A stretch of DNA of 45,520 nucleotides from Clostridia bacterium (GTDB lineage: Bacteria > Bacillota > Clostridia > Oscillospirales > Acutalibacteraceae), in the NCBI GenBank assembly GCA_017380575.1, contig JAFODS010000008.1, positions 1 through 45,520 on the forward strand, written 5' to 3'. Below are positions 1 through 45,520 of this stretch, piece by piece. How positions within the stretch are numbered: the first letter of the stretch is position 1; every line of letters begins with the position of its first letter. The notes below the pieces were generated by a model that was given only the letters and a program-made list of their open reading frames with translations, had not been told where the DNA came from and did no database searches. The position numbers and the translations under genes were made by a program.

Positions 1-1
1 A

Positions 2-202
2 ACAATCAACGCAAGAGACTCACTTGCAGTTATGAACTCAATTTCAGGTGCAGCAGATTCTCTTACAGGTGCAGCAAAGCTTGCAGCTAACGTTGAAGGT
101 ACAAGAACAACAATCAACGCAAAGGACGTAGAGGTTCTCGATGCTGTTGCAGGCGGCACAATGACAATTGACCAGACTACGGGTAAGGGCGTAGCGGTCT
201 GA
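2..202 (+). CDS. 3' end of a secreted protein with a degenerate dockerin-like C-terminus (partial)
   Basis: The window opens inside a reading frame that runs 66 codons to a TGA at 200-202; the start lies off the left edge. The visible tail has two similar halves, one with TINARDSLAVMN and one with TTINAKDVEVLDAVAGG, joined by a Leu/Ala-rich stretch. This is the layout of a type I dockerin, whose two repeats each have an acidic Ca-binding loop followed by an N-A-x-D-x-x-x-h helix start. The visible loop reads NVEGTRT where DVNGDG would be usual, so Ca binding looks weakened or lost. A short tail ending GVAV follows, with no sortase motif or membrane anchor. The next gene starts 55 nt downstream without a visible terminator or promoter, so the two are probably cotranscribed. 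The same domain family starts at the right edge of the window. Domain family is likely; function is inferred. Confidence 0.7.
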   Translation, partial: TINARDSLAVMNSISGAADSLTGAAKLAANVEGTRTTINAKDVEVLDAVAGGTMTIDQTTGKGVAV

Positions 203-257
203 TAACGGCTTTAATCCATGCCAATGGATAAAGATATAAAATTTAGGAGGAAATATT

Positions 258-2009
258 ATGGCAAAGAAACTTTTATGCATTGTTCTTTCAGTTGCATTGC
301 TTCTTGGTACCTTTGCAATGGCTTCATCTGCAGCTTTGTATGATCATTATCCGTATTCAGTTGAAGAAGCAGAAGCTGAAGTTGCAGAGAAACTTTGGTA
401 TGTAGACTATGACGCAGATGTAGATTGGAAAGACGAAATCGACAGAAGATGGCTTACAGGTTCAAAGATGTATGACGGTACAGCTGAAGCAACAGCTCCG
501 CAGGAAATCCTTGAATACAACCTTTTCTTCTGGGCTGATGAAATCATTAATGAGTATCATTCAGCAACAACAAATGAAGATTATTGGAATCTTTACAACA
601 AGATGGCTACACCCGCAATCCTCTACTTCACATATGAAGAGGACGGCGAAATGGTGACAGAGTGCGATATCTTCTACGATTATGCTTATGCATACCGTGA
701 GGAATCAAAGGCTACTCTTGACCTTGAAATCGTAGCTGACAAGCAGTATGTTAAGCCCGGCGACATCATCACAGTTGAAGTTAAGGGTACAACAAACTTC
801 CTTACAAGCCTTTTGATGGGCGGTATCTTCTATGATAAGACTGTCCTTACTCCGCTTACAGTTGACATCGGTAACTTCGATGCTACTTGGGTAGAAAAGA
901 ACGAGCCTCAGCTTTACCTCGCTGTTAAGTATGATGCAAACGGCAACATCACATTCGACCGTAGAGACGACTTCTGGCCTGAGTACTTCCAGACAGAAGA
1001 AAACCTCAACAAGTACGGTTGCTCATGGGCATACCTCGGACCGGATGCTGGCCTTGGTGTTGGTAACTTCAACCACGGTATCCAGTTGGATGGCGACCAG
1101 ATCATGGTAGCTACATACCAGGTTAAGGATGACGTTCCAGAAGGAACAGAAATCAAGTTCTTCCTTCCTGATGACTGTATCTCAAAGTTCCAGGATGTTG
1201 GTTACGCTGAATGGGGTAACGGTGAAGAAGCATCAGTTTGGACACTCTTCCGTGTTGACTATGTAGGTCATACAATGGATACTCTTGACAAGATGGCTGA
1301 CTTCAACTCATTCTATGATCAGACAGTTACAGCTAACGAATTGGTTCTTACAGTTGGTGACGAGCCTGTTGAAGAGCCTGCAGTTAAGGGCGAAATCGTT
1401 GACGTTTATCAGAGCGAAGCTTTTGTTGGCGATGTAACAGAAGTTGATGTTGAAGTAACAGGTTCTCCTGAAGCTCTCCACTTTATGGAAGCTAACGGCG
1501 GCTATAAGAGAGTAGCTCGTGAAACTGCAACTATCATAGAGTTCAACGGCAACGAATTGTGGACAGTTGATCTCTTCGTAGAAGATGAACTTTTGGAGTA
1601 CACAGTATATGCTGATTACGGTGAGCTTGGTTCAACAGACGGTACAGAATTCGTAATCGTAGGTCAGGTTAAAAAGGATCTTTCAATCCACTCAATCGAG
1701 ATTCCTGATATGTATCCGGATGCTAAGAACGGCGGCGTTATCACAGCTGGTAAGCATGACGTCATCATCAAGACAAGCACAGATGTAGTTAAGATCCAGT
1801 TCTATGCAGAAGACGGTACAACATATACATACACTTCATGGTCAGGTGCTGGTAAGGTTCCGTATGAAGATGTAGATGGCGAAAGAGTATGGACAATTCC
1901 TCACTCCTTCGGTCCCTTTGGCTACCGTTCACTTACAATCAGAACTCGTTCAGCTGAAACATTCTTCGCTGCAACAGATTCTACACTTGATGCAACTGTT
2001 GTTTACTAA
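258..2009 (+). CDS. Secreted protein with cohesin-like region and two tandem beta domains
   Basis: A 583-aa exported protein. ATG 258 follows a strong TTAGGAGG ribosome site. Residues 1-25 form a signal peptide (KK, hydrophobic core, ASSA cleavage). Residues ~28-145 are Trp/Tyr/Glu-rich and mostly helical. Residues ~150-370 read like a cohesin/CBM-type beta sandwich: a KPGDIITVEV first strand, a FYDKTVLTP strand, and GDQIMVATYQVKDDVPEG, matching the usual order of a cohesin (V-GD-V-V, L-YD-VL, A-F-VK-P-G). Two C-terminal domains (~385-480 and ~485-580) share a pattern of a VxVxxS strand and a Trp-Thr-(I/V) motif late in the domain (ELWTVDL; RVWTIPH). No LPXTG, SLH or membrane anchor is seen, so it is either released or held non-covalently. 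Codons for two-fold residues are C-ending (AAC, GAC, TAC), as in highly expressed genes. I do not recognise a named family; cohesin-like is an inference. Confidence 0.8.
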   Translation: MAKKLLCIVLSVALLLGTFAMASSAALYDHYPYSVEEAEAEVAEKLWYVDYDADVDWKDEIDRRWLTGSKMYDGTAEATAPQEILEYNLFFWADEIINEYHSATTNEDYWNLYNKMATPAILYFTYEEDGEMVTECDIFYDYAYAYREESKATLDLEIVADKQYVKPGDIITVEVKGTTNFLTSLLMGGIFYDKTVLTPLTVDIGNFDATWVEKNEPQLYLAVKYDANGNITFDRRDDFWPEYFQTEENLNKYGCSWAYLGPDAGLGVGNFNHGIQLDGDQIMVATYQVKDDVPEGTEIKFFLPDDCISKFQDVGYAEWGNGEEASVWTLFRVDYVGHTMDTLDKMADFNSFYDQTVTANELVLTVGDEPVEEPAVKGEIVDVYQSEAFVGDVTEVDVEVTGSPEALHFMEANGGYKRVARETATIIEFNGNELWTVDLFVEDELLEYTVYADYGELGSTDGTEFVIVGQVKKDLSIHSIEIPDMYPDAKNGGVITAGKHDVIIKTSTDVVKIQFYAEDGTTYTYTSWSGAGKVPYEDVDGERVWTIPHSFGPFGYRSLTIRTRSAETFFAATDSTLDATVVY

Positions 2010-2051
2010 TATCAATTACTAAGCATTAGAATTGCATAATATTTTTTCTTG

Positions 2052-2080
2052 GCCCCGTGGTAAAACACGGGGCTTTGATT
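2052..2080 (+). terminator. Hairpin terminator after the 583-aa secreted protein
   Basis: A perfect 8-bp GC-rich stem (GCCCCGTG at 2052-2059 with CACGGGGC at 2066-2073) with a 6-nt loop, followed by TTTGATT. The U tract is short, so termination may be partial, but it sits 43 nt after the stop codon and just before a new promoter. Confidence 0.65.
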
Positions 2081-2091
2081 CTGCTCTGCGG

Positions 2092-2120
2092 TTGACAAAA
2101 AGGGCACTGTATGATATTAT
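2092..2120 (+). promoter_or_regulatory. SigA-type promoter of the ABC-F gene
   Basis: Consensus -35 TTGACA at 2092-2097, 17-bp spacer, -10 TATTAT at 2115-2120. The expected transcript start is near 2127, giving a ~125-nt leader before the ABC-F start codon. Confidence 0.8.
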
Positions 2121-2132
2121 GTGCGGGATTGG

Positions 2133-2222
2133 CAGGGGATTTAAGGTCAATATTTTGGTATTTTAGGTTGTAACAATAACTGTAATAATATAGTTACTGT
2201 TACAGCTTAAAATATGTCCCTG
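2133..2222 (+). promoter_or_regulatory. Long-hairpin 5' leader of the ABC-F gene
   Basis: Within the leader, 2158-2181 can pair with 2192-2215: 24 base pairs, one A-C mismatch (2076-type position 2176 against 2197), three G-U pairs, and a 10-nt loop (2182-2191). An outer stem of 2133-2138 with 2217-2222 encloses it. The ribosome site (GGAG 2241-2244) lies 18 nt beyond. Leaders of antibiotic-responsive ABC-F genes in Firmicutes often act as attenuators, but no U-tract terminator is visible here. A three-codon TTG-GTA-TTT-TAG frame at 2155-2166, preceded by AAGG, could be a leader peptide; this is weak. Confidence 0.55.
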
Positions 2223-2251
2223 ATTATAATGTATTAACAAGGAGAATTAAT

Positions 2252-3844
2252 TTGATCAGTACAGTAAATGTAAGCCTCCAATACGGCGGCAGAGAGCTCT
2301 TCAAGGGAGCAGATTTGAAATTTACAAACGGCAACTGTTACGGACTTATCGGTGCTAACGGTGCAGGTAAATCAACCTTCCTCAAAATCCTTTCAGGCGA
2401 AATTGAGCCTAATAAGGGCGAGGTTATAATCACTCCGGGCGAAAGAATGTCTGTTCTTCGTCAGGATCATTTTGCATTTGACGAATATGACGTAATCCGC
2501 ACGGTGCTTATGGGTAACCCGAAGCTTTGTGAGATTATGGATGAAAAAGAAGCTCTTTATATGAAAGAGGATTTTTCAGAAGAGGACGGTATCCGTGTCA
2601 GCGAGCTTGAAGAAGAGTTTGCTGAAATGGGCGGTTGGAGTGCAGAAAGCGATGCCGAAATTCTTCTCAACGGACTTGGTGTAACAAACGAGTATCACTA
2701 TCAGCAGATGAGCGAACTTGATAACGAAATCAAGGTTAAGGTGCTTCTCGCACAGGCTCTTTTCGGAAATCCCGATATCCTTCTTATGGACGAGCCGACA
2801 AACCATCTTGATATTGATGCCATTGCCTGGCTTGAAGAGTTCCTTATCGAGCTTGACAGTACAGTTATCGTTGTTTCTCATGACCGTCACTTTCTTAATA
2901 AAGTTTGTACTCACATTGTCGATATCGACTTCGGTAAGATCGGTATGTATGTCGGCAACTATGATTTCTGGTACGATTACACTCAGCTTGCACAGCGTCA
3001 GCTCCGTGAGCAGAATAAGAAGGCTGAACAGAAGGCAAAGGAATTGCAGGAATTCATTGCACGATTCAGTGCAAATGCTTCAAAGTCAAAGCAGGCAACA
3101 AGCCGTAAGAAGCTTCTTGATACTCTCGTAATTGAGGATATGCCTGTTTCTTCGCGACGTTTCCCGTTCGTTTCCTTCAAGCCTGACCGCGAAGTCGGAA
3201 ATGAGCTTCTTACAGTCAGCGGAATCAGCAAGACGATCGGTGACCGCAAGGTGCTTGATAACGTCAGCTTTACAATTAAGCCTGACGAAAAGGTTGCTTT
3301 TGTCGGAACAGACTCGCTTGCAAAGACAACTCTCTTCCAGATTCTTATGGGCGAAATCGAACCCGATGAAGGTACATTCAAGTGGGGTGTTACAACGTCT
3401 CAGGCATATTTCCCGTCAGATAACTCCGAGTTCTTCGACGGTTGTGAGGATTCACTTATCGACTGGCTTCGTCGTTACTCGGACCTCATATTTGAAACGG
3501 ATGTCCGCGGCTGGCTCGGCAGAATGATGTTCTCAGGCGAGGAAGCAACAAAGAAAGCAAAGGTGCTTTCAGGTGGCGAAAGAGTACGCTGTATGCTTTG
3601 TAAAATGATGCTTTCAGGTGCGAATGTCCTTATCTTTGATGAGCCGACAAACCATCTTGACCTTGAATCTATTGCATCTCTTAACGAAGGTATAATCAAA
3701 TTCCCCGAAACCGTACTTTTCACATCTCACGACCATCAGTTTGTACAGACAATAGCAAACAGAATAATCGATGTGACACCCGGTAGCTTCTACGATAAAG
3801 AAATCACTTACGACGAATACCTTGAGGATATAAAGGGCGAGTAA
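2252..3844 (+). CDS. ABC-F family ATPase, YbiT-like
   Basis: A 530-aa soluble protein with two ABC ATPase domains and no membrane segment, the ABC-F architecture of ribosome-binding translation factors and antibiotic-resistance proteins. It starts at TTG 2252, set by GGAG at 2241-2244. Domain 1 has Walker A GANGAGKST at residues 34-42 and Walker B with DEPTNHLD; its signature is degenerate (MSELDNEIKVKVLL, no LSGG), as in YbiT. The interdomain linker includes the SANASKSKQATSR motif typical of YbiT-like members. Domain 2 has an intact LSGGERVR signature and DEPTNHLD, but its P-loop reads GTDSLAKTT (residues 352-360), with Ala357 where Gly normally precedes the Lys. The GH20 gene follows after 1 nt, suggesting coupling. 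Role in ribosome rescue or drug protection is inferred from the family. Confidence 0.92.
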   Translation: MISTVNVSLQYGGRELFKGADLKFTNGNCYGLIGANGAGKSTFLKILSGEIEPNKGEVIITPGERMSVLRQDHFAFDEYDVIRTVLMGNPKLCEIMDEKEALYMKEDFSEEDGIRVSELEEEFAEMGGWSAESDAEILLNGLGVTNEYHYQQMSELDNEIKVKVLLAQALFGNPDILLMDEPTNHLDIDAIAWLEEFLIELDSTVIVVSHDRHFLNKVCTHIVDIDFGKIGMYVGNYDFWYDYTQLAQRQLREQNKKAEQKAKELQEFIARFSANASKSKQATSRKKLLDTLVIEDMPVSSRRFPFVSFKPDREVGNELLTVSGISKTIGDRKVLDNVSFTIKPDEKVAFVGTDSLAKTTLFQILMGEIEPDEGTFKWGVTTSQAYFPSDNSEFFDGCEDSLIDWLRRYSDLIFETDVRGWLGRMMFSGEEATKKAKVLSGGERVRCMLCKMMLSGANVLIFDEPTNHLDLESIASLNEGIIKFPETVLFTSHDHQFVQTIANRIIDVTPGSFYDKEITYDEYLEDIKGE

Positions 3845-3845
3845 T

Positions 3846-5396
3846 ATGAAATATTCAATAATCCCGCGTCCCGTGCGCTATGATGTTAAAGATAACGAAA
3901 CTGTTGTTGTTTCCGATATGACAGCGGTTAATTGTGTGCGATCTTTTTTGAGTGTGGGAAATGCACTTTCTGAGTATCTTCATACTCGCAGTGACGCAGG
4001 TGAAAATGAAATAATCATATCAATGGCGAAAAGTATCGCCCCGGAGGGTTATGCCCTTTATACAGAAAACGGAAATATCCATATCAAAGCGTCAACCGCG
4101 ACAGGTGCATACTATGCTTTCGTAACCCTTAAATGGATTCTGATGCAGGTTAAAAAGGTTGACGGCAAAAAGAATATAACGGGTTTCCTGATTGAAGATA
4201 AGCCTTGTTACCGCCACCGTGGAATGATGCTCGACGAATGCAGACACTTCTTCGGAACGGAAATTGTAAAGAAACTCATTGATAATATGTCAATGCTAAA
4301 GCTTAATGTTTTTCATTGGCACCTTGCTGATGATCAGGGCTACAGAATTGAATCTAAGGTGTTTCCTCTTCTTAATGAGGTAGCTTCAAAAAGAAAACAC
4401 GCTTGCCTTAAAAAGAGCTTGCAGGATGTCTCAGAACCCGAATACGGCCCGTTTTACTATACACACGATGAAATCCGTGAGATAGTTAAATATGCCGCAT
4501 CGAAGCATGTGAGGGTTATTCCTGAAATTGACATTCCGGGTCATACAACAGCTATGATTGCGGCTTATCCCGAGCTTTCGTGCGACGGTGAAAAAATTGA
4601 TGTCAATGTTTCGACAGGCATAATGCCCGCAATACTGTGTGCAGGAAATGAAAATACGTATGCTTTTCTTGAAAAGCTTTTTGACGAGGTCTGTCCGCTG
4701 TTTCAGTCGCGCTATTTCCATATAGGCGGTGACGAAGCAAGATACGGCAAATGGCGAAAATGTCCTAAGTGTCAGGAAAAGATGAAGGAAAACGGCATTA
4801 AGAACGAAAAGCATCTTCAGATGTATTTTATGGGCAGAGTGAATGAAATGCTCAGGCACAGAGGTAAGACTTGTATTGCATGGAATGACTGCCTCGGTGA
4901 CGAGCTTGATAAAAATATTATCTGCCATTACTGGACTTTCCAGAATGCCGTAACGGTTAAAAAACAGGCGAAAAAGCGAGAAGTTATCCTTTCTCCGATG
5001 CTTGATTTTTATTTTAATTACAGCTACGGTTCAATCCCTTTAAAGAAAACATACAAATTCAATGAAAAGAAAAAAGGTTTTCAGAAGAAGGGTGTGCGTG
5101 TCAAGGGTATAGAAGGCGAGCTCTGGACAGAATGGATTGATACCCCTGAAGCTGTTGAATACAGTCTTTATCCGCGCCTCTCGGCACTCGCTGAGGTTGC
5201 ATGGGTTAAGCTTGAAAAAAGAAACTTCAAGGATTTCAGCCAAAGACAGAAATTCTATAAACTCTATCTCAGAAGCAAGGGTATCAATTACTACCTTCTT
5301 GATGAAAAAACACGTAAGAAGCTGATACCTGTTTTCAGCCACGGCAAAGACGGAAAAGAGTTCAAAAAGAACGAAGCAATGAAAAGTAAAAACTGA
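3846..5396 (+). CDS. GH20 beta-N-acetylhexosaminidase, cytosolic
   Basis: A 516-aa glycoside hydrolase predicted to release terminal GlcNAc/GalNAc from oligosaccharides by substrate-assisted catalysis. The N-terminal ~120 residues match the GH20b-type domain, then the catalytic barrel begins at CYRHRGMMLDECRHF. HWHLADDQGYRIE, IDIPGHT and the catalytic Asp-Glu pair in HIGGDEA (D296-E297) are present, followed by IAWNDCL and ELWTEW motifs. No signal peptide is present, so it acts inside the cell on imported sugars or recycled wall fragments. The C-terminal ~90 residues are Lys/Phe-rich and lack a recognised domain. ATG 3846 lies 1 nt after the ABC-F stop, with a purine-rich AAAGGGCGAG before it. 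A terminator follows immediately. Confidence 0.92.
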   Translation: MKYSIIPRPVRYDVKDNETVVVSDMTAVNCVRSFLSVGNALSEYLHTRSDAGENEIIISMAKSIAPEGYALYTENGNIHIKASTATGAYYAFVTLKWILMQVKKVDGKKNITGFLIEDKPCYRHRGMMLDECRHFFGTEIVKKLIDNMSMLKLNVFHWHLADDQGYRIESKVFPLLNEVASKRKHACLKKSLQDVSEPEYGPFYYTHDEIREIVKYAASKHVRVIPEIDIPGHTTAMIAAYPELSCDGEKIDVNVSTGIMPAILCAGNENTYAFLEKLFDEVCPLFQSRYFHIGGDEARYGKWRKCPKCQEKMKENGIKNEKHLQMYFMGRVNEMLRHRGKTCIAWNDCLGDELDKNIICHYWTFQNAVTVKKQAKKREVILSPMLDFYFNYSYGSIPLKKTYKFNEKKKGFQKKGVRVKGIEGELWTEWIDTPEAVEYSLYPRLSALAEVAWVKLEKRNFKDFSQRQKFYKLYLRSKGINYYLLDEKTRKKLIPVFSHGKDGKEFKKNEAMKSKN

Positions 5397-5403
5397 CAAT
5401 AAA

Positions 5404-5445
5404 AATCACTTGTGATACCTTAACCGTACCACAAGTGATTTTTTG
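5404..5445 (+). terminator. Rho-independent terminator after GH20
   Basis: An 11-bp stem (AATCACTTGTG 5404-5414 with CACAAGTGATT 5430-5440), 15-nt loop and T-run at 5439-5444. An A-run on the 5' side could let it work on the other strand too. Confidence 0.88.
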
Positions 5446-5477
5446 CTGAAAAATAATAACCAAAGCTCCGGCAGGTC

Positions 5478-5560
5478 TGACTAATTCGGGTTTGTCGGGA
5501 TGAATCCCGAAAGTAATAGGTAAGAAGTAAGAGTGAAGAAGTGTGGGTCTGCGACGCTGA
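5478..5560. repeat. Intergenic repeat module, inverted copy of 37276-37354
   Basis: The segment containing TTCGGGTTTGTCGGGATGAA and ending GCGACGCTGA is nearly the reverse complement of 37276-37354, apart from a short indel near 5521-5530. It flanks the palindrome array at 5589-5849. No coding potential is seen. Confidence 0.8.
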
Positions 5561-5588
5561 TTTTAATTACCTGTTTTAAATCGTTCTT

Positions 5589-5849
5589 GTAGGGTGTGAC
5601 GCTTGCGACACACCGTTAAATACAGCAGAATATCGGCACGTCGTAAACGTCGTGCCCTACGAACCCAATTTCAAGTAACCGTGTAGGGGACGACGTCCTC
5701 GACGTCCCTTTAAAATTTAATATGATTTAGTGGTCGATTCGTGAATCGCCCCTACGAACCCTGTTTTAGTCAACTGCGTAGGGACGGGCGTCCTTGACCG
5801 TCCGTTAATTCAGCAGAATCTGCGGATGGTCCGGGAGGCCGGTCCCTAC
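5589..5849. repeat. Array of three 72-73-nt GTAGGG...CCCTAC palindromic units
   Basis: Three units occupy 5589-5660, 5683-5755 and 5778-5849 (72, 73 and 72 nt), spaced by 22-nt linkers that both begin GAACCC. Each unit starts GTAGGG, ends CCCTAC, and contains a left and a right hairpin. Left-hairpin stems change in step on both arms: GGTGTG/CACACC, GGGACG/CGTCCC and GGACGG/CCGTCC. The rest of 5446-5964 holds no gene that I can support. Confidence 0.8.
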
Positions 5850-5904
5850 GAGCATAGAAAAGGATTGCACGAAATCAAAGAACTCAACAAACCCGAATTT
5901 GTCG
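5750..5904. repeat. 155-nt direct repeat shared with 37481-37635
   Basis: Aligned by eye without gaps to 37481-37635, with about 13 mismatches. It covers the third palindromic unit plus a module ending in GAATTTGTCG. Several mismatches lie inside the right-hand hairpin stem. Confidence 0.85.
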
Positions 5905-5964
5905 TAGTATTTCAGTATGGCGGAAATCGGTTTTATTCCAAATAAAAACAATCTCTGTCACATA

Positions 5965-5993
5965 TTGCAAAAGGAATGGTTTTGTTGTATAAT
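5965..5993 (+). promoter_or_regulatory. SigA-type promoter of the ABC transporter pair
   Basis: TTGCAA at 5965-5970, 17-bp spacer, perfect TATAAT at 5988-5993; the ATPase start codon is ~37 nt beyond the expected transcript start. Confidence 0.75.
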
Positions 5994-6036
5994 GCTCAAT
6001 GGATATATATGAATTTGTCAAGGAAGCGGTGCGTTT

Positions 6037-6738
6037 ATGTCGTATATTCAGTTTGCAAACGTTTCAAAAATCTATAAGGTAGGAGATACGGAAATTCACG
6101 CTCTTTCCAATGTCAGCTTTGATATTGAGCAGGGCGAAATCTGTGTTGTTGTCGGTCCGAGCGGTGCCGGAAAAACAACTCTCCTTAACGTTCTTGGCGG
6201 AATGGATTCCTGCACCTCAGGCCATATTGCTGTAGAAAACAGAGTTATTACAGATTTCAGAAAGCGTATGCTTATGAATTACAGACGTGATGATGTCGGA
6301 TTTATTTTTCAGTCATACAATCTTGTCCCGAATCTTACCGCACTTGAAAATCTTGAACTTGTTGCTAATCTGAGTAACAGAGCGGTTGACTGCATGGAGC
6401 TTATGCGCCTTGTCGGTCTTGAAAAACGTGCAAATCTTTTTCCGTCGCAGCTTTCGGGCGGTGAACAGCAGCGTGTTGCAATTGCACGTGCACTTGTTAA
6501 AAAGCCTAAGGTTCTTTTGTGTGACGAACCGACAGGTGCCCTTGACTACGAAACCGGTATTCAGATTCTTAAGCTTATCAAAACAGCAAGTGAAGTTATG
6601 AATATGACCGTGCTTCTTATCACTCACAACAATGCGATTTCACCGATTGCAAACCGTGTTGTTACGATGAAAAACGGCAAAATAAGCAAAATTGAAATCA
6701 ACGACACACCGATGCCTGTTGAAAGGATTGAATGGTAA
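6037..6738 (+). CDS. ABC transporter ATPase, MacB/LolD type
   Basis: A 233-aa nucleotide-binding subunit of the MacB/LolD/FtsE-like class that drives FtsX-type permeases in mechanotransmission or lipoprotein/peptide export. Walker A is GPSGAGKTT (near residue 42), the Q-loop is FIFQSYNL, the signature LSGGEQQR, Walker [13 protein letters not shown], and the H-loop TVLLITHN. These motifs are complete, so it should hydrolyse ATP. ATG 6037 is preceded by AAGGAAG, about 10 nt upstream. The permease ATG lies 1 nt after its TAA, which fits a dedicated two-gene transporter. Substrate is unknown. Confidence 0.92.
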
Positions 6739-6739
6739 A

Positions 6740-9700
6740 ATGAAGAAGACCCTTTTGAAGGAAACTCTTCGCAGCATATCCGCAAACAGGTTGAGATTCC
6801 TGTCGATTATAATAATCGTCGCACTCGGAATAAGCTTTTTTATAGGCATAAAATCTTCCTCCCCGGCGATGGGATATTCTGCAAACGAGTATTTCAGAAT
6901 CAACAATCTTCTTGATATCCGTGTAACTTCAAAAATACCTTTTTCGGATGAAGATGTTGAAAAAATTAAAAATATAAATAAAGTGGATTACGTTGTCAGA
7001 TCAAAGTTTGTTGATGCTGTAGTCAGCGTTGGCGATTCAACGCTTGTTGATGTCAACGGAATGGAGCTCAGCTGTCGCATATCTTCCCTTGACGTGTCCG
7101 AAGCGAAGAAGTTCACTCAGACGGAAAAAGCTGACGATTCGTATGTGAACCGACTTGTTCTCAAAAACGGGCGTTACCCTGAAAAAGCAGGCGAATGTCT
7201 TGTTGATGCAACCGCGGTTAAAACTTATGAAAGCCTTGATATAGGCTCAGTTATCCGCGTTCCCGCTGAAGATTCTGCTGTCAGAAATTCTCTTAAAATG
7301 CAGGAATTTACCGTTGTCGGAACAGTCGATTCGCCGATGTATATTTCGACGGAAAGAGGAACAACTGATGTCGGCTCAGGTGCCCTCGGTTTCTTTGTTT
7401 ATGTCGATGAAAACGATTTTAAAACAAGTGAAACAAATGAACTGTTTGTGAAGATAACATATGATGATATATATGATAAATTTGATTCCGAGTATGAGAA
7501 TGTTGTAGATGCGATTGCAGAGGAAATAAAAACTATTTCTTCTCAATCCATTAATTCTAATCTTGCCGAAATCAAGGTTGAGTATAATACGAAGATTTTC
7601 AACAAACAGCGTGAAATCTCTGATTATGAAAAATCAAGTGCTGTTGAAATTGAAAAGAAACAGAAGGAAATCAATGATTTCAAAAAATATGTAGACAGCG
7701 AAGATGAAATTCTTGCAAAGAAAAAGGAGCAGAATGACGCGGAGATAAAGCGTCTCAAAGCTGACCTCGACGCTAAAAATACACAGCTTAATACAATTCA
7801 GTCAACCTATGACGGGAACATAAAAGCTTTTGAAAGTCAGAGCTCTGAAATAAAGGGTTACAGCGACCTTAAAAATCTTTATGATGATCTTAACGAAAAG
7901 CATACTGCGGATAAGCTGAAGCTTGACGAAAAAGAAGGCCTGATGAAGTCTGCAAAGGCTGATCTTGATGCTAAAAAATCAGCACGTGACGAGATTTCAA
8001 AAAGAAAAACTTCACGTACAAATGAAATCAATAAATTAAATTCTGAGATTGCTGATCTTAAAAAATCTAATACTCAGTTAGAAAATGATATCAGCAGATA
8101 CGAGAGTGAAACTATCCCGAATCTTGAAAATCAGATAGTTACCCTTAAAGCTCAGATTACAGAGCTTGAAAGCAAAGGCGAACTTTCTTTTTCAGAATCA
8201 ATGAGCCTGAGAAATCTCAGGGATAATCTTCGTAACAAAGAGAAGGAGCTTGAAACAGCTGAAAGCAAGGTTACCGAAAGCAAAAATAAGATTACTTCAA
8301 ATAACAGCAGTATAAAAAGCAAAACAGACTCTGCAAATGATCTGAAGACAAAAATAAAAAATGACGAAGCTGAGCTTGTTGCTGCAGAGTCGGATTTGAA
8401 TTCAGCACAGGTTTTATACGACAGTGCAAAGAAAAATTACGATGACGCGAAAACCGCTTACGATGCAGATACTGCAACGCTCAATCAATACAAGACTTCG
8501 ATGGATAAACTGACTTCAGGTCAGGCAAATCTCCTTAAACTTGCAAAGACAATTGAGGAGCAGAAAAAAGAAGTTGAATCTCTCAAGGTCAGTGTTACAC
8601 AAGCACAGATACGCTATTCACTCAAGGTAAGAAACGGTAGCCGTGAAATCCAGAAGGAACAATATGACCTGGATATTGCCAAAAACCGTTATTACACAAT
8701 TGATAATGAACTCACAGAGCTGAAGACATCTATCGAAAAGAAGAAAACTGCACTTGAAACAGACCTTAAAAAGCTGCAGAATACTCTGAATAATATCGAT
8801 AGTATTACGTGGCAGACGACTACACAGCCTCAGCTTGTCGGTCATTCCGCTTTTGAAAAGAGTATGGAAAATATTCTTTCAATGTCGGATATCTTCCCGA
8901 TAATCTTCTTTGTGACCGCAATGATTGCCTGCTTTGTTATTATGATGAAAAACGTAGAAGAGGGCAGGGGATCAATCGGTCTTCTCAAAGCCTTTGGTTA
9001 TTCGAATTTTACGATAACGGGCAAGTACACACTTTATTCTCTTCTTGCGTGGCTCAGCGGTGCATTTGTTGGCGGTGTGCTTGGCACGTGTGTTGTTCCG
9101 TCACTGGTTTATTCGATTTTTGACATTGTCTATACAGTGCCGAATGTCGGCGCACGTTTTGACCTTAAGTATATTCTTATCGGTCTTGGTGTTTCGTTTG
9201 TAACCACTATGGTTGCAACGTTGCTGGCAGTTGTGCGAGAATTGAAAATGCACCCCGCGGCACTTATGCGGCCGAGGATGATTGGTTATAACCGCCGTTC
9301 GGTTCTTGAAAGACTGCCTGATTTCTGGGACAGATTACATTACGGTATAGTATTGCTTATCCGTACAGTTATAAGAAGCAGAAAGAGGGTCGCTGTCGGC
9401 TCAATCGCAATTGCTTGCTGTACCGCACTTATCCTTTCTTCACTGGGACTTTTAAATTCTGTTACCGATGTTTCAGACTCGCAGTACGGTAAAGACGGTA
9501 TTTTCAGCTATGACGTACAGTTTGTTCTGAATGCTCAGCAGAATCCCGAGGAAAGTGCAGCTCTTGAAAACATAAAGGGCAACGAAGAAGTTGCTTCTGC
9601 GATGCTTATTTCAAATATTTCAATGACGGCTTCAAAGGATGAGAAAAAGGCTGTTTCCGAAAGCGTTCACGTAATCGTACCGAGCGAAACGGATAATCTT

Positions 9701-10489
9701 TCAAGTTACATCAACCTTGAGGTTATTGAAGGCTCTGTTGATATTTCAAAGGGCGGTGTCGTGCTTTCTGAGAAGCTTGCACAGAATATGGATATCGGAA
9801 CGGGTGATATGATTTACTTTACCGATGCGAACGAAATGATGCATCCGGTGAAAGTAATAGGAATAGTTAAAAATTACATTGAGCATTATGCTTATATGTC
9901 GGATGAAACTTTCGAAGGCACGTTCTTCTCAGCTCCGCAGTATAAATACATTATCTGCACGGTGAAGGATTATCTGACCTCTGATGAAATCTCTGCATTT
10001 ACAACCGAGTTCCTTAAAACTGAAGATATTGCCGCTGCTTCTACGGCAGAGATGATGTCGCGTATGGCAGATACGGCAATTAACCAGGTTATGTTGCTTG
10101 TTATCATATTTATACTTTCGGCTTGTCTTCTTGCGATGATCGTTATGTACACAACATCCAACGTAAACATAAGCGAAAGAACGCACGAAATTGCAAACAT
10201 CAAGGTGATCGGTTTCAGCGACGGAGAAGTGCTTCTTTATGTTATCCGTGAAAATATTATTTCCACGGCAATAGGAATGCTTATCGGACTTGTATCGGGT
10301 ATCTTCCTTCACAGTGTTCTTGTAAATCTGATTTCTGTTGAAAACGTAATGTACGGAAGCAGTATTTCGTGGTGGAGCTTCTTTGCTGCTGCGGGAATCA
10401 TAATTGCAGTTGCCTTGCTTGCGGCATTGCCGGTTCTCTTTAAAATTAACAAGGTTAAAATGGCAGAAACGCTCAAATCAATTGAATAA
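6740..10489 (+). CDS. FtsX-type ABC permease with a very long extracellular coiled coil
   Basis: A 1249-aa permease. I choose ATG 6740, 1 nt after the ATPase stop, over an in-frame ATG at 6692 that lies inside the ATPase gene. An N-terminal membrane helix (~15-37) is followed by a large outside domain, then ~residues 280-690 of nearly continuous Lys/Glu/Leu/Asn coiled coil. The first FtsX core starts near 715 (three helices to ~835), followed by another membrane helix near 895, a second outside domain, and a second FtsX core at the C-terminus (three helices to the end). FtsX cores occurring twice match the large DUF214-type permeases. The coiled coil resembles in style the arms of efflux adaptors or division hydrolase activators, so the protein may reach through the wall to a partner; that is inference. 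A terminator follows. Confidence 0.9.
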   Translation: MKKTLLKETLRSISANRLRFLSIIIIVALGISFFIGIKSSSPAMGYSANEYFRINNLLDIRVTSKIPFSDEDVEKIKNINKVDYVVRSKFVDAVVSVGDSTLVDVNGMELSCRISSLDVSEAKKFTQTEKADDSYVNRLVLKNGRYPEKAGECLVDATAVKTYESLDIGSVIRVPAEDSAVRNSLKMQEFTVVGTVDSPMYISTERGTTDVGSGALGFFVYVDENDFKTSETNELFVKITYDDIYDKFDSEYENVVDAIAEEIKTISSQSINSNLAEIKVEYNTKIFNKQREISDYEKSSAVEIEKKQKEINDFKKYVDSEDEILAKKKEQNDAEIKRLKADLDAKNTQLNTIQSTYDGNIKAFESQSSEIKGYSDLKNLYDDLNEKHTADKLKLDEKEGLMKSAKADLDAKKSARDEISKRKTSRTNEINKLNSEIADLKKSNTQLENDISRYESETIPNLENQIVTLKAQITELESKGELSFSESMSLRNLRDNLRNKEKELETAESKVTESKNKITSNNSSIKSKTDSANDLKTKIKNDEAELVAAESDLNSAQVLYDSAKKNYDDAKTAYDADTATLNQYKTSMDKLTSGQANLLKLAKTIEEQKKEVESLKVSVTQAQIRYSLKVRNGSREIQKEQYDLDIAKNRYYTIDNELTELKTSIEKKKTALETDLKKLQNTLNNIDSITWQTTTQPQLVGHSAFEKSMENILSMSDIFPIIFFVTAMIACFVIMMKNVEEGRGSIGLLKAFGYSNFTITGKYTLYSLLAWLSGAFVGGVLGTCVVPSLVYSIFDIVYTVPNVGARFDLKYILIGLGVSFVTTMVATLLAVVRELKMHPAALMRPRMIGYNRRSVLERLPDFWDRLHYGIVLLIRTVIRSRKRVAVGSIAIACCTALILSSLGLLNSVTDVSDSQYGKDGIFSYDVQFVLNAQQNPEESAALENIKGNEEVASAMLISNISMTASKDEKKAVSESVHVIVPSETDNLSSYINLEVIEGSVDISKGGVVLSEKLAQNMDIGTGDMIYFTDANEMMHPVKVIGIVKNYIEHYAYMSDETFEGTFFSAPQYKYIICTVKDYLTSDEISAFTTEFLKTEDIAAASTAEMMSRMADTAINQVMLLVIIFILSACLLAMIVMYTTSNVNISERTHEIANIKVIGFSDGEVLLYVIRENIISTAIGMLIGLVSGIFLHSVLVNLISVENVMYGSSISWWSFFAAAGIIIAVALLAALPVLFKINKVKMAETLKSIE

Positions 10490-10490
10490 G

Positions 10491-10536
10491 AATTATCTCC
10501 GATTGGCAAAATGTCAGTCGGAGAATTATTTTTTAT
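10491..10536 (+). terminator. Rho-independent terminator after the permease
   Basis: TCTCCGA (10496-10502) pairs with TCGGAGA (10518-10524), with extra inner pairs, and is followed by ATTATTTTTTA. Confidence 0.85.
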
Positions 10537-10563
10537 CAAAATGTGAATTTACGTCTTTTTTTG

Positions 10564-10592
10564 TTGCATTATAAAGCGAAATGAGGTATAAT
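10564..10592 (+). promoter_or_regulatory. SigA-type promoter upstream of miaB
   Basis: TTGCAT at 10564-10569, 17-bp spacer, TATAAT at 10587-10592. The -10 overlaps an in-frame ATG at 10581, which therefore cannot be translated from this promoter; it supports the TTG start at 10641 for miaB. Confidence 0.75.
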
Positions 10593-10640
10593 AAATCGAT
10601 TATACAATTAGGTAATGAGTATAAAGAGAGGTGTTTGTTT

Positions 10641-12071
10641 TTGGGTACAGAGAAGCATATAAAAAGCTACTTTGTTTCGGAAGAAGAGCTTGCAAAGCAA
10701 AGTGAATATGCATCCCTTGTCGGCTCGGTTTTATCATCACGTTTTACAGATAAGCCTCTCGCTTTTGTGCATACTTACGGCTGTCAGGGGAATGTTTCTG
10801 ACGGTGAGAGAATCAAGGGTATTCTTGCGTCTGTCGGTTACGGTTTCACTGAAAACGTTGAAGAGGCTGACCTTATTCTTTACAATACCTGTGCAATCCG
10901 TGAACACGCGGAGGACAGAATCTACGGTAACGTTGGTGCTATCAAAAAGCTGAAAAAGGATAATCCGAATCTCATTATTGCACTTTGCGGATGTATGATG
11001 CAGCAACAGAGAGTTGCTGAAAAAATCAAAAAGAGCTATCCGTTTGTTAATCTTGTTTTCGGTACTCACGTTATTCATAAAATTCCTGAATTGCTTTACA
11101 GGGTGCTGTGTACAGGAAAGCGAGTTTTTGAATGCGCGGACAGCGACGGTGTTATTGCCGAAAATCTTCCCGTAAGACGTGACGGCAACATCAAAGGCTG
11201 GCTTCCGATAATGTACGGTTGTAATAACTTCTGCAGTTACTGTATCGTACCTTACGTAAGAGGACGTGAAAGAAGCCGCAGACCCGAGGATGTTATTAAG
11301 GAAGCGAAAGAGCTTATCGCTATAGGCTGTAAGGACATAACTCTTCTTGGACAGAATGTTAATTCTTACGGAAAAAGCCTTGACTGCGATATTAATTTTT
11401 CAAAGCTTCTTCGTCAGATAAACAGTCTTGAAGGCGATTTTATAATCCGATTTATGACTTCGCACCCGAAGGATTGTACAAAGGAATTGCTTGATACAAT
11501 GGCGGAGTGCGAAAAGGTCGCAAAGCACCTTCATCTTCCGTTCCAGAGCGGTAACAACCGTGTTCTCAAGGAGATGAACAGGGGGTATACGAGAGAGCAG
11601 TATCTTGAGCTTGCACACTATGCACGTAAGGTTATGCCGGAACTTTCAATGACGAGTGATGTTATTGTAGGATTCCCGGGCGAAACATACGAAGAGTTTA
11701 AAGATACTCTTACCTTGATTGATGAAGTGAAATTCACTTCGCTTTATACTTTCATTTTCTCTTCAAGACCGGGTACAAAGGCTGCTTCAATGCCTGACCC
11801 TATTTCACGCGAAGAGAAGGGTGTATGGTTCAAGGAGCTGACCGATTTACAGGAAAAAATCGCAGGCGAAAGAACAGCGAAAATGAAAGGTGAAACCTTC
11901 AGGGTTCTCTGTGAAGGTTATGCTAAAGAGGGTATCCTCAACGGCAGAACGCAGGGAAATGTTATGATAGAATTCCCCGAGGTTGAGGGGAAAGAGCTTA
12001 TAGGCAAGTTCTGTGAAGTTAAAGTAACGGAACCGCTTACCTGGATAGTAAGAGGCGAGCTTGCAGAATAA
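10641..12071 (+). CDS. miaB: MiaB, tRNA-2-methylthio-N6-dimethylallyladenosine synthase
   Basis: A 476-aa radical-SAM methylthiotransferase that adds the 2-methylthio group to i6A37 of tRNAs reading U-starting codons. TTG 10641 is chosen because AAAGAGAGG sits ~8 nt upstream and a promoter -10 covers the only upstream ATG. The N-terminal methylthiotransferase domain has the three cluster cysteines (C48 in HTYGCQ, C84 in YNTCAIRE, C118 in CGCM). The radical-SAM CxxxCxxC is C194-C198-C201 (YGCNNFCSYC), then GQNVNSYG and SDVIVGFPGET. A TRAM domain closes the protein (ending ~residue 470). miaA, which makes its substrate i6A, lies in the same gene run. Confidence 0.95.
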   Translation: MGTEKHIKSYFVSEEELAKQSEYASLVGSVLSSRFTDKPLAFVHTYGCQGNVSDGERIKGILASVGYGFTENVEEADLILYNTCAIREHAEDRIYGNVGAIKKLKKDNPNLIIALCGCMMQQQRVAEKIKKSYPFVNLVFGTHVIHKIPELLYRVLCTGKRVFECADSDGVIAENLPVRRDGNIKGWLPIMYGCNNFCSYCIVPYVRGRERSRRPEDVIKEAKELIAIGCKDITLLGQNVNSYGKSLDCDINFSKLLRQINSLEGDFIIRFMTSHPKDCTKELLDTMAECEKVAKHLHLPFQSGNNRVLKEMNRGYTREQYLELAHYARKVMPELSMTSDVIVGFPGETYEEFKDTLTLIDEVKFTSLYTFIFSSRPGTKAASMPDPISREEKGVWFKELTDLQEKIAGERTAKMKGETFRVLCEGYAKEGILNGRTQGNVMIEFPEVEGKELIGKFCEVKVTEPLTWIVRGELAE

Positions 12072-12116
12072 AGGTTATAATTTTTATTATAAATATATTT
12101 TAAGGAGATTTTTAAA

Positions 12117-12533
12117 ATGGACGTAATTGAACTCACAAGACAGCTTGGTGCTGCAATTCAGAAGGACGAGCGTTATCTTGCTTTCCACGAGGCAAGAAGA
12201 GTAAACGAGGCTGACACAGACCTCAATGACCTCATCAACAAGATTCAGCTTATCCATATGTCATACCAGCACGAGGCTGCAAAGGATGACGCAAACGAAG
12301 AGAAGCTTCAGGCTTACGACAAGGAATTCTCAGAAGTTTATGCTGCAGTAATGGCAAACGAGAATATGCAGAAGTATGAAGCAGCAAGAAAGGCTGTTGA
12401 CGATATGATGAACTATCTCACACAGATTCTTGCAATGTGCGTTCAGGGTGAGGATCCTGCAACATGCGACCCTGCAGCTGCTCACGAGCATAATTGCTCA
12501 GGCGAATGCAGCTCATGCGGCGGTTGCCACTAA
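12117..12533 (+). CDS. YlbF/YmcA (RicA/RicF-like) protein with Cys-rich tail
   Basis: A 138-aa helical protein of the com_ylbF family. Residues ~1-105 match YlbF/YmcA (LTRQLGAAIQKDERYLAF...). The last 30 residues hold six cysteines and end CSGECSSCGGCH, a likely metal or Fe-S ligand set. In Bacillus subtilis RicA, RicF and RicT form a cluster-binding complex that influences RNase Y-dependent mRNA processing, and ricA is beside miaB and close to mutS-mutL; the same order here supports the assignment. The gene starts at ATG 12117 after AAGGAG. Whether it equals RicA or RicF cannot be told; no ricT is in view. Confidence 0.85.
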   Translation: MDVIELTRQLGAAIQKDERYLAFHEARRVNEADTDLNDLINKIQLIHMSYQHEAAKDDANEEKLQAYDKEFSEVYAAVMANENMQKYEAARKAVDDMMNYLTQILAMCVQGEDPATCDPAAAHEHNCSGECSSCGGCH

Positions 12534-12576
12534 TTCTTAGATTTAAGGAAGACAAAATTTACTGAGGTGAAAACAG

Positions 12577-15186
12577 ATGGCTGAAATGACGCCGATGATG
12601 AGGCAGTATCTTGAAATCAAAAAGAATTATCAGGATACGATTCTCATGTTCAGACTGGGCGATTTTTATGAGATGTTTTTTGAAGACGCGAAGACTGTAT
12701 CCCGCGAGCTTGAACTAGTTTTAACAGGCAGGGATTGCGGTCAGGAGGAGCGTGCCCCGATGTGCGGTGTGCCCTTCCACAGCGTTGATTCATACATTGC
12801 ACGCCTTGTTTCAAGAGGATATAAGGTTGCCATCTGTGAACAGACCGAAGACCCTGCAACAGCAAAGGGAATTGTAAAACGTGACGTTGTCCGTATTCTT
12901 ACTCCGGGTACTGTTATCGAAAGCAGTATGCTTGACGAATCAAAAAACAATTTCCTTTGCTCAATCTGGCTTAACGGTGCATCGGCAGGCGTCTGCTTTG
13001 CCGATGTGTCAACGGGCGAACTCAATCTTACCCAGATTAATGAGAAAAAGCCTGAAAACAAAATCGTGAATGAAATCGGCAGATATATGCCGACAGAAAT
13101 CCGTTATAATACTGAAGTAACAAAATGCGATAAAATCCGAGATTTCGTAAGAAACCGTGTTGAATGTACGGCGGACGAAATTGACTCTTCAAAAATAACG
13201 GTTGATTACAGCCGTCAGGTTATAATTAACCATTTCGGAAAAAGTCTCACCGAGCTGGGTCTTGAAGGAAGCGACGAAGCTGTCTGTGCCCTCGGTGCAA
13301 CAATCGACTACCTCACAGAGGTTCAGAAATCAGGGCTTGATAACATCAAAGAAATCGAGTTCTATTCAGACAATCAGTTTATGAAGCTTGACTTCTCGTC
13401 AAGAAGGAATCTTGAGCTTACGGAAACGATGCGTAACCGTGAAAAGCGCGGTACACTTCTGTGGGTTCTTGACAAAACAAAAACTGCAATGGGTAAACGT
13501 CTTATAAGAAGCTGGCTTGAACAGCCTCTTATGAACCTTGCAAAGATTAGCAAAAGGCACAATGCCGTTGCAGAGCTTTGTGCAGATTCACTTCTCTTGA
13601 ATAACGAAATTGAAAACATAGCAAACGTCAGCGATATGGAAAGGCTTATGGCACGAATCGTTTACGAAACTGCCAATGCCAAGGAACTCCGTGCACTTCT
13701 TGCGACAATAAGACTTCTGCCGGATATCAGATCCTGCATCTCGGGCTGTAAATCAGCTTTGCTTGAGGAAATGTGCGGAAACATCGACCTGCTTCAGGAT
13801 ATTGAAGCTCTTATTGACGGTGCTATTGACGAGGAACCTCCCTTTACCGTGCGAGAAGGCGGAATGATCAGGGACGGTTTCAACGAAGAGCTTGATTCTC
13901 TTCGTGATATTGTTAAGAACGGCAAAGGCTATATTGCAGCCGTTCAGCAGACGGAACAGGAAAAAACAGGTATCAAGAAACTTAAAATCGGTTATAACCG
14001 CGTTTTCGGTTACTATATTGAAATCCCGAATTCGTTTAAGGAGCTTGTGCCTGAAGAATATATCAGAAAACAGACTCTTGCAAACTGCGAAAGATACATA
14101 ACAAGCGAGCTCAAAGAGCTTGAGTCAAAGGTGCTCGGTGCTCAGGAAAGAATCGTCAAGCTTGAATATGAGATCTTTGTTCAGGTAAGAAACCGTGTGG
14201 CTCAGGAGCTTTACAGAATCCAGAAAACGGCTCACGCGGTTGCAACAATTGATGCACTTTGCTCTTTTGCAAATGTTGCACTTAAAAACAATTACACATG
14301 TCCGCAGATGACTGACGGACACGAAATAATCATAAAGGACGGCAGACATCCTGTTGTTGAAAAAATGGTCAAGGACACTCCGTTTGTCCCGAACGATACA
14401 ACCCTTGATTGCCGTGAAAACAGATGTGCGATTATCACCGGTCCGAATATGGCAGGTAAATCGACTTATATGCGACAGGTCGCTCTTATTGTGCTTATGG
14501 CACAGTGCGGAAGCTTTGTTCCTGCATCAAGTGCACAGATAGGCATTGTGGACAGCATCTTCACCCGTGTCGGTGCGTCGGACGACCTTGCATCGGGTCA
14601 GTCAACGTTTATGGTTGAAATGAGCGAGGTTGCAAACATTCTTTCAAATGCAACACAGAACAGCCTTCTTATCTTCGACGAAATCGGTCGAGGTACATCA
14701 ACCTTTGACGGTATGAGTATCGCACGTGCGGTGCTTGAATATTCGGCAGATGCAAAGAAGCTCGGTGCAAAAACTCTCTTTGCAACTCACTATCACGAGC
14801 TTACAGAGCTTGAAAGTGAAATCGACGGTGCAAAGAATTATAATATTGCCGTTAAAAAACGCGGTGACGATATAACATTCCTACGACGTATCGTAAGAGG
14901 CGGTGCAGACGGAAGCTACGGTATCGAGGTTGCAAAGCTTGCAGGTGTACCGAATGCCGTTGTCAACAGAGCAAAAGCAATTCTCAAAGAGCTTGAGGAA
15001 AAGGGTGTTGTAACGGTTGTAAGAACTGTTGAAGCACCGAAAGAGGATGACTTCCAGCTTTCGTTCGGCTCAAATGCAGGCAACGAAATCGTTGAAAAGT
15101 TAAAGGCTGTCGATGTCAATACATTAACTCCCATCGAAGCTTTACAGATGCTCTACGAGCTTAAAAAGGAAGCAGAAAAAATATAA
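12577..15186 (+). CDS. mutS: MutS, DNA mismatch recognition ATPase
   Basis: An 869-aa MutS of normal length. The N-terminal mismatch-reading Phe-x-Glu is present in GDFYEMFFED. The connector and lever domains follow (ELTETMRNREKRGTLLWVLD; KTAMGKRLIRSWLEQPL). The ATPase has Walker A GPNMAGKST (near residue 622), SQSTFMVEM, Walker B LLIFDEIGRGTSTFDG, and the FATHYHEL loop. The C-terminus ends in a helix-rich segment that includes EALQMLYELKKE, as in the usual dimerisation tail. ATG 12577 follows TGAGGTG. mutL starts 15 nt after it, so the two are cotranscribed. Confidence 0.97.
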   Translation: MAEMTPMMRQYLEIKKNYQDTILMFRLGDFYEMFFEDAKTVSRELELVLTGRDCGQEERAPMCGVPFHSVDSYIARLVSRGYKVAICEQTEDPATAKGIVKRDVVRILTPGTVIESSMLDESKNNFLCSIWLNGASAGVCFADVSTGELNLTQINEKKPENKIVNEIGRYMPTEIRYNTEVTKCDKIRDFVRNRVECTADEIDSSKITVDYSRQVIINHFGKSLTELGLEGSDEAVCALGATIDYLTEVQKSGLDNIKEIEFYSDNQFMKLDFSSRRNLELTETMRNREKRGTLLWVLDKTKTAMGKRLIRSWLEQPLMNLAKISKRHNAVAELCADSLLLNNEIENIANVSDMERLMARIVYETANAKELRALLATIRLLPDIRSCISGCKSALLEEMCGNIDLLQDIEALIDGAIDEEPPFTVREGGMIRDGFNEELDSLRDIVKNGKGYIAAVQQTEQEKTGIKKLKIGYNRVFGYYIEIPNSFKELVPEEYIRKQTLANCERYITSELKELESKVLGAQERIVKLEYEIFVQVRNRVAQELYRIQKTAHAVATIDALCSFANVALKNNYTCPQMTDGHEIIIKDGRHPVVEKMVKDTPFVPNDTTLDCRENRCAIITGPNMAGKSTYMRQVALIVLMAQCGSFVPASSAQIGIVDSIFTRVGASDDLASGQSTFMVEMSEVANILSNATQNSLLIFDEIGRGTSTFDGMSIARAVLEYSADAKKLGAKTLFATHYHELTELESEIDGAKNYNIAVKKRGDDITFLRRIVRGGADGSYGIEVAKLAGVPNAVVNRAKAILKELEEKGVVTVVRTVEAPKEDDFQLSFGSNAGNEIVEKLKAVDVNTLTPIEALQMLYELKKEAEKI

Positions 15187-15201
15187 AAGGACGGTGATTC
15201 A

Positions 15202-17199
15202 GTGCCTCAGATCAATATATTGCCGAAGCATCTTGCCGAGCTTATCGCAGCAGGTGAGGTTGTCGAAAGACCGGCTTCAATTGTAAAAGAAATAATGGAA
15301 AACGCCATCGATGCAGGTGCTGATAAAATCACTCTCGAAATTCAGCGTGGCGGAATAACATACATCCGTATAACAGATAACGGTTGCGGAATTGAGCGTA
15401 CAGAAATAAGAAAAGCTTTTGTAAGCCATGCGACAAGTAAAATTGCAAACGAAAACGATCTTAACTCAATCCTGACTCTCGGCTTCCGCGGTGAAGCTCT
15501 CGCATCAATTGCGGCTGTTTCAAGGGTCGAGATGATGACAAGAGCCAAAGGTGAAATGATAGGTACCCGTTACTGTATTGAAGGCGGTGAAGAAAAACTC
15601 ATTGACGATGCAGGCTGTCCCGAAGGAACAACTCTTATCGTAAGAGATATTTTCTATAACACACCTGCAAGAATGAAGTTCCTTAAAAAGGACGTAACGG
15701 AGGCCAATGCCGTTGCAGGCGTTGTGGACAGAATTGCACTCTCTCATCCCGAGGTGAGCATCCGTTTTATCCGTGACGGTAAGGATGCACTTTTTACAAC
15801 GGGTGACGGCAAGCTCGAAAGTGCAATTTATAACGTGCTGGGTAAGGAATTCGCCTCAACGCTTATCCCTGCAGAATACGAGCTTGACGGTATAAAGGTC
15901 AGCGGTTTTATTTCAAAACCGTTCAATGCAAGACCGAACAGAACAATGCAGTTTTTCTTCCTCAACAGCAGATTTATCAAAACACGTACGGGTCTTGTAG
16001 CCCTTGAGGAAGCTTATAAAAATCAGATTATGGCAGGTAAATTTCCTGCCTGTGTCCTGAATATTCAGGCAAACGCACAGAGTGTGGACGTTAACGTTCA
16101 CCCTGCAAAAACAGAGGTACGTTTCGCTAACGAAAAGCTGATTTTTAATGCTGTTTATTACTGTGCGAAGTCTGCCCTTACAGAGGGTGACAGCAGGGTA
16201 CAAGCGAATATACAGCAGAAACAAAAGCAGTTTGTGCAGAAGCAGTATATGCCTCAGCCTGTCAGCGGACAGCAGATAAAAATTTACGAGCAGCAGCTCG
16301 AAAAGGTTTCGAAAGACGATTTCTGGCAGAAAACAACCGCCGACGAATTCAAAGCTTCTGTTCCTGAAAAGAAACCGATCAATCCTGTTTCAACGAAGCA
16401 CGTGCTTCGCGACGATTCTGTTTTCAGGATTGAAAAGGACGAGGTTGATCTCATCCCGAAGACGACGGTTATAAAACCTGAACCTACAGTCGTAGTAAAG
16501 GAAGAAACGGCTGAAATTCCTTTTGTTGTTGAAGAAGTAAAGCCTGAAATTAAACTTCCCGAACCGACTGTGGTTACTGAAAGTGAAACAGTTAAACTTG
16601 AAGTTGTCGAAGAAAAAGAAATTCCCGAGGTTGAACCCTACAGAGTTATAGGCGAAGCGTTCAAGACTTACATCCTTGTTGAGCAGGGCGAAAAGCTTCT
16701 TCTTATCGATAAGCACGCGGCACACGAAAGAATGCTTTTTGAAAAATACAGAGCTTCGCAGGATGCAATCGAAACACAGATGCTTCTTGTACCCGTAACA
16801 GTTACACTCAGCAAGGAAGAATATTCAGCCGTGCTTGATAACCTTGAAGTGCTGTCAAAAGCAGGCTACGGAATCGAAGATTTCGGCAACGGAATGGTTA
16901 TTCTTAATGAGTGCCCGACGGCTGTTGCTGATGCTGACCTTGCAGGCGTCGTTATGGAGCTTGCAGGCTACCTCGCAGATAACAGAAAAGAAATTATCCC
17001 CGAAAAGCTTGATTGGATTTACCACTCAACAGCTTGCAGAGCAGCAATAAAAGCAGGGGATAAAACCTCAGCGTTTGAACTCAACTCATTCGTTGAAAAG
17101 CTTCTTAATAATCCCGATATCCGTTATTGCCCTCACGGCAGACCTGTACTTATTGAGCTTACAAAACGCGATATCGAAAAGAATTTCGGAAGAATATAA
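15202..17199 (+). CDS. mutL: MutL, mismatch repair endonuclease
   Basis: A 665-aa MutL starting at GTG 15202, with AAAGGACGG upstream. The GHKL ATPase domain is complete (EVVERPASIVKEIMENAIDA, DNGCGI, SHATSKI, TLGFRGEAL, FYNTPARMKFLKK). Residues ~345-480 form a low-complexity Pro/Glu/Val linker. The C-terminal domain has DKHAAHERMLFE (from D503), a D-x-H-A-x-x-E-x4-E endonuclease motif with Lys in place of the common Gln, plus ACRAAIKAGD and CPHGRP (C643). It should nick DNA like other Gram-positive MutL proteins, in line with the absence of mutH. Confidence 0.96.
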   Translation: MPQINILPKHLAELIAAGEVVERPASIVKEIMENAIDAGADKITLEIQRGGITYIRITDNGCGIERTEIRKAFVSHATSKIANENDLNSILTLGFRGEALASIAAVSRVEMMTRAKGEMIGTRYCIEGGEEKLIDDAGCPEGTTLIVRDIFYNTPARMKFLKKDVTEANAVAGVVDRIALSHPEVSIRFIRDGKDALFTTGDGKLESAIYNVLGKEFASTLIPAEYELDGIKVSGFISKPFNARPNRTMQFFFLNSRFIKTRTGLVALEEAYKNQIMAGKFPACVLNIQANAQSVDVNVHPAKTEVRFANEKLIFNAVYYCAKSALTEGDSRVQANIQQKQKQFVQKQYMPQPVSGQQIKIYEQQLEKVSKDDFWQKTTADEFKASVPEKKPINPVSTKHVLRDDSVFRIEKDEVDLIPKTTVIKPEPTVVVKEETAEIPFVVEEVKPEIKLPEPTVVTESETVKLEVVEEKEIPEVEPYRVIGEAFKTYILVEQGEKLLLIDKHAAHERMLFEKYRASQDAIETQMLLVPVTVTLSKEEYSAVLDNLEVLSKAGYGIEDFGNGMVILNECPTAVADADLAGVVMELAGYLADNRKEIIPEKLDWIYHSTACRAAIKAGDKTSAFELNSFVEKLLNNPDIRYCPHGRPVLIELTKRDIEKNFGRI

Positions 17200-17217
17200 T
17201 CAAAGGAGATGATCGGA

Positions 17218-18156
17218 TTGAACAGAATACCCATTGTAGCCGTTGTCGGCCCGACTGCTTCAGGAAAATCCGATCTCGCAGTTGAAATCTGCCTCAGGTT
17301 TAACGGTGAAGCCGTGTCTGCGGACTCAATGCAGATTTATAAGGGTCTTGATATCTCAACTGCAAAGCCGACCGAGGAAGAGAAAAAAGGTGTCCCTCAT
17401 CATATGATGGATTTCCTTGATAATACTGAATCTTTCAGCGTTGCTGAGTATCAGAAGATGGCGGGCGAATGCATCCGTGATATTTATTCCCGCGGTAAGC
17501 TTCCCGTAATCGTAGGTGGTACGGGGCTTTATATCGACACTCTTCTTAACAATATTCAGCTTAAGGAAGATTCTTTTGACGAAGCTCTTCGTGAAAAGCT
17601 TCTTGAAAGAGTTGAAAAAGAAGGAATTGAAAATCTTCTTGACGAGCTTCGCGGAATCGATCCAGAGTATGCTGAAAAAATGCACCCGAACAATGTTAAA
17701 AGAATTGTCCGTGCACTTGAAGTGTGGTATTCATCGGGTGTCACAATGACTCAGCAGATTGCCGATTCTCACGCAGAAAGTCCGTATGATGTCTGCTTTA
17801 TCGGTCTTGATGCCGAGGACAGGGATTTCCTTTATGAAAGGATCAACCGCCGTGTGGGTATAATGCTCGAAAACGGACTTGAAGCAGAGGCGAAGGATTA
17901 TCTTTCTCAGGAGAATACAGCAACCTCATCTCAGGCGATAGGCTGTAAAGAGCTAAAACCGTATTTCAACGGTGAAATAACGCTTGCTGAAGCTTCTGAT
18001 AATCTTCGTCAGGCAACACGAAGATATGCAAAAAGACAGCTGACATGGTTCAGACGTAATAAAGAAATCAATTGGATTCTGATTGATAAATTTAATTCGA
18101 AAGCTGAAATGCAGAACACTGCATTTGAAATAATAAAGAAGTGGAAAGGGGAATAA
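17218..18156 (+). CDS. miaA: MiaA, tRNA dimethylallyltransferase
   Basis: A 312-aa enzyme that isopentenylates A37 of tRNAs, providing the substrate for MiaB. TTG 17218 is preferred: AAAGGAG (17202-17208) is 9 nt upstream, whereas an in-frame ATG at 17209 directly abuts it. The P-loop is GPTASGKSD (residues 10-18), followed by DSMQIYKGLDI, TAKPT, PHHMMDF and VGGTGLYIDTL. The C-terminal part has QAIGCKE and RYAKRQLTWFRR, typical of MiaA. It is 18 nt after mutL, in the same operon. Confidence 0.96.
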   Translation: MNRIPIVAVVGPTASGKSDLAVEICLRFNGEAVSADSMQIYKGLDISTAKPTEEEKKGVPHHMMDFLDNTESFSVAEYQKMAGECIRDIYSRGKLPVIVGGTGLYIDTLLNNIQLKEDSFDEALREKLLERVEKEGIENLLDELRGIDPEYAEKMHPNNVKRIVRALEVWYSSGVTMTQQIADSHAESPYDVCFIGLDAEDRDFLYERINRRVGIMLENGLEAEAKDYLSQENTATSSQAIGCKELKPYFNGEITLAEASDNLRQATRRYAKRQLTWFRRNKEINWILIDKFNSKAEMQNTAFEIIKKWKGE

Positions 18157-18160
18157 TACC

Positions 18161-19465
18161 GTGATAAAAGACAAAAAATGGTTAAATATGATCTGCATTG
18201 TAATAATTGTTGCTGTTATGGTTTACCTTTTCCAGGACGTTTTCAAAACAAACATGAATAAGTATGAAACCGAGGTTGCGGAAGAGGTAACGGTTCAGGA
18301 TACTGTAAATCTTGATGCATTTATCGTACGTGACGAACAGTATATCAGAGAAGCAACAGACGATAAAACTATAGTCCCTCTTGTTTCTGACGGTGACAGA
18401 GTTGCAAGTGGTGATGCCGTTGCAAGAATCTGCAAGCAGGAACAGGATGCTGTGGATTATGCGGAGCTTGAGGAGTCAAAAAAAATCCGTGACCGCTACG
18501 TAAGGCTTAATGAACAGACGGAGCTTGATGCTCTTGATATGCAGAAACTGAATAAGGATATCGACAGTGCATACTCTCAGTTCCTTAAGGTTATAAGCTC
18601 AAGAAATTATAATGACCTTAATGAAAGCATCAACGACCTTGAAGACTCTCTTGCAAGCAAGCAGGTTCTTAGGGACGGAACAATTGATATCAATTCGAAA
18701 ATTGAAGCTCTTGACAAACGTATTGCAGAGCTTGAGGCGAAGAAGATATCGGCTGAAGATGTTCCTGCACCGCGCTCGGGTTACTTTATCAGCAATATCG
18801 ACGGTCACGAAGATACCCTGGCATACAGTGAGCTTTCAAAGCTTACCGTTGAAGATGTTGAGTGTGCCTTGAAGAAAACTCCGAAGGAAGTCAAAGGTGC
18901 TATGGGAAAAATCGTAGCGAGCTACAAATGGTATATCGTTGCGAATATCGAAAGCAAGTATTCAAGGCTTCTTGAAGAAGGAGATTTCCTGAAGGTGAAT
19001 ATTCCTGAATACGGCTACGAAAACGTAACGGTGGTTGTTGAGCATATTTCGGCTGTAAAGGACGGCAAAATTGCAGTCGCTCTTTCGTGTAATGCGATGA
19101 ACGAAACCTATGCGAATATGCGAATCGAAAATGTCGAGCTTGTTGTAAATGAGTATACGGGCTTTAAAGTGAAAACAAGTGCAATCCATACCTATGACCC
19201 GTCAAAGGAAATGACAACGGATAACAAGTCAGACGAAACAACACAGACAACAAATACCACGGCAAAGCCCGAAAATATAACAGTGGTTTATATCCTCAGA
19301 GCAAACGTGATGAACGCACGAAGAGTTGAGGTAATATATACGGACGGTGATTATTCAATCGTGAAGAGTAATTCGGAATCTTCTCAGGGAATAAAGCCTA
19401 TCCGCAGATATGACGAAGTAATTGTGAAAGGCAGGGACCTCAGAAATGGACGAAGCATTGGTTAA
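18161..19465 (+). CDS. HlyD-like membrane-anchored protein
   Basis: A 434-aa protein with one N-terminal membrane helix (residues ~8-27) and the rest outside. It has a first beta region with VPLVSDGDRVASGDAVARIC, like the biotinyl-lipoyl half of membrane-fusion proteins, a helical coiled arm (~100-200), the second beta half (VPAPRSGYFISNIDGHEDTL), and a beta-barrel-like region with KGAMGKIVASYKWYIVANI. A Thr/Asp-rich linker (~350-375) precedes a last domain. GTG 18161 is set by AAAGGGGA. It overlaps yggS by 20 nt and precedes sepF and divIVA, so a role at the division site or in envelope export is possible. No partner transporter is beside it. Confidence 0.8.
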   Translation: MIKDKKWLNMICIVIIVAVMVYLFQDVFKTNMNKYETEVAEEVTVQDTVNLDAFIVRDEQYIREATDDKTIVPLVSDGDRVASGDAVARICKQEQDAVDYAELEESKKIRDRYVRLNEQTELDALDMQKLNKDIDSAYSQFLKVISSRNYNDLNESINDLEDSLASKQVLRDGTIDINSKIEALDKRIAELEAKKISAEDVPAPRSGYFISNIDGHEDTLAYSELSKLTVEDVECALKKTPKEVKGAMGKIVASYKWYIVANIESKYSRLLEEGDFLKVNIPEYGYENVTVVVEHISAVKDGKIAVALSCNAMNETYANMRIENVELVVNEYTGFKVKTSAIHTYDPSKEMTTDNKSDETTQTTNTTAKPENITVVYILRANVMNARRVEVIYTDGDYSIVKSNSESSQGIKPIRRYDEVIVKGRDLRNGRSIG

Positions 19466-20168
19466 ACAGCGTTTTCACGACATTGAAGAAAATTATAAGG
19501 TAATTACCGAAAATATAGCTGAAGCAGCGCTGAAGAGCGGAAGAAAACCTGGAGACGTAAGGTTTATGGCAGTAACCAAAACTGTTGACAGTCTTTATAT
19601 CAATCATGCACTTTCGTTGGGTGTTGACCTCATCGGTGAAAACAGGGTACAGGAATTCCTCGGCAAACGCGATGAACTTAACCTTGACGGTGTGGAAAAG
19701 CATCTTATCGGTCATCTTCAGACTAACAAAGTCCGCCAGATTGTCGGTGAAGTCGAAATGATTGATGGTGTTGACAGCGTGAAAGTAGCAAAAGAAATCG
19801 GTAAGGTTTCGCAGAAAAAGGGAATAATAACCGATGTGCTTGTAGAAGTTAATATCGGAGGGGAAGAGAGCAAATTCGGTCTTGACCCCGTGAAGCTTGA
19901 TGAAACAATCTGTGAAGTGTCAGAAATCGAGGGAATAAAAATAAACGGATTGATGGCAATTCCGCCGATTTGTACAGATGAAGAAGAAAATCGCAAATTT
20001 TTTTCAAATATGTATACAATGTTCCTTGACATAAAGGCGAAAAAATTAGATAATGTTAATATGAATATTCTGTCTATGGGAATGTCCGATGACTATGTGA
20101 GTGCAATTCTGGAAGGCTCAACAATGGTCAGAGTCGGCTCATCGCTTTTCGGCAGAAGAGTATACTAA
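19446..20168 (+). CDS. YggS/PLPBP family PLP-binding protein
   Basis: A 240-aa single-domain PLP homeostasis protein. MAVTKTV carries the PLP-binding Lys (near residue 43), followed by GENRVQEF, HLIGHLQTNKV, LVEVNIGGEESKFGL, GLMAIPP, LSMGMSDD and the GSSLFGRR C-terminus. The family controls free PLP and amino/keto-acid balance and has no known enzymatic activity. It lies directly before sepF, a conserved arrangement in Gram-positive bacteria (ylmE-ylmF). ATG 19446 lies within the end of the preceding gene. Confidence 0.95.
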   Translation: MDEALVKQRFHDIEENYKVITENIAEAALKSGRKPGDVRFMAVTKTVDSLYINHALSLGVDLIGENRVQEFLGKRDELNLDGVEKHLIGHLQTNKVRQIVGEVEMIDGVDSVKVAKEIGKVSQKKGIITDVLVEVNIGGEESKFGLDPVKLDETICEVSEIEGIKINGLMAIPPICTDEEENRKFFSNMYTMFLDIKAKKLDNVNMNILSMGMSDDYVSAILEGSTMVRVGSSLFGRRVY

Positions 20169-20190
20169 AAATTAAACGGAGGATTATTAT

Positions 20191-20667
20191 ATGGGATTCA
20201 GTGATAAATTCAAGAATATTTTCAATGTTTCCGAAGAGGAATACTTTGACGATATGGACATTGACGAAAGAGACCGCAGAGATGATGACTATTCAAAGGA
20301 CGTAAGAAGCAACAGCTTCGGTTTCAACCGTTCTCGTAATGAGTCAGGTGAATCAAAGGTGGTCGAAATGCGTTCAACAGCTCCTGCAGCACCTGCTGCA
20401 AAGGCTCACGTAGTTTTCAAAAAGCTTGACAGATATGAGGATGTAGGCTCGGTTGCAGATGTTCTTAATGAAAAGAGAATTGTTATTCTTAACCTTGAAA
20501 CCTGCCCGAACGATGTATCTGTAAGAGTTATCGATTTCCTCAGCGGTGTTGCTTATGCAAACGGCGGCGAAATCAAGAGAGTTGCAGGCAGAGCATATAT
20601 CATCACACCGTACAATGTTCCGCTTACAGGCGAGCTTCTTGACGGTTTTGATTATTCAAATTATTAA
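20191..20667 (+). CDS. sepF: SepF, cell division protein
   Basis: A 158-aa protein that binds FtsZ and tethers it to the membrane. The first ~12 residues form an amphipathic helix (MGFSDKFKNIF), then an acidic/Arg-rich disordered linker (~15-70), then the SepF core (FKKLDRYEDVGSVADVL, VILNLE, VRVIDFLSGVAYANGG, YIITPYNV). This is the standard domain order. ATG 20191 is after CGGAGG. Its neighbours yggS and divIVA are typical for the division-associated ylm cluster. Confidence 0.95.
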   Translation: MGFSDKFKNIFNVSEEEYFDDMDIDERDRRDDDYSKDVRSNSFGFNRSRNESGESKVVEMRSTAPAAPAAKAHVVFKKLDRYEDVGSVADVLNEKRIVILNLETCPNDVSVRVIDFLSGVAYANGGEIKRVAGRAYIITPYNVPLTGELLDGFDYSNY

Positions 20668-20703
20668 TAACATACTCAGTTTAAAATACAGGAGGTTAAG
20701 TTT

Positions 20704-21849
20704 ATGTTAACACCGGCAAAGATTAAAAATCATCATTTTGAAGCATCAGGACGTAACGCTTACAAGGCGGACGGAGTAGATCGCTTTTTTGAAGAAGTTG
20801 CAGATTCATACGAGCAGATGTTCCGTGAAAACGGAGAAATGTATAAGAAGATAAGCCTTCTTGCTGAAAGACTTGAAGAGTACAGAAACGATGAAGATAA
20901 CATCCGCAACGCTCTTCTTACAGCACAGCGTATGGCTGAGCAGATTCAGCGCGAAGCAAGAGAAAAGTCAGATGCATTGGTTGCTGAAGCTCAGGCGAGA
21001 GCTGTTGCTGAAAACGCAAGAGTTGATGCTCAGACAACTGAAATGCTTACAGCTGCAACATATCAGGCACAGTCAATCGTTGCTGAGGCTAATAAGCAGG
21101 CTGCAAAGATTATTGACGATGCAACACGCGAGTCAAAGGAAGCTGCAATTTCTGCAAGAGATTGGATGATCAAGGAAGAAGCAGCTCTTGAGATGATGAA
21201 GATTGAAGTTACAAAGTTCAAAAAGCAGATTCTCGATTCATATGCACAGCAGCTTGAACTTATCGAAACTCTTCCTGAAATCGTATATGCACAGATTGAT
21301 GCTGAAAAAGAAGCTGAAGCTGTTGCTGTAATTGAAGAAGAGCCGGTTGTTGAAGAAGCACCTGCTTTTGCTGAGGAAGAAGTTGCTGCAGTAGCTGCTT
21401 TCGAAGCTTATGAAGAGGTTTCTGTTGATGAGATTCCTGCTGAAGAGGAAAATGCAGGCGTTGACGTTGACACCTTGCAGCAGATGATTACTGAAACAGA
21501 AGACACAGACCTTGACGATGAGCATATCGTTTATGAAGAAGAGGTTGAAACTTTCGAAGAAATCTCTGACGAAGAATTGGTTATTCCTGAGGTTGACGAC
21601 GGAGCAAGTGCAGACCTTGATGAAATCGTTGGTTATTTCTCTGATAACAATAAGGGCGACGTGATGTTCACAAAGCCCGAAAAAACTGAAAAATCAGGCG
21701 GATTCAGCCTTAATGTTGATAAGATTTCAGCTTACGATACTAAGAGTGATGCAGAGTTTGAAGCAGACGAATTCGACGAAGAGTTCGACGATGATAACAA
21801 CGATGGCGACGACCTTGCTTCAAAATTCAAGAGCTTCTTCAAGAAATAA
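20704..21849 (+). CDS. divIVA: DivIVA domain protein with long acidic tail
   Basis: A 381-aa protein. Residues ~1-60 match the DivIVA N-terminal membrane-curvature-binding domain (LTPAKIKNHHFE, Y.ADGVDRFFEEVADSYEQM), followed by a coiled coil to ~200 (Ala/Glu/Gln-rich). Residues ~205-370 form a very acidic, low-complexity tail dominated by Glu, Asp, Val and Ala, ending in a basic/aromatic FKSFFKK. B. subtilis DivIVA is ~164 aa, so the acidic extension is notable. It may recruit partners at poles or septa. ATG 20704 follows CAGGAGG. Its stop overlaps the lspA start (TAATG). Confidence 0.92.
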   Translation: MLTPAKIKNHHFEASGRNAYKADGVDRFFEEVADSYEQMFRENGEMYKKISLLAERLEEYRNDEDNIRNALLTAQRMAEQIQREAREKSDALVAEAQARAVAENARVDAQTTEMLTAATYQAQSIVAEANKQAAKIIDDATRESKEAAISARDWMIKEEAALEMMKIEVTKFKKQILDSYAQQLELIETLPEIVYAQIDAEKEAEAVAVIEEEPVVEEAPAFAEEEVAAVAAFEAYEEVSVDEIPAEEENAGVDVDTLQQMITETEDTDLDDEHIVYEEEVETFEEISDEELVIPEVDDGASADLDEIVGYFSDNNKGDVMFTKPEKTEKSGGFSLNVDKISAYDTKSDAEFEADEFDEEFDDDNNDGDDLASKFKSFFKK

Positions 21850-22337
21850 TGGGAAGCATAATAAGCCTGATTTCTATAGCTGTTCTCACAGCAGCTGATC
21901 AGATTATAAAAATATTTGTTGAACGTTATTTACAGCCTGTCGGAGAAAAGGCTTTCATTGAAGGCTTTGTCGGTTGGCAGTATGTAAGAAATACGGGAGC
22001 GGCATTCGGTTCATTCAGCGATAACACCTTGCTTCTTACAATCTTCACGGCAGTTTTTCTCCTTGCGGGAATAATTGCATTGCTTTCAGGAAAAATCAAA
22101 AATAAGTTCTATAAGGTCTGTGCCGTAATGGTTATTGCAGGCGGTTTGGGAAATCTTATTGACAGAATTTTCCGTGGCTTCGTGATTGATTATATCGAGG
22201 TTCAGTTTATGGATTTCGCGGTGTTCAACTTTGCTGATATTCTTGTAACCTGCGGAGCTTTTATGATAATCGGTTATACGGTTTATGACATCATAAAAGA
22301 GCAGAAGGACAAAAAAGCAGGTGAGGGTAATGGATGA
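21849..22337 (+). CDS. lspA: Lipoprotein signal peptidase II
   Basis: A 162-aa membrane protease that removes signal peptides from diacylglyceryl prolipoproteins. Four membrane helices are seen. The two catalytic aspartates are D105 (GNLIDR) and D130 (FNFADI), and RNTGAAFG matches the conserved N-terminal motif. ATG 21849 overlaps the divIVA stop by one base. rluD overlaps its end, the common lspA-rluD pairing. Confidence 0.96.
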   Translation: MGSIISLISIAVLTAADQIIKIFVERYLQPVGEKAFIEGFVGWQYVRNTGAAFGSFSDNTLLLTIFTAVFLLAGIIALLSGKIKNKFYKVCAVMVIAGGLGNLIDRIFRGFVIDYIEVQFMDFAVFNFADILVTCGAFMIIGYTVYDIIKEQKDKKAGEGNG

Positions 22338-23250
22338 AATAGTAATCGTTGTGCCCGATGAGTTTTCGGGACAGAGAATAGACAAAGCTTTATCCTCACT
22401 TACTGAATATTCACGTTCACATATTCAGAAAATTCTTGATGACGGTGAGGTTACCGTTAATTCAAAGGTTGTTTCAAAAGGCTATAAGCTTTCGGCAGGG
22501 GATGAGGTTTCATTTGTTCCTCCCGAGCCTGTCGAAATTGAAGCGAAGCCTGAAAACATTCCGCTTGATGTTGTGTATGAGGACGATGACCTTCTTGTTG
22601 TAAATAAGCCGAGGGGGATGGTTGTTCACCCTGCCGCAGGAAATTACAACGGTACGCTTGTCAATGCACTTCTTTACCATTGCGGAGACAGCCTTTCGGG
22701 AATTAACGGGGTTATCCGACCCGGAATCGTTCACAGAATTGATAAAGATACAAGCGGTCTTCTTATAGTTGCAAAGAACGATTTTGCACACGAAAAGCTT
22801 GCCGCACAGATTAAGGAGCATTCCTTTAAAAGACAGTACCGTACAGTTGTTCACGGTAAGTTCAAGGAGCTTGGCGGAACTGTTGATGCACCGATCGGAA
22901 GAAGTCCGAAGGACCGCAAAAAAATGTGCGTGACACAAAAAAACTCACGCTCAGCCGTCACTCATTACGAAGTGATTTCGCAAAGTGACAAGTTTTCTTT
23001 TTTAAAAGTAACTCTTGAAACGGGACGTACACATCAGATAAGAGTCCATATGTCCCATATCGGTCACCCGGTTGCAGGGGATATGGTATACGGCCCGAAG
23101 AACGGAGTTGTTTCGCTTAATGGTCAGTGCCTTCATGCAGGATTGATCGGTTTTGTTCATCCTCGTGACGGAAGATACATTGAGCTCGAGGCAGAATTGC
23201 CCGAATATTTCAAAGGCTTTCTGAAAAGTCAATCATTAGGTGACGAATAG
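22330..23250 (+). CDS. rluD: RluD-family 23S rRNA pseudouridine synthase
   Basis: A 306-aa RluA/RluD-family enzyme. ATG 22330 is preferred over GTG 22321 because AGGTG (22318-22322) is at a suitable distance only from the ATG. An S4 domain is at the N-terminus (DEFSGQRIDKALSSL...SRSHIQKILDDGEV). The catalytic motif is HRIDKDTSGLLIVAK with Asp138. HPVAGDMVYG and QCLHAGLIGF follow. The family makes pseudouridines in helix 69 or elsewhere in large-subunit rRNA; the exact site is not known for this protein. Confidence 0.92.
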   Translation: MDEIVIVVPDEFSGQRIDKALSSLTEYSRSHIQKILDDGEVTVNSKVVSKGYKLSAGDEVSFVPPEPVEIEAKPENIPLDVVYEDDDLLVVNKPRGMVVHPAAGNYNGTLVNALLYHCGDSLSGINGVIRPGIVHRIDKDTSGLLIVAKNDFAHEKLAAQIKEHSFKRQYRTVVHGKFKELGGTVDAPIGRSPKDRKKMCVTQKNSRSAVTHYEVISQSDKFSFLKVTLETGRTHQIRVHMSHIGHPVAGDMVYGPKNGVVSLNGQCLHAGLIGFVHPRDGRYIELEAELPEYFKGFLKSQSLGDE

Positions 23251-23281
23251 TCAACCTGTTTATCTTAATGGAGGTGTTATT

Positions 23282-24124
23282 TTGGACGCAGCAACAAAAA
23301 AACAGTTACAGATTAAAGCATGCAATGTTCGCATGGGTGTAATTGAAGGCGTTTTCAATGCAAAATCAGGTCATCCGGGTGGCTCATTATCAATAGCAGA
23401 TGTTCTTACTTATCTCTATTTTGAACACATCAACGTTGACCCGAAAAATCCGAAAGACGAGAACAGAGACCGTTTTGTTCTTTCAAAGGGACACACAGCT
23501 CCCGCACTTTACGCAGTTCTTGCTCATAAGGGATTCTTCCCTGTTTCAGAGCTCAAGAATCTCCGTAAGCCGGGCTCAATGCTTCAGGGTCATCCGAGCA
23601 TGAAGCTTACTCCGGGCGTTGATATGAGCACAGGCTCACTCGGTCAGGGTATTTCAACTGCAGTCGGTATGGCTCTCGGCGGAAAGATTGACGGCAAGGA
23701 TTACAGAGTTTATACAGTTCTCGGTGACGGCGAAATTCAGGAAGGTCAGGTCTGGGAAGCTGCAATGTTTGCTTCTGCAAAGGGTCTTGACAATCTCTGT
23801 GCCGTAATCGATAACAATAATCTTCAGATCGACGGTTCAGTTGCAGAGGTTAACTCACCGTATCCGATTCCTGAAAAGTTCCGTGCATTCGGTTGGAATG
23901 TAATCGAAATCTGCGGACATTCATTTGACGAAATCGATGCAGCATTCAGAGCTGCAGCAGAAACAAAGGGCAAGCCGACAGCTATCATCGTAAAGACAGT
24001 CAAGGGTTGCGGAGTTTCATTTATGGAAGACCAGTGTTCATGGCACGGTACAGCTCCCAACGCTGAACAGTACGAGCAGGCAATGGCTGAGCTTCAGGCA
24101 AAACTTGCAGAATTGGAGGCTTAA
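23282..24124 (+). CDS. Transketolase, N-terminal (ThDP pyrophosphate-binding) subunit
   Basis: A 280-aa half-transketolase. TTG 23282 is chosen because GGAGG (23270-23274) is 7 nt upstream; an in-frame ATG at 23240 lies inside rluD without a ribosome site. Motifs include GHPGGSLSIADVL, RFVLSKGHTAPALY, the thiamine diphosphate motif GDGEIQEGQVWEA...NNN (from G148) and WHGTAPN. Together with the next gene it forms the split transketolase common in clostridia, which moves C2 units in the non-oxidative pentose phosphate pathway. Confidence 0.95.
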   Translation: MDAATKKQLQIKACNVRMGVIEGVFNAKSGHPGGSLSIADVLTYLYFEHINVDPKNPKDENRDRFVLSKGHTAPALYAVLAHKGFFPVSELKNLRKPGSMLQGHPSMKLTPGVDMSTGSLGQGISTAVGMALGGKIDGKDYRVYTVLGDGEIQEGQVWEAAMFASAKGLDNLCAVIDNNNLQIDGSVAEVNSPYPIPEKFRAFGWNVIEICGHSFDEIDAAFRAAAETKGKPTAIIVKTVKGCGVSFMEDQCSWHGTAPNAEQYEQAMAELQAKLAELEA

Positions 24125-24127
24125 ATC

Positions 24128-25075
24128 ATGGCAGATGTAATTAAAACCGCAACCAGAGATGCTTACGGCCAGGCTTTGGTTGAATTGGGCGAAAAAGATA
24201 AAAGTCTTATCGTTATGGACGCCGACCTCGCAGCAGCAACAAAGACAGGTGCTTTCAAAAAAGCTTTCCCTGAAAGATTCTACGATGCAGGTATCGCTGA
24301 AGCAAACCTTGTCGGTGTAGCAGCAGGTCTTGCAACAACAGGTCATACAGTATTCGCAAGCTCATTTGCAATGTTCCTTGCAGGCCGTGCTTTTGAGCAG
24401 GTACGTAATACAATCGGCTATCCTCACCTCAACGTAAAGCTCGGTGCAACACACGCGGGTATTTCCGTTGGTGAAGACGGTGCGAGCCACCAGTGTTGTG
24501 AAGATATCGCACTTATGAGAACAATTCCGGGTATGGTTATCATCAACCCTGCAGACGACGTTGAAGCTCGTGCAGCTGTTCTTGCAGCAGCAGAGTACGA
24601 AGGTCCCGTTTATCTTCGATTCGGCAGACTCGCAGTGCCAAGATTCAATGATCCCGAGAACTATAATTTCGAAATCGGTAAGGGTATCGAAATGGCAGAC
24701 GGCAGCGATGTTACAATCATCGCAACAGGTCTTATGGTAAATGAGGCTATGATTGCAAAGGATATGCTCAAGGAAGAGGGTATCTCTGCAAGAGTTATCA
24801 ATATCCACACAATCAAGCCTATAGATAAGGATATCATCCTCAAGGCAGCTAAGGAAACAGGCGCACTTGTTACTGCTGAAGAGCATAATGTAATCGGCGG
24901 TCTCGGTTCAGCTGTTGCAGAGGTTGTATGCGAAGAATATCCCGTACCTGTTGTTAAGGTCGGTGTTGAAGATAAGTTCGGCGCATCAGGTCCTGCAGTT
25001 GAGATGCTTAAGATTTACGGTCTTTGCGCTTCAAATATCGTTGAAAAGGCAAAGAAAGCAATTTCAATGAAATAA
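24128..25075 (+). CDS. Transketolase, C-terminal (pyrimidine-binding) subunit
   Basis: A 315-aa partner to the preceding gene, 3 nt downstream. It contains the pyrimidine-binding domain (ADLAAATKTGAFKKAFPERF, DAGIAEANLVGVAAGLA with the catalytic Glu) and a C-terminal transketolase domain (VITAEEH-type motif as LVTAEEHNVIGGLGSAVAE). ATG 24128 has GGAGG upstream inside the end of the previous gene. A strong hairpin follows. The same fold family includes DXP synthase halves, but the sequence is clearly transketolase-like. Confidence 0.95.
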   Translation: MADVIKTATRDAYGQALVELGEKDKSLIVMDADLAAATKTGAFKKAFPERFYDAGIAEANLVGVAAGLATTGHTVFASSFAMFLAGRAFEQVRNTIGYPHLNVKLGATHAGISVGEDGASHQCCEDIALMRTIPGMVIINPADDVEARAAVLAAAEYEGPVYLRFGRLAVPRFNDPENYNFEIGKGIEMADGSDVTIIATGLMVNEAMIAKDMLKEEGISARVINIHTIKPIDKDIILKAAKETGALVTAEEHNVIGGLGSAVAEVVCEEYPVPVVKVGVEDKFGASGPAVEMLKIYGLCASNIVEKAKKAISMK

Positions 25076-25086
25076 GCTTTAACTAT

Positions 25087-25117
25087 CTGACTGTTCCGCT
25101 TTTTGCGGAGCAGTCAG
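25087..25117 (+). terminator. Strong hairpin after transketolase genes
   Basis: CTGACTG (25087-25093) plus TCCGC pairs with GCGGA plus CAGTCAG (25111-25117) with a TTTTT loop and a single mismatch. No U tract follows, so it may be a weak terminator or an mRNA end stabiliser. Confidence 0.45.
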
Positions 25118-25163
25118 GTTGAGAAATATCCGTTCGTTTTATTCAATACGGAGTGCAGATTAA

Positions 25164-27257
25164 ATGAAAAACAAAGAAGAACTCAATATTTACAATAATG
25201 AATATAACGATGATGCTCGGGCTGTGGATGAGTCTGAGCTTTTGCCAATTTATGACACTATGAATTTTTCAGGCGATATCCAGCCCGTAGAGGATGTTTC
25301 AGTCCCTGATTATGATATTTCAGAATATTCTGACGAAAGAACCGAAGGTCAGAAAACTGATTCAAAAAAGAAAATAATACCGTTTTTTGCGGTTCTGAAT
25401 AGAAAAAACAAATTAAACAAGAAGCTTAAAAAGATTATTATGGCTGTGCTGAGTCTTGTAATCATGGCAACGGTTATTTTCAGCGCTGTTGCTGTTGCAA
25501 TAAGAAGCGGTACGAACACTTCGCCCGTGCAGTCAGTTTATACAGCAGACGGTAAAAACGAGCTCGTGCTTGAGAACGAAAAGGTTTACTCTTTGCCCGA
25601 GGCTGAAGAAATAAAGCTTTCAAAAGACGGAATGATGCTTTATTACAGCACAAACACAGCATCAAAAACAGGCAAGTTTGATATTAAAGTTGTGAATATA
25701 AGCAAAAAGGATTCACTCAGTAAAGAAGGAGCTTATGTTGAACGCGGTGTTGATGAAGGCTGGAAAATCAATTCCGACGGAAGATTTTTGTGCTACAGTA
25801 AAACCGAAGAAGGCTTAAAAAACTTTTATATTTATGATGCTGAAAAAGGAACAACAGAGTCGGTTTCAACTAATGTTGAAGAGGTTTTCCTTCCGCAAAA
25901 TGGCGATGTTGTTTATTTTACACGGCGTATAAGTTCAGTTTATTCTCTTCACAGAAAGCGTATAGGTGAAGATTCGCAGAATGTGGCAAGTGAAATAAGC
26001 CATGTTGCTTTCTACGATTCTGAGGCTGGCTCTGAGATTCTTTATACTGCAGAAACAGGAAAGGGAACAGAAGTTGATATTTTCAGCGTTAAGGGCTTTG
26101 AAATGCCCACGACGGTTTGCGAGGATGTCAGTGAAGTTTATATCAACGATTATTCAGTTAACGGAAATCTCTATTACTTCAAAAAGAACTCTTCTTCAAT
26201 TAACTGGAGAGATTTCATAAACGATCCGTATTACGAGAAGGATGCAACTCTTGAACGACCTTCCGAAGGCGATTATATGAAGAATGTAGGCTTTATTTTT
26301 GATCGTTATGTTGTCGATTATAATGCTTACAATGCAGCTAAAAAGGTTTATGATGCAAAGCTTCTCAGGGATAGCATAAGAGAGGAACTTGACAGCATTG
26401 ATCTCGGGCTTGCAGTTGATAAAACTTACTCGTGCTTTGTATATAACGGAAAGTCCAAAGAGCTTGCTTCGGGAATTTTGCTTGACAGTGTTCTTTGCTA
26501 TTCAACAGAGGGTATGCCGAGAATTCTTTATGCTAAGTCAGTTCTTGAGGTTGAAGAGCAAATCGAAATGGATGAGCTTGTTAAGATAACAAAGAACGAA
26601 AATGCAACTGCTGCAGTCGATTACGTTATTGATGTTGTAGGCAGTACAGATGAGCTTTCGGATGAATCAATCTATGCCTGGTACGATTCATCAAAGGTGA
26701 CCGAGCTTGAATTTGAAAAGTACAATCTCAAAAGGGCAAAGTTTGTGTTAGGTTCAAAGGATTATGTCTTTGCCGTATCGGGCGGAAAGCTTTATTATAA
26801 CGAAATTACTGAAAAAGAAGTTGTTGATGCTGAGCTTGTGGACAGCGATGTTTCAGCCTTCGAGTATAAAAACGGATATGTTTACTATACAAAGGAAGAT
26901 GAAGCAGGCAACACTTCGCTTTACAGATACTCGGTAAGCGGTGGTATAGAGCACCTTGCGGACAATCTTTACGACTATTTTGTGATAGAAGATGATTATG
27001 TGCTTATTCTGTCAGGTCAGAACGACGGCACTGAACTTATGAGTGTTGCTGTTTTTGAAAAGGGTAAGTATACTGAAATAGATAAAAATGTCAGCTTGAA
27101 TAATTTTGTATACAACGGCAAAAACATTGCTTATATAAAAAACGTAGGTGCTTATGATACCTACAGCTCAGGTGATATGTACACTTATTCACCGGAAAAT
27201 GGTGTTCAGCAGATACAAAGCGATGTTACTGCGATTTACTACGTTAACAAATCATAA
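25164..27257 (+). CDS. Membrane-anchored beta-rich protein, possible propeller
   Basis: A 697-aa protein I cannot name. It has an acidic cytoplasmic head (~1-65), a Lys-rich stretch, one membrane helix at ~90-112 and a ~580-residue outside domain. The outside part shows recurring beta segments with patterns such as KLSKDGMMLYYST, NSDGRFLCYSK, NGDVVYFTR, NGYVYYTKED and NGKNIAYIK, spaced 40-60 residues apart, reminiscent of TolB/WD40-like or DUF5050 propellers. It has a Tyr/Asp/Val-rich composition. The DivIVA-like coiled coil starts 13 nt downstream, so they are likely cotranscribed. Function is unknown; sensing or envelope-scaffold roles are guesses. Confidence 0.8.
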   Translation: MKNKEELNIYNNEYNDDARAVDESELLPIYDTMNFSGDIQPVEDVSVPDYDISEYSDERTEGQKTDSKKKIIPFFAVLNRKNKLNKKLKKIIMAVLSLVIMATVIFSAVAVAIRSGTNTSPVQSVYTADGKNELVLENEKVYSLPEAEEIKLSKDGMMLYYSTNTASKTGKFDIKVVNISKKDSLSKEGAYVERGVDEGWKINSDGRFLCYSKTEEGLKNFYIYDAEKGTTESVSTNVEEVFLPQNGDVVYFTRRISSVYSLHRKRIGEDSQNVASEISHVAFYDSEAGSEILYTAETGKGTEVDIFSVKGFEMPTTVCEDVSEVYINDYSVNGNLYYFKKNSSSINWRDFINDPYYEKDATLERPSEGDYMKNVGFIFDRYVVDYNAYNAAKKVYDAKLLRDSIREELDSIDLGLAVDKTYSCFVYNGKSKELASGILLDSVLCYSTEGMPRILYAKSVLEVEEQIEMDELVKITKNENATAAVDYVIDVVGSTDELSDESIYAWYDSSKVTELEFEKYNLKRAKFVLGSKDYVFAVSGGKLYYNEITEKEVVDAELVDSDVSAFEYKNGYVYYTKEDEAGNTSLYRYSVSGGIEHLADNLYDYFVIEDDYVLILSGQNDGTELMSVAVFEKGKYTEIDKNVSLNNFVYNGKNIAYIKNVGAYDTYSSGDMYTYSPENGVQQIQSDVTAIYYVNKS

Positions 27258-27270
27258 AGGAGGTTTTGCT

Positions 27271-27786
27271 TTGAAGGAAGATGTTTTGTTTAAAAAGACC
27301 CCGTTCGGAGGCTTTGACCGTGTTGAAGTAATCAGCTATATTCATCAGCTTAAAAGTACTCAGCAGAAATATAAGGTTCTTCTTGATGAAAAAGAAAAAT
27401 CAAATGCAAAACTTACCCGTGACCTTGAAGACAGAATGCTTCAGGTTGAGCAACTGCGTAAGGATATAAAAGAGAATGAAAAAACTGTTTCTGAGTTGCA
27501 GGCTGAGCTTGCTAAGCTCCGCGATGAAAACGAGCAGCTTAAAAATAAGTCTGCAGAAGCACAGGAAGACGGTACGGAATTTGTTTCCGAAACAGTAAAA
27601 ATGTGTGACGAGCTTGTTGAAACAGCATCCGAAACAGCAAAAAAATTGGTCGGTGCTGCTGAAGATAAGCTCAACGATACACAGAAGCGAATCAATAAGG
27701 TAATAGAAAAACTCGAAAACAACGATAAAACGAAGCCTGAAGATGCAAAGAAACTGCTCAAAAAGCTTCTCAAGGAGTTAAAATAA
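27271..27786 (+). CDS. DivIVA-like coiled-coil protein
   Basis: A 171-aa protein. TTG 27271 is chosen because AAAGGAGG lies 7 nt upstream; upstream in-frame ATGs sit inside the previous gene. The start MKEDVLFKKTPFGGFDRVEV matches the short N-terminal motif of DivIVA/GpsB-type proteins (a basic-aromatic loop then FDR-EV), followed by a coiled coil through ~110, a Glu/Thr helix, and a very Lys-rich C-terminus (ending KKLLKKLLKELK). It overlaps the next gene by one base. It may be a second curvature or septum-binding scaffold beside DivIVA at 20704. Confidence 0.75.
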   Translation: MKEDVLFKKTPFGGFDRVEVISYIHQLKSTQQKYKVLLDEKEKSNAKLTRDLEDRMLQVEQLRKDIKENEKTVSELQAELAKLRDENEQLKNKSAEAQEDGTEFVSETVKMCDELVETASETAKKLVGAAEDKLNDTQKRINKVIEKLENNDKTKPEDAKKLLKKLLKELK

Positions 27787-28316
27787 TGGCAGAAATTTTT
27801 CTTGATACAGCTGAACTTAAAGAAAAGGCAGCAACTCTTCACGCAGGTGACAGGGTTCTTCTTTCGGGTACAGTTTATACATCGCGAGATGCTGCCCACA
27901 AAAGGCTTATGAGTCTTATTGAATCGGGCGAAGAGCTCCCGTTTGAGCTTGACGGAGGCTGCATTTATTATGCAGGACCGACTCCTGCTCCCGACGGTAT
28001 GCCGATAGGCTCCTGCGGACCGACAACATCAGGAAGAATGGATCCGTATGCTCCGACATTGCTTGATAGGGGATTGTCAGCAATGATAGGTAAAGGCGAA
28101 CGTGATAGGGCTGTCTGCGAAGCAATCTGCCGTAACGGTGCAGTTTATCTTTGTGCAATCGGCGGTGCAGGTGCACTTGCTGCGAAATGTGTTGAAAAAT
28201 GTGAAGAAATTGCGTTTTTTGACCTCGGATGTGAGTCCGTAAAACGTATTGAAATAAAAAACTTCCCGCTGATAGTCGGAATCGACTGCCATGGCGGTAC
28301 AATATTCAAAGTGTAA
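27786..28316 (+). CDS. Class I fumarase/tartrate dehydratase beta-type subunit
   Basis: A 176-aa protein matching the C-terminal (beta) part of iron-sulfur class I fumarate hydratases and L(+)-tartrate dehydratases. The key motif YAGPTPAP...GSCGPTTSGRMD is present, then KG and the AIGGAGALAAK and FFDLGCESVKRIEI regions. The alpha subunit, which carries the 4Fe-4S cluster, would normally precede it, but the upstream gene is the coiled-coil protein, so the partner must be elsewhere. The ATG overlaps the previous stop (TAATG). Reaction: fumarate to malate or a related hydration. Which substrate is not decidable from this part. Confidence 0.88.
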   Translation: MAEIFLDTAELKEKAATLHAGDRVLLSGTVYTSRDAAHKRLMSLIESGEELPFELDGGCIYYAGPTPAPDGMPIGSCGPTTSGRMDPYAPTLLDRGLSAMIGKGERDRAVCEAICRNGAVYLCAIGGAGALAAKCVEKCEEIAFFDLGCESVKRIEIKNFPLIVGIDCHGGTIFKV

Positions 28317-28337
28317 AAACAACGGAGGTAAAAGCGA

Positions 28338-29267
28338 ATGAAAGGTATTATTCTTGCCGGCGGTTCCGGCACAAGACTTTATCCGTTAACAATGGTAACC
28401 AGTAAACAGCTTCTTCCGGTTTATGATAAACCGATGATTTATTATCCGCTGTCAACGCTTATGCTTGCAGGAATCAGAGAGATTCTTATAATCTCTACTC
28501 CCGACGATACACCGAAATTCAAGACACTGCTTGGTGACGGTGCTCAGTTCGGACTCAAGCTTTCCTATGCTGTACAGGAAAGCCCCGACGGACTTGCTCA
28601 GGCTTTTATTATCGGTGAGGAATTCATCGGTAAGGACAGCGTTGCGATGGTTCTCGGTGATAATATCTTCTACGGAAGCGGTCTTGGTCATATGCTCAGA
28701 CAGGCTGCAAAGAACAAAAACAGAGCAACCATTTTCGGTTATTACGTTGATAATCCCGAACAGTTCGGTGTTGTTGAATTTGACAAGGAAGGAAAGCCTG
28801 TTTCAATCGTCGAAAAACCGACTGAACCGAAGTCAAACTATGCCGTAACAGGACTTTATTTCTACGACAACAAGGTTGTTGAATATGCAAAAAATCTTAA
28901 GCCCTCACCGAGAGGTGAACTTGAAATCAGCGATATAAATCAGATTTATCTTGATAACGGTGCACTTGATATAAAGCTTATGGGTCGTGGCTTTGCATGG
29001 CTTGATACAGGTACTGTTGATGCTCTTACAGATGCGTGCAACTTTATCAGAACTGTTGAAAAGCTTCAGGGCATCAAAATTTCGGCACCCGAAGAAATTG
29101 CATATAATATGCGCTGGATTTCAAAGAAAGCTCTTCTTGAATCAGCAAAGAAATACGGAAAATCGGCTTACGGTCAGCATCTTCTCAAGGTAGCTGAGGG
29201 TAAGATTATGTATTCGGAAACGGGCGAACGTCCGCGATGGGGAAAGGAAAATCCGAACAACGGATAA
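28338..29267 (+). CDS. rmlA: RmlA, glucose-1-phosphate thymidylyltransferase
   Basis: A 309-aa nucleotidyltransferase, the first step to dTDP-L-rhamnose. Motifs: [11 protein letters not shown] (residues 8-18), [53 protein letters not shown], and [12 protein letters not shown]. This is full length plus a short C-terminal extension. ATG 28338 follows ACGGAGG. It begins a surface-glycan gene run; rmlC starts 10 nt after it. Confidence 0.95.
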
Positions 29268-29277
29268 GGATAAAGCA

Positions 29278-29829
29278 ATGAATGCGATAAAGACAAAGGT
29301 TGACGGTGCGATAATTATTGAACCCGATGTTTTCGGTGACAACAGAGGCTGGTTTATGGAGTCATACTCAAAGAAAAAGCTTGCCGATGTTGGCATAGAC
29401 ATTGATTTTGTTCAGGATAACCGTTCTTTTTCAGCAGAAAAAGGCACGTTGAGAGGTCTTCACTGTCAGCTTAATCCTACGGCACAGACAAAGTTGATTA
29501 CCTGTATCAGAGGATCAATTCTTGATGTTGCGGTTGATATAAGAAAAGGCTCTCCTACATATATGCAGTGGGTTTCGGTTGAGCTTTCAGGTGAAAACAA
29601 GAAGTCTTTCCTTATCCCGAAGGGTTGCCTTCACGGTTTTTTAACTCTGACAGATGATGTTGAGGTTATGTACAAGGTCGATGAATTTTATTCACCTGCA
29701 GACGACAGAAGTGTAAGGTTTGATGATCCTGCACTCGGTGTTGAATGGGGAATTGAAAATCCGATTCTTTCACAGAAAGATATGAATGCACCGCTTCTTA
29801 AGGACAGCGATGTTGAGTTTACATATTGA
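29278..29829 (+). CDS. rmlC: RmlC, dTDP-4-dehydrorhamnose 3,5-epimerase
   Basis: A 183-aa cupin enzyme for the third step of dTDP-rhamnose synthesis. Visible motifs: EPDVFGDNRGWFMESY, FVQDNRSFS, GTLRGLHCQLNP with the active-site His, DVAVDIRKGSPTYMQW, PKGCLHGFLTL and YSPADDRSVRFDDP. ATG 29278 is after GGATAAAG. rmlD follows 14 nt later. Confidence 0.95.
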   Translation: MNAIKTKVDGAIIIEPDVFGDNRGWFMESYSKKKLADVGIDIDFVQDNRSFSAEKGTLRGLHCQLNPTAQTKLITCIRGSILDVAVDIRKGSPTYMQWVSVELSGENKKSFLIPKGCLHGFLTLTDDVEVMYKVDEFYSPADDRSVRFDDPALGVEWGIENPILSQKDMNAPLLKDSDVEFTY

Positions 29830-29843
29830 TTCAGGAGTATTTT

Positions 29844-30701
29844 ATGAAAGTACTTGTAACAGGCTATAACGGTCAGTTGGGTTACGATGTCATCAAAGAA
29901 TTAAATTCCCGTAGCATTGAGTGTCTGGGAGTTGATTTGCAGGATTTTGACATTACCGACAAAGCACAGACAATGGAATATGTCAGGAATTATAATCCGG
30001 ATGCAGTTGTGCACTGTGCTGCATATACTGCTGTGGACAGGGCAGAGGATGACGAAGAAACCTGTTACAGGGTAAATGTAATTGGAAGCGAAAATCTTGC
30101 GACATCCTGCAAAGAGGTTGATGCAAAGATGCTGTACGTAAGCACGGATTATGTTTACGGGGGTAAAGGTGAAACTCCGTTTGAAACAACGGATGAACCC
30201 GATCCGAAGAGCGTCTACGGCAGAACAAAACTCGAAGGCGAAAATGCTGTCAGAAAATATCTCGATAAGTATTTTATAGTACGTACTTCGTGGGTGTTCG
30301 GCATCAACGGAAATAATTTTGTCAAAACAATGCTTCGTCTTGGTGCTGAACGAGAGGCTCTTACTGTTGTTGATGATCAGATCGGTTCGCCGACATACAC
30401 GCCCGACCTGGCACGCCTTATCTGCGATCTTATTGTTACTGACAAATATGGTATATATCACGGAACGAATGAAAACTATTGTTCGTGGGCGGAATTTGCC
30501 TCAGAAATTATGAAGCTTGGCGGAAGAAACTGTGAAATAAAACCTATTCCGTCGAGTGAGTATCCCGCAAAGGCCCAAAGACCTCTTAATTCAAGGCTTT
30601 CAAAGTCGTGCCTTGACAAATCGGGGATAAAACATCTGCCAACCTGGCAGGATGCACTTGAAAGATTTTTTGACGAATTAAGGAGTGAAAAAATAATATG
30701 A
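29844..30701 (+). CDS. rmlD: RmlD, dTDP-4-dehydrorhamnose reductase
   Basis: A 285-aa extended short-chain dehydrogenase, the last step to dTDP-L-rhamnose. ATG 29844 has TCAGGAG ~8 nt upstream; an in-frame ATG at 29826 lies in the end of rmlC. The nucleotide-binding motif is GYNGQLGYD, followed by VHCAAYTAVDRAEDD, STDYVYGG, the catalytic YxxxK in VYGRTKLEGE, and RTSWVFG. rmlB (4,6-dehydratase) is not in the window. It overlaps the next gene by 4 nt (ATGA). Confidence 0.95.
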   Translation: MKVLVTGYNGQLGYDVIKELNSRSIECLGVDLQDFDITDKAQTMEYVRNYNPDAVVHCAAYTAVDRAEDDEETCYRVNVIGSENLATSCKEVDAKMLYVSTDYVYGGKGETPFETTDEPDPKSVYGRTKLEGENAVRKYLDKYFIVRTSWVFGINGNNFVKTMLRLGAEREALTVVDDQIGSPTYTPDLARLICDLIVTDKYGIYHGTNENYCSWAEFASEIMKLGGRNCEIKPIPSSEYPAKAQRPLNSRLSKSCLDKSGIKHLPTWQDALERFFDELRSEKII

Positions 30702-31642
30702 AGTTGTCACTCGTTGTTCCTTGCTATAACGAAGAAGATGTAATTTATAATTTTTACAAAGAAACCAAAAGGGTTTTTGAAAATAAAGTAGAAAGCTATG
30801 AATTCGTTTTCGTCAATGACGGTAGTAAGGATAAAACTTTAGAAACCCTCAAAGCTATCCACAAGGTTTCGGACAATGTCAAGGTTATAAGTTTTTCAAG
30901 AAACTTCGGCAAAGAAGCTGCTATGTATGCAGGTCTTTGTAAAGCTGTGGGAGATTACACCTGCGTTATCGATGCGGATCTTCAGCAGCGACCCGAGGTC
31001 GTACTTGAAATGATGAATATTCTCGACAGCGATTCTTCTGTCGATTGTGTTGCGGCATATCAGGCAGAAAGAAAAGAGGGAAAGGGTGTTTCTTTCCTGA
31101 AAAAAGGATTTTATAAACTGATGAATTTTATCAGTGAAGTTGAATTCTATCCCGGTGCAAGTGACTTCAGGCTTATGCGCCGCAAAATGGTTGACGAGGT
31201 TGTGAAACTTACTGAGTACCACCGTTTTTCAAAAGGCTTGTTTTCTTTTGTAGGCTTTAACACAAAGTTTATCCCGTACGAGGTTCAGCAAAGAGCTGCA
31301 GGCGAATCAAAATGGTCAATTACGAAACTCTTTATTTATGCTGTTGAGGGTATTGTAGGTTATACAACCGCACCTCTTAAACTGTCTACATTTGCAGGTC
31401 TTGGTATGATTGTTGCAGCTTTTCTTTATCTTGTATTCGCTTTGATTATCGGTGCCGTCAATGCCGACTTTTCGGAAAATATTGCAGTAATCACTTTGCT
31501 TTTGCTTATCGGCGGTATACAGCTTGTATTCCTCGGAATTATCGGTGAATACCTTGCAAGAGCATATATGCAAGGCAAAAACAGGCCGATTTATATAACA
31601 AAAGAATTTCTTACCTACGAAGAAGAAAAAGAGGAAGAATAA
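30698..31642 (+). CDS. GT2 glycosyltransferase, GtrB/DPM1-like
   Basis: A 314-aa polyprenyl-phosphate glycosyltransferase-type protein. The N-terminal GT-A domain shows SLVVPCYNEEDVI, VFVNDGSKDKT, FSRNFGKEAAMYAGL, VIDADLQQRPEV and the QQRAAGESKWS motif. Two C-terminal membrane helices lie at ~230-255 and ~265-290, then GEYLARAYMQGK(N)RP, the typical GtrB tail. It likely moves a sugar onto undecaprenyl phosphate for modification of a cell-wall glycan. It overlaps rmlD by 4 nt. Confidence 0.92.
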   Translation: MKLSLVVPCYNEEDVIYNFYKETKRVFENKVESYEFVFVNDGSKDKTLETLKAIHKVSDNVKVISFSRNFGKEAAMYAGLCKAVGDYTCVIDADLQQRPEVVLEMMNILDSDSSVDCVAAYQAERKEGKGVSFLKKGFYKLMNFISEVEFYPGASDFRLMRRKMVDEVVKLTEYHRFSKGLFSFVGFNTKFIPYEVQQRAAGESKWSITKLFIYAVEGIVGYTTAPLKLSTFAGLGMIVAAFLYLVFALIIGAVNADFSENIAVITLLLLIGGIQLVFLGIIGEYLARAYMQGKNRPIYITKEFLTYEEEKEEE

Positions 31643-31661
31643 CCCTCTTCCGGAGGTTTAA

Positions 31662-32603
31662 ATGGATATAAAACATCTGTTGAAATCAGGATTAAAGTTT
31701 ATTTCTGACGGTGATTACCGTTTCAAAATACTTGCTTCTAAGGGCAAGTACAATGATATGCCTGATGAAAAGTATCTTAAACGCTTATACAAGGCGATTT
31801 TCGGTAAAGAGCTGAATCTTGAAAATCCGCAGACTTTTAACGAAAAATTGCAATGGCTTAAGCTTTACTATCGCCGTCCTGATTACACTATGATGGCGGA
31901 TAAATACGCAGTCCGTCCGTATATTGCTGAAAAAATAGGCGAGGAGCACCTTGTTCCTTTGCTTGGTGTGTGGGACAGTCCTAACGATATCGATTTTGAT
32001 TCGTTGCCCGATCAGTTTGTTCTTAAATGTAATCACAATTCCGGACTTGGTCTGTGTATCTGCAAGGATAAGTCAAAGCTTGATATTGAAAAAGCGAAAA
32101 ACGAGCTTCGCAAAGGTCTTGCTGAAGATTATTCGGTTGCTTCACGCGAGTGGCAGTACAGGGATATTCCGCGAAAGATTATTTGCGAAAAGTATATGAA
32201 GGACGAAAGTCAGAATGAGGAAACAGGCATTGTAAATTATAAAGTGAGCTGTTTCAACGGAGTACCGAAGTATATTTATGTTTCACGAAACATCGAAGGT
32301 AAGAAAAACGACCGTCTTTCGCTTCTCACTCCGGAGTGGGAGGATGCGCCGTTTACCCATAAAAGATATAAAGCTTTTGACGAAATTCCGCCCAAACCTA
32401 TGAATTACGAAAAAATGCTTGAATATTCAAAAATCCTTTCCGCGGGAATTCCGTATGTCAGGGTGGATTTTTACGAAATAAATAATCAGCTTTATTTTTC
32501 AGAGCTTACTTTTTTCGTAGCAAGCGGATTTACCCACTACAGTCCTGAGGAAAGCGATATGCTTATCGGCTCGTGGCTTGAATTGCCGCCCGAATGGAAA
32601 TAA
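31662..32603 (+). CDS. ATP-grasp TupA-like protein of glycan cluster
   Basis: A 313-aa protein with the TupA-type ATP-grasp pattern (LENPQTFNEKLQWLKLYYR, DKYAVRPYIAEKIGEEHLVPLLGVWD, FVLKCNHNSGLGLCI, ICEKYM, YVRVDFY, FSELTFFVASGF). Members are common in capsule and cell-wall gene clusters and are often labelled glycosyltransferase, but the fold suggests ligase activity, such as linking an amino-acid-type or phosphate group to a sugar polymer. ATG 31662 is after CCGGAGG. Substrate is unknown. It is flanked by two GT2 proteins. Confidence 0.88.
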   Translation: MDIKHLLKSGLKFISDGDYRFKILASKGKYNDMPDEKYLKRLYKAIFGKELNLENPQTFNEKLQWLKLYYRRPDYTMMADKYAVRPYIAEKIGEEHLVPLLGVWDSPNDIDFDSLPDQFVLKCNHNSGLGLCICKDKSKLDIEKAKNELRKGLAEDYSVASREWQYRDIPRKIICEKYMKDESQNEETGIVNYKVSCFNGVPKYIYVSRNIEGKKNDRLSLLTPEWEDAPFTHKRYKAFDEIPPKPMNYEKMLEYSKILSAGIPYVRVDFYEINNQLYFSELTFFVASGFTHYSPEESDMLIGSWLELPPEWK

Positions 32604-32617
32604 AAAGGAGGTTTAAT

Positions 32618-33646
32618 ATGAGCAATGTGAAATTTACGGTAAATGTACCTGTGTATAATGCAGAAAAATATCTTCGCGAATGCGTTGATTCAATATTAAA
32701 CCAGACTTTTACTGATTTTAAAATCAATCTTGTAAATGACGGCTCAACAGACTCGTCAGGAGCAATCTGCGATGAATATGCATCAAAAGACAGCCGTATA
32801 AATGTTTATCACAACAAAAATCAAGGCTCATTCGCAACAAGAGTTTTTGCTGTAAATCACTCGGACGGTGAGTACTGTGTCTTTTGCGATTCTGACGATT
32901 ACTACGACAAGGGTTACCTTGAAAGAGCGAATGAATTACTTGACGAAGAGAATTGCGATATACTTTATTTTTTCCATGAACCCGTTTATGACGGTGTAAG
33001 GAAAAAAGGTACACCTCACTGGAGTGAAAAACGAGTTTTTGAAGGTGATGGAAAAAACGAGTTTTACACTGCAATGATGACGAGTGCAGATTTTAATTCT
33101 CTTAACACTAAGTTTGTTAAAACCGAGCTTTATAAAAATGATACGCTTGATGCAAAGAAGTATTCGTTTGTTAAAAACGGTGATGATTTTCTTCAGTCGC
33201 TCTATCCCGTTTTTAACGCTCAGAAAATCGTGTTTGTCCCCGAATGCTATTATAATTACAGAATGCATTCCGAGAGCCTTACACATAAAATTGACCCTAA
33301 TATTTATAACAGCGTATTTGCTGTACGGTCAGTTATTTGGGACAGTTACCTTGATGGTACAAATATTCTCGGTGAAAACACAAAAAGAGTTTTTGCAATG
33401 CGTTCAGCAAGGTCTGCAATGAACATAGTGAAGCTTATCGCTCAGAATGAAACTCTTTCAGATGAAGAAAAAATTGAAACCTTCCGAAAGATTCATGACC
33501 ACGAATTTTATAAGAACTTCATTGAGCCTAATCTGATAAAATCTGACCTTGAAAAGAAATGGCAGTTTGTTTATGAACTGTTTTCGCGACATAGTTACAA
33601 GATGCTTCTTTCAACAGTAAGAATGCTCGGTAAAATCAAAAAATAA
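32618..33646 (+). CDS. GT2 family glycosyltransferase
   Basis: A 342-aa cytosolic GT-A glycosyltransferase. ATG 32618 follows AAAAGGAGG; a 24-nt upstream in-frame ATG lies within the preceding gene. Motifs: FTVNVPVYNAEKYLRECVDSILNQTF, VNDGSTDSSG, and the DxD-type FCDSDDYY. The C-terminal half is helical with no membrane segment. It probably adds a sugar to the same envelope polymer. It ends the glycan run, followed by a strong terminator. Confidence 0.9.
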   Translation: MSNVKFTVNVPVYNAEKYLRECVDSILNQTFTDFKINLVNDGSTDSSGAICDEYASKDSRINVYHNKNQGSFATRVFAVNHSDGEYCVFCDSDDYYDKGYLERANELLDEENCDILYFFHEPVYDGVRKKGTPHWSEKRVFEGDGKNEFYTAMMTSADFNSLNTKFVKTELYKNDTLDAKKYSFVKNGDDFLQSLYPVFNAQKIVFVPECYYNYRMHSESLTHKIDPNIYNSVFAVRSVIWDSYLDGTNILGENTKRVFAMRSARSAMNIVKLIAQNETLSDEEKIETFRKIHDHEFYKNFIEPNLIKSDLEKKWQFVYELFSRHSYKMLLSTVRMLGKIKK

Positions 33647-33654
33647 AAACACTC

Positions 33655-33688
33655 AAAGAGACAGGTTGAAAAACTTGTCTCTTTTTTT
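33655..33688 (+). terminator. Rho-independent terminator after glycan cluster
   Basis: AAAGAGACAGGTT (from 33655) pairs with AACTTGTCTCTTT with one G-T pair; a 7-T tract ends at 33688. Confidence 0.9.
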
Positions 33689-33710
33689 GCCTGAAAAGTC
33701 AAATAATCTA

Positions 33711-35258
<1,548 letters not shown>

Positions 35259-35273
35259 TAAAAAGGTGATTTT

Positions 35274-36200
35274 ATGCCGTATTTATTCGTTCATTTCAAA
35301 GAGAAAATAACGCCCGACGGCGAGCAGGTCTATTTCGGCATAAGCCGTGACGGAATGAATTGGGAAAAGGTTAACAACGGTAACCCGATTCTTACAAGCA
35401 CGAAGAGTGAAAAAGGCTGTCGCGATATTGAAATCGTAAGGCTTCATACAGGCGGCTTTGTGATAATCACAACCGATTTGTGTATCGCTTACCGTATGGA
35501 TGAAAACTATAATGTCGACTGGAAAAAGGTGAATTCTTCGGGAAGCAAACGCCTTTGTATGTGGCGCACGGATGACCTTGTGAATTTCTCTGAGCAGGAA
35601 TTCATTTACTTCGGCAGGGATGATTTCGGCTGTCTTTGGGCACCTGAAATTTTCTTTGACGAGGAAAACGAAGAGTATCTGATTCATTGGGGTTCAACCG
35701 TCAAAGAGTATAATTTTACCCATATGTCGATTTATTGCAGCACGACAAAGGATTTCAGAACCTTCACTGAGCCGAAGCTGTATTTCACAAAGAAAAATGA
35801 AATCCTCGATTCGCACATTACAAAGGTAGGGGACACATACCACTTGTTTTATAAAAACTCGTCCGACCCTCCGATGAATATGCACGCGACTTCAAAGAAT
35901 CTCTACGGTCCGTTTGAGCACGATGAAGCATTTGAAGAATATATGCACAAAGAAATTCCGAATCCGGGCTCATATGAAGGCCCGACAACGTACACTCTCC
36001 CTGACGGCAGATGGTGCCTTATGCTCGATTTCTTCGGCTGTGAAAAGGAAAAAATGGGTTATGTGCCGTTTGTTTCTGCCAAGCCGGGTGATGCGAATTT
36101 CACCCGTGCAACAGAAGGCTTCTCATTCCCTTACGGATTCAAACACGGCAAGGTAATTGAAATCACGGATGAAGAATATGAAAGACTGAAGACTCTTTAA
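35274..36200 (+). CDS. GH43-like five-bladed propeller glycosidase
   Basis: A 308-aa protein with propeller-type glycosidase features: ISRDGMNWEKVNNGNPIL, GCRDIEIVRL, LCMWRTDDLVNFSEQ, CLWAPEIFFDEENEEYLIHWGS, YCSTTKDFRTFTEP, ILDSHITKVGDTYHLFYK and SYEGPTTYTLPDGRW. WAPE and EGP contain the likely acid pair; the N-terminal nucleophile Asp is probably in GCRDIE, which needs checking. No signal peptide. Its pairing with GH51 suggests an arabinosidase or xylosidase on the same substrates. ATG 35274 is after AAAAGGTG. Confidence 0.85.
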   Translation: MPYLFVHFKEKITPDGEQVYFGISRDGMNWEKVNNGNPILTSTKSEKGCRDIEIVRLHTGGFVIITTDLCIAYRMDENYNVDWKKVNSSGSKRLCMWRTDDLVNFSEQEFIYFGRDDFGCLWAPEIFFDEENEEYLIHWGSTVKEYNFTHMSIYCSTTKDFRTFTEPKLYFTKKNEILDSHITKVGDTYHLFYKNSSDPPMNMHATSKNLYGPFEHDEAFEEYMHKEIPNPGSYEGPTTYTLPDGRWCLMLDFFGCEKEKMGYVPFVSAKPGDANFTRATEGFSFPYGFKHGKVIEITDEEYERLKTL

Positions 36201-36217
36201 TCAAAGGGGAGTTGAAA

Positions 36218-37138
36218 ATGAATAAAACAATAAAACCGTTTAACTTGATAAGCGTTTTTGCAATTGCAGTGTGTCTTCTTTTTCCTGTTACCGTACTTGC
36301 GTTGCTTGTATTCGGAATTGTCAACGGTTTTTCAGATAGTTGTATCTACGGTATACCTCTTGCTCTTGTGTGGAGCGTGTTTGTAGCAAAACCTATAGTG
36401 CAGGAATTAGTTTCAATAAGAATTACGCTTAAAGATAACGGTATGGAAATACGTTATTTTGAAAATCTGAAAAGCTTTAACAAAGACAATAAATTTAAGT
36501 TTCCGAAATACAAGACGGTTGAGTTTAAATATGCAGAAATAGCAGAATACGGTGTGTTTAACATAACCGAGTTGAAAAAAGGCGGTCAGGATGAGTACCA
36601 CAGAAGAATTTTCACATTCAGTTCTAACGGAGTGATGATTCCTATTATTATGCCGAAGAAATTTGACGATGTGCGTGATCTGGTGGTGTTCAACGATTGC
36701 AAAGGGAACAGCGTTGTTCTTGATGCAAAGCATTTTGGCAAAAAGCAGATTTTTGAAGTTTTCGGCACTGTAGAAAAATGTTCAGGTAAATCACCGCTTA
36801 AAAACTCAGGTTATGGTGAGCTTCCTAAGGGTATAGGAACCGTTGCAATGTTTGGTGCACTTGGTGTTGGAGCTGTTATAGGATTAAGCTTACCTAAATT
36901 GGATGCTTTTCTTGTTCCTTCTCACGGAGTCGGCTATTCTTCACCGCTTCAAATACTGTATGCACTCGGTCCGATATTTACAAGTTTAGGTGTCGGAGGT
37001 CTTTTGATGTGCAGATTCCAAAAAGAAGAACCACAGACAATCACACCGAACGGAGCAAAAATGCTTTTTGCAGGTGTAACTGTTGCAGGACTTGTTGCAA
37101 CAATAGTAGGTTTTGCATTATCAGTGCTGATTAAATAG
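36218..37138 (+). CDS. Small membrane protein of unknown function
   Basis: A 306-aa protein; ATG 36218 is preferred over TTG 36212 because AAAGGGGA lies 8 nt upstream. Two membrane helices at the N-terminus (~10-35 and ~40-62), a ~120-residue soluble domain (EIRYFENLKSF, EFKYAEIAEYGVF, PIIMPKKFDDVRDLVVF) that resembles a bacterial PH-like fold, then three hydrophobic segments (~208-230, ~245-270, ~285-305). It is 17 nt after the GH43 gene and so likely in the same operon, but a link with sugar use is not visible. Confidence 0.75.
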   Translation: MNKTIKPFNLISVFAIAVCLLFPVTVLALLVFGIVNGFSDSCIYGIPLALVWSVFVAKPIVQELVSIRITLKDNGMEIRYFENLKSFNKDNKFKFPKYKTVEFKYAEIAEYGVFNITELKKGGQDEYHRRIFTFSSNGVMIPIIMPKKFDDVRDLVVFNDCKGNSVVLDAKHFGKKQIFEVFGTVEKCSGKSPLKNSGYGELPKGIGTVAMFGALGVGAVIGLSLPKLDAFLVPSHGVGYSSPLQILYALGPIFTSLGVGGLLMCRFQKEEPQTITPNGAKMLFAGVTVAGLVATIVGFALSVLIK

Positions 37139-37203
37139 CTTAATTTGAATTTCTAAAAGCCTTCCTCGTTCCGGGGGAGGCTGAAAAACTGTAAAAATCC
37201 AAG

Positions 37204-37248
37204 GCTTCTCCTTGAGGAGAAGCTGTCACGAAGTGACTGATGAGGTGT
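37204..37248. repeat. Tandem-hairpin repeat element
   Basis: A perfect 8-bp stem (GCTTCTCC 37204-37211 with GGAGAAGC 37216-37223, TTGA loop) is followed by a 5-bp GTCAC-GAA-GTGAC stem (37225-37237) and TGATGAGGTG. I recall this layout as a common dispersed element in clostridial genomes. Just upstream, 37155-37181 holds a further imperfect hairpin (AGCCT...AGGCT). Confidence 0.7.
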
Positions 37249-37275
37249 AGGTTGCAACGCAAACGTTATTATATT

Positions 37276-37354
37276 TCAGCGTCGCAGCCCCACGCTTCTT
37301 CACACTTACTTATTACTTTCGGGATTCATTCCGACAAACCCGAATTTATCAGTC
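37276..37354. repeat. Inverted copy of module at 5478-5560
   Basis: Near-perfect reverse complement of 5478-5560, with about six bases fewer in the middle. It abuts the second palindrome array. Confidence 0.8.
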
Positions 37355-37371
37355 GAATCTCGCAATATTTC

Positions 37372-37580
37372 GGTACGGGAAACCCGTACCCTACAATCCC
37401 TGAGCAATAATTGTGTTTGCAGGGGAACATATTATGTTCCCGTCAGAAATGTACAAAATTGGCGGGCAGATGATATCTGCCCCTACGAACCTTGTTTCAG
37501 TCAACTGCGTAGGGACGGGCGTCCTCGACCGTCCGTTAACACAGCAGAATCTGCGGACCGCCCGGGAGGCCGGTTCCTAC
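37372..37580. repeat. Second array of GTAGGG...CCCTAC-type palindromes
   Basis: A unit remnant with GGTACGGG/CCCGTACC ends CCCTAC at 37389-37394; a 68-nt unit runs 37419-37486 (GCAGGG...CCCTAC) with perfect stems GGGAACAT/ATGTTCCC and GGGCAGAT/ATCTGCCC; a 72-nt unit runs 37509-37580. Linkers are 24 and 22 nt. Together with the flanking modules this fills most of the 672-nt gene-free gap 37139-37810. Confidence 0.8.
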
Positions 37581-37635
37581 GGGCATAGAGAAGGATTGCA
37601 CGAAATCAAAGAACTCTACAACCCCGAATTTGTCG
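37481..37635. repeat. 155-nt direct repeat shared with 5750-5904
   Basis: Same length as 5750-5904, with no gap and about 13 mismatches by eye. Ends in the same GAATTTGTCG module. Confidence 0.85.
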
Positions 37636-37762
37636 GGTTATTTAAACCTTTATACAAATAATAAAGTGTTGGTTTTAAACATAGAATTTTGGCCGTTTTA
37701 TACGTATTACAACCGTTTTCTGAACAAAGGTAAAAATAATTTAAAAATATCTGTTTTTGCTA

Positions 37763-37792
37763 TTGACAAAAACGGATGACCTGTGTTAAAAT
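37763..37792 (+). promoter_or_regulatory. tRNA operon promoter
   Basis: TTGACA at 37763-37768, 18-bp spacer, extended -10 TGTTAAAAT with TAAAAT at 37787-37792. The first tRNA starts at 37811, giving a short leader. Confidence 0.8.
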
Positions 37793-37810
37793 ACATCACG
37801 TTGCAGACAC

Positions 37811-37884
37811 GCGGGTGTAGTTTAGTGGTAGAATTCTAGCCTTCCAAGCTAGTCGTGTGGGTTCGATTCCCATCACCCGCTCCA
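37811..37884 (+). tRNA. tRNA-Gly (anticodon TCC)
   Basis: A 74-nt cloverleaf with encoded CCA. Acceptor GCGGGTG pairs with CACCCGC. The anticodon stem CTAGC/GCTAG encloses loop CTTCCAA. T arm is GTGGG-TTCGATT-CCCAT. Confidence 0.95.
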
Positions 37885-37926
37885 TTCTCCCCTAAACCTC
37901 TGCAATAGCAATGAGGGGTAACATAT

Positions 37927-38003
<77 letters not shown>

Positions 38004-38006
38004 TAT

Positions 38007-38084
38007 GGTGGGTATAGCTTAGTTGGTTAAAGCGCCAGTTTGTGGCACTGGAGACCGTCGGTTCGAATCCGACTATCCACCCCA
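38007..38084 (+). tRNA. tRNA-His (anticodon GTG)
   Basis: A 78-nt cloverleaf that includes the encoded extra G(-1), paired with C73, diagnostic of tRNA-His. Acceptor GTGGGTA pairs with TATCCAC. The anticodon stem CCAGT/ACTGG encloses TTGTGGC. CCA is encoded. Confidence 0.95.
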
Positions 38085-38089
38085 CTTAA

Positions 38090-38126
38090 AAGTCTGCAAG
38101 ATTAATTCTTGCAGACTTATCTTTTA
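38090..38126 (+). terminator. Hairpin between tRNA-His and tRNA-Gln
   Basis: A perfect 12-bp stem (AAGTCTGCAAGA 38090-38101 with TCTTGCAGACTT 38107-38118) and 5-nt loop, followed by ATCTTTT. It may end most transcripts before tRNA-Gln or serve as a processing site; no separate promoter is clear for tRNA-Gln. Confidence 0.65.
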
Positions 38127-38137
38127 AAATCAGATAT

Positions 38138-38212
38138 TGGGGTGTCGTCAAGCGGTAAGACACAGCACTTTGACTGCTGCATTCGCTGGTTCGAATCCAG
38201 CCATCCCAGCCA
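38138..38212 (+). tRNA. tRNA-Gln (anticodon TTG)
   Basis: A 75-nt cloverleaf with encoded CCA. Acceptor TGGGGTG pairs with CATCCCA (one G-T). The anticodon stem CAGCA/TGCTG encloses CTTTGAC. T arm contains CTGGTTCGAATCCAG. Confidence 0.95.
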
Positions 38213-38213
38213 G

Positions 38214-38244
38214 CAAAAAAGCACTTGCGTTTGCAAGTGCTTTT
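38214..38244. terminator. Bidirectional terminator
   Basis: GCACTTGC (38221-38228) pairs with GCAAGTGC (38233-38240) around GTTT, with an A-run before and a T-run after. It can serve tRNA-Gln on the + strand and the - strand gene ending at 38254. Confidence 0.88.
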
Positions 38245-38253
38245 ACTCATTAT

Positions 38254-38895
38254 TTACGGATTATAAGTTGCTATAACTGCACTTGTTTCGGCATCTGCAA
38301 TGGTGATATTGCAATTCATGCCAAGCTGTGCATACATCTGATAAACCATCGACGGAAGAGAAACTGCTGTTGAAATTGCATCGCCGTCTGATGATTTAAA
38401 CCCTGCACGGTCAACTTTCACGATGATATTCGAAAGGTCGTCGTTACAGTTAACGTCTTTCAAATATGAATAAGAAGAAAGGCTTTTTTCAATTTCTGTC
38501 ACAATCTCGAACCTATAGTTACGGAGGAAAACTTTGTAGTCAGCCTTGGAAATTGTGTATGTCACAGAACTGTTACCGTCCGATACAGCAGATTTGAATC
38601 CCGCATCCTTTTGCTCTTTTGTAAGCTGAGAGTTTGCATTGATATCCTCGAGGATAAAAGAAATCGGTATCTTGATTTCAACATCAATCAGCTCATCACC
38701 GTCAACTGTAATGTCTTCGTTCTGAACAGCTGCTGCATATTTTGTGGCTGAGGTTTGCTCGAAAAACTCTCTGTTTGTTTTTTCATATGATGTGTCACCC
38801 TTGAAAATAACAACCCATAAAATACTGCAGGTGATTATTGCCACTGCGATGAGCATAAATATAATTGTTGCTTTTTTGAATTTACCGTTGTTCAT
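38254..38895 (-). CDS. Membrane-anchored protein of unknown function
   Basis: A 213-aa protein. The start at 38895 is set by AGGAG 8 nt upstream and by a promoter whose -10 (38918-38923) overlaps upstream in-frame ATGs. Residues ~8-31 form a membrane helix (TIIFMLIAVAIITCSILWVVIF); the rest is an outside domain with alternating strands and helices (DVEIKIPISFILEDINANS, YTISKADYKVFLRNYRFEIV, NIIVKVDRAGF). No Cys for lipid attachment. I do not recognise a family. It is transcribed divergently from a membrane-anchored hydrolase gene. Confidence 0.75.
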   Translation of the reverse strand: MNNGKFKKATIIFMLIAVAIITCSILWVVIFKGDTSYEKTNREFFEQTSATKYAAAVQNEDITVDGDELIDVEIKIPISFILEDINANSQLTKEQKDAGFKSAVSDGNSSVTYTISKADYKVFLRNYRFEIVTEIEKSLSSYSYLKDVNCNDDLSNIIVKVDRAGFKSSDGDAISTAVSLPSMVYQMYAQLGMNCNITIADAETSAVIATYNP

Positions 38896-38917
38896 CTGTG
38901 TCACTCCTAACGGATAC

Positions 38918-38946
38918 ATTCTATCATTATTAATACCGTCCGTCAA
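38918..38946 (-). promoter_or_regulatory. Promoter of the - strand 213-aa gene
   Basis: Read on the - strand: TTGACG (38946-38941), 17-bp spacer, TAGAAT (38923-38918). Expected start near 38911, 16 nt before the start codon. Confidence 0.75.
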
Positions 38947-38960
38947 GAATCTGAAACGGC

Positions 38961-38989
38961 TTGAAAACGGCACATGAATCTGCTATTAT
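38961..38989 (+). promoter_or_regulatory. Promoter of the alpha/beta hydrolase gene
   Basis: TTGAAA at 38961-38966, 17-bp spacer, extended -10 TGCTATTAT (TATTAT 38984-38989). The two divergent -35 boxes are only 14 bp apart. Confidence 0.78.
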
Positions 38990-39006
38990 TTAACCAAGGT
39001 GATTAT

Positions 39007-39756
39007 ATGAAAAAGAACAAAAAACTGAAAATATTTATTACCTCGCTTTTGTGCTTTGCAGTTATCTGTTGCACAGGCTTCGGCATCTATGTTTCAGATT
39101 ACTACCGTGCGAACAACACTGCACTTACGGCAACTTTTTCGGACAATGATGTTACCGTGATTGAGAAAAACGGTGATTATATGGTCTTTACTCCCGAAAA
39201 ACCGAAGTGTGGATTAGTTTTCTATCCGGGCGGTAAGGTTGAATATACGGCTTATGCTCCGCTTATGAAAGCTCTTGCCCGTGAAGGGGTTTTCTGTGTG
39301 CTTGTGAAAATGCCGTTTAATCTTGCTGTGTTTGATATGGGTGCCGCAGAGGATATAATTGCAGAATATACCAATATAGATGAATGGTATGTCGGGGGTC
39401 ATTCGCTCGGCGGTGCAATGGCGGCAAGCTATGCTTCAAAAAATGCAGATAAGCTTGAAGGGCTGATTCTCCTCGGTTCTTATTCAACCAATGATCTGAG
39501 CGACAGCGGACTGACTGTTTTCAGTGTTATAGGCTCTGAGGATAATATAACTTTTGACGATATGGAAGAGGTCAAAAAGTACGGTGATAATCTCCCTGCT
39601 GTTGATATGTATTGTTACACAATCGAAGGCGGATGCCACGCTTATTTCGGAAGCTACGGTGAGCAGGAGGGTGACGGCAAGCCGACAATAACTCCCGAAG
39701 AGCAGGTGAAACAAACTGCGGAGTTTATTGTTGATAACTTGCAGAAAGATGATTGA
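39007..39756 (+). CDS. Membrane-anchored alpha/beta hydrolase
   Basis: A 249-aa enzyme. ATG 39007 is preferred over ATG 38974, which lies within the promoter; AAGGTG lies 8 nt upstream. The N-terminus has a Lys-rich start and one hydrophobic helix (~8-28), either a signal anchor or a signal peptide. The nucleophile motif is GGHSLGGAMAA (Ser133), then LEGLILLGSYS, and a likely catalytic His in IEGGCHAYFGSYG. This matches a small esterase/peptidase-like alpha/beta hydrolase family (carboxymethylenebutenolidase-related). Substrate is unknown. Confidence 0.88.
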   Translation: MKKNKKLKIFITSLLCFAVICCTGFGIYVSDYYRANNTALTATFSDNDVTVIEKNGDYMVFTPEKPKCGLVFYPGGKVEYTAYAPLMKALAREGVFCVLVKMPFNLAVFDMGAAEDIIAEYTNIDEWYVGGHSLGGAMAASYASKNADKLEGLILLGSYSTNDLSDSGLTVFSVIGSEDNITFDDMEEVKKYGDNLPAVDMYCYTIEGGCHAYFGSYGEQEGDGKPTITPEEQVKQTAEFIVDNLQKDD

Positions 39757-39811
39757 TATACCTTTTTTCTTAAATTTAATCACTTGATGTGTAAAACTGA
39801 ACAAACAACAA

Positions 39812-39846
39812 ACCGCACACTCGGATAGCCGAATGTGCGGTTCTTT
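39812..39846. terminator. Bidirectional terminator between convergent genes
   Basis: ACCGCACA (39812-39819) pairs with TGTGCGGT (39834-39841), with an inner TCGG/CCGA stem and ATAG loop, followed by TCTTT; A-rich on the other side. It serves the + strand hydrolase and the - strand EEP gene. Confidence 0.82.
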
Positions 39847-39857
39847 ATATCTGTCGA

Positions 39858-40763
39858 TTATAATACGATATCTGCGACGATAGGGTAGTGGTCTGAAGGA
39901 TACATACCCTCAATTGTATTTCTTATAATTTTATATGTGTCAACTGTCATTCCCTTTGTTGTGAAGATGAAATCAATTGCTCCGTCTTCGTGTTCCTCGA
40001 TTGTTCCGTACTTATGGAACGTGATACCTGTGTCTGAATTTTTAGCAAGAAGCTTTGTGTCATCCATAGAAGCACTCATAACTGAATAAGCCTCGGCTGT
40101 TTCAAACGTGTTGAAGTCGCCTGTGCAGATAACCTTTGTGCTCTTTTCAAGCTCGGCAATCTTATTAAGAAGAACCTTTGACTGTTCAACTCTTGTGCTT
40201 TCAAGGACGTGGTCAAGATGGGTGTTGATGTGGGTGAATTTTTCTCCTGTTTCCTTGTTCTCAAGTACTGCCCAGGTTGCAATGCGGTTGTGTTTTGAAT
40301 CAAAGCTCTTTGTGTACTTCTTTTCGGGAGTCTCGGAAAGCCACATTGTTCCGCTGTCAATAAGATTATATTTATCTTTTCTGTAATAAACTGCGCTGTA
40401 TTCCGTAAACATTTCAATGGGGCTTCTGCCTTCACCGACTCTTGCATATTTTTCGCTGAATTTTTTGTCAAGGATTTTTATCCATTTCGGGGTAGCTTCC
40501 TGAACACCGAAGGAGTCAGGTGCATACTGGTCAATAACTGCAACTGCAATCTGCGAACGGTTATTGATGCTGCCTTCCTCGTCGTCAATGCAACGAACAT
40601 TGAAGGACATAATTCTTGTTGCTGTATTACCTTTCTCGGGGATTGAATCAATTACAATCTCACCAAAGTCGATGTCTGTTGATTTTTTGTACATAACTGT
40701 TCCTATGCCGGCAACAACTGCAACAGCGAGAATGATTGAAATTATTTTTCCTTTTGTTTTCAT
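39858..40763 (-). CDS. Endonuclease/exonuclease/phosphatase (EEP) family protein, exported
   Basis: A 301-aa protein. Start 40763 is preferred over 40769 because AAAGGA is 8 nt before it and only 2 nt from the other. Residues ~5-25 form a hydrophobic signal anchor. EEP motifs: MSFNVRC, DSFGVQEA, INTHLDH, CTGDFNTF, GAIDFIFT and PSDHYPIVADI. These give the metal and catalytic residues of the DNase I-like fold. Most outside members are phosphodiesterases or sphingomyelinase/phosphatase-like; the substrate is not visible from sequence. It is a single-gene unit with its own promoter. Confidence 0.92.
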   Translation of the reverse strand: MKTKGKIISIILAVAVVAGIGTVMYKKSTDIDFGEIVIDSIPEKGNTATRIMSFNVRCIDDEEGSINNRSQIAVAVIDQYAPDSFGVQEATPKWIKILDKKFSEKYARVGEGRSPIEMFTEYSAVYYRKDKYNLIDSGTMWLSETPEKKYTKSFDSKHNRIATWAVLENKETGEKFTHINTHLDHVLESTRVEQSKVLLNKIAELEKSTKVICTGDFNTFETAEAYSVMSASMDDTKLLAKNSDTGITFHKYGTIEEHEDGAIDFIFTTKGMTVDTYKIIRNTIEGMYPSDHYPIVADIVL

Positions 40764-40802
40764 TGCCATTGTCCTTTCTGTTTATACTGTTTTCTTAAAT
40801 GA

Positions 40803-40832
40803 AATATACAATATTTATTAATCTATTGTCAA
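40803..40832 (-). promoter_or_regulatory. Promoter of the EEP gene
   Basis: On the - strand: TTGACA (40832-40827), 18-bp spacer, TATATT (40808-40803). Confidence 0.7.
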
Positions 40833-41021
40833 CTTGATAAGTAAAAATTTTCAGCTGGAGAATTTGTTACTTGAATTGATTTATTTTTCGTTTATGCAAT
40901 TTTAACATCATACACATTTGTTGTTTGTTTATAATAACGAAAGTGCAAATAGCTATTTGTAATTCAACAAAAAAATATTATATGTTGCTCTCTTTTTATA
41001 CGTTTTTTACAGTTTATAAGG

Positions 41022-41050
41022 TTGACTTTTTAAACTGAATTGACTATAAT
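41022..41050 (+). promoter_or_regulatory. Consensus promoter of the FIVAR surface protein
   Basis: TTGACT at 41022-41027, 17-bp spacer, perfect TATAAT at 41045-41050. The expected start is near 41057. In the leader, ATGTGT (41065-41070) pairs with ACACAT (41077-41082). The region 40833-41021 is AT-rich, without a gene that I can support. Confidence 0.82.
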
Positions 41051-41113
41051 TTAAATGTCTATATATGTGTCATTGTACACATTTTGATGATTCTTTTTTA
41101 GGAGGAAGAAAAA

Positions 41114-44100
41114 ATGGCAAAAAGTAAACGCATTCTCAGTGCTATCTTGTCCATCGCAATGATTTTTTCATTGATTCCGATGGCTTCTTTCAGCGCATCA
41201 GCTGTTGAAGAAGTTGCGTTTAACACAGCCGCTGTTGACACAGGCGACGGTAAACTCGTTGTTCCTACCGTTACTCTTGAGTCAACTAAGGTTATTCGTG
41301 TAGCAAAAGACGCAAGTGGCGCAACATTCGAAAACGGTACAACAATCGTTCCGGCAACTCCTTCAGGTTTGCCGCAGATTAACTCAGGTTATGTATCGCA
41401 GTATTATTGTGACGAGACTCCCGTGAGTGCTCAGATTGTTTTCACATCTGATATAGCTCTCGCTTCAACTCCGACAATTTCCTGCGAAAATAACGCAAAT
41501 GTTACATTCTCTGCAGCATCTAAGAGCGGTAACACATACACCTGGACAATCACAGGCGGTACAGGTGTTACAGTCGGTCAGCTCAGATTTGTTGTTGACT
41601 ATTCAAACTCTTATGTAGATTCTCTTACAGGTAAGACTGTAACTAACTACTTCAAGGCTTACACAACAAGCTACGTTGACACAATTGCTCAGCCGGGTTC
41701 ATTCTCAGCTTTCCGTACTCGTACAGGTTCAGTTGGTCACGAAAACGTTAGATGTTCTTACATCGTTCGTATCCTCGGTGCTAACACATACGGTGGATTC
41801 GCAGTTTACAATGACGAAGATGATGCTTCATCAGCACACGGTTACTACGACTTCATCCAGAACTTCTGGGTAGACCTTGGTACAACTAACCAGGCTAAGG
41901 GTTACGGTACAATGATCTACGAAGTATCAAACGATAGTGGTGACGGTTCAACAATGATCAACGCTAACGCTGACCATTGGAGACCGACTTCTACAACATA
42001 CGTTGACCGCGGTCTTGGTACAAGCCTTGGTCTTCTCAACCTTCGTCTTACTCAGTTTGAGCGTCAGGGTGCAAGAAAAGACGGCTATACATACTACGCT
42101 CGTTACGGCAGAATGAAGCTCCTCGAAGGTAGTGTATATGCTCATTCAGATGCTATCGAAAACAATGCATCACGTCTTGAACTCGGTCTTTCTCAGGACC
42201 TTACATCAGACGTTCAGATCGCTAACTTCGGTTACACAAACGTTCCTCTTAACGGTTCAACATACGGCAACTCTTCAACTCTTGATGAGGCAACAGGTAA
42301 CTACGTAACAGAGTATACACTCGTTTACTCAGGTGGTAGCCATTACTCAAAGGTTGACCGTGTTGCTAATGCAGACGTTACAATGGGTATCAGACTTGAA
42401 TCTTATGATAAGTCTGAGCTTCGCGGTTACATTAACGAGCTTCTCGTTGACCACGACCCGACAACTAAGCTCGCAGCTACATCAGAAATCGGTATCTATC
42501 CGCAGTCTAAGTTCTATACAGACGGTTGGGATGCTTACAAGTCAGCTCTCCAGAATGCTCAGGGTATCCTTAACCAGCCTAACACAAATCAGAACGAAAT
42601 CAACGCTGCTCTCAGCACACTTGAAACAGCAGTTGACGGTCTTGTAGTTGCAGAAGCAGACTATAGCGTTGTTGAAATCGCTAAGGCTGAAGCAGCTTCA
42701 AAGAACGCTCTTAACTATACAGAGTCTTCTTGGGCAAACCTTCAGGCAGCTCTTGATGCAGCAGATGCAGCTCAGGGTTACAGCGTATTCTATCAGTCAG
42801 CAGTTGATAAGCTCGCTATGGACATTAACGATGCTATCGCAGCTCTTGAATATGGCACAGCAGACTGGACACTTGTTGATCAGGCAGTTTCAGTTTATGA
42901 AAACCTTGATCCTTCACTCTATACTCCAGAATCATGGATTAACCTCCGTAATGCTGTAAATACAGCTATGGAAGAAAAAGATAAGGTTCCTGCATACACA
43001 GTTGCTGATCAGGAATATGTTAACTCTCTTGCAAAGGCTATCTCAGACGCAATCGATGCTCTTGAAGATGCACTTGCAGATTACTCAGATTTCCTTGATC
43101 AGGTAAGACGTTATGAAGAAGAAATTCTTCCTGAAAAGGAAAGAATCGAAGCAGAACTTGCAGCAGCAGGTATCGATATTGCTGACTACGGCTACACAAG
43201 CATCTATGATGCAGCTAAGTGGCGTAGACTTCAGGCAGCACTCAACTTCGACCGTACTCTTACACATTTCTATCAGATCGACGTTGACGATGCAACTGAA
43301 ACTCTCAAGAGTGCAATCGACAACCTCACTCTTGCAAACGCATATTATGAGGATGTTAACTATTGGATTGACGAAGCAGATGCTATCGATGATTCATGGT
43401 ACACAGAAGAATCATATCAGGCAGTTATGGATGCAGTTGATGCAGTTGTAACAGGCAAGAAGATCGACGAGCAGATCACAGTTAACGGCTATGCAACAGC
43501 AATCGAAGAAGCTATCAAGAATCTTGAGTATGAATATGCTGATTACTCAAAGGTTGATAAGGCTATCGAAAGAGCAGAAGCTGTTGATCCTTCAATCTAC
43601 ACAGAAGATTCTTACAATGCAATCTGGGCAGTTGTTGACAATATCGACTGGAACCTCTATGCAAAGGATCAGAAGGTAGTTGACGGTTACGTAACAGCTA
43701 TCGATGCAGCTATCGCAAACCTTGAGGAGCTTCCTGCTGATTACAGCAAGGTTCAGGCTGCTAAGGACAGATGGGCAACATACACAGATACATCAATCTA
43801 CACTAACGCATCAGTTGCAGCAGTTGTTAATGCAATCAATGCAGTAGATTACTCAAAGACAATCACTCAGCAGGCTGAAGTTGACGCAATGGCTAAGGCT
43901 ATCAACGACGCTATTGACAACCTCCAGGAAAAGCCCGCTGACTATACAGCACTTCAGGCTGCTTTTGATGACGCTAAGGCTGAAATCACAAAGAACGCAA
44001 ACTTCAAGGCAGCTAACGGTGTAGATTACTACACAGCTGATTCACTTGCAAACCTTCAGGCAGCTATCAACGCTGTTCCGGTTGATGCAAGCGGTGCAAT

Positions 44101-45520
44101 CATCGAAGACAAGAAGCTTTCAGATCAGGCAGACGTTGATGCTCTTACAACAGCTCTTGTAAATGTAGTTCTCGTTGTTAACGGTGCAAACTACGATGCA
44201 CTCGATGAAATCCTTCTCACAGTTCCTTCAGAAGAAGATCTTGAGAGACTCTACACAGTTGATTCTGCAGCAGCTCTTCTTGCAGCAGTTATCAATGCAA
44301 ACTCAGTAGACCGTAACCTCAAGGTTGACGAGCAGGCAACAATCGATGCTCTCGTAGCAGAAGTTGATGCAGCTATCAAGGGTCTTGAATACAAGCCGGC
44401 TGACTACTCAGCAGTTGAAGCAGCTCTTGAAGCAGCACGCACAGAACTCGCTAAGGGTATCTGGACAGCAGATTCAGCTAAGGCAGTTGAAGATGCAATC
44501 GCAGACGTTGTTTATGGTTTGGATATCCGCTTCATTGATGACGTTAATGCAATGGCAGAAGCTATCAACGCTAAGGTTGTTCTCCTTACACCGGCATATG
44601 CTGATTATAAGGTAGTTGACGAAGCTAAGCTTGCAGCAGCTCTCGTTGACACTTCAAAGGTAACTCCTGAATCATACGCTAAGGTTGAAGAAGCTGTTAA
44701 CGCAGTTGTTGAAGGCCTCTATGCTAAGGATCAGGCTATCGTAGACGGTTATGCACAGGCTATCTATGATGCAATCGATGCTCTTGAGTATCTCAAGGCA
44801 GACTGGTCACAGGTTGACGCTCTTGTTGAGGAAATCAACAATCTTGATCCGTCACTCTATGCAAACTATGACGAGATCTATTGGACCTATCTCTACTCAT
44901 ACATCTATGAAACTATCCCGGCTGCAAAGGCTGAGTATGTATTACTTGAGACACAGCCTCAGGTAGATGACACATACGCTCTTCTTCTTGCATACTACGA
45001 GATGCTTGAACCGGTAGCTCTTGACTCTATCATCGTTGAGAAGGCTCCGAATAAGGTTGAATACAATGTTGGTGATACATTCGATGCAACAGGTCTTGCA
45101 ATCTTTGCTATCTACAACAACGGTTCATCAGCTACTATCACAGAAGGCTTCACTCTCAGTGATGTTGATATGTCAACAGCAGGTACAAAGACTGTTACAG
45201 TAACTTACGAAGGCAAGACAGCAACATTTGAAATCACAGTTATCGAAGCTGTTCAGATCGTTGAAAAATTTGAAATCGTAGGCGGAGCAACAGTTAAGAC
45301 ACAGGGTGGCGTAAATTACATCGTAGGTCTCCAGCCGAGCCTTACAAAGGCAAAGTTCCAGTCAACATACACAGAGTATGAAAACGTAACAGTAGAAATC
45401 AAGATGACAACAGCTCGTTACCTTGGTACAGGCTCAACTGTAACAGTTAAGTCAAAGGCAACAGGCGAAGTTATTAAAGAGTACGTAATCGTAATCTACG
45501 GTGACGTAGACGGAACAGCA
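41114..45520 (+). CDS. Very large secreted FIVAR-repeat protein with Ig-like and dockerin-like C-terminus (partial)
   Basis: An open frame of 1469 codons from ATG 41114 (after AGGAGGAAG) to the window end. Residues 1-30 form a signal peptide (ASFSASA cleavage). Residues ~35-460 are beta-rich, with several Tyr/Thr/Gly-rich modules. Residues ~467-1295 form ~12 helical repeats of ~65-75 residues with the FIVAR pattern: (Y/W)T-x-(D/E)S start, a central AAL/AV helix, and an A(I/L)xxAIxxLE helix, each followed by ADYS/ADW. From ~1303 an Ig-like (Big_3/4-type) domain starts (DSIIVEKAPNKVEYNVGDTF). The C-terminus seen is VIVIYGDVDGTA, the start of a dockerin-like loop with Thr instead of the fifth-position Asp. 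No membrane or sortase anchor has been reached. C-ending two-fold codons suggest high expression. The helical stalk probably projects from the cell; ligand is unknown. Confidence 0.92.
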   Translation, partial: MAKSKRILSAILSIAMIFSLIPMASFSASAVEEVAFNTAAVDTGDGKLVVPTVTLESTKVIRVAKDASGATFENGTTIVPATPSGLPQINSGYVSQYYCDETPVSAQIVFTSDIALASTPTISCENNANVTFSAASKSGNTYTWTITGGTGVTVGQLRFVVDYSNSYVDSLTGKTVTNYFKAYTTSYVDTIAQPGSFSAFRTRTGSVGHENVRCSYIVRILGANTYGGFAVYNDEDDASSAHGYYDFIQNFWVDLGTTNQAKGYGTMIYEVSNDSGDGSTMINANADHWRPTSTTYVDRGLGTSLGLLNLRLTQFERQGARKDGYTYYARYGRMKLLEGSVYAHSDAIENNASRLELGLSQDLTSDVQIANFGYTNVPLNGSTYGNSSTLDEATGNYVTEYTLVYSGGSHYSKVDRVANADVTMGIRLESYDKSELRGYINELLVDHDPTTKLAATSEIGIYPQSKFYTDGWDAYKSALQNAQGILNQPNTNQNEINAALSTLETAVDGLVVAEADYSVVEIAKAEAASKNALNYTESSWANLQAALDAADAAQGYSVFYQSAVDKLAMDINDAIAALEYGTADWTLVDQAVSVYENLDPSLYTPESWINLRNAVNTAMEEKDKVPAYTVADQEYVNSLAKAISDAIDALEDALADYSDFLDQVRRYEEEILPEKERIEAELAAAGIDIADYGYTSIYDAAKWRRLQAALNFDRTLTHFYQIDVDDATETLKSAIDNLTLANAYYEDVNYWIDEADAIDDSWYTEESYQAVMDAVDAVVTGKKIDEQITVNGYATAIEEAIKNLEYEYADYSKVDKAIERAEAVDPSIYTEDSYNAIWAVVDNIDWNLYAKDQKVVDGYVTAIDAAIANLEELPADYSKVQAAKDRWATYTDTSIYTNASVAAVVNAINAVDYSKTITQQAEVDAMAKAINDAIDNLQEKPADYTALQAAFDDAKAEITKNANFKAANGVDYYTADSLANLQAAINAVPVDASGAIIEDKKLSDQADVDALTTALVNVVLVVNGANYDALDEILLTVPSEEDLERLYTVDSAAALLAAVINANSVDRNLKVDEQATIDALVAEVDAAIKGLEYKPADYSAVEAALEAARTELAKGIWTADSAKAVEDAIADVVYGLDIRFIDDVNAMAEAINAKVVLLTPAYADYKVVDEAKLAAALVDTSKVTPESYAKVEEAVNAVVEGLYAKDQAIVDGYAQAIYDAIDALEYLKADWSQVDALVEEINNLDPSLYANYDEIYWTYLYSYIYETIPAAKAEYVLLETQPQVDDTYALLLAYYEMLEPVALDSIIVEKAPNKVEYNVGDTFDATGLAIFAIYNNGSSATITEGFTLSDVDMSTAGTKTVTVTYEGKTATFEITVIEAVQIVEKFEIVGGATVKTQGGVNYIVGLQPSLTKAKFQSTYTEYENVTVEIKMTTARYLGTGSTVTVKSKATGEVIKEYVIVIYGDVDGTA

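Follow-up and report, generated by a model that had tools for sequence, protein, structure and literature searches.

Introduction

REPIN elements were reportedly described by Bertels in 2011, in the context of GTAG-class REPs. The BOX repeat of Streptococcus is said to be modular, MITE-like and intergenic, with conserved end modules and variable inner modules. REP elements are common bacterial repeats, and how transposase and hairpin change together is an open question. REPs inside genes for REP-associated tyrosine transposases (RAYTs) of the kind treated here have been known since 2018: the main text of Quentin 2018 (PMC6006769) places REPs inside subclass 2.4 genes, in frame and generally between the HuH and Y motifs, and proposes central deletion as a possible origin of double-foot REPs; its Table 1 locates the 8-aa insertion of subclass 2.4 at alphaB. 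The kind of element described below is therefore already known; its construction is unusually clear here.

The array in the window and the element around it

The window is the whole stretch of DNA that was analysed, 45,520 nt from a Clostridia bacterium (GenBank assembly GCA_017380575.1, contig JAFODS010000008.1). Its array consists of three units, at 5589-5660 (72 nt, hairpin types J/K), 5683-5755 (73 nt, types C/L) and 5778-5849 (72 nt, types A/B), whose starts are spaced 94 and 95 nt apart; the unit lengths and the period given in the initial annotation are thereby confirmed. Hairpin types are named by their first stem letters, with labels coined in this analysis. Each unit is made of two GTAG-footed hairpins in inverted orientation. 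The outer 6-bp stems are fully paired in all three left hairpins, exactly as first described, and in the right hairpin of unit 1, while the right hairpins of units 2 and 3 have one and two mismatches in the outer six. With two of the six hairpins carrying stem mismatches, pairing is not perfect in every arm. Units 1 and 2 fold best with left and right hairpins separate, unit 3 as one long stem.

A genome-wide search of the kind that the initial annotation had proposed, run with the pattern GTAGGG-N35-65-CCCTAC on the window's own assembly (2,524,691 bases in 79 contigs, 88.8% complete), returned 90 units, against one for the pattern read backwards. In stretches sampled around pattern matches, 42 of 45 units lay outside ORFs of at least 150 aa, though such ORFs make up 83% of the sample. 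GTAG stands directly 5' of an imperfect palindrome, copies are many and mainly intergenic, and doublets are inverted; the array is thus a set of inverted pairs of GTAG-footed hairpins of the REP/REPIN type, and its description as a nonautonomous REP-like element is supported. At gathering scores Rfam reported only four tRNAs in the window, so no other known RNA family matched at that threshold.

The real element is wider than the units. It spans 5480-5902 (423 bp), is intergenic and is bounded by the inverted repeat ACAAATTCGGGTTTGT, of which the left copy, ACTAATTCGGGTTTGT (5480..5495, + strand), has one mismatch and the right copy, ACAAACCCGAATTTGT (5887..5902, - strand), is exact. The GTAGGG/CCCTAC that had been likened to terminal inverted repeats are instead REP feet, and the ends of the element lie 109 nt further out on the left and 53 nt further out on the right. 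Next to the left end repeat is a non-GTAG module (5496..5588), with own-genome matches of 5485-5570 on contig C8 (92%) and of 5480-5570 on C32 (89%). Unit 1 then opens with the type J hairpin (5589..5614, +), GGTGTG-A-CG..CG-A-CACACC, and closes with an inverted GTAG hairpin of type K (5635..5660, -). A conserved 22-nt spacer (5661..5682) leads to unit 2, composed of a type C hairpin (5683..5708, +) that is 1 nt from the in-gene hairpins of a congener RAYT (L128) and an inverted type L hairpin with its one stem mismatch (5732..5755, -), 1 nt from an in-gene hairpin of the genome's own RAYT L019/L123. After a second conserved 22-nt spacer, GAACCCTGTTTTAGTCAACTGC (5756..5777), unit 3 begins with a type A hairpin in which one base is changed, TTG for TCG (5778..5803, +), and ends with an inverted hairpin that joins a B-type 5' arm to a non-matching 3' arm (5824..5849, -). 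The remaining segment (5850..5886) is a subterminal arm of the B end, which the other aligned A/B composites have as well. Conservation extends to the spacers between units, which are exactly 22 nt at 14 of 20 sampled junctions, and many of those sampled are close to GAACCCTGTTTCAGTCAACTGC or its reverse complement.

Upstream of the composite, and outside it, an inverted repeat followed by a T run (5401..5443, +) is the likely terminator of a GH20 gene. A second, related composite occupies 37334..37633, with end repeats at 37334-37349 and 37618-37633 and with F-like, D, A (exact) and B (degenerate) hairpins. It lies upstream of a four-tRNA cluster (37811-38209).

RAYT genes and the hairpins inside them

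The initial annotation saw no transposase nearby and proposed looking for a RAYT elsewhere in the genome. The first statement stands for Y1-type enzymes on the window contig (C9), where searches with PF01797 and with a profile of relatives found none; elsewhere in the genome, however, the profile of relatives finds four RAYT genes. PF01797 itself gave five places in the genome, two strong IS200-type matches and three weaker ones. The profile, built from 32 relatives, matches E. coli TnpAREP 4er8 (E 6.8e-12), and HuH and Y1 motifs are present in the proteins. For each of six proteins (four own, two relatives) the best NCBIfam family was NF047646 (REP-associated tyrosine transposase), with scores of 60.4-75.0 bits for all six, under the 80-bit cut-off. 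The subclass 2.4 motifs NH[IFV]H, WQ and YIxNNP mostly fit, with DH, FQ and other variants occurring. The RAYTs of this system appear most like TnpAREP subclass 2.4 / group 4.

Nearly every RAYT gene examined carries its own hairpins in the coding frame, usually as a pair bracketing the HuH codons. The relatives examined were the best 80 of 545, and their records bear titles like Clostridia bacterium, Oscillospiraceae, Ruminococcus, Acetivibrio and Bacillota. In the RAYT loci of these 80, hairpins preceded by GTAG numbered 307. Among 14 control tetramers in the same loci, TAGG gave 292, because it reads the same hairpins one base on, CTAG gave 1 and the other 12 gave 16-46; one of these 12, GTGG, is a known alternative foot of REPs and gave 38. 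At least one GTAG hairpin lies inside the reading frame in 79 of the best 80 of 545, and 59 of these 80 have an inverted pair around the HuH codons, one hairpin on the coding strand before them and one inverted after them. Incomplete cases have the second hairpin only (12/80), the first only (8/80) or none (1/80). First-site hairpins in this set are in phase 0 in 65 of 67 cases, and second-site hairpins occur in all three phases.

When the best 80 of 545 were taken together with three own genes, 166 sites in 83 genes could be looked at by position: the best candidate at a site had a fully paired six-base outer stem at 146 of them and one stem mismatch at 10, and the foot was mismatched at 9. 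The strict rule failed at 23 sites of this set, which by hand count comprise 13 with a slightly broken hairpin in place, 8 with a hairpin just outside the gene and 2 with none. At L076, L078, L084, L100 and L066 the first hairpin lies just upstream of the RAYT gene; genes of this form could represent an intermediate between REPs that flank the gene and REPs within it. In a further family sample of 200 genomes, 71 had a RAYT match, and 25 of the 28 genes fetched carry both hairpins. At L214, L216 and L217 the RAYT gene has long or repeated insertions close to the hairpin sites, which in L216 amount to ~200 nt of imperfect repeats.

Synonymous recoding left 0-2 in-gene hairpins per replicate and codon shuffling 0-3, against 138 observed in the best 80 of 545, which rules out protein constraint as the force behind them. 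Together with the reversed-pattern and tetramer controls, the recoding controls also rule out chance hairpins. The encoded residues vary (VGDGSPVP, VGAIHESP, VGRGLAPA and others) and, as read off residue numbers, fall mostly in two loops of the predicted structure (pLDDT 91). Repeated random insertion of REPs into RAYT genes is unlikely to be the main explanation, given the conserved site and orientation and the phase 0 of nearly all first-site hairpins.

Dispersed hairpins and RAYT lineages

Type A, GTAGGGACGGGCGTCCTCGACCGTCC, is exact at 37509 in the window and has one change at 5778. Exact copies number 37 in this genome, 16 in G004, 12 in G013, 6 in G012 and 1 in G008, with none in 13 other genomes of the genus. 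The same sequence is exactly that of both in-gene hairpins of a RAYT from the congener G012 (L127), and two further genes (L141, L143) combine a first hairpin of type A with a B-like second one, a mixture of the kind seen in the A/B units. Although type A is the commonest type, none of the four RAYTs found in this 88.8% complete assembly carries it. Own RAYTs match type F exactly and type L within 1 nt; types A and I are exact only in congener RAYTs, and type C is 1 nt off. For types J, K, E and G there was no match within 4 nt among genus RAYTs. L174, from elsewhere in the family, has by eye a K-like first and a J-like second in-gene hairpin. The stem type of one own RAYT (L020) was not seen among the sampled dispersed hairpins.

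Counted over the sample, 61 of 141 dispersed hairpins differ by no more than 1 nt from a hairpin located in or next to a RAYT gene of the genus, against a mean of 1.0 and a maximum of 29 for random stems. In the loci of the best 80 of 545, hairpins flanking a RAYT gene within 10 kb share that gene's own stem in 38 of 168 cases (permuted mean 4.4, maximum 16). For flank hairpins more than 1 kb from the RAYT genes, the share with the gene's own stem is only 13 of 125 (permuted mean 2.7, maximum 13 in 3000), so the cognate link is weak at distance.

We consider it probable that the array first noticed forms the interior of a non-autonomous mosaic, 423 bp long and made of REPIN units, ~22-nt spacers and outer inverted repeats, with hairpins that belong to a REP/RAYT system. 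By analogy with characterised relatives, a RAYT (a small tyrosine transposase of the HuH kind) would recognise single-stranded DNA by its GTAG foot and hairpin and would copy or move the units. In this reading different RAYT lineages have different stems, which drift mostly without losing their pairing and so differ between subfamilies by compensatory changes, a drift seen as covariation. The array mixes hairpin types known from several RAYT lineages; the composite as a whole might be moved by RAYTs or by another enzyme acting on the outer repeats.

End repeats and their cargo

Outer end repeats are not a known RAYT feature. The repeat ACAAATTCGGGTTTGT has 90 sites in the genome at no more than one mismatch, where controls gave 0 and 1. 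All 22 sampled arrays have an end repeat (up to three mismatches) within 150 bp on one side or more, and 16 of the 22 have one on both; 50 letter-shuffled patterns found a mean of 0.12 arrays and a maximum of 5. Two of the six arrays missing one end repeat are clipped by the end of the stretch. Neighbouring end-repeat pairs (up to two mismatches, within 800 bp) number 34 in the sample and are 104-575 bp long. Ten of them, of 250-256 bp, enclose A/B beside C/D, C/L or H/I-like units, and some of the 34 enclose more units than these. Another 11 pairs, of 214-242 bp, hold no known GTAG type, and the ten inspected have a different palindromic interior. Non-GTAG interiors in this size range, several with CCCCCAGTCACGACTTCGTCGTG or its complement, were seen at L153, L106, L161, L157, L120, L154 and L158. 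With the same ends around a different palindromic interior, the end repeats serve at least two cargo families. In G010, G012 and G013 many end-repeat copies stand ~95-190 nt from a contig start; composites are thus a probable cause of breaks in short-read assemblies, and the copy numbers given are minimum values.

These ends give weight to a second reading, which we hold possible but less likely than not, in which the composite is a classic MITE: another transposase would act on the ACAAATTCGGGTTTGT ends, and the GTAG hairpins would be mere cargo. Terminal inverted repeats are present, they flank the sampled arrays and they also enclose the non-GTAG interiors. Moreover, window positions 5574-5904 match seven other loci of the same genome (on C32, C60, C37 twice, C38, C55 and C8) over 297-328 bp at 80-91% identity, and the matches of this three-unit block end at the right end repeat. 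Against this, no autonomous partner with the same ends was seen in the sampled genome stretches, and no target duplication was evident by eye in the 14-nt flanks of the 34 end-repeat pairs. None of eight neighbouring end-repeat site pairs 800-5000 bp apart faced inward. The RAYTs themselves were rejected as autonomous partner of the end repeats, since three of the four own genes have no end repeat (up to two mismatches) within about 1.5 kb, and the 241-bp end-repeat element downstream of the fourth (L122) is separate from it. Cargo also has no need to covary or to match RAYT genes, as the GTAG hairpins do.

Stem pairing and RAYT relics

Covariation, which had been proposed as a check, was found in the in-gene hairpins. 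In 42 distinct 26-nt hairpins from inside genes, 95.5% of cells are paired, against 75.5% after shuffling, the former figure being biased upward because the hairpins were picked for near-complete stems. Both-side changes were seen in 63 cells against 15.7 in shuffles, counts that relatedness among the 42 hairpins inflates. Four pairs had a both-side change (3.7 in shuffles) and 15 pair types occurred (12.9 in shuffles), neither number being clearly higher than after shuffling, and one inner pair is unpaired in 12 of the 42.

The two hairpins of a gene are mostly alike. Of the 59 genes with such a pair among the best 80 of 545, 48 have the same first nine stem letters before and after the HuH codons; permuting genes gave a mean of 3.5 and a maximum of 11 in 2000 permutations. 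The further family set showed such sharing in 16 of 25 genes, as a plain count without permutation. A RAYT tree built without the hairpin residues has few columns, and many of its forks are open. By eye, the stems follow its clades, and 36 stem changes fall on it among rows with a hairpin.

Several genomes contain RAYT copies without model positions about 42-98, the segment between the hairpins. Among 18 loci with split profile matches, L202, L204, L208, L210 and L211 have lost the HuH segment and have one fused double-foot hairpin at the junction; at L209 the junction holds a hairpin and part of a second, and at L212 half a hairpin. The bracketed segment is lost with no hairpin left at L201, L203, L205 and L207, and the other seven of the 18 are insertions, frameshifts or truncations. 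Some of the double-foot relics (L202, L204, L208, L210, L211) keep an open frame across the junction. The fused double-foot form fits slippage across the paired stem, and the enzyme need not be involved.

Slippage of this sort also belongs to a further explanation of the compensatory changes, conceivable but in our view doubtful: template switching at quasi-palindromes during replication, in which one arm is copied onto the other with neither selection nor a transposase. The fused hairpin in the five double-foot relics is what slippage would leave, and the inner bulge position is paired in 28 of the 42 distinct in-gene hairpins. In the remaining 14 of 42, however, a G.A or A.G mismatch is kept there, as the left hairpins of the window keep an A.A or G.A mismatch, and arm copying should erase it. 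The in-gene hairpins are also roughly 100-300 nt apart, in opposite orientation and mostly alike, so that copying between hairpins would be needed too.

Apparent turnover at orthologous sites

At one composite (L109, 11637-11892) the corresponding flanks in G010 are 66 nt apart, against 358 nt here, with no element between them; the surrounding intergenic sequence has diverged, which blurs the exact target. For the left flank of L112 no orthologous match was found. The site of the window composite has, in G010, the same end repeats between the same genes (on two contigs) but different hairpins, and the left modules here and in G010 share GGGTCTGCGACGCT. In G013 an end-repeat element without GTAG hairpins precedes the downstream gene of this site. 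At this one locus, ends and cargo therefore seem to turn over separately. No clean empty site for the window locus was present in G008, G009, G010 or G013: in G008 and G009 some 12-13 kb separate the flanking genes, which in G010 and G013 fall on different contigs.

It seems improbable that the hairpins persist for a host function as RNA or DNA structures (terminators, mRNA stabilisers, protein-binding sites) and are not mobile DNA. Their intergenic placement would suit such a role, as would the strong RNA folding of the region (z -8.95) and the frequent position of copies, by eye and uncounted, just after gene ends or terminators. Yet a composite is absent at one orthologous site in G010 and the window site there has different hairpins, the exact end repeat is found in only 4 of 18 genus genomes, and the hairpins also occur inside RAYT genes. 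The relics and the G010 comparisons provide natural before/after pairs for the study of excision and turnover.

Origin of the stem differences

Elsewhere in the genome the window's hairpin types appear again, combined in a limited number of ways. Across copies of the recurring block the order of the outer units, A/B and J/K, is preserved, and in some copies the middle unit is a different one (D/C in L118, D/E in L101). Because the units belong to genome-wide subfamilies, and a block with the same outer units stands at seven other loci, the stem differences were not born in the array. Tandem duplication of one unit followed by divergence, which the regular 94-95 nt spacing might suggest, is contradicted by this subfamily membership and by the seven loci at which a block has kept both the outer units and their order, and we give it almost no credence.

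The initial annotation had read compensatory change as a property of the window array. That reading is not supported, since the array is a block of three older subfamilies. The broader idea that a fold is kept while its sequence changes survives for the in-gene hairpins, on the strength of their covariation, but not as a process inside the array. Units elsewhere that vary without pairing, named at the outset as the observation that would count against it, were not found overall; single uncompensated arms exist, two of them in the window.

A possible built-in switch

A more specific scheme within the REP/RAYT reading is possible, though less likely than not. In these Clostridia each RAYT gene would carry its own recognition hairpins as a matched pair around the HuH codons, and hairpin, loop and enzyme specificity would change together. 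The pair might act as a built-in switch, in that precise loss of the bracketed segment would kill the enzyme and leave a double-foot REP. The in-gene pair would be the source from which dispersed units were copied, and frames of end repeats would be docks for unit exchange. Unit A/B mirrors the pair before and after the HuH codons in L141 and L143, and J/K resembles the pair of L174 in post/pre order. With the hairpin inside the transposase gene, every such gene supplies an enzyme together with its likely target, and dozens of natural stem variants are available for testing enzyme/hairpin pairs.

Comparison with known systems

BOX resembles the composite in its conserved ends, variable interior and intergenic position; what sets the composite apart is an interior of GTAG hairpins with ties to RAYT genes. 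The likeness to the GTAG REP/REPIN/BIME elements, as presented in the main texts of Nunvar 2010 (PMC2817692) and Di Nocera 2013 (PMC3733652), extends to the GTAG foot, the imperfect palindrome, inverted pairs, a mainly intergenic location, mosaics and a genomic RAYT. Here, in contrast, outer end repeats bound the mosaics, several subfamilies are mixed in one array and the host is clostridial, the main texts of PMC3733652 and PMC2817692 making no mention of Firmicutes or Clostridia.

In main-text literature on REP/MITE repeats in Clostridia or gut Firmicutes, on in-gene REPs, on RAYT groups, on composites and on the sequences themselves, we found no matched bracketing pair, no relics lacking the bracketed segment and no end repeats around a changeable hairpin cargo. 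The closest match in that literature is the main text of Quentin 2018 (PMC6006769). Subclass 2.4 / group 4, as set out there, shares with the present RAYTs the HuH, WQ and YI..NP-like motifs and an 8-residue insertion plus a variable insertion after HuH; it also shares in-gene REPs without loss of frame, a stem foot of three G-C pairs and double-foot REPs. In contrast to that description, most genes examined here have an inverted and usually sequence-matched pair, one hairpin before and one after the HuH codons, and some relics lack just the part between the hairpins.
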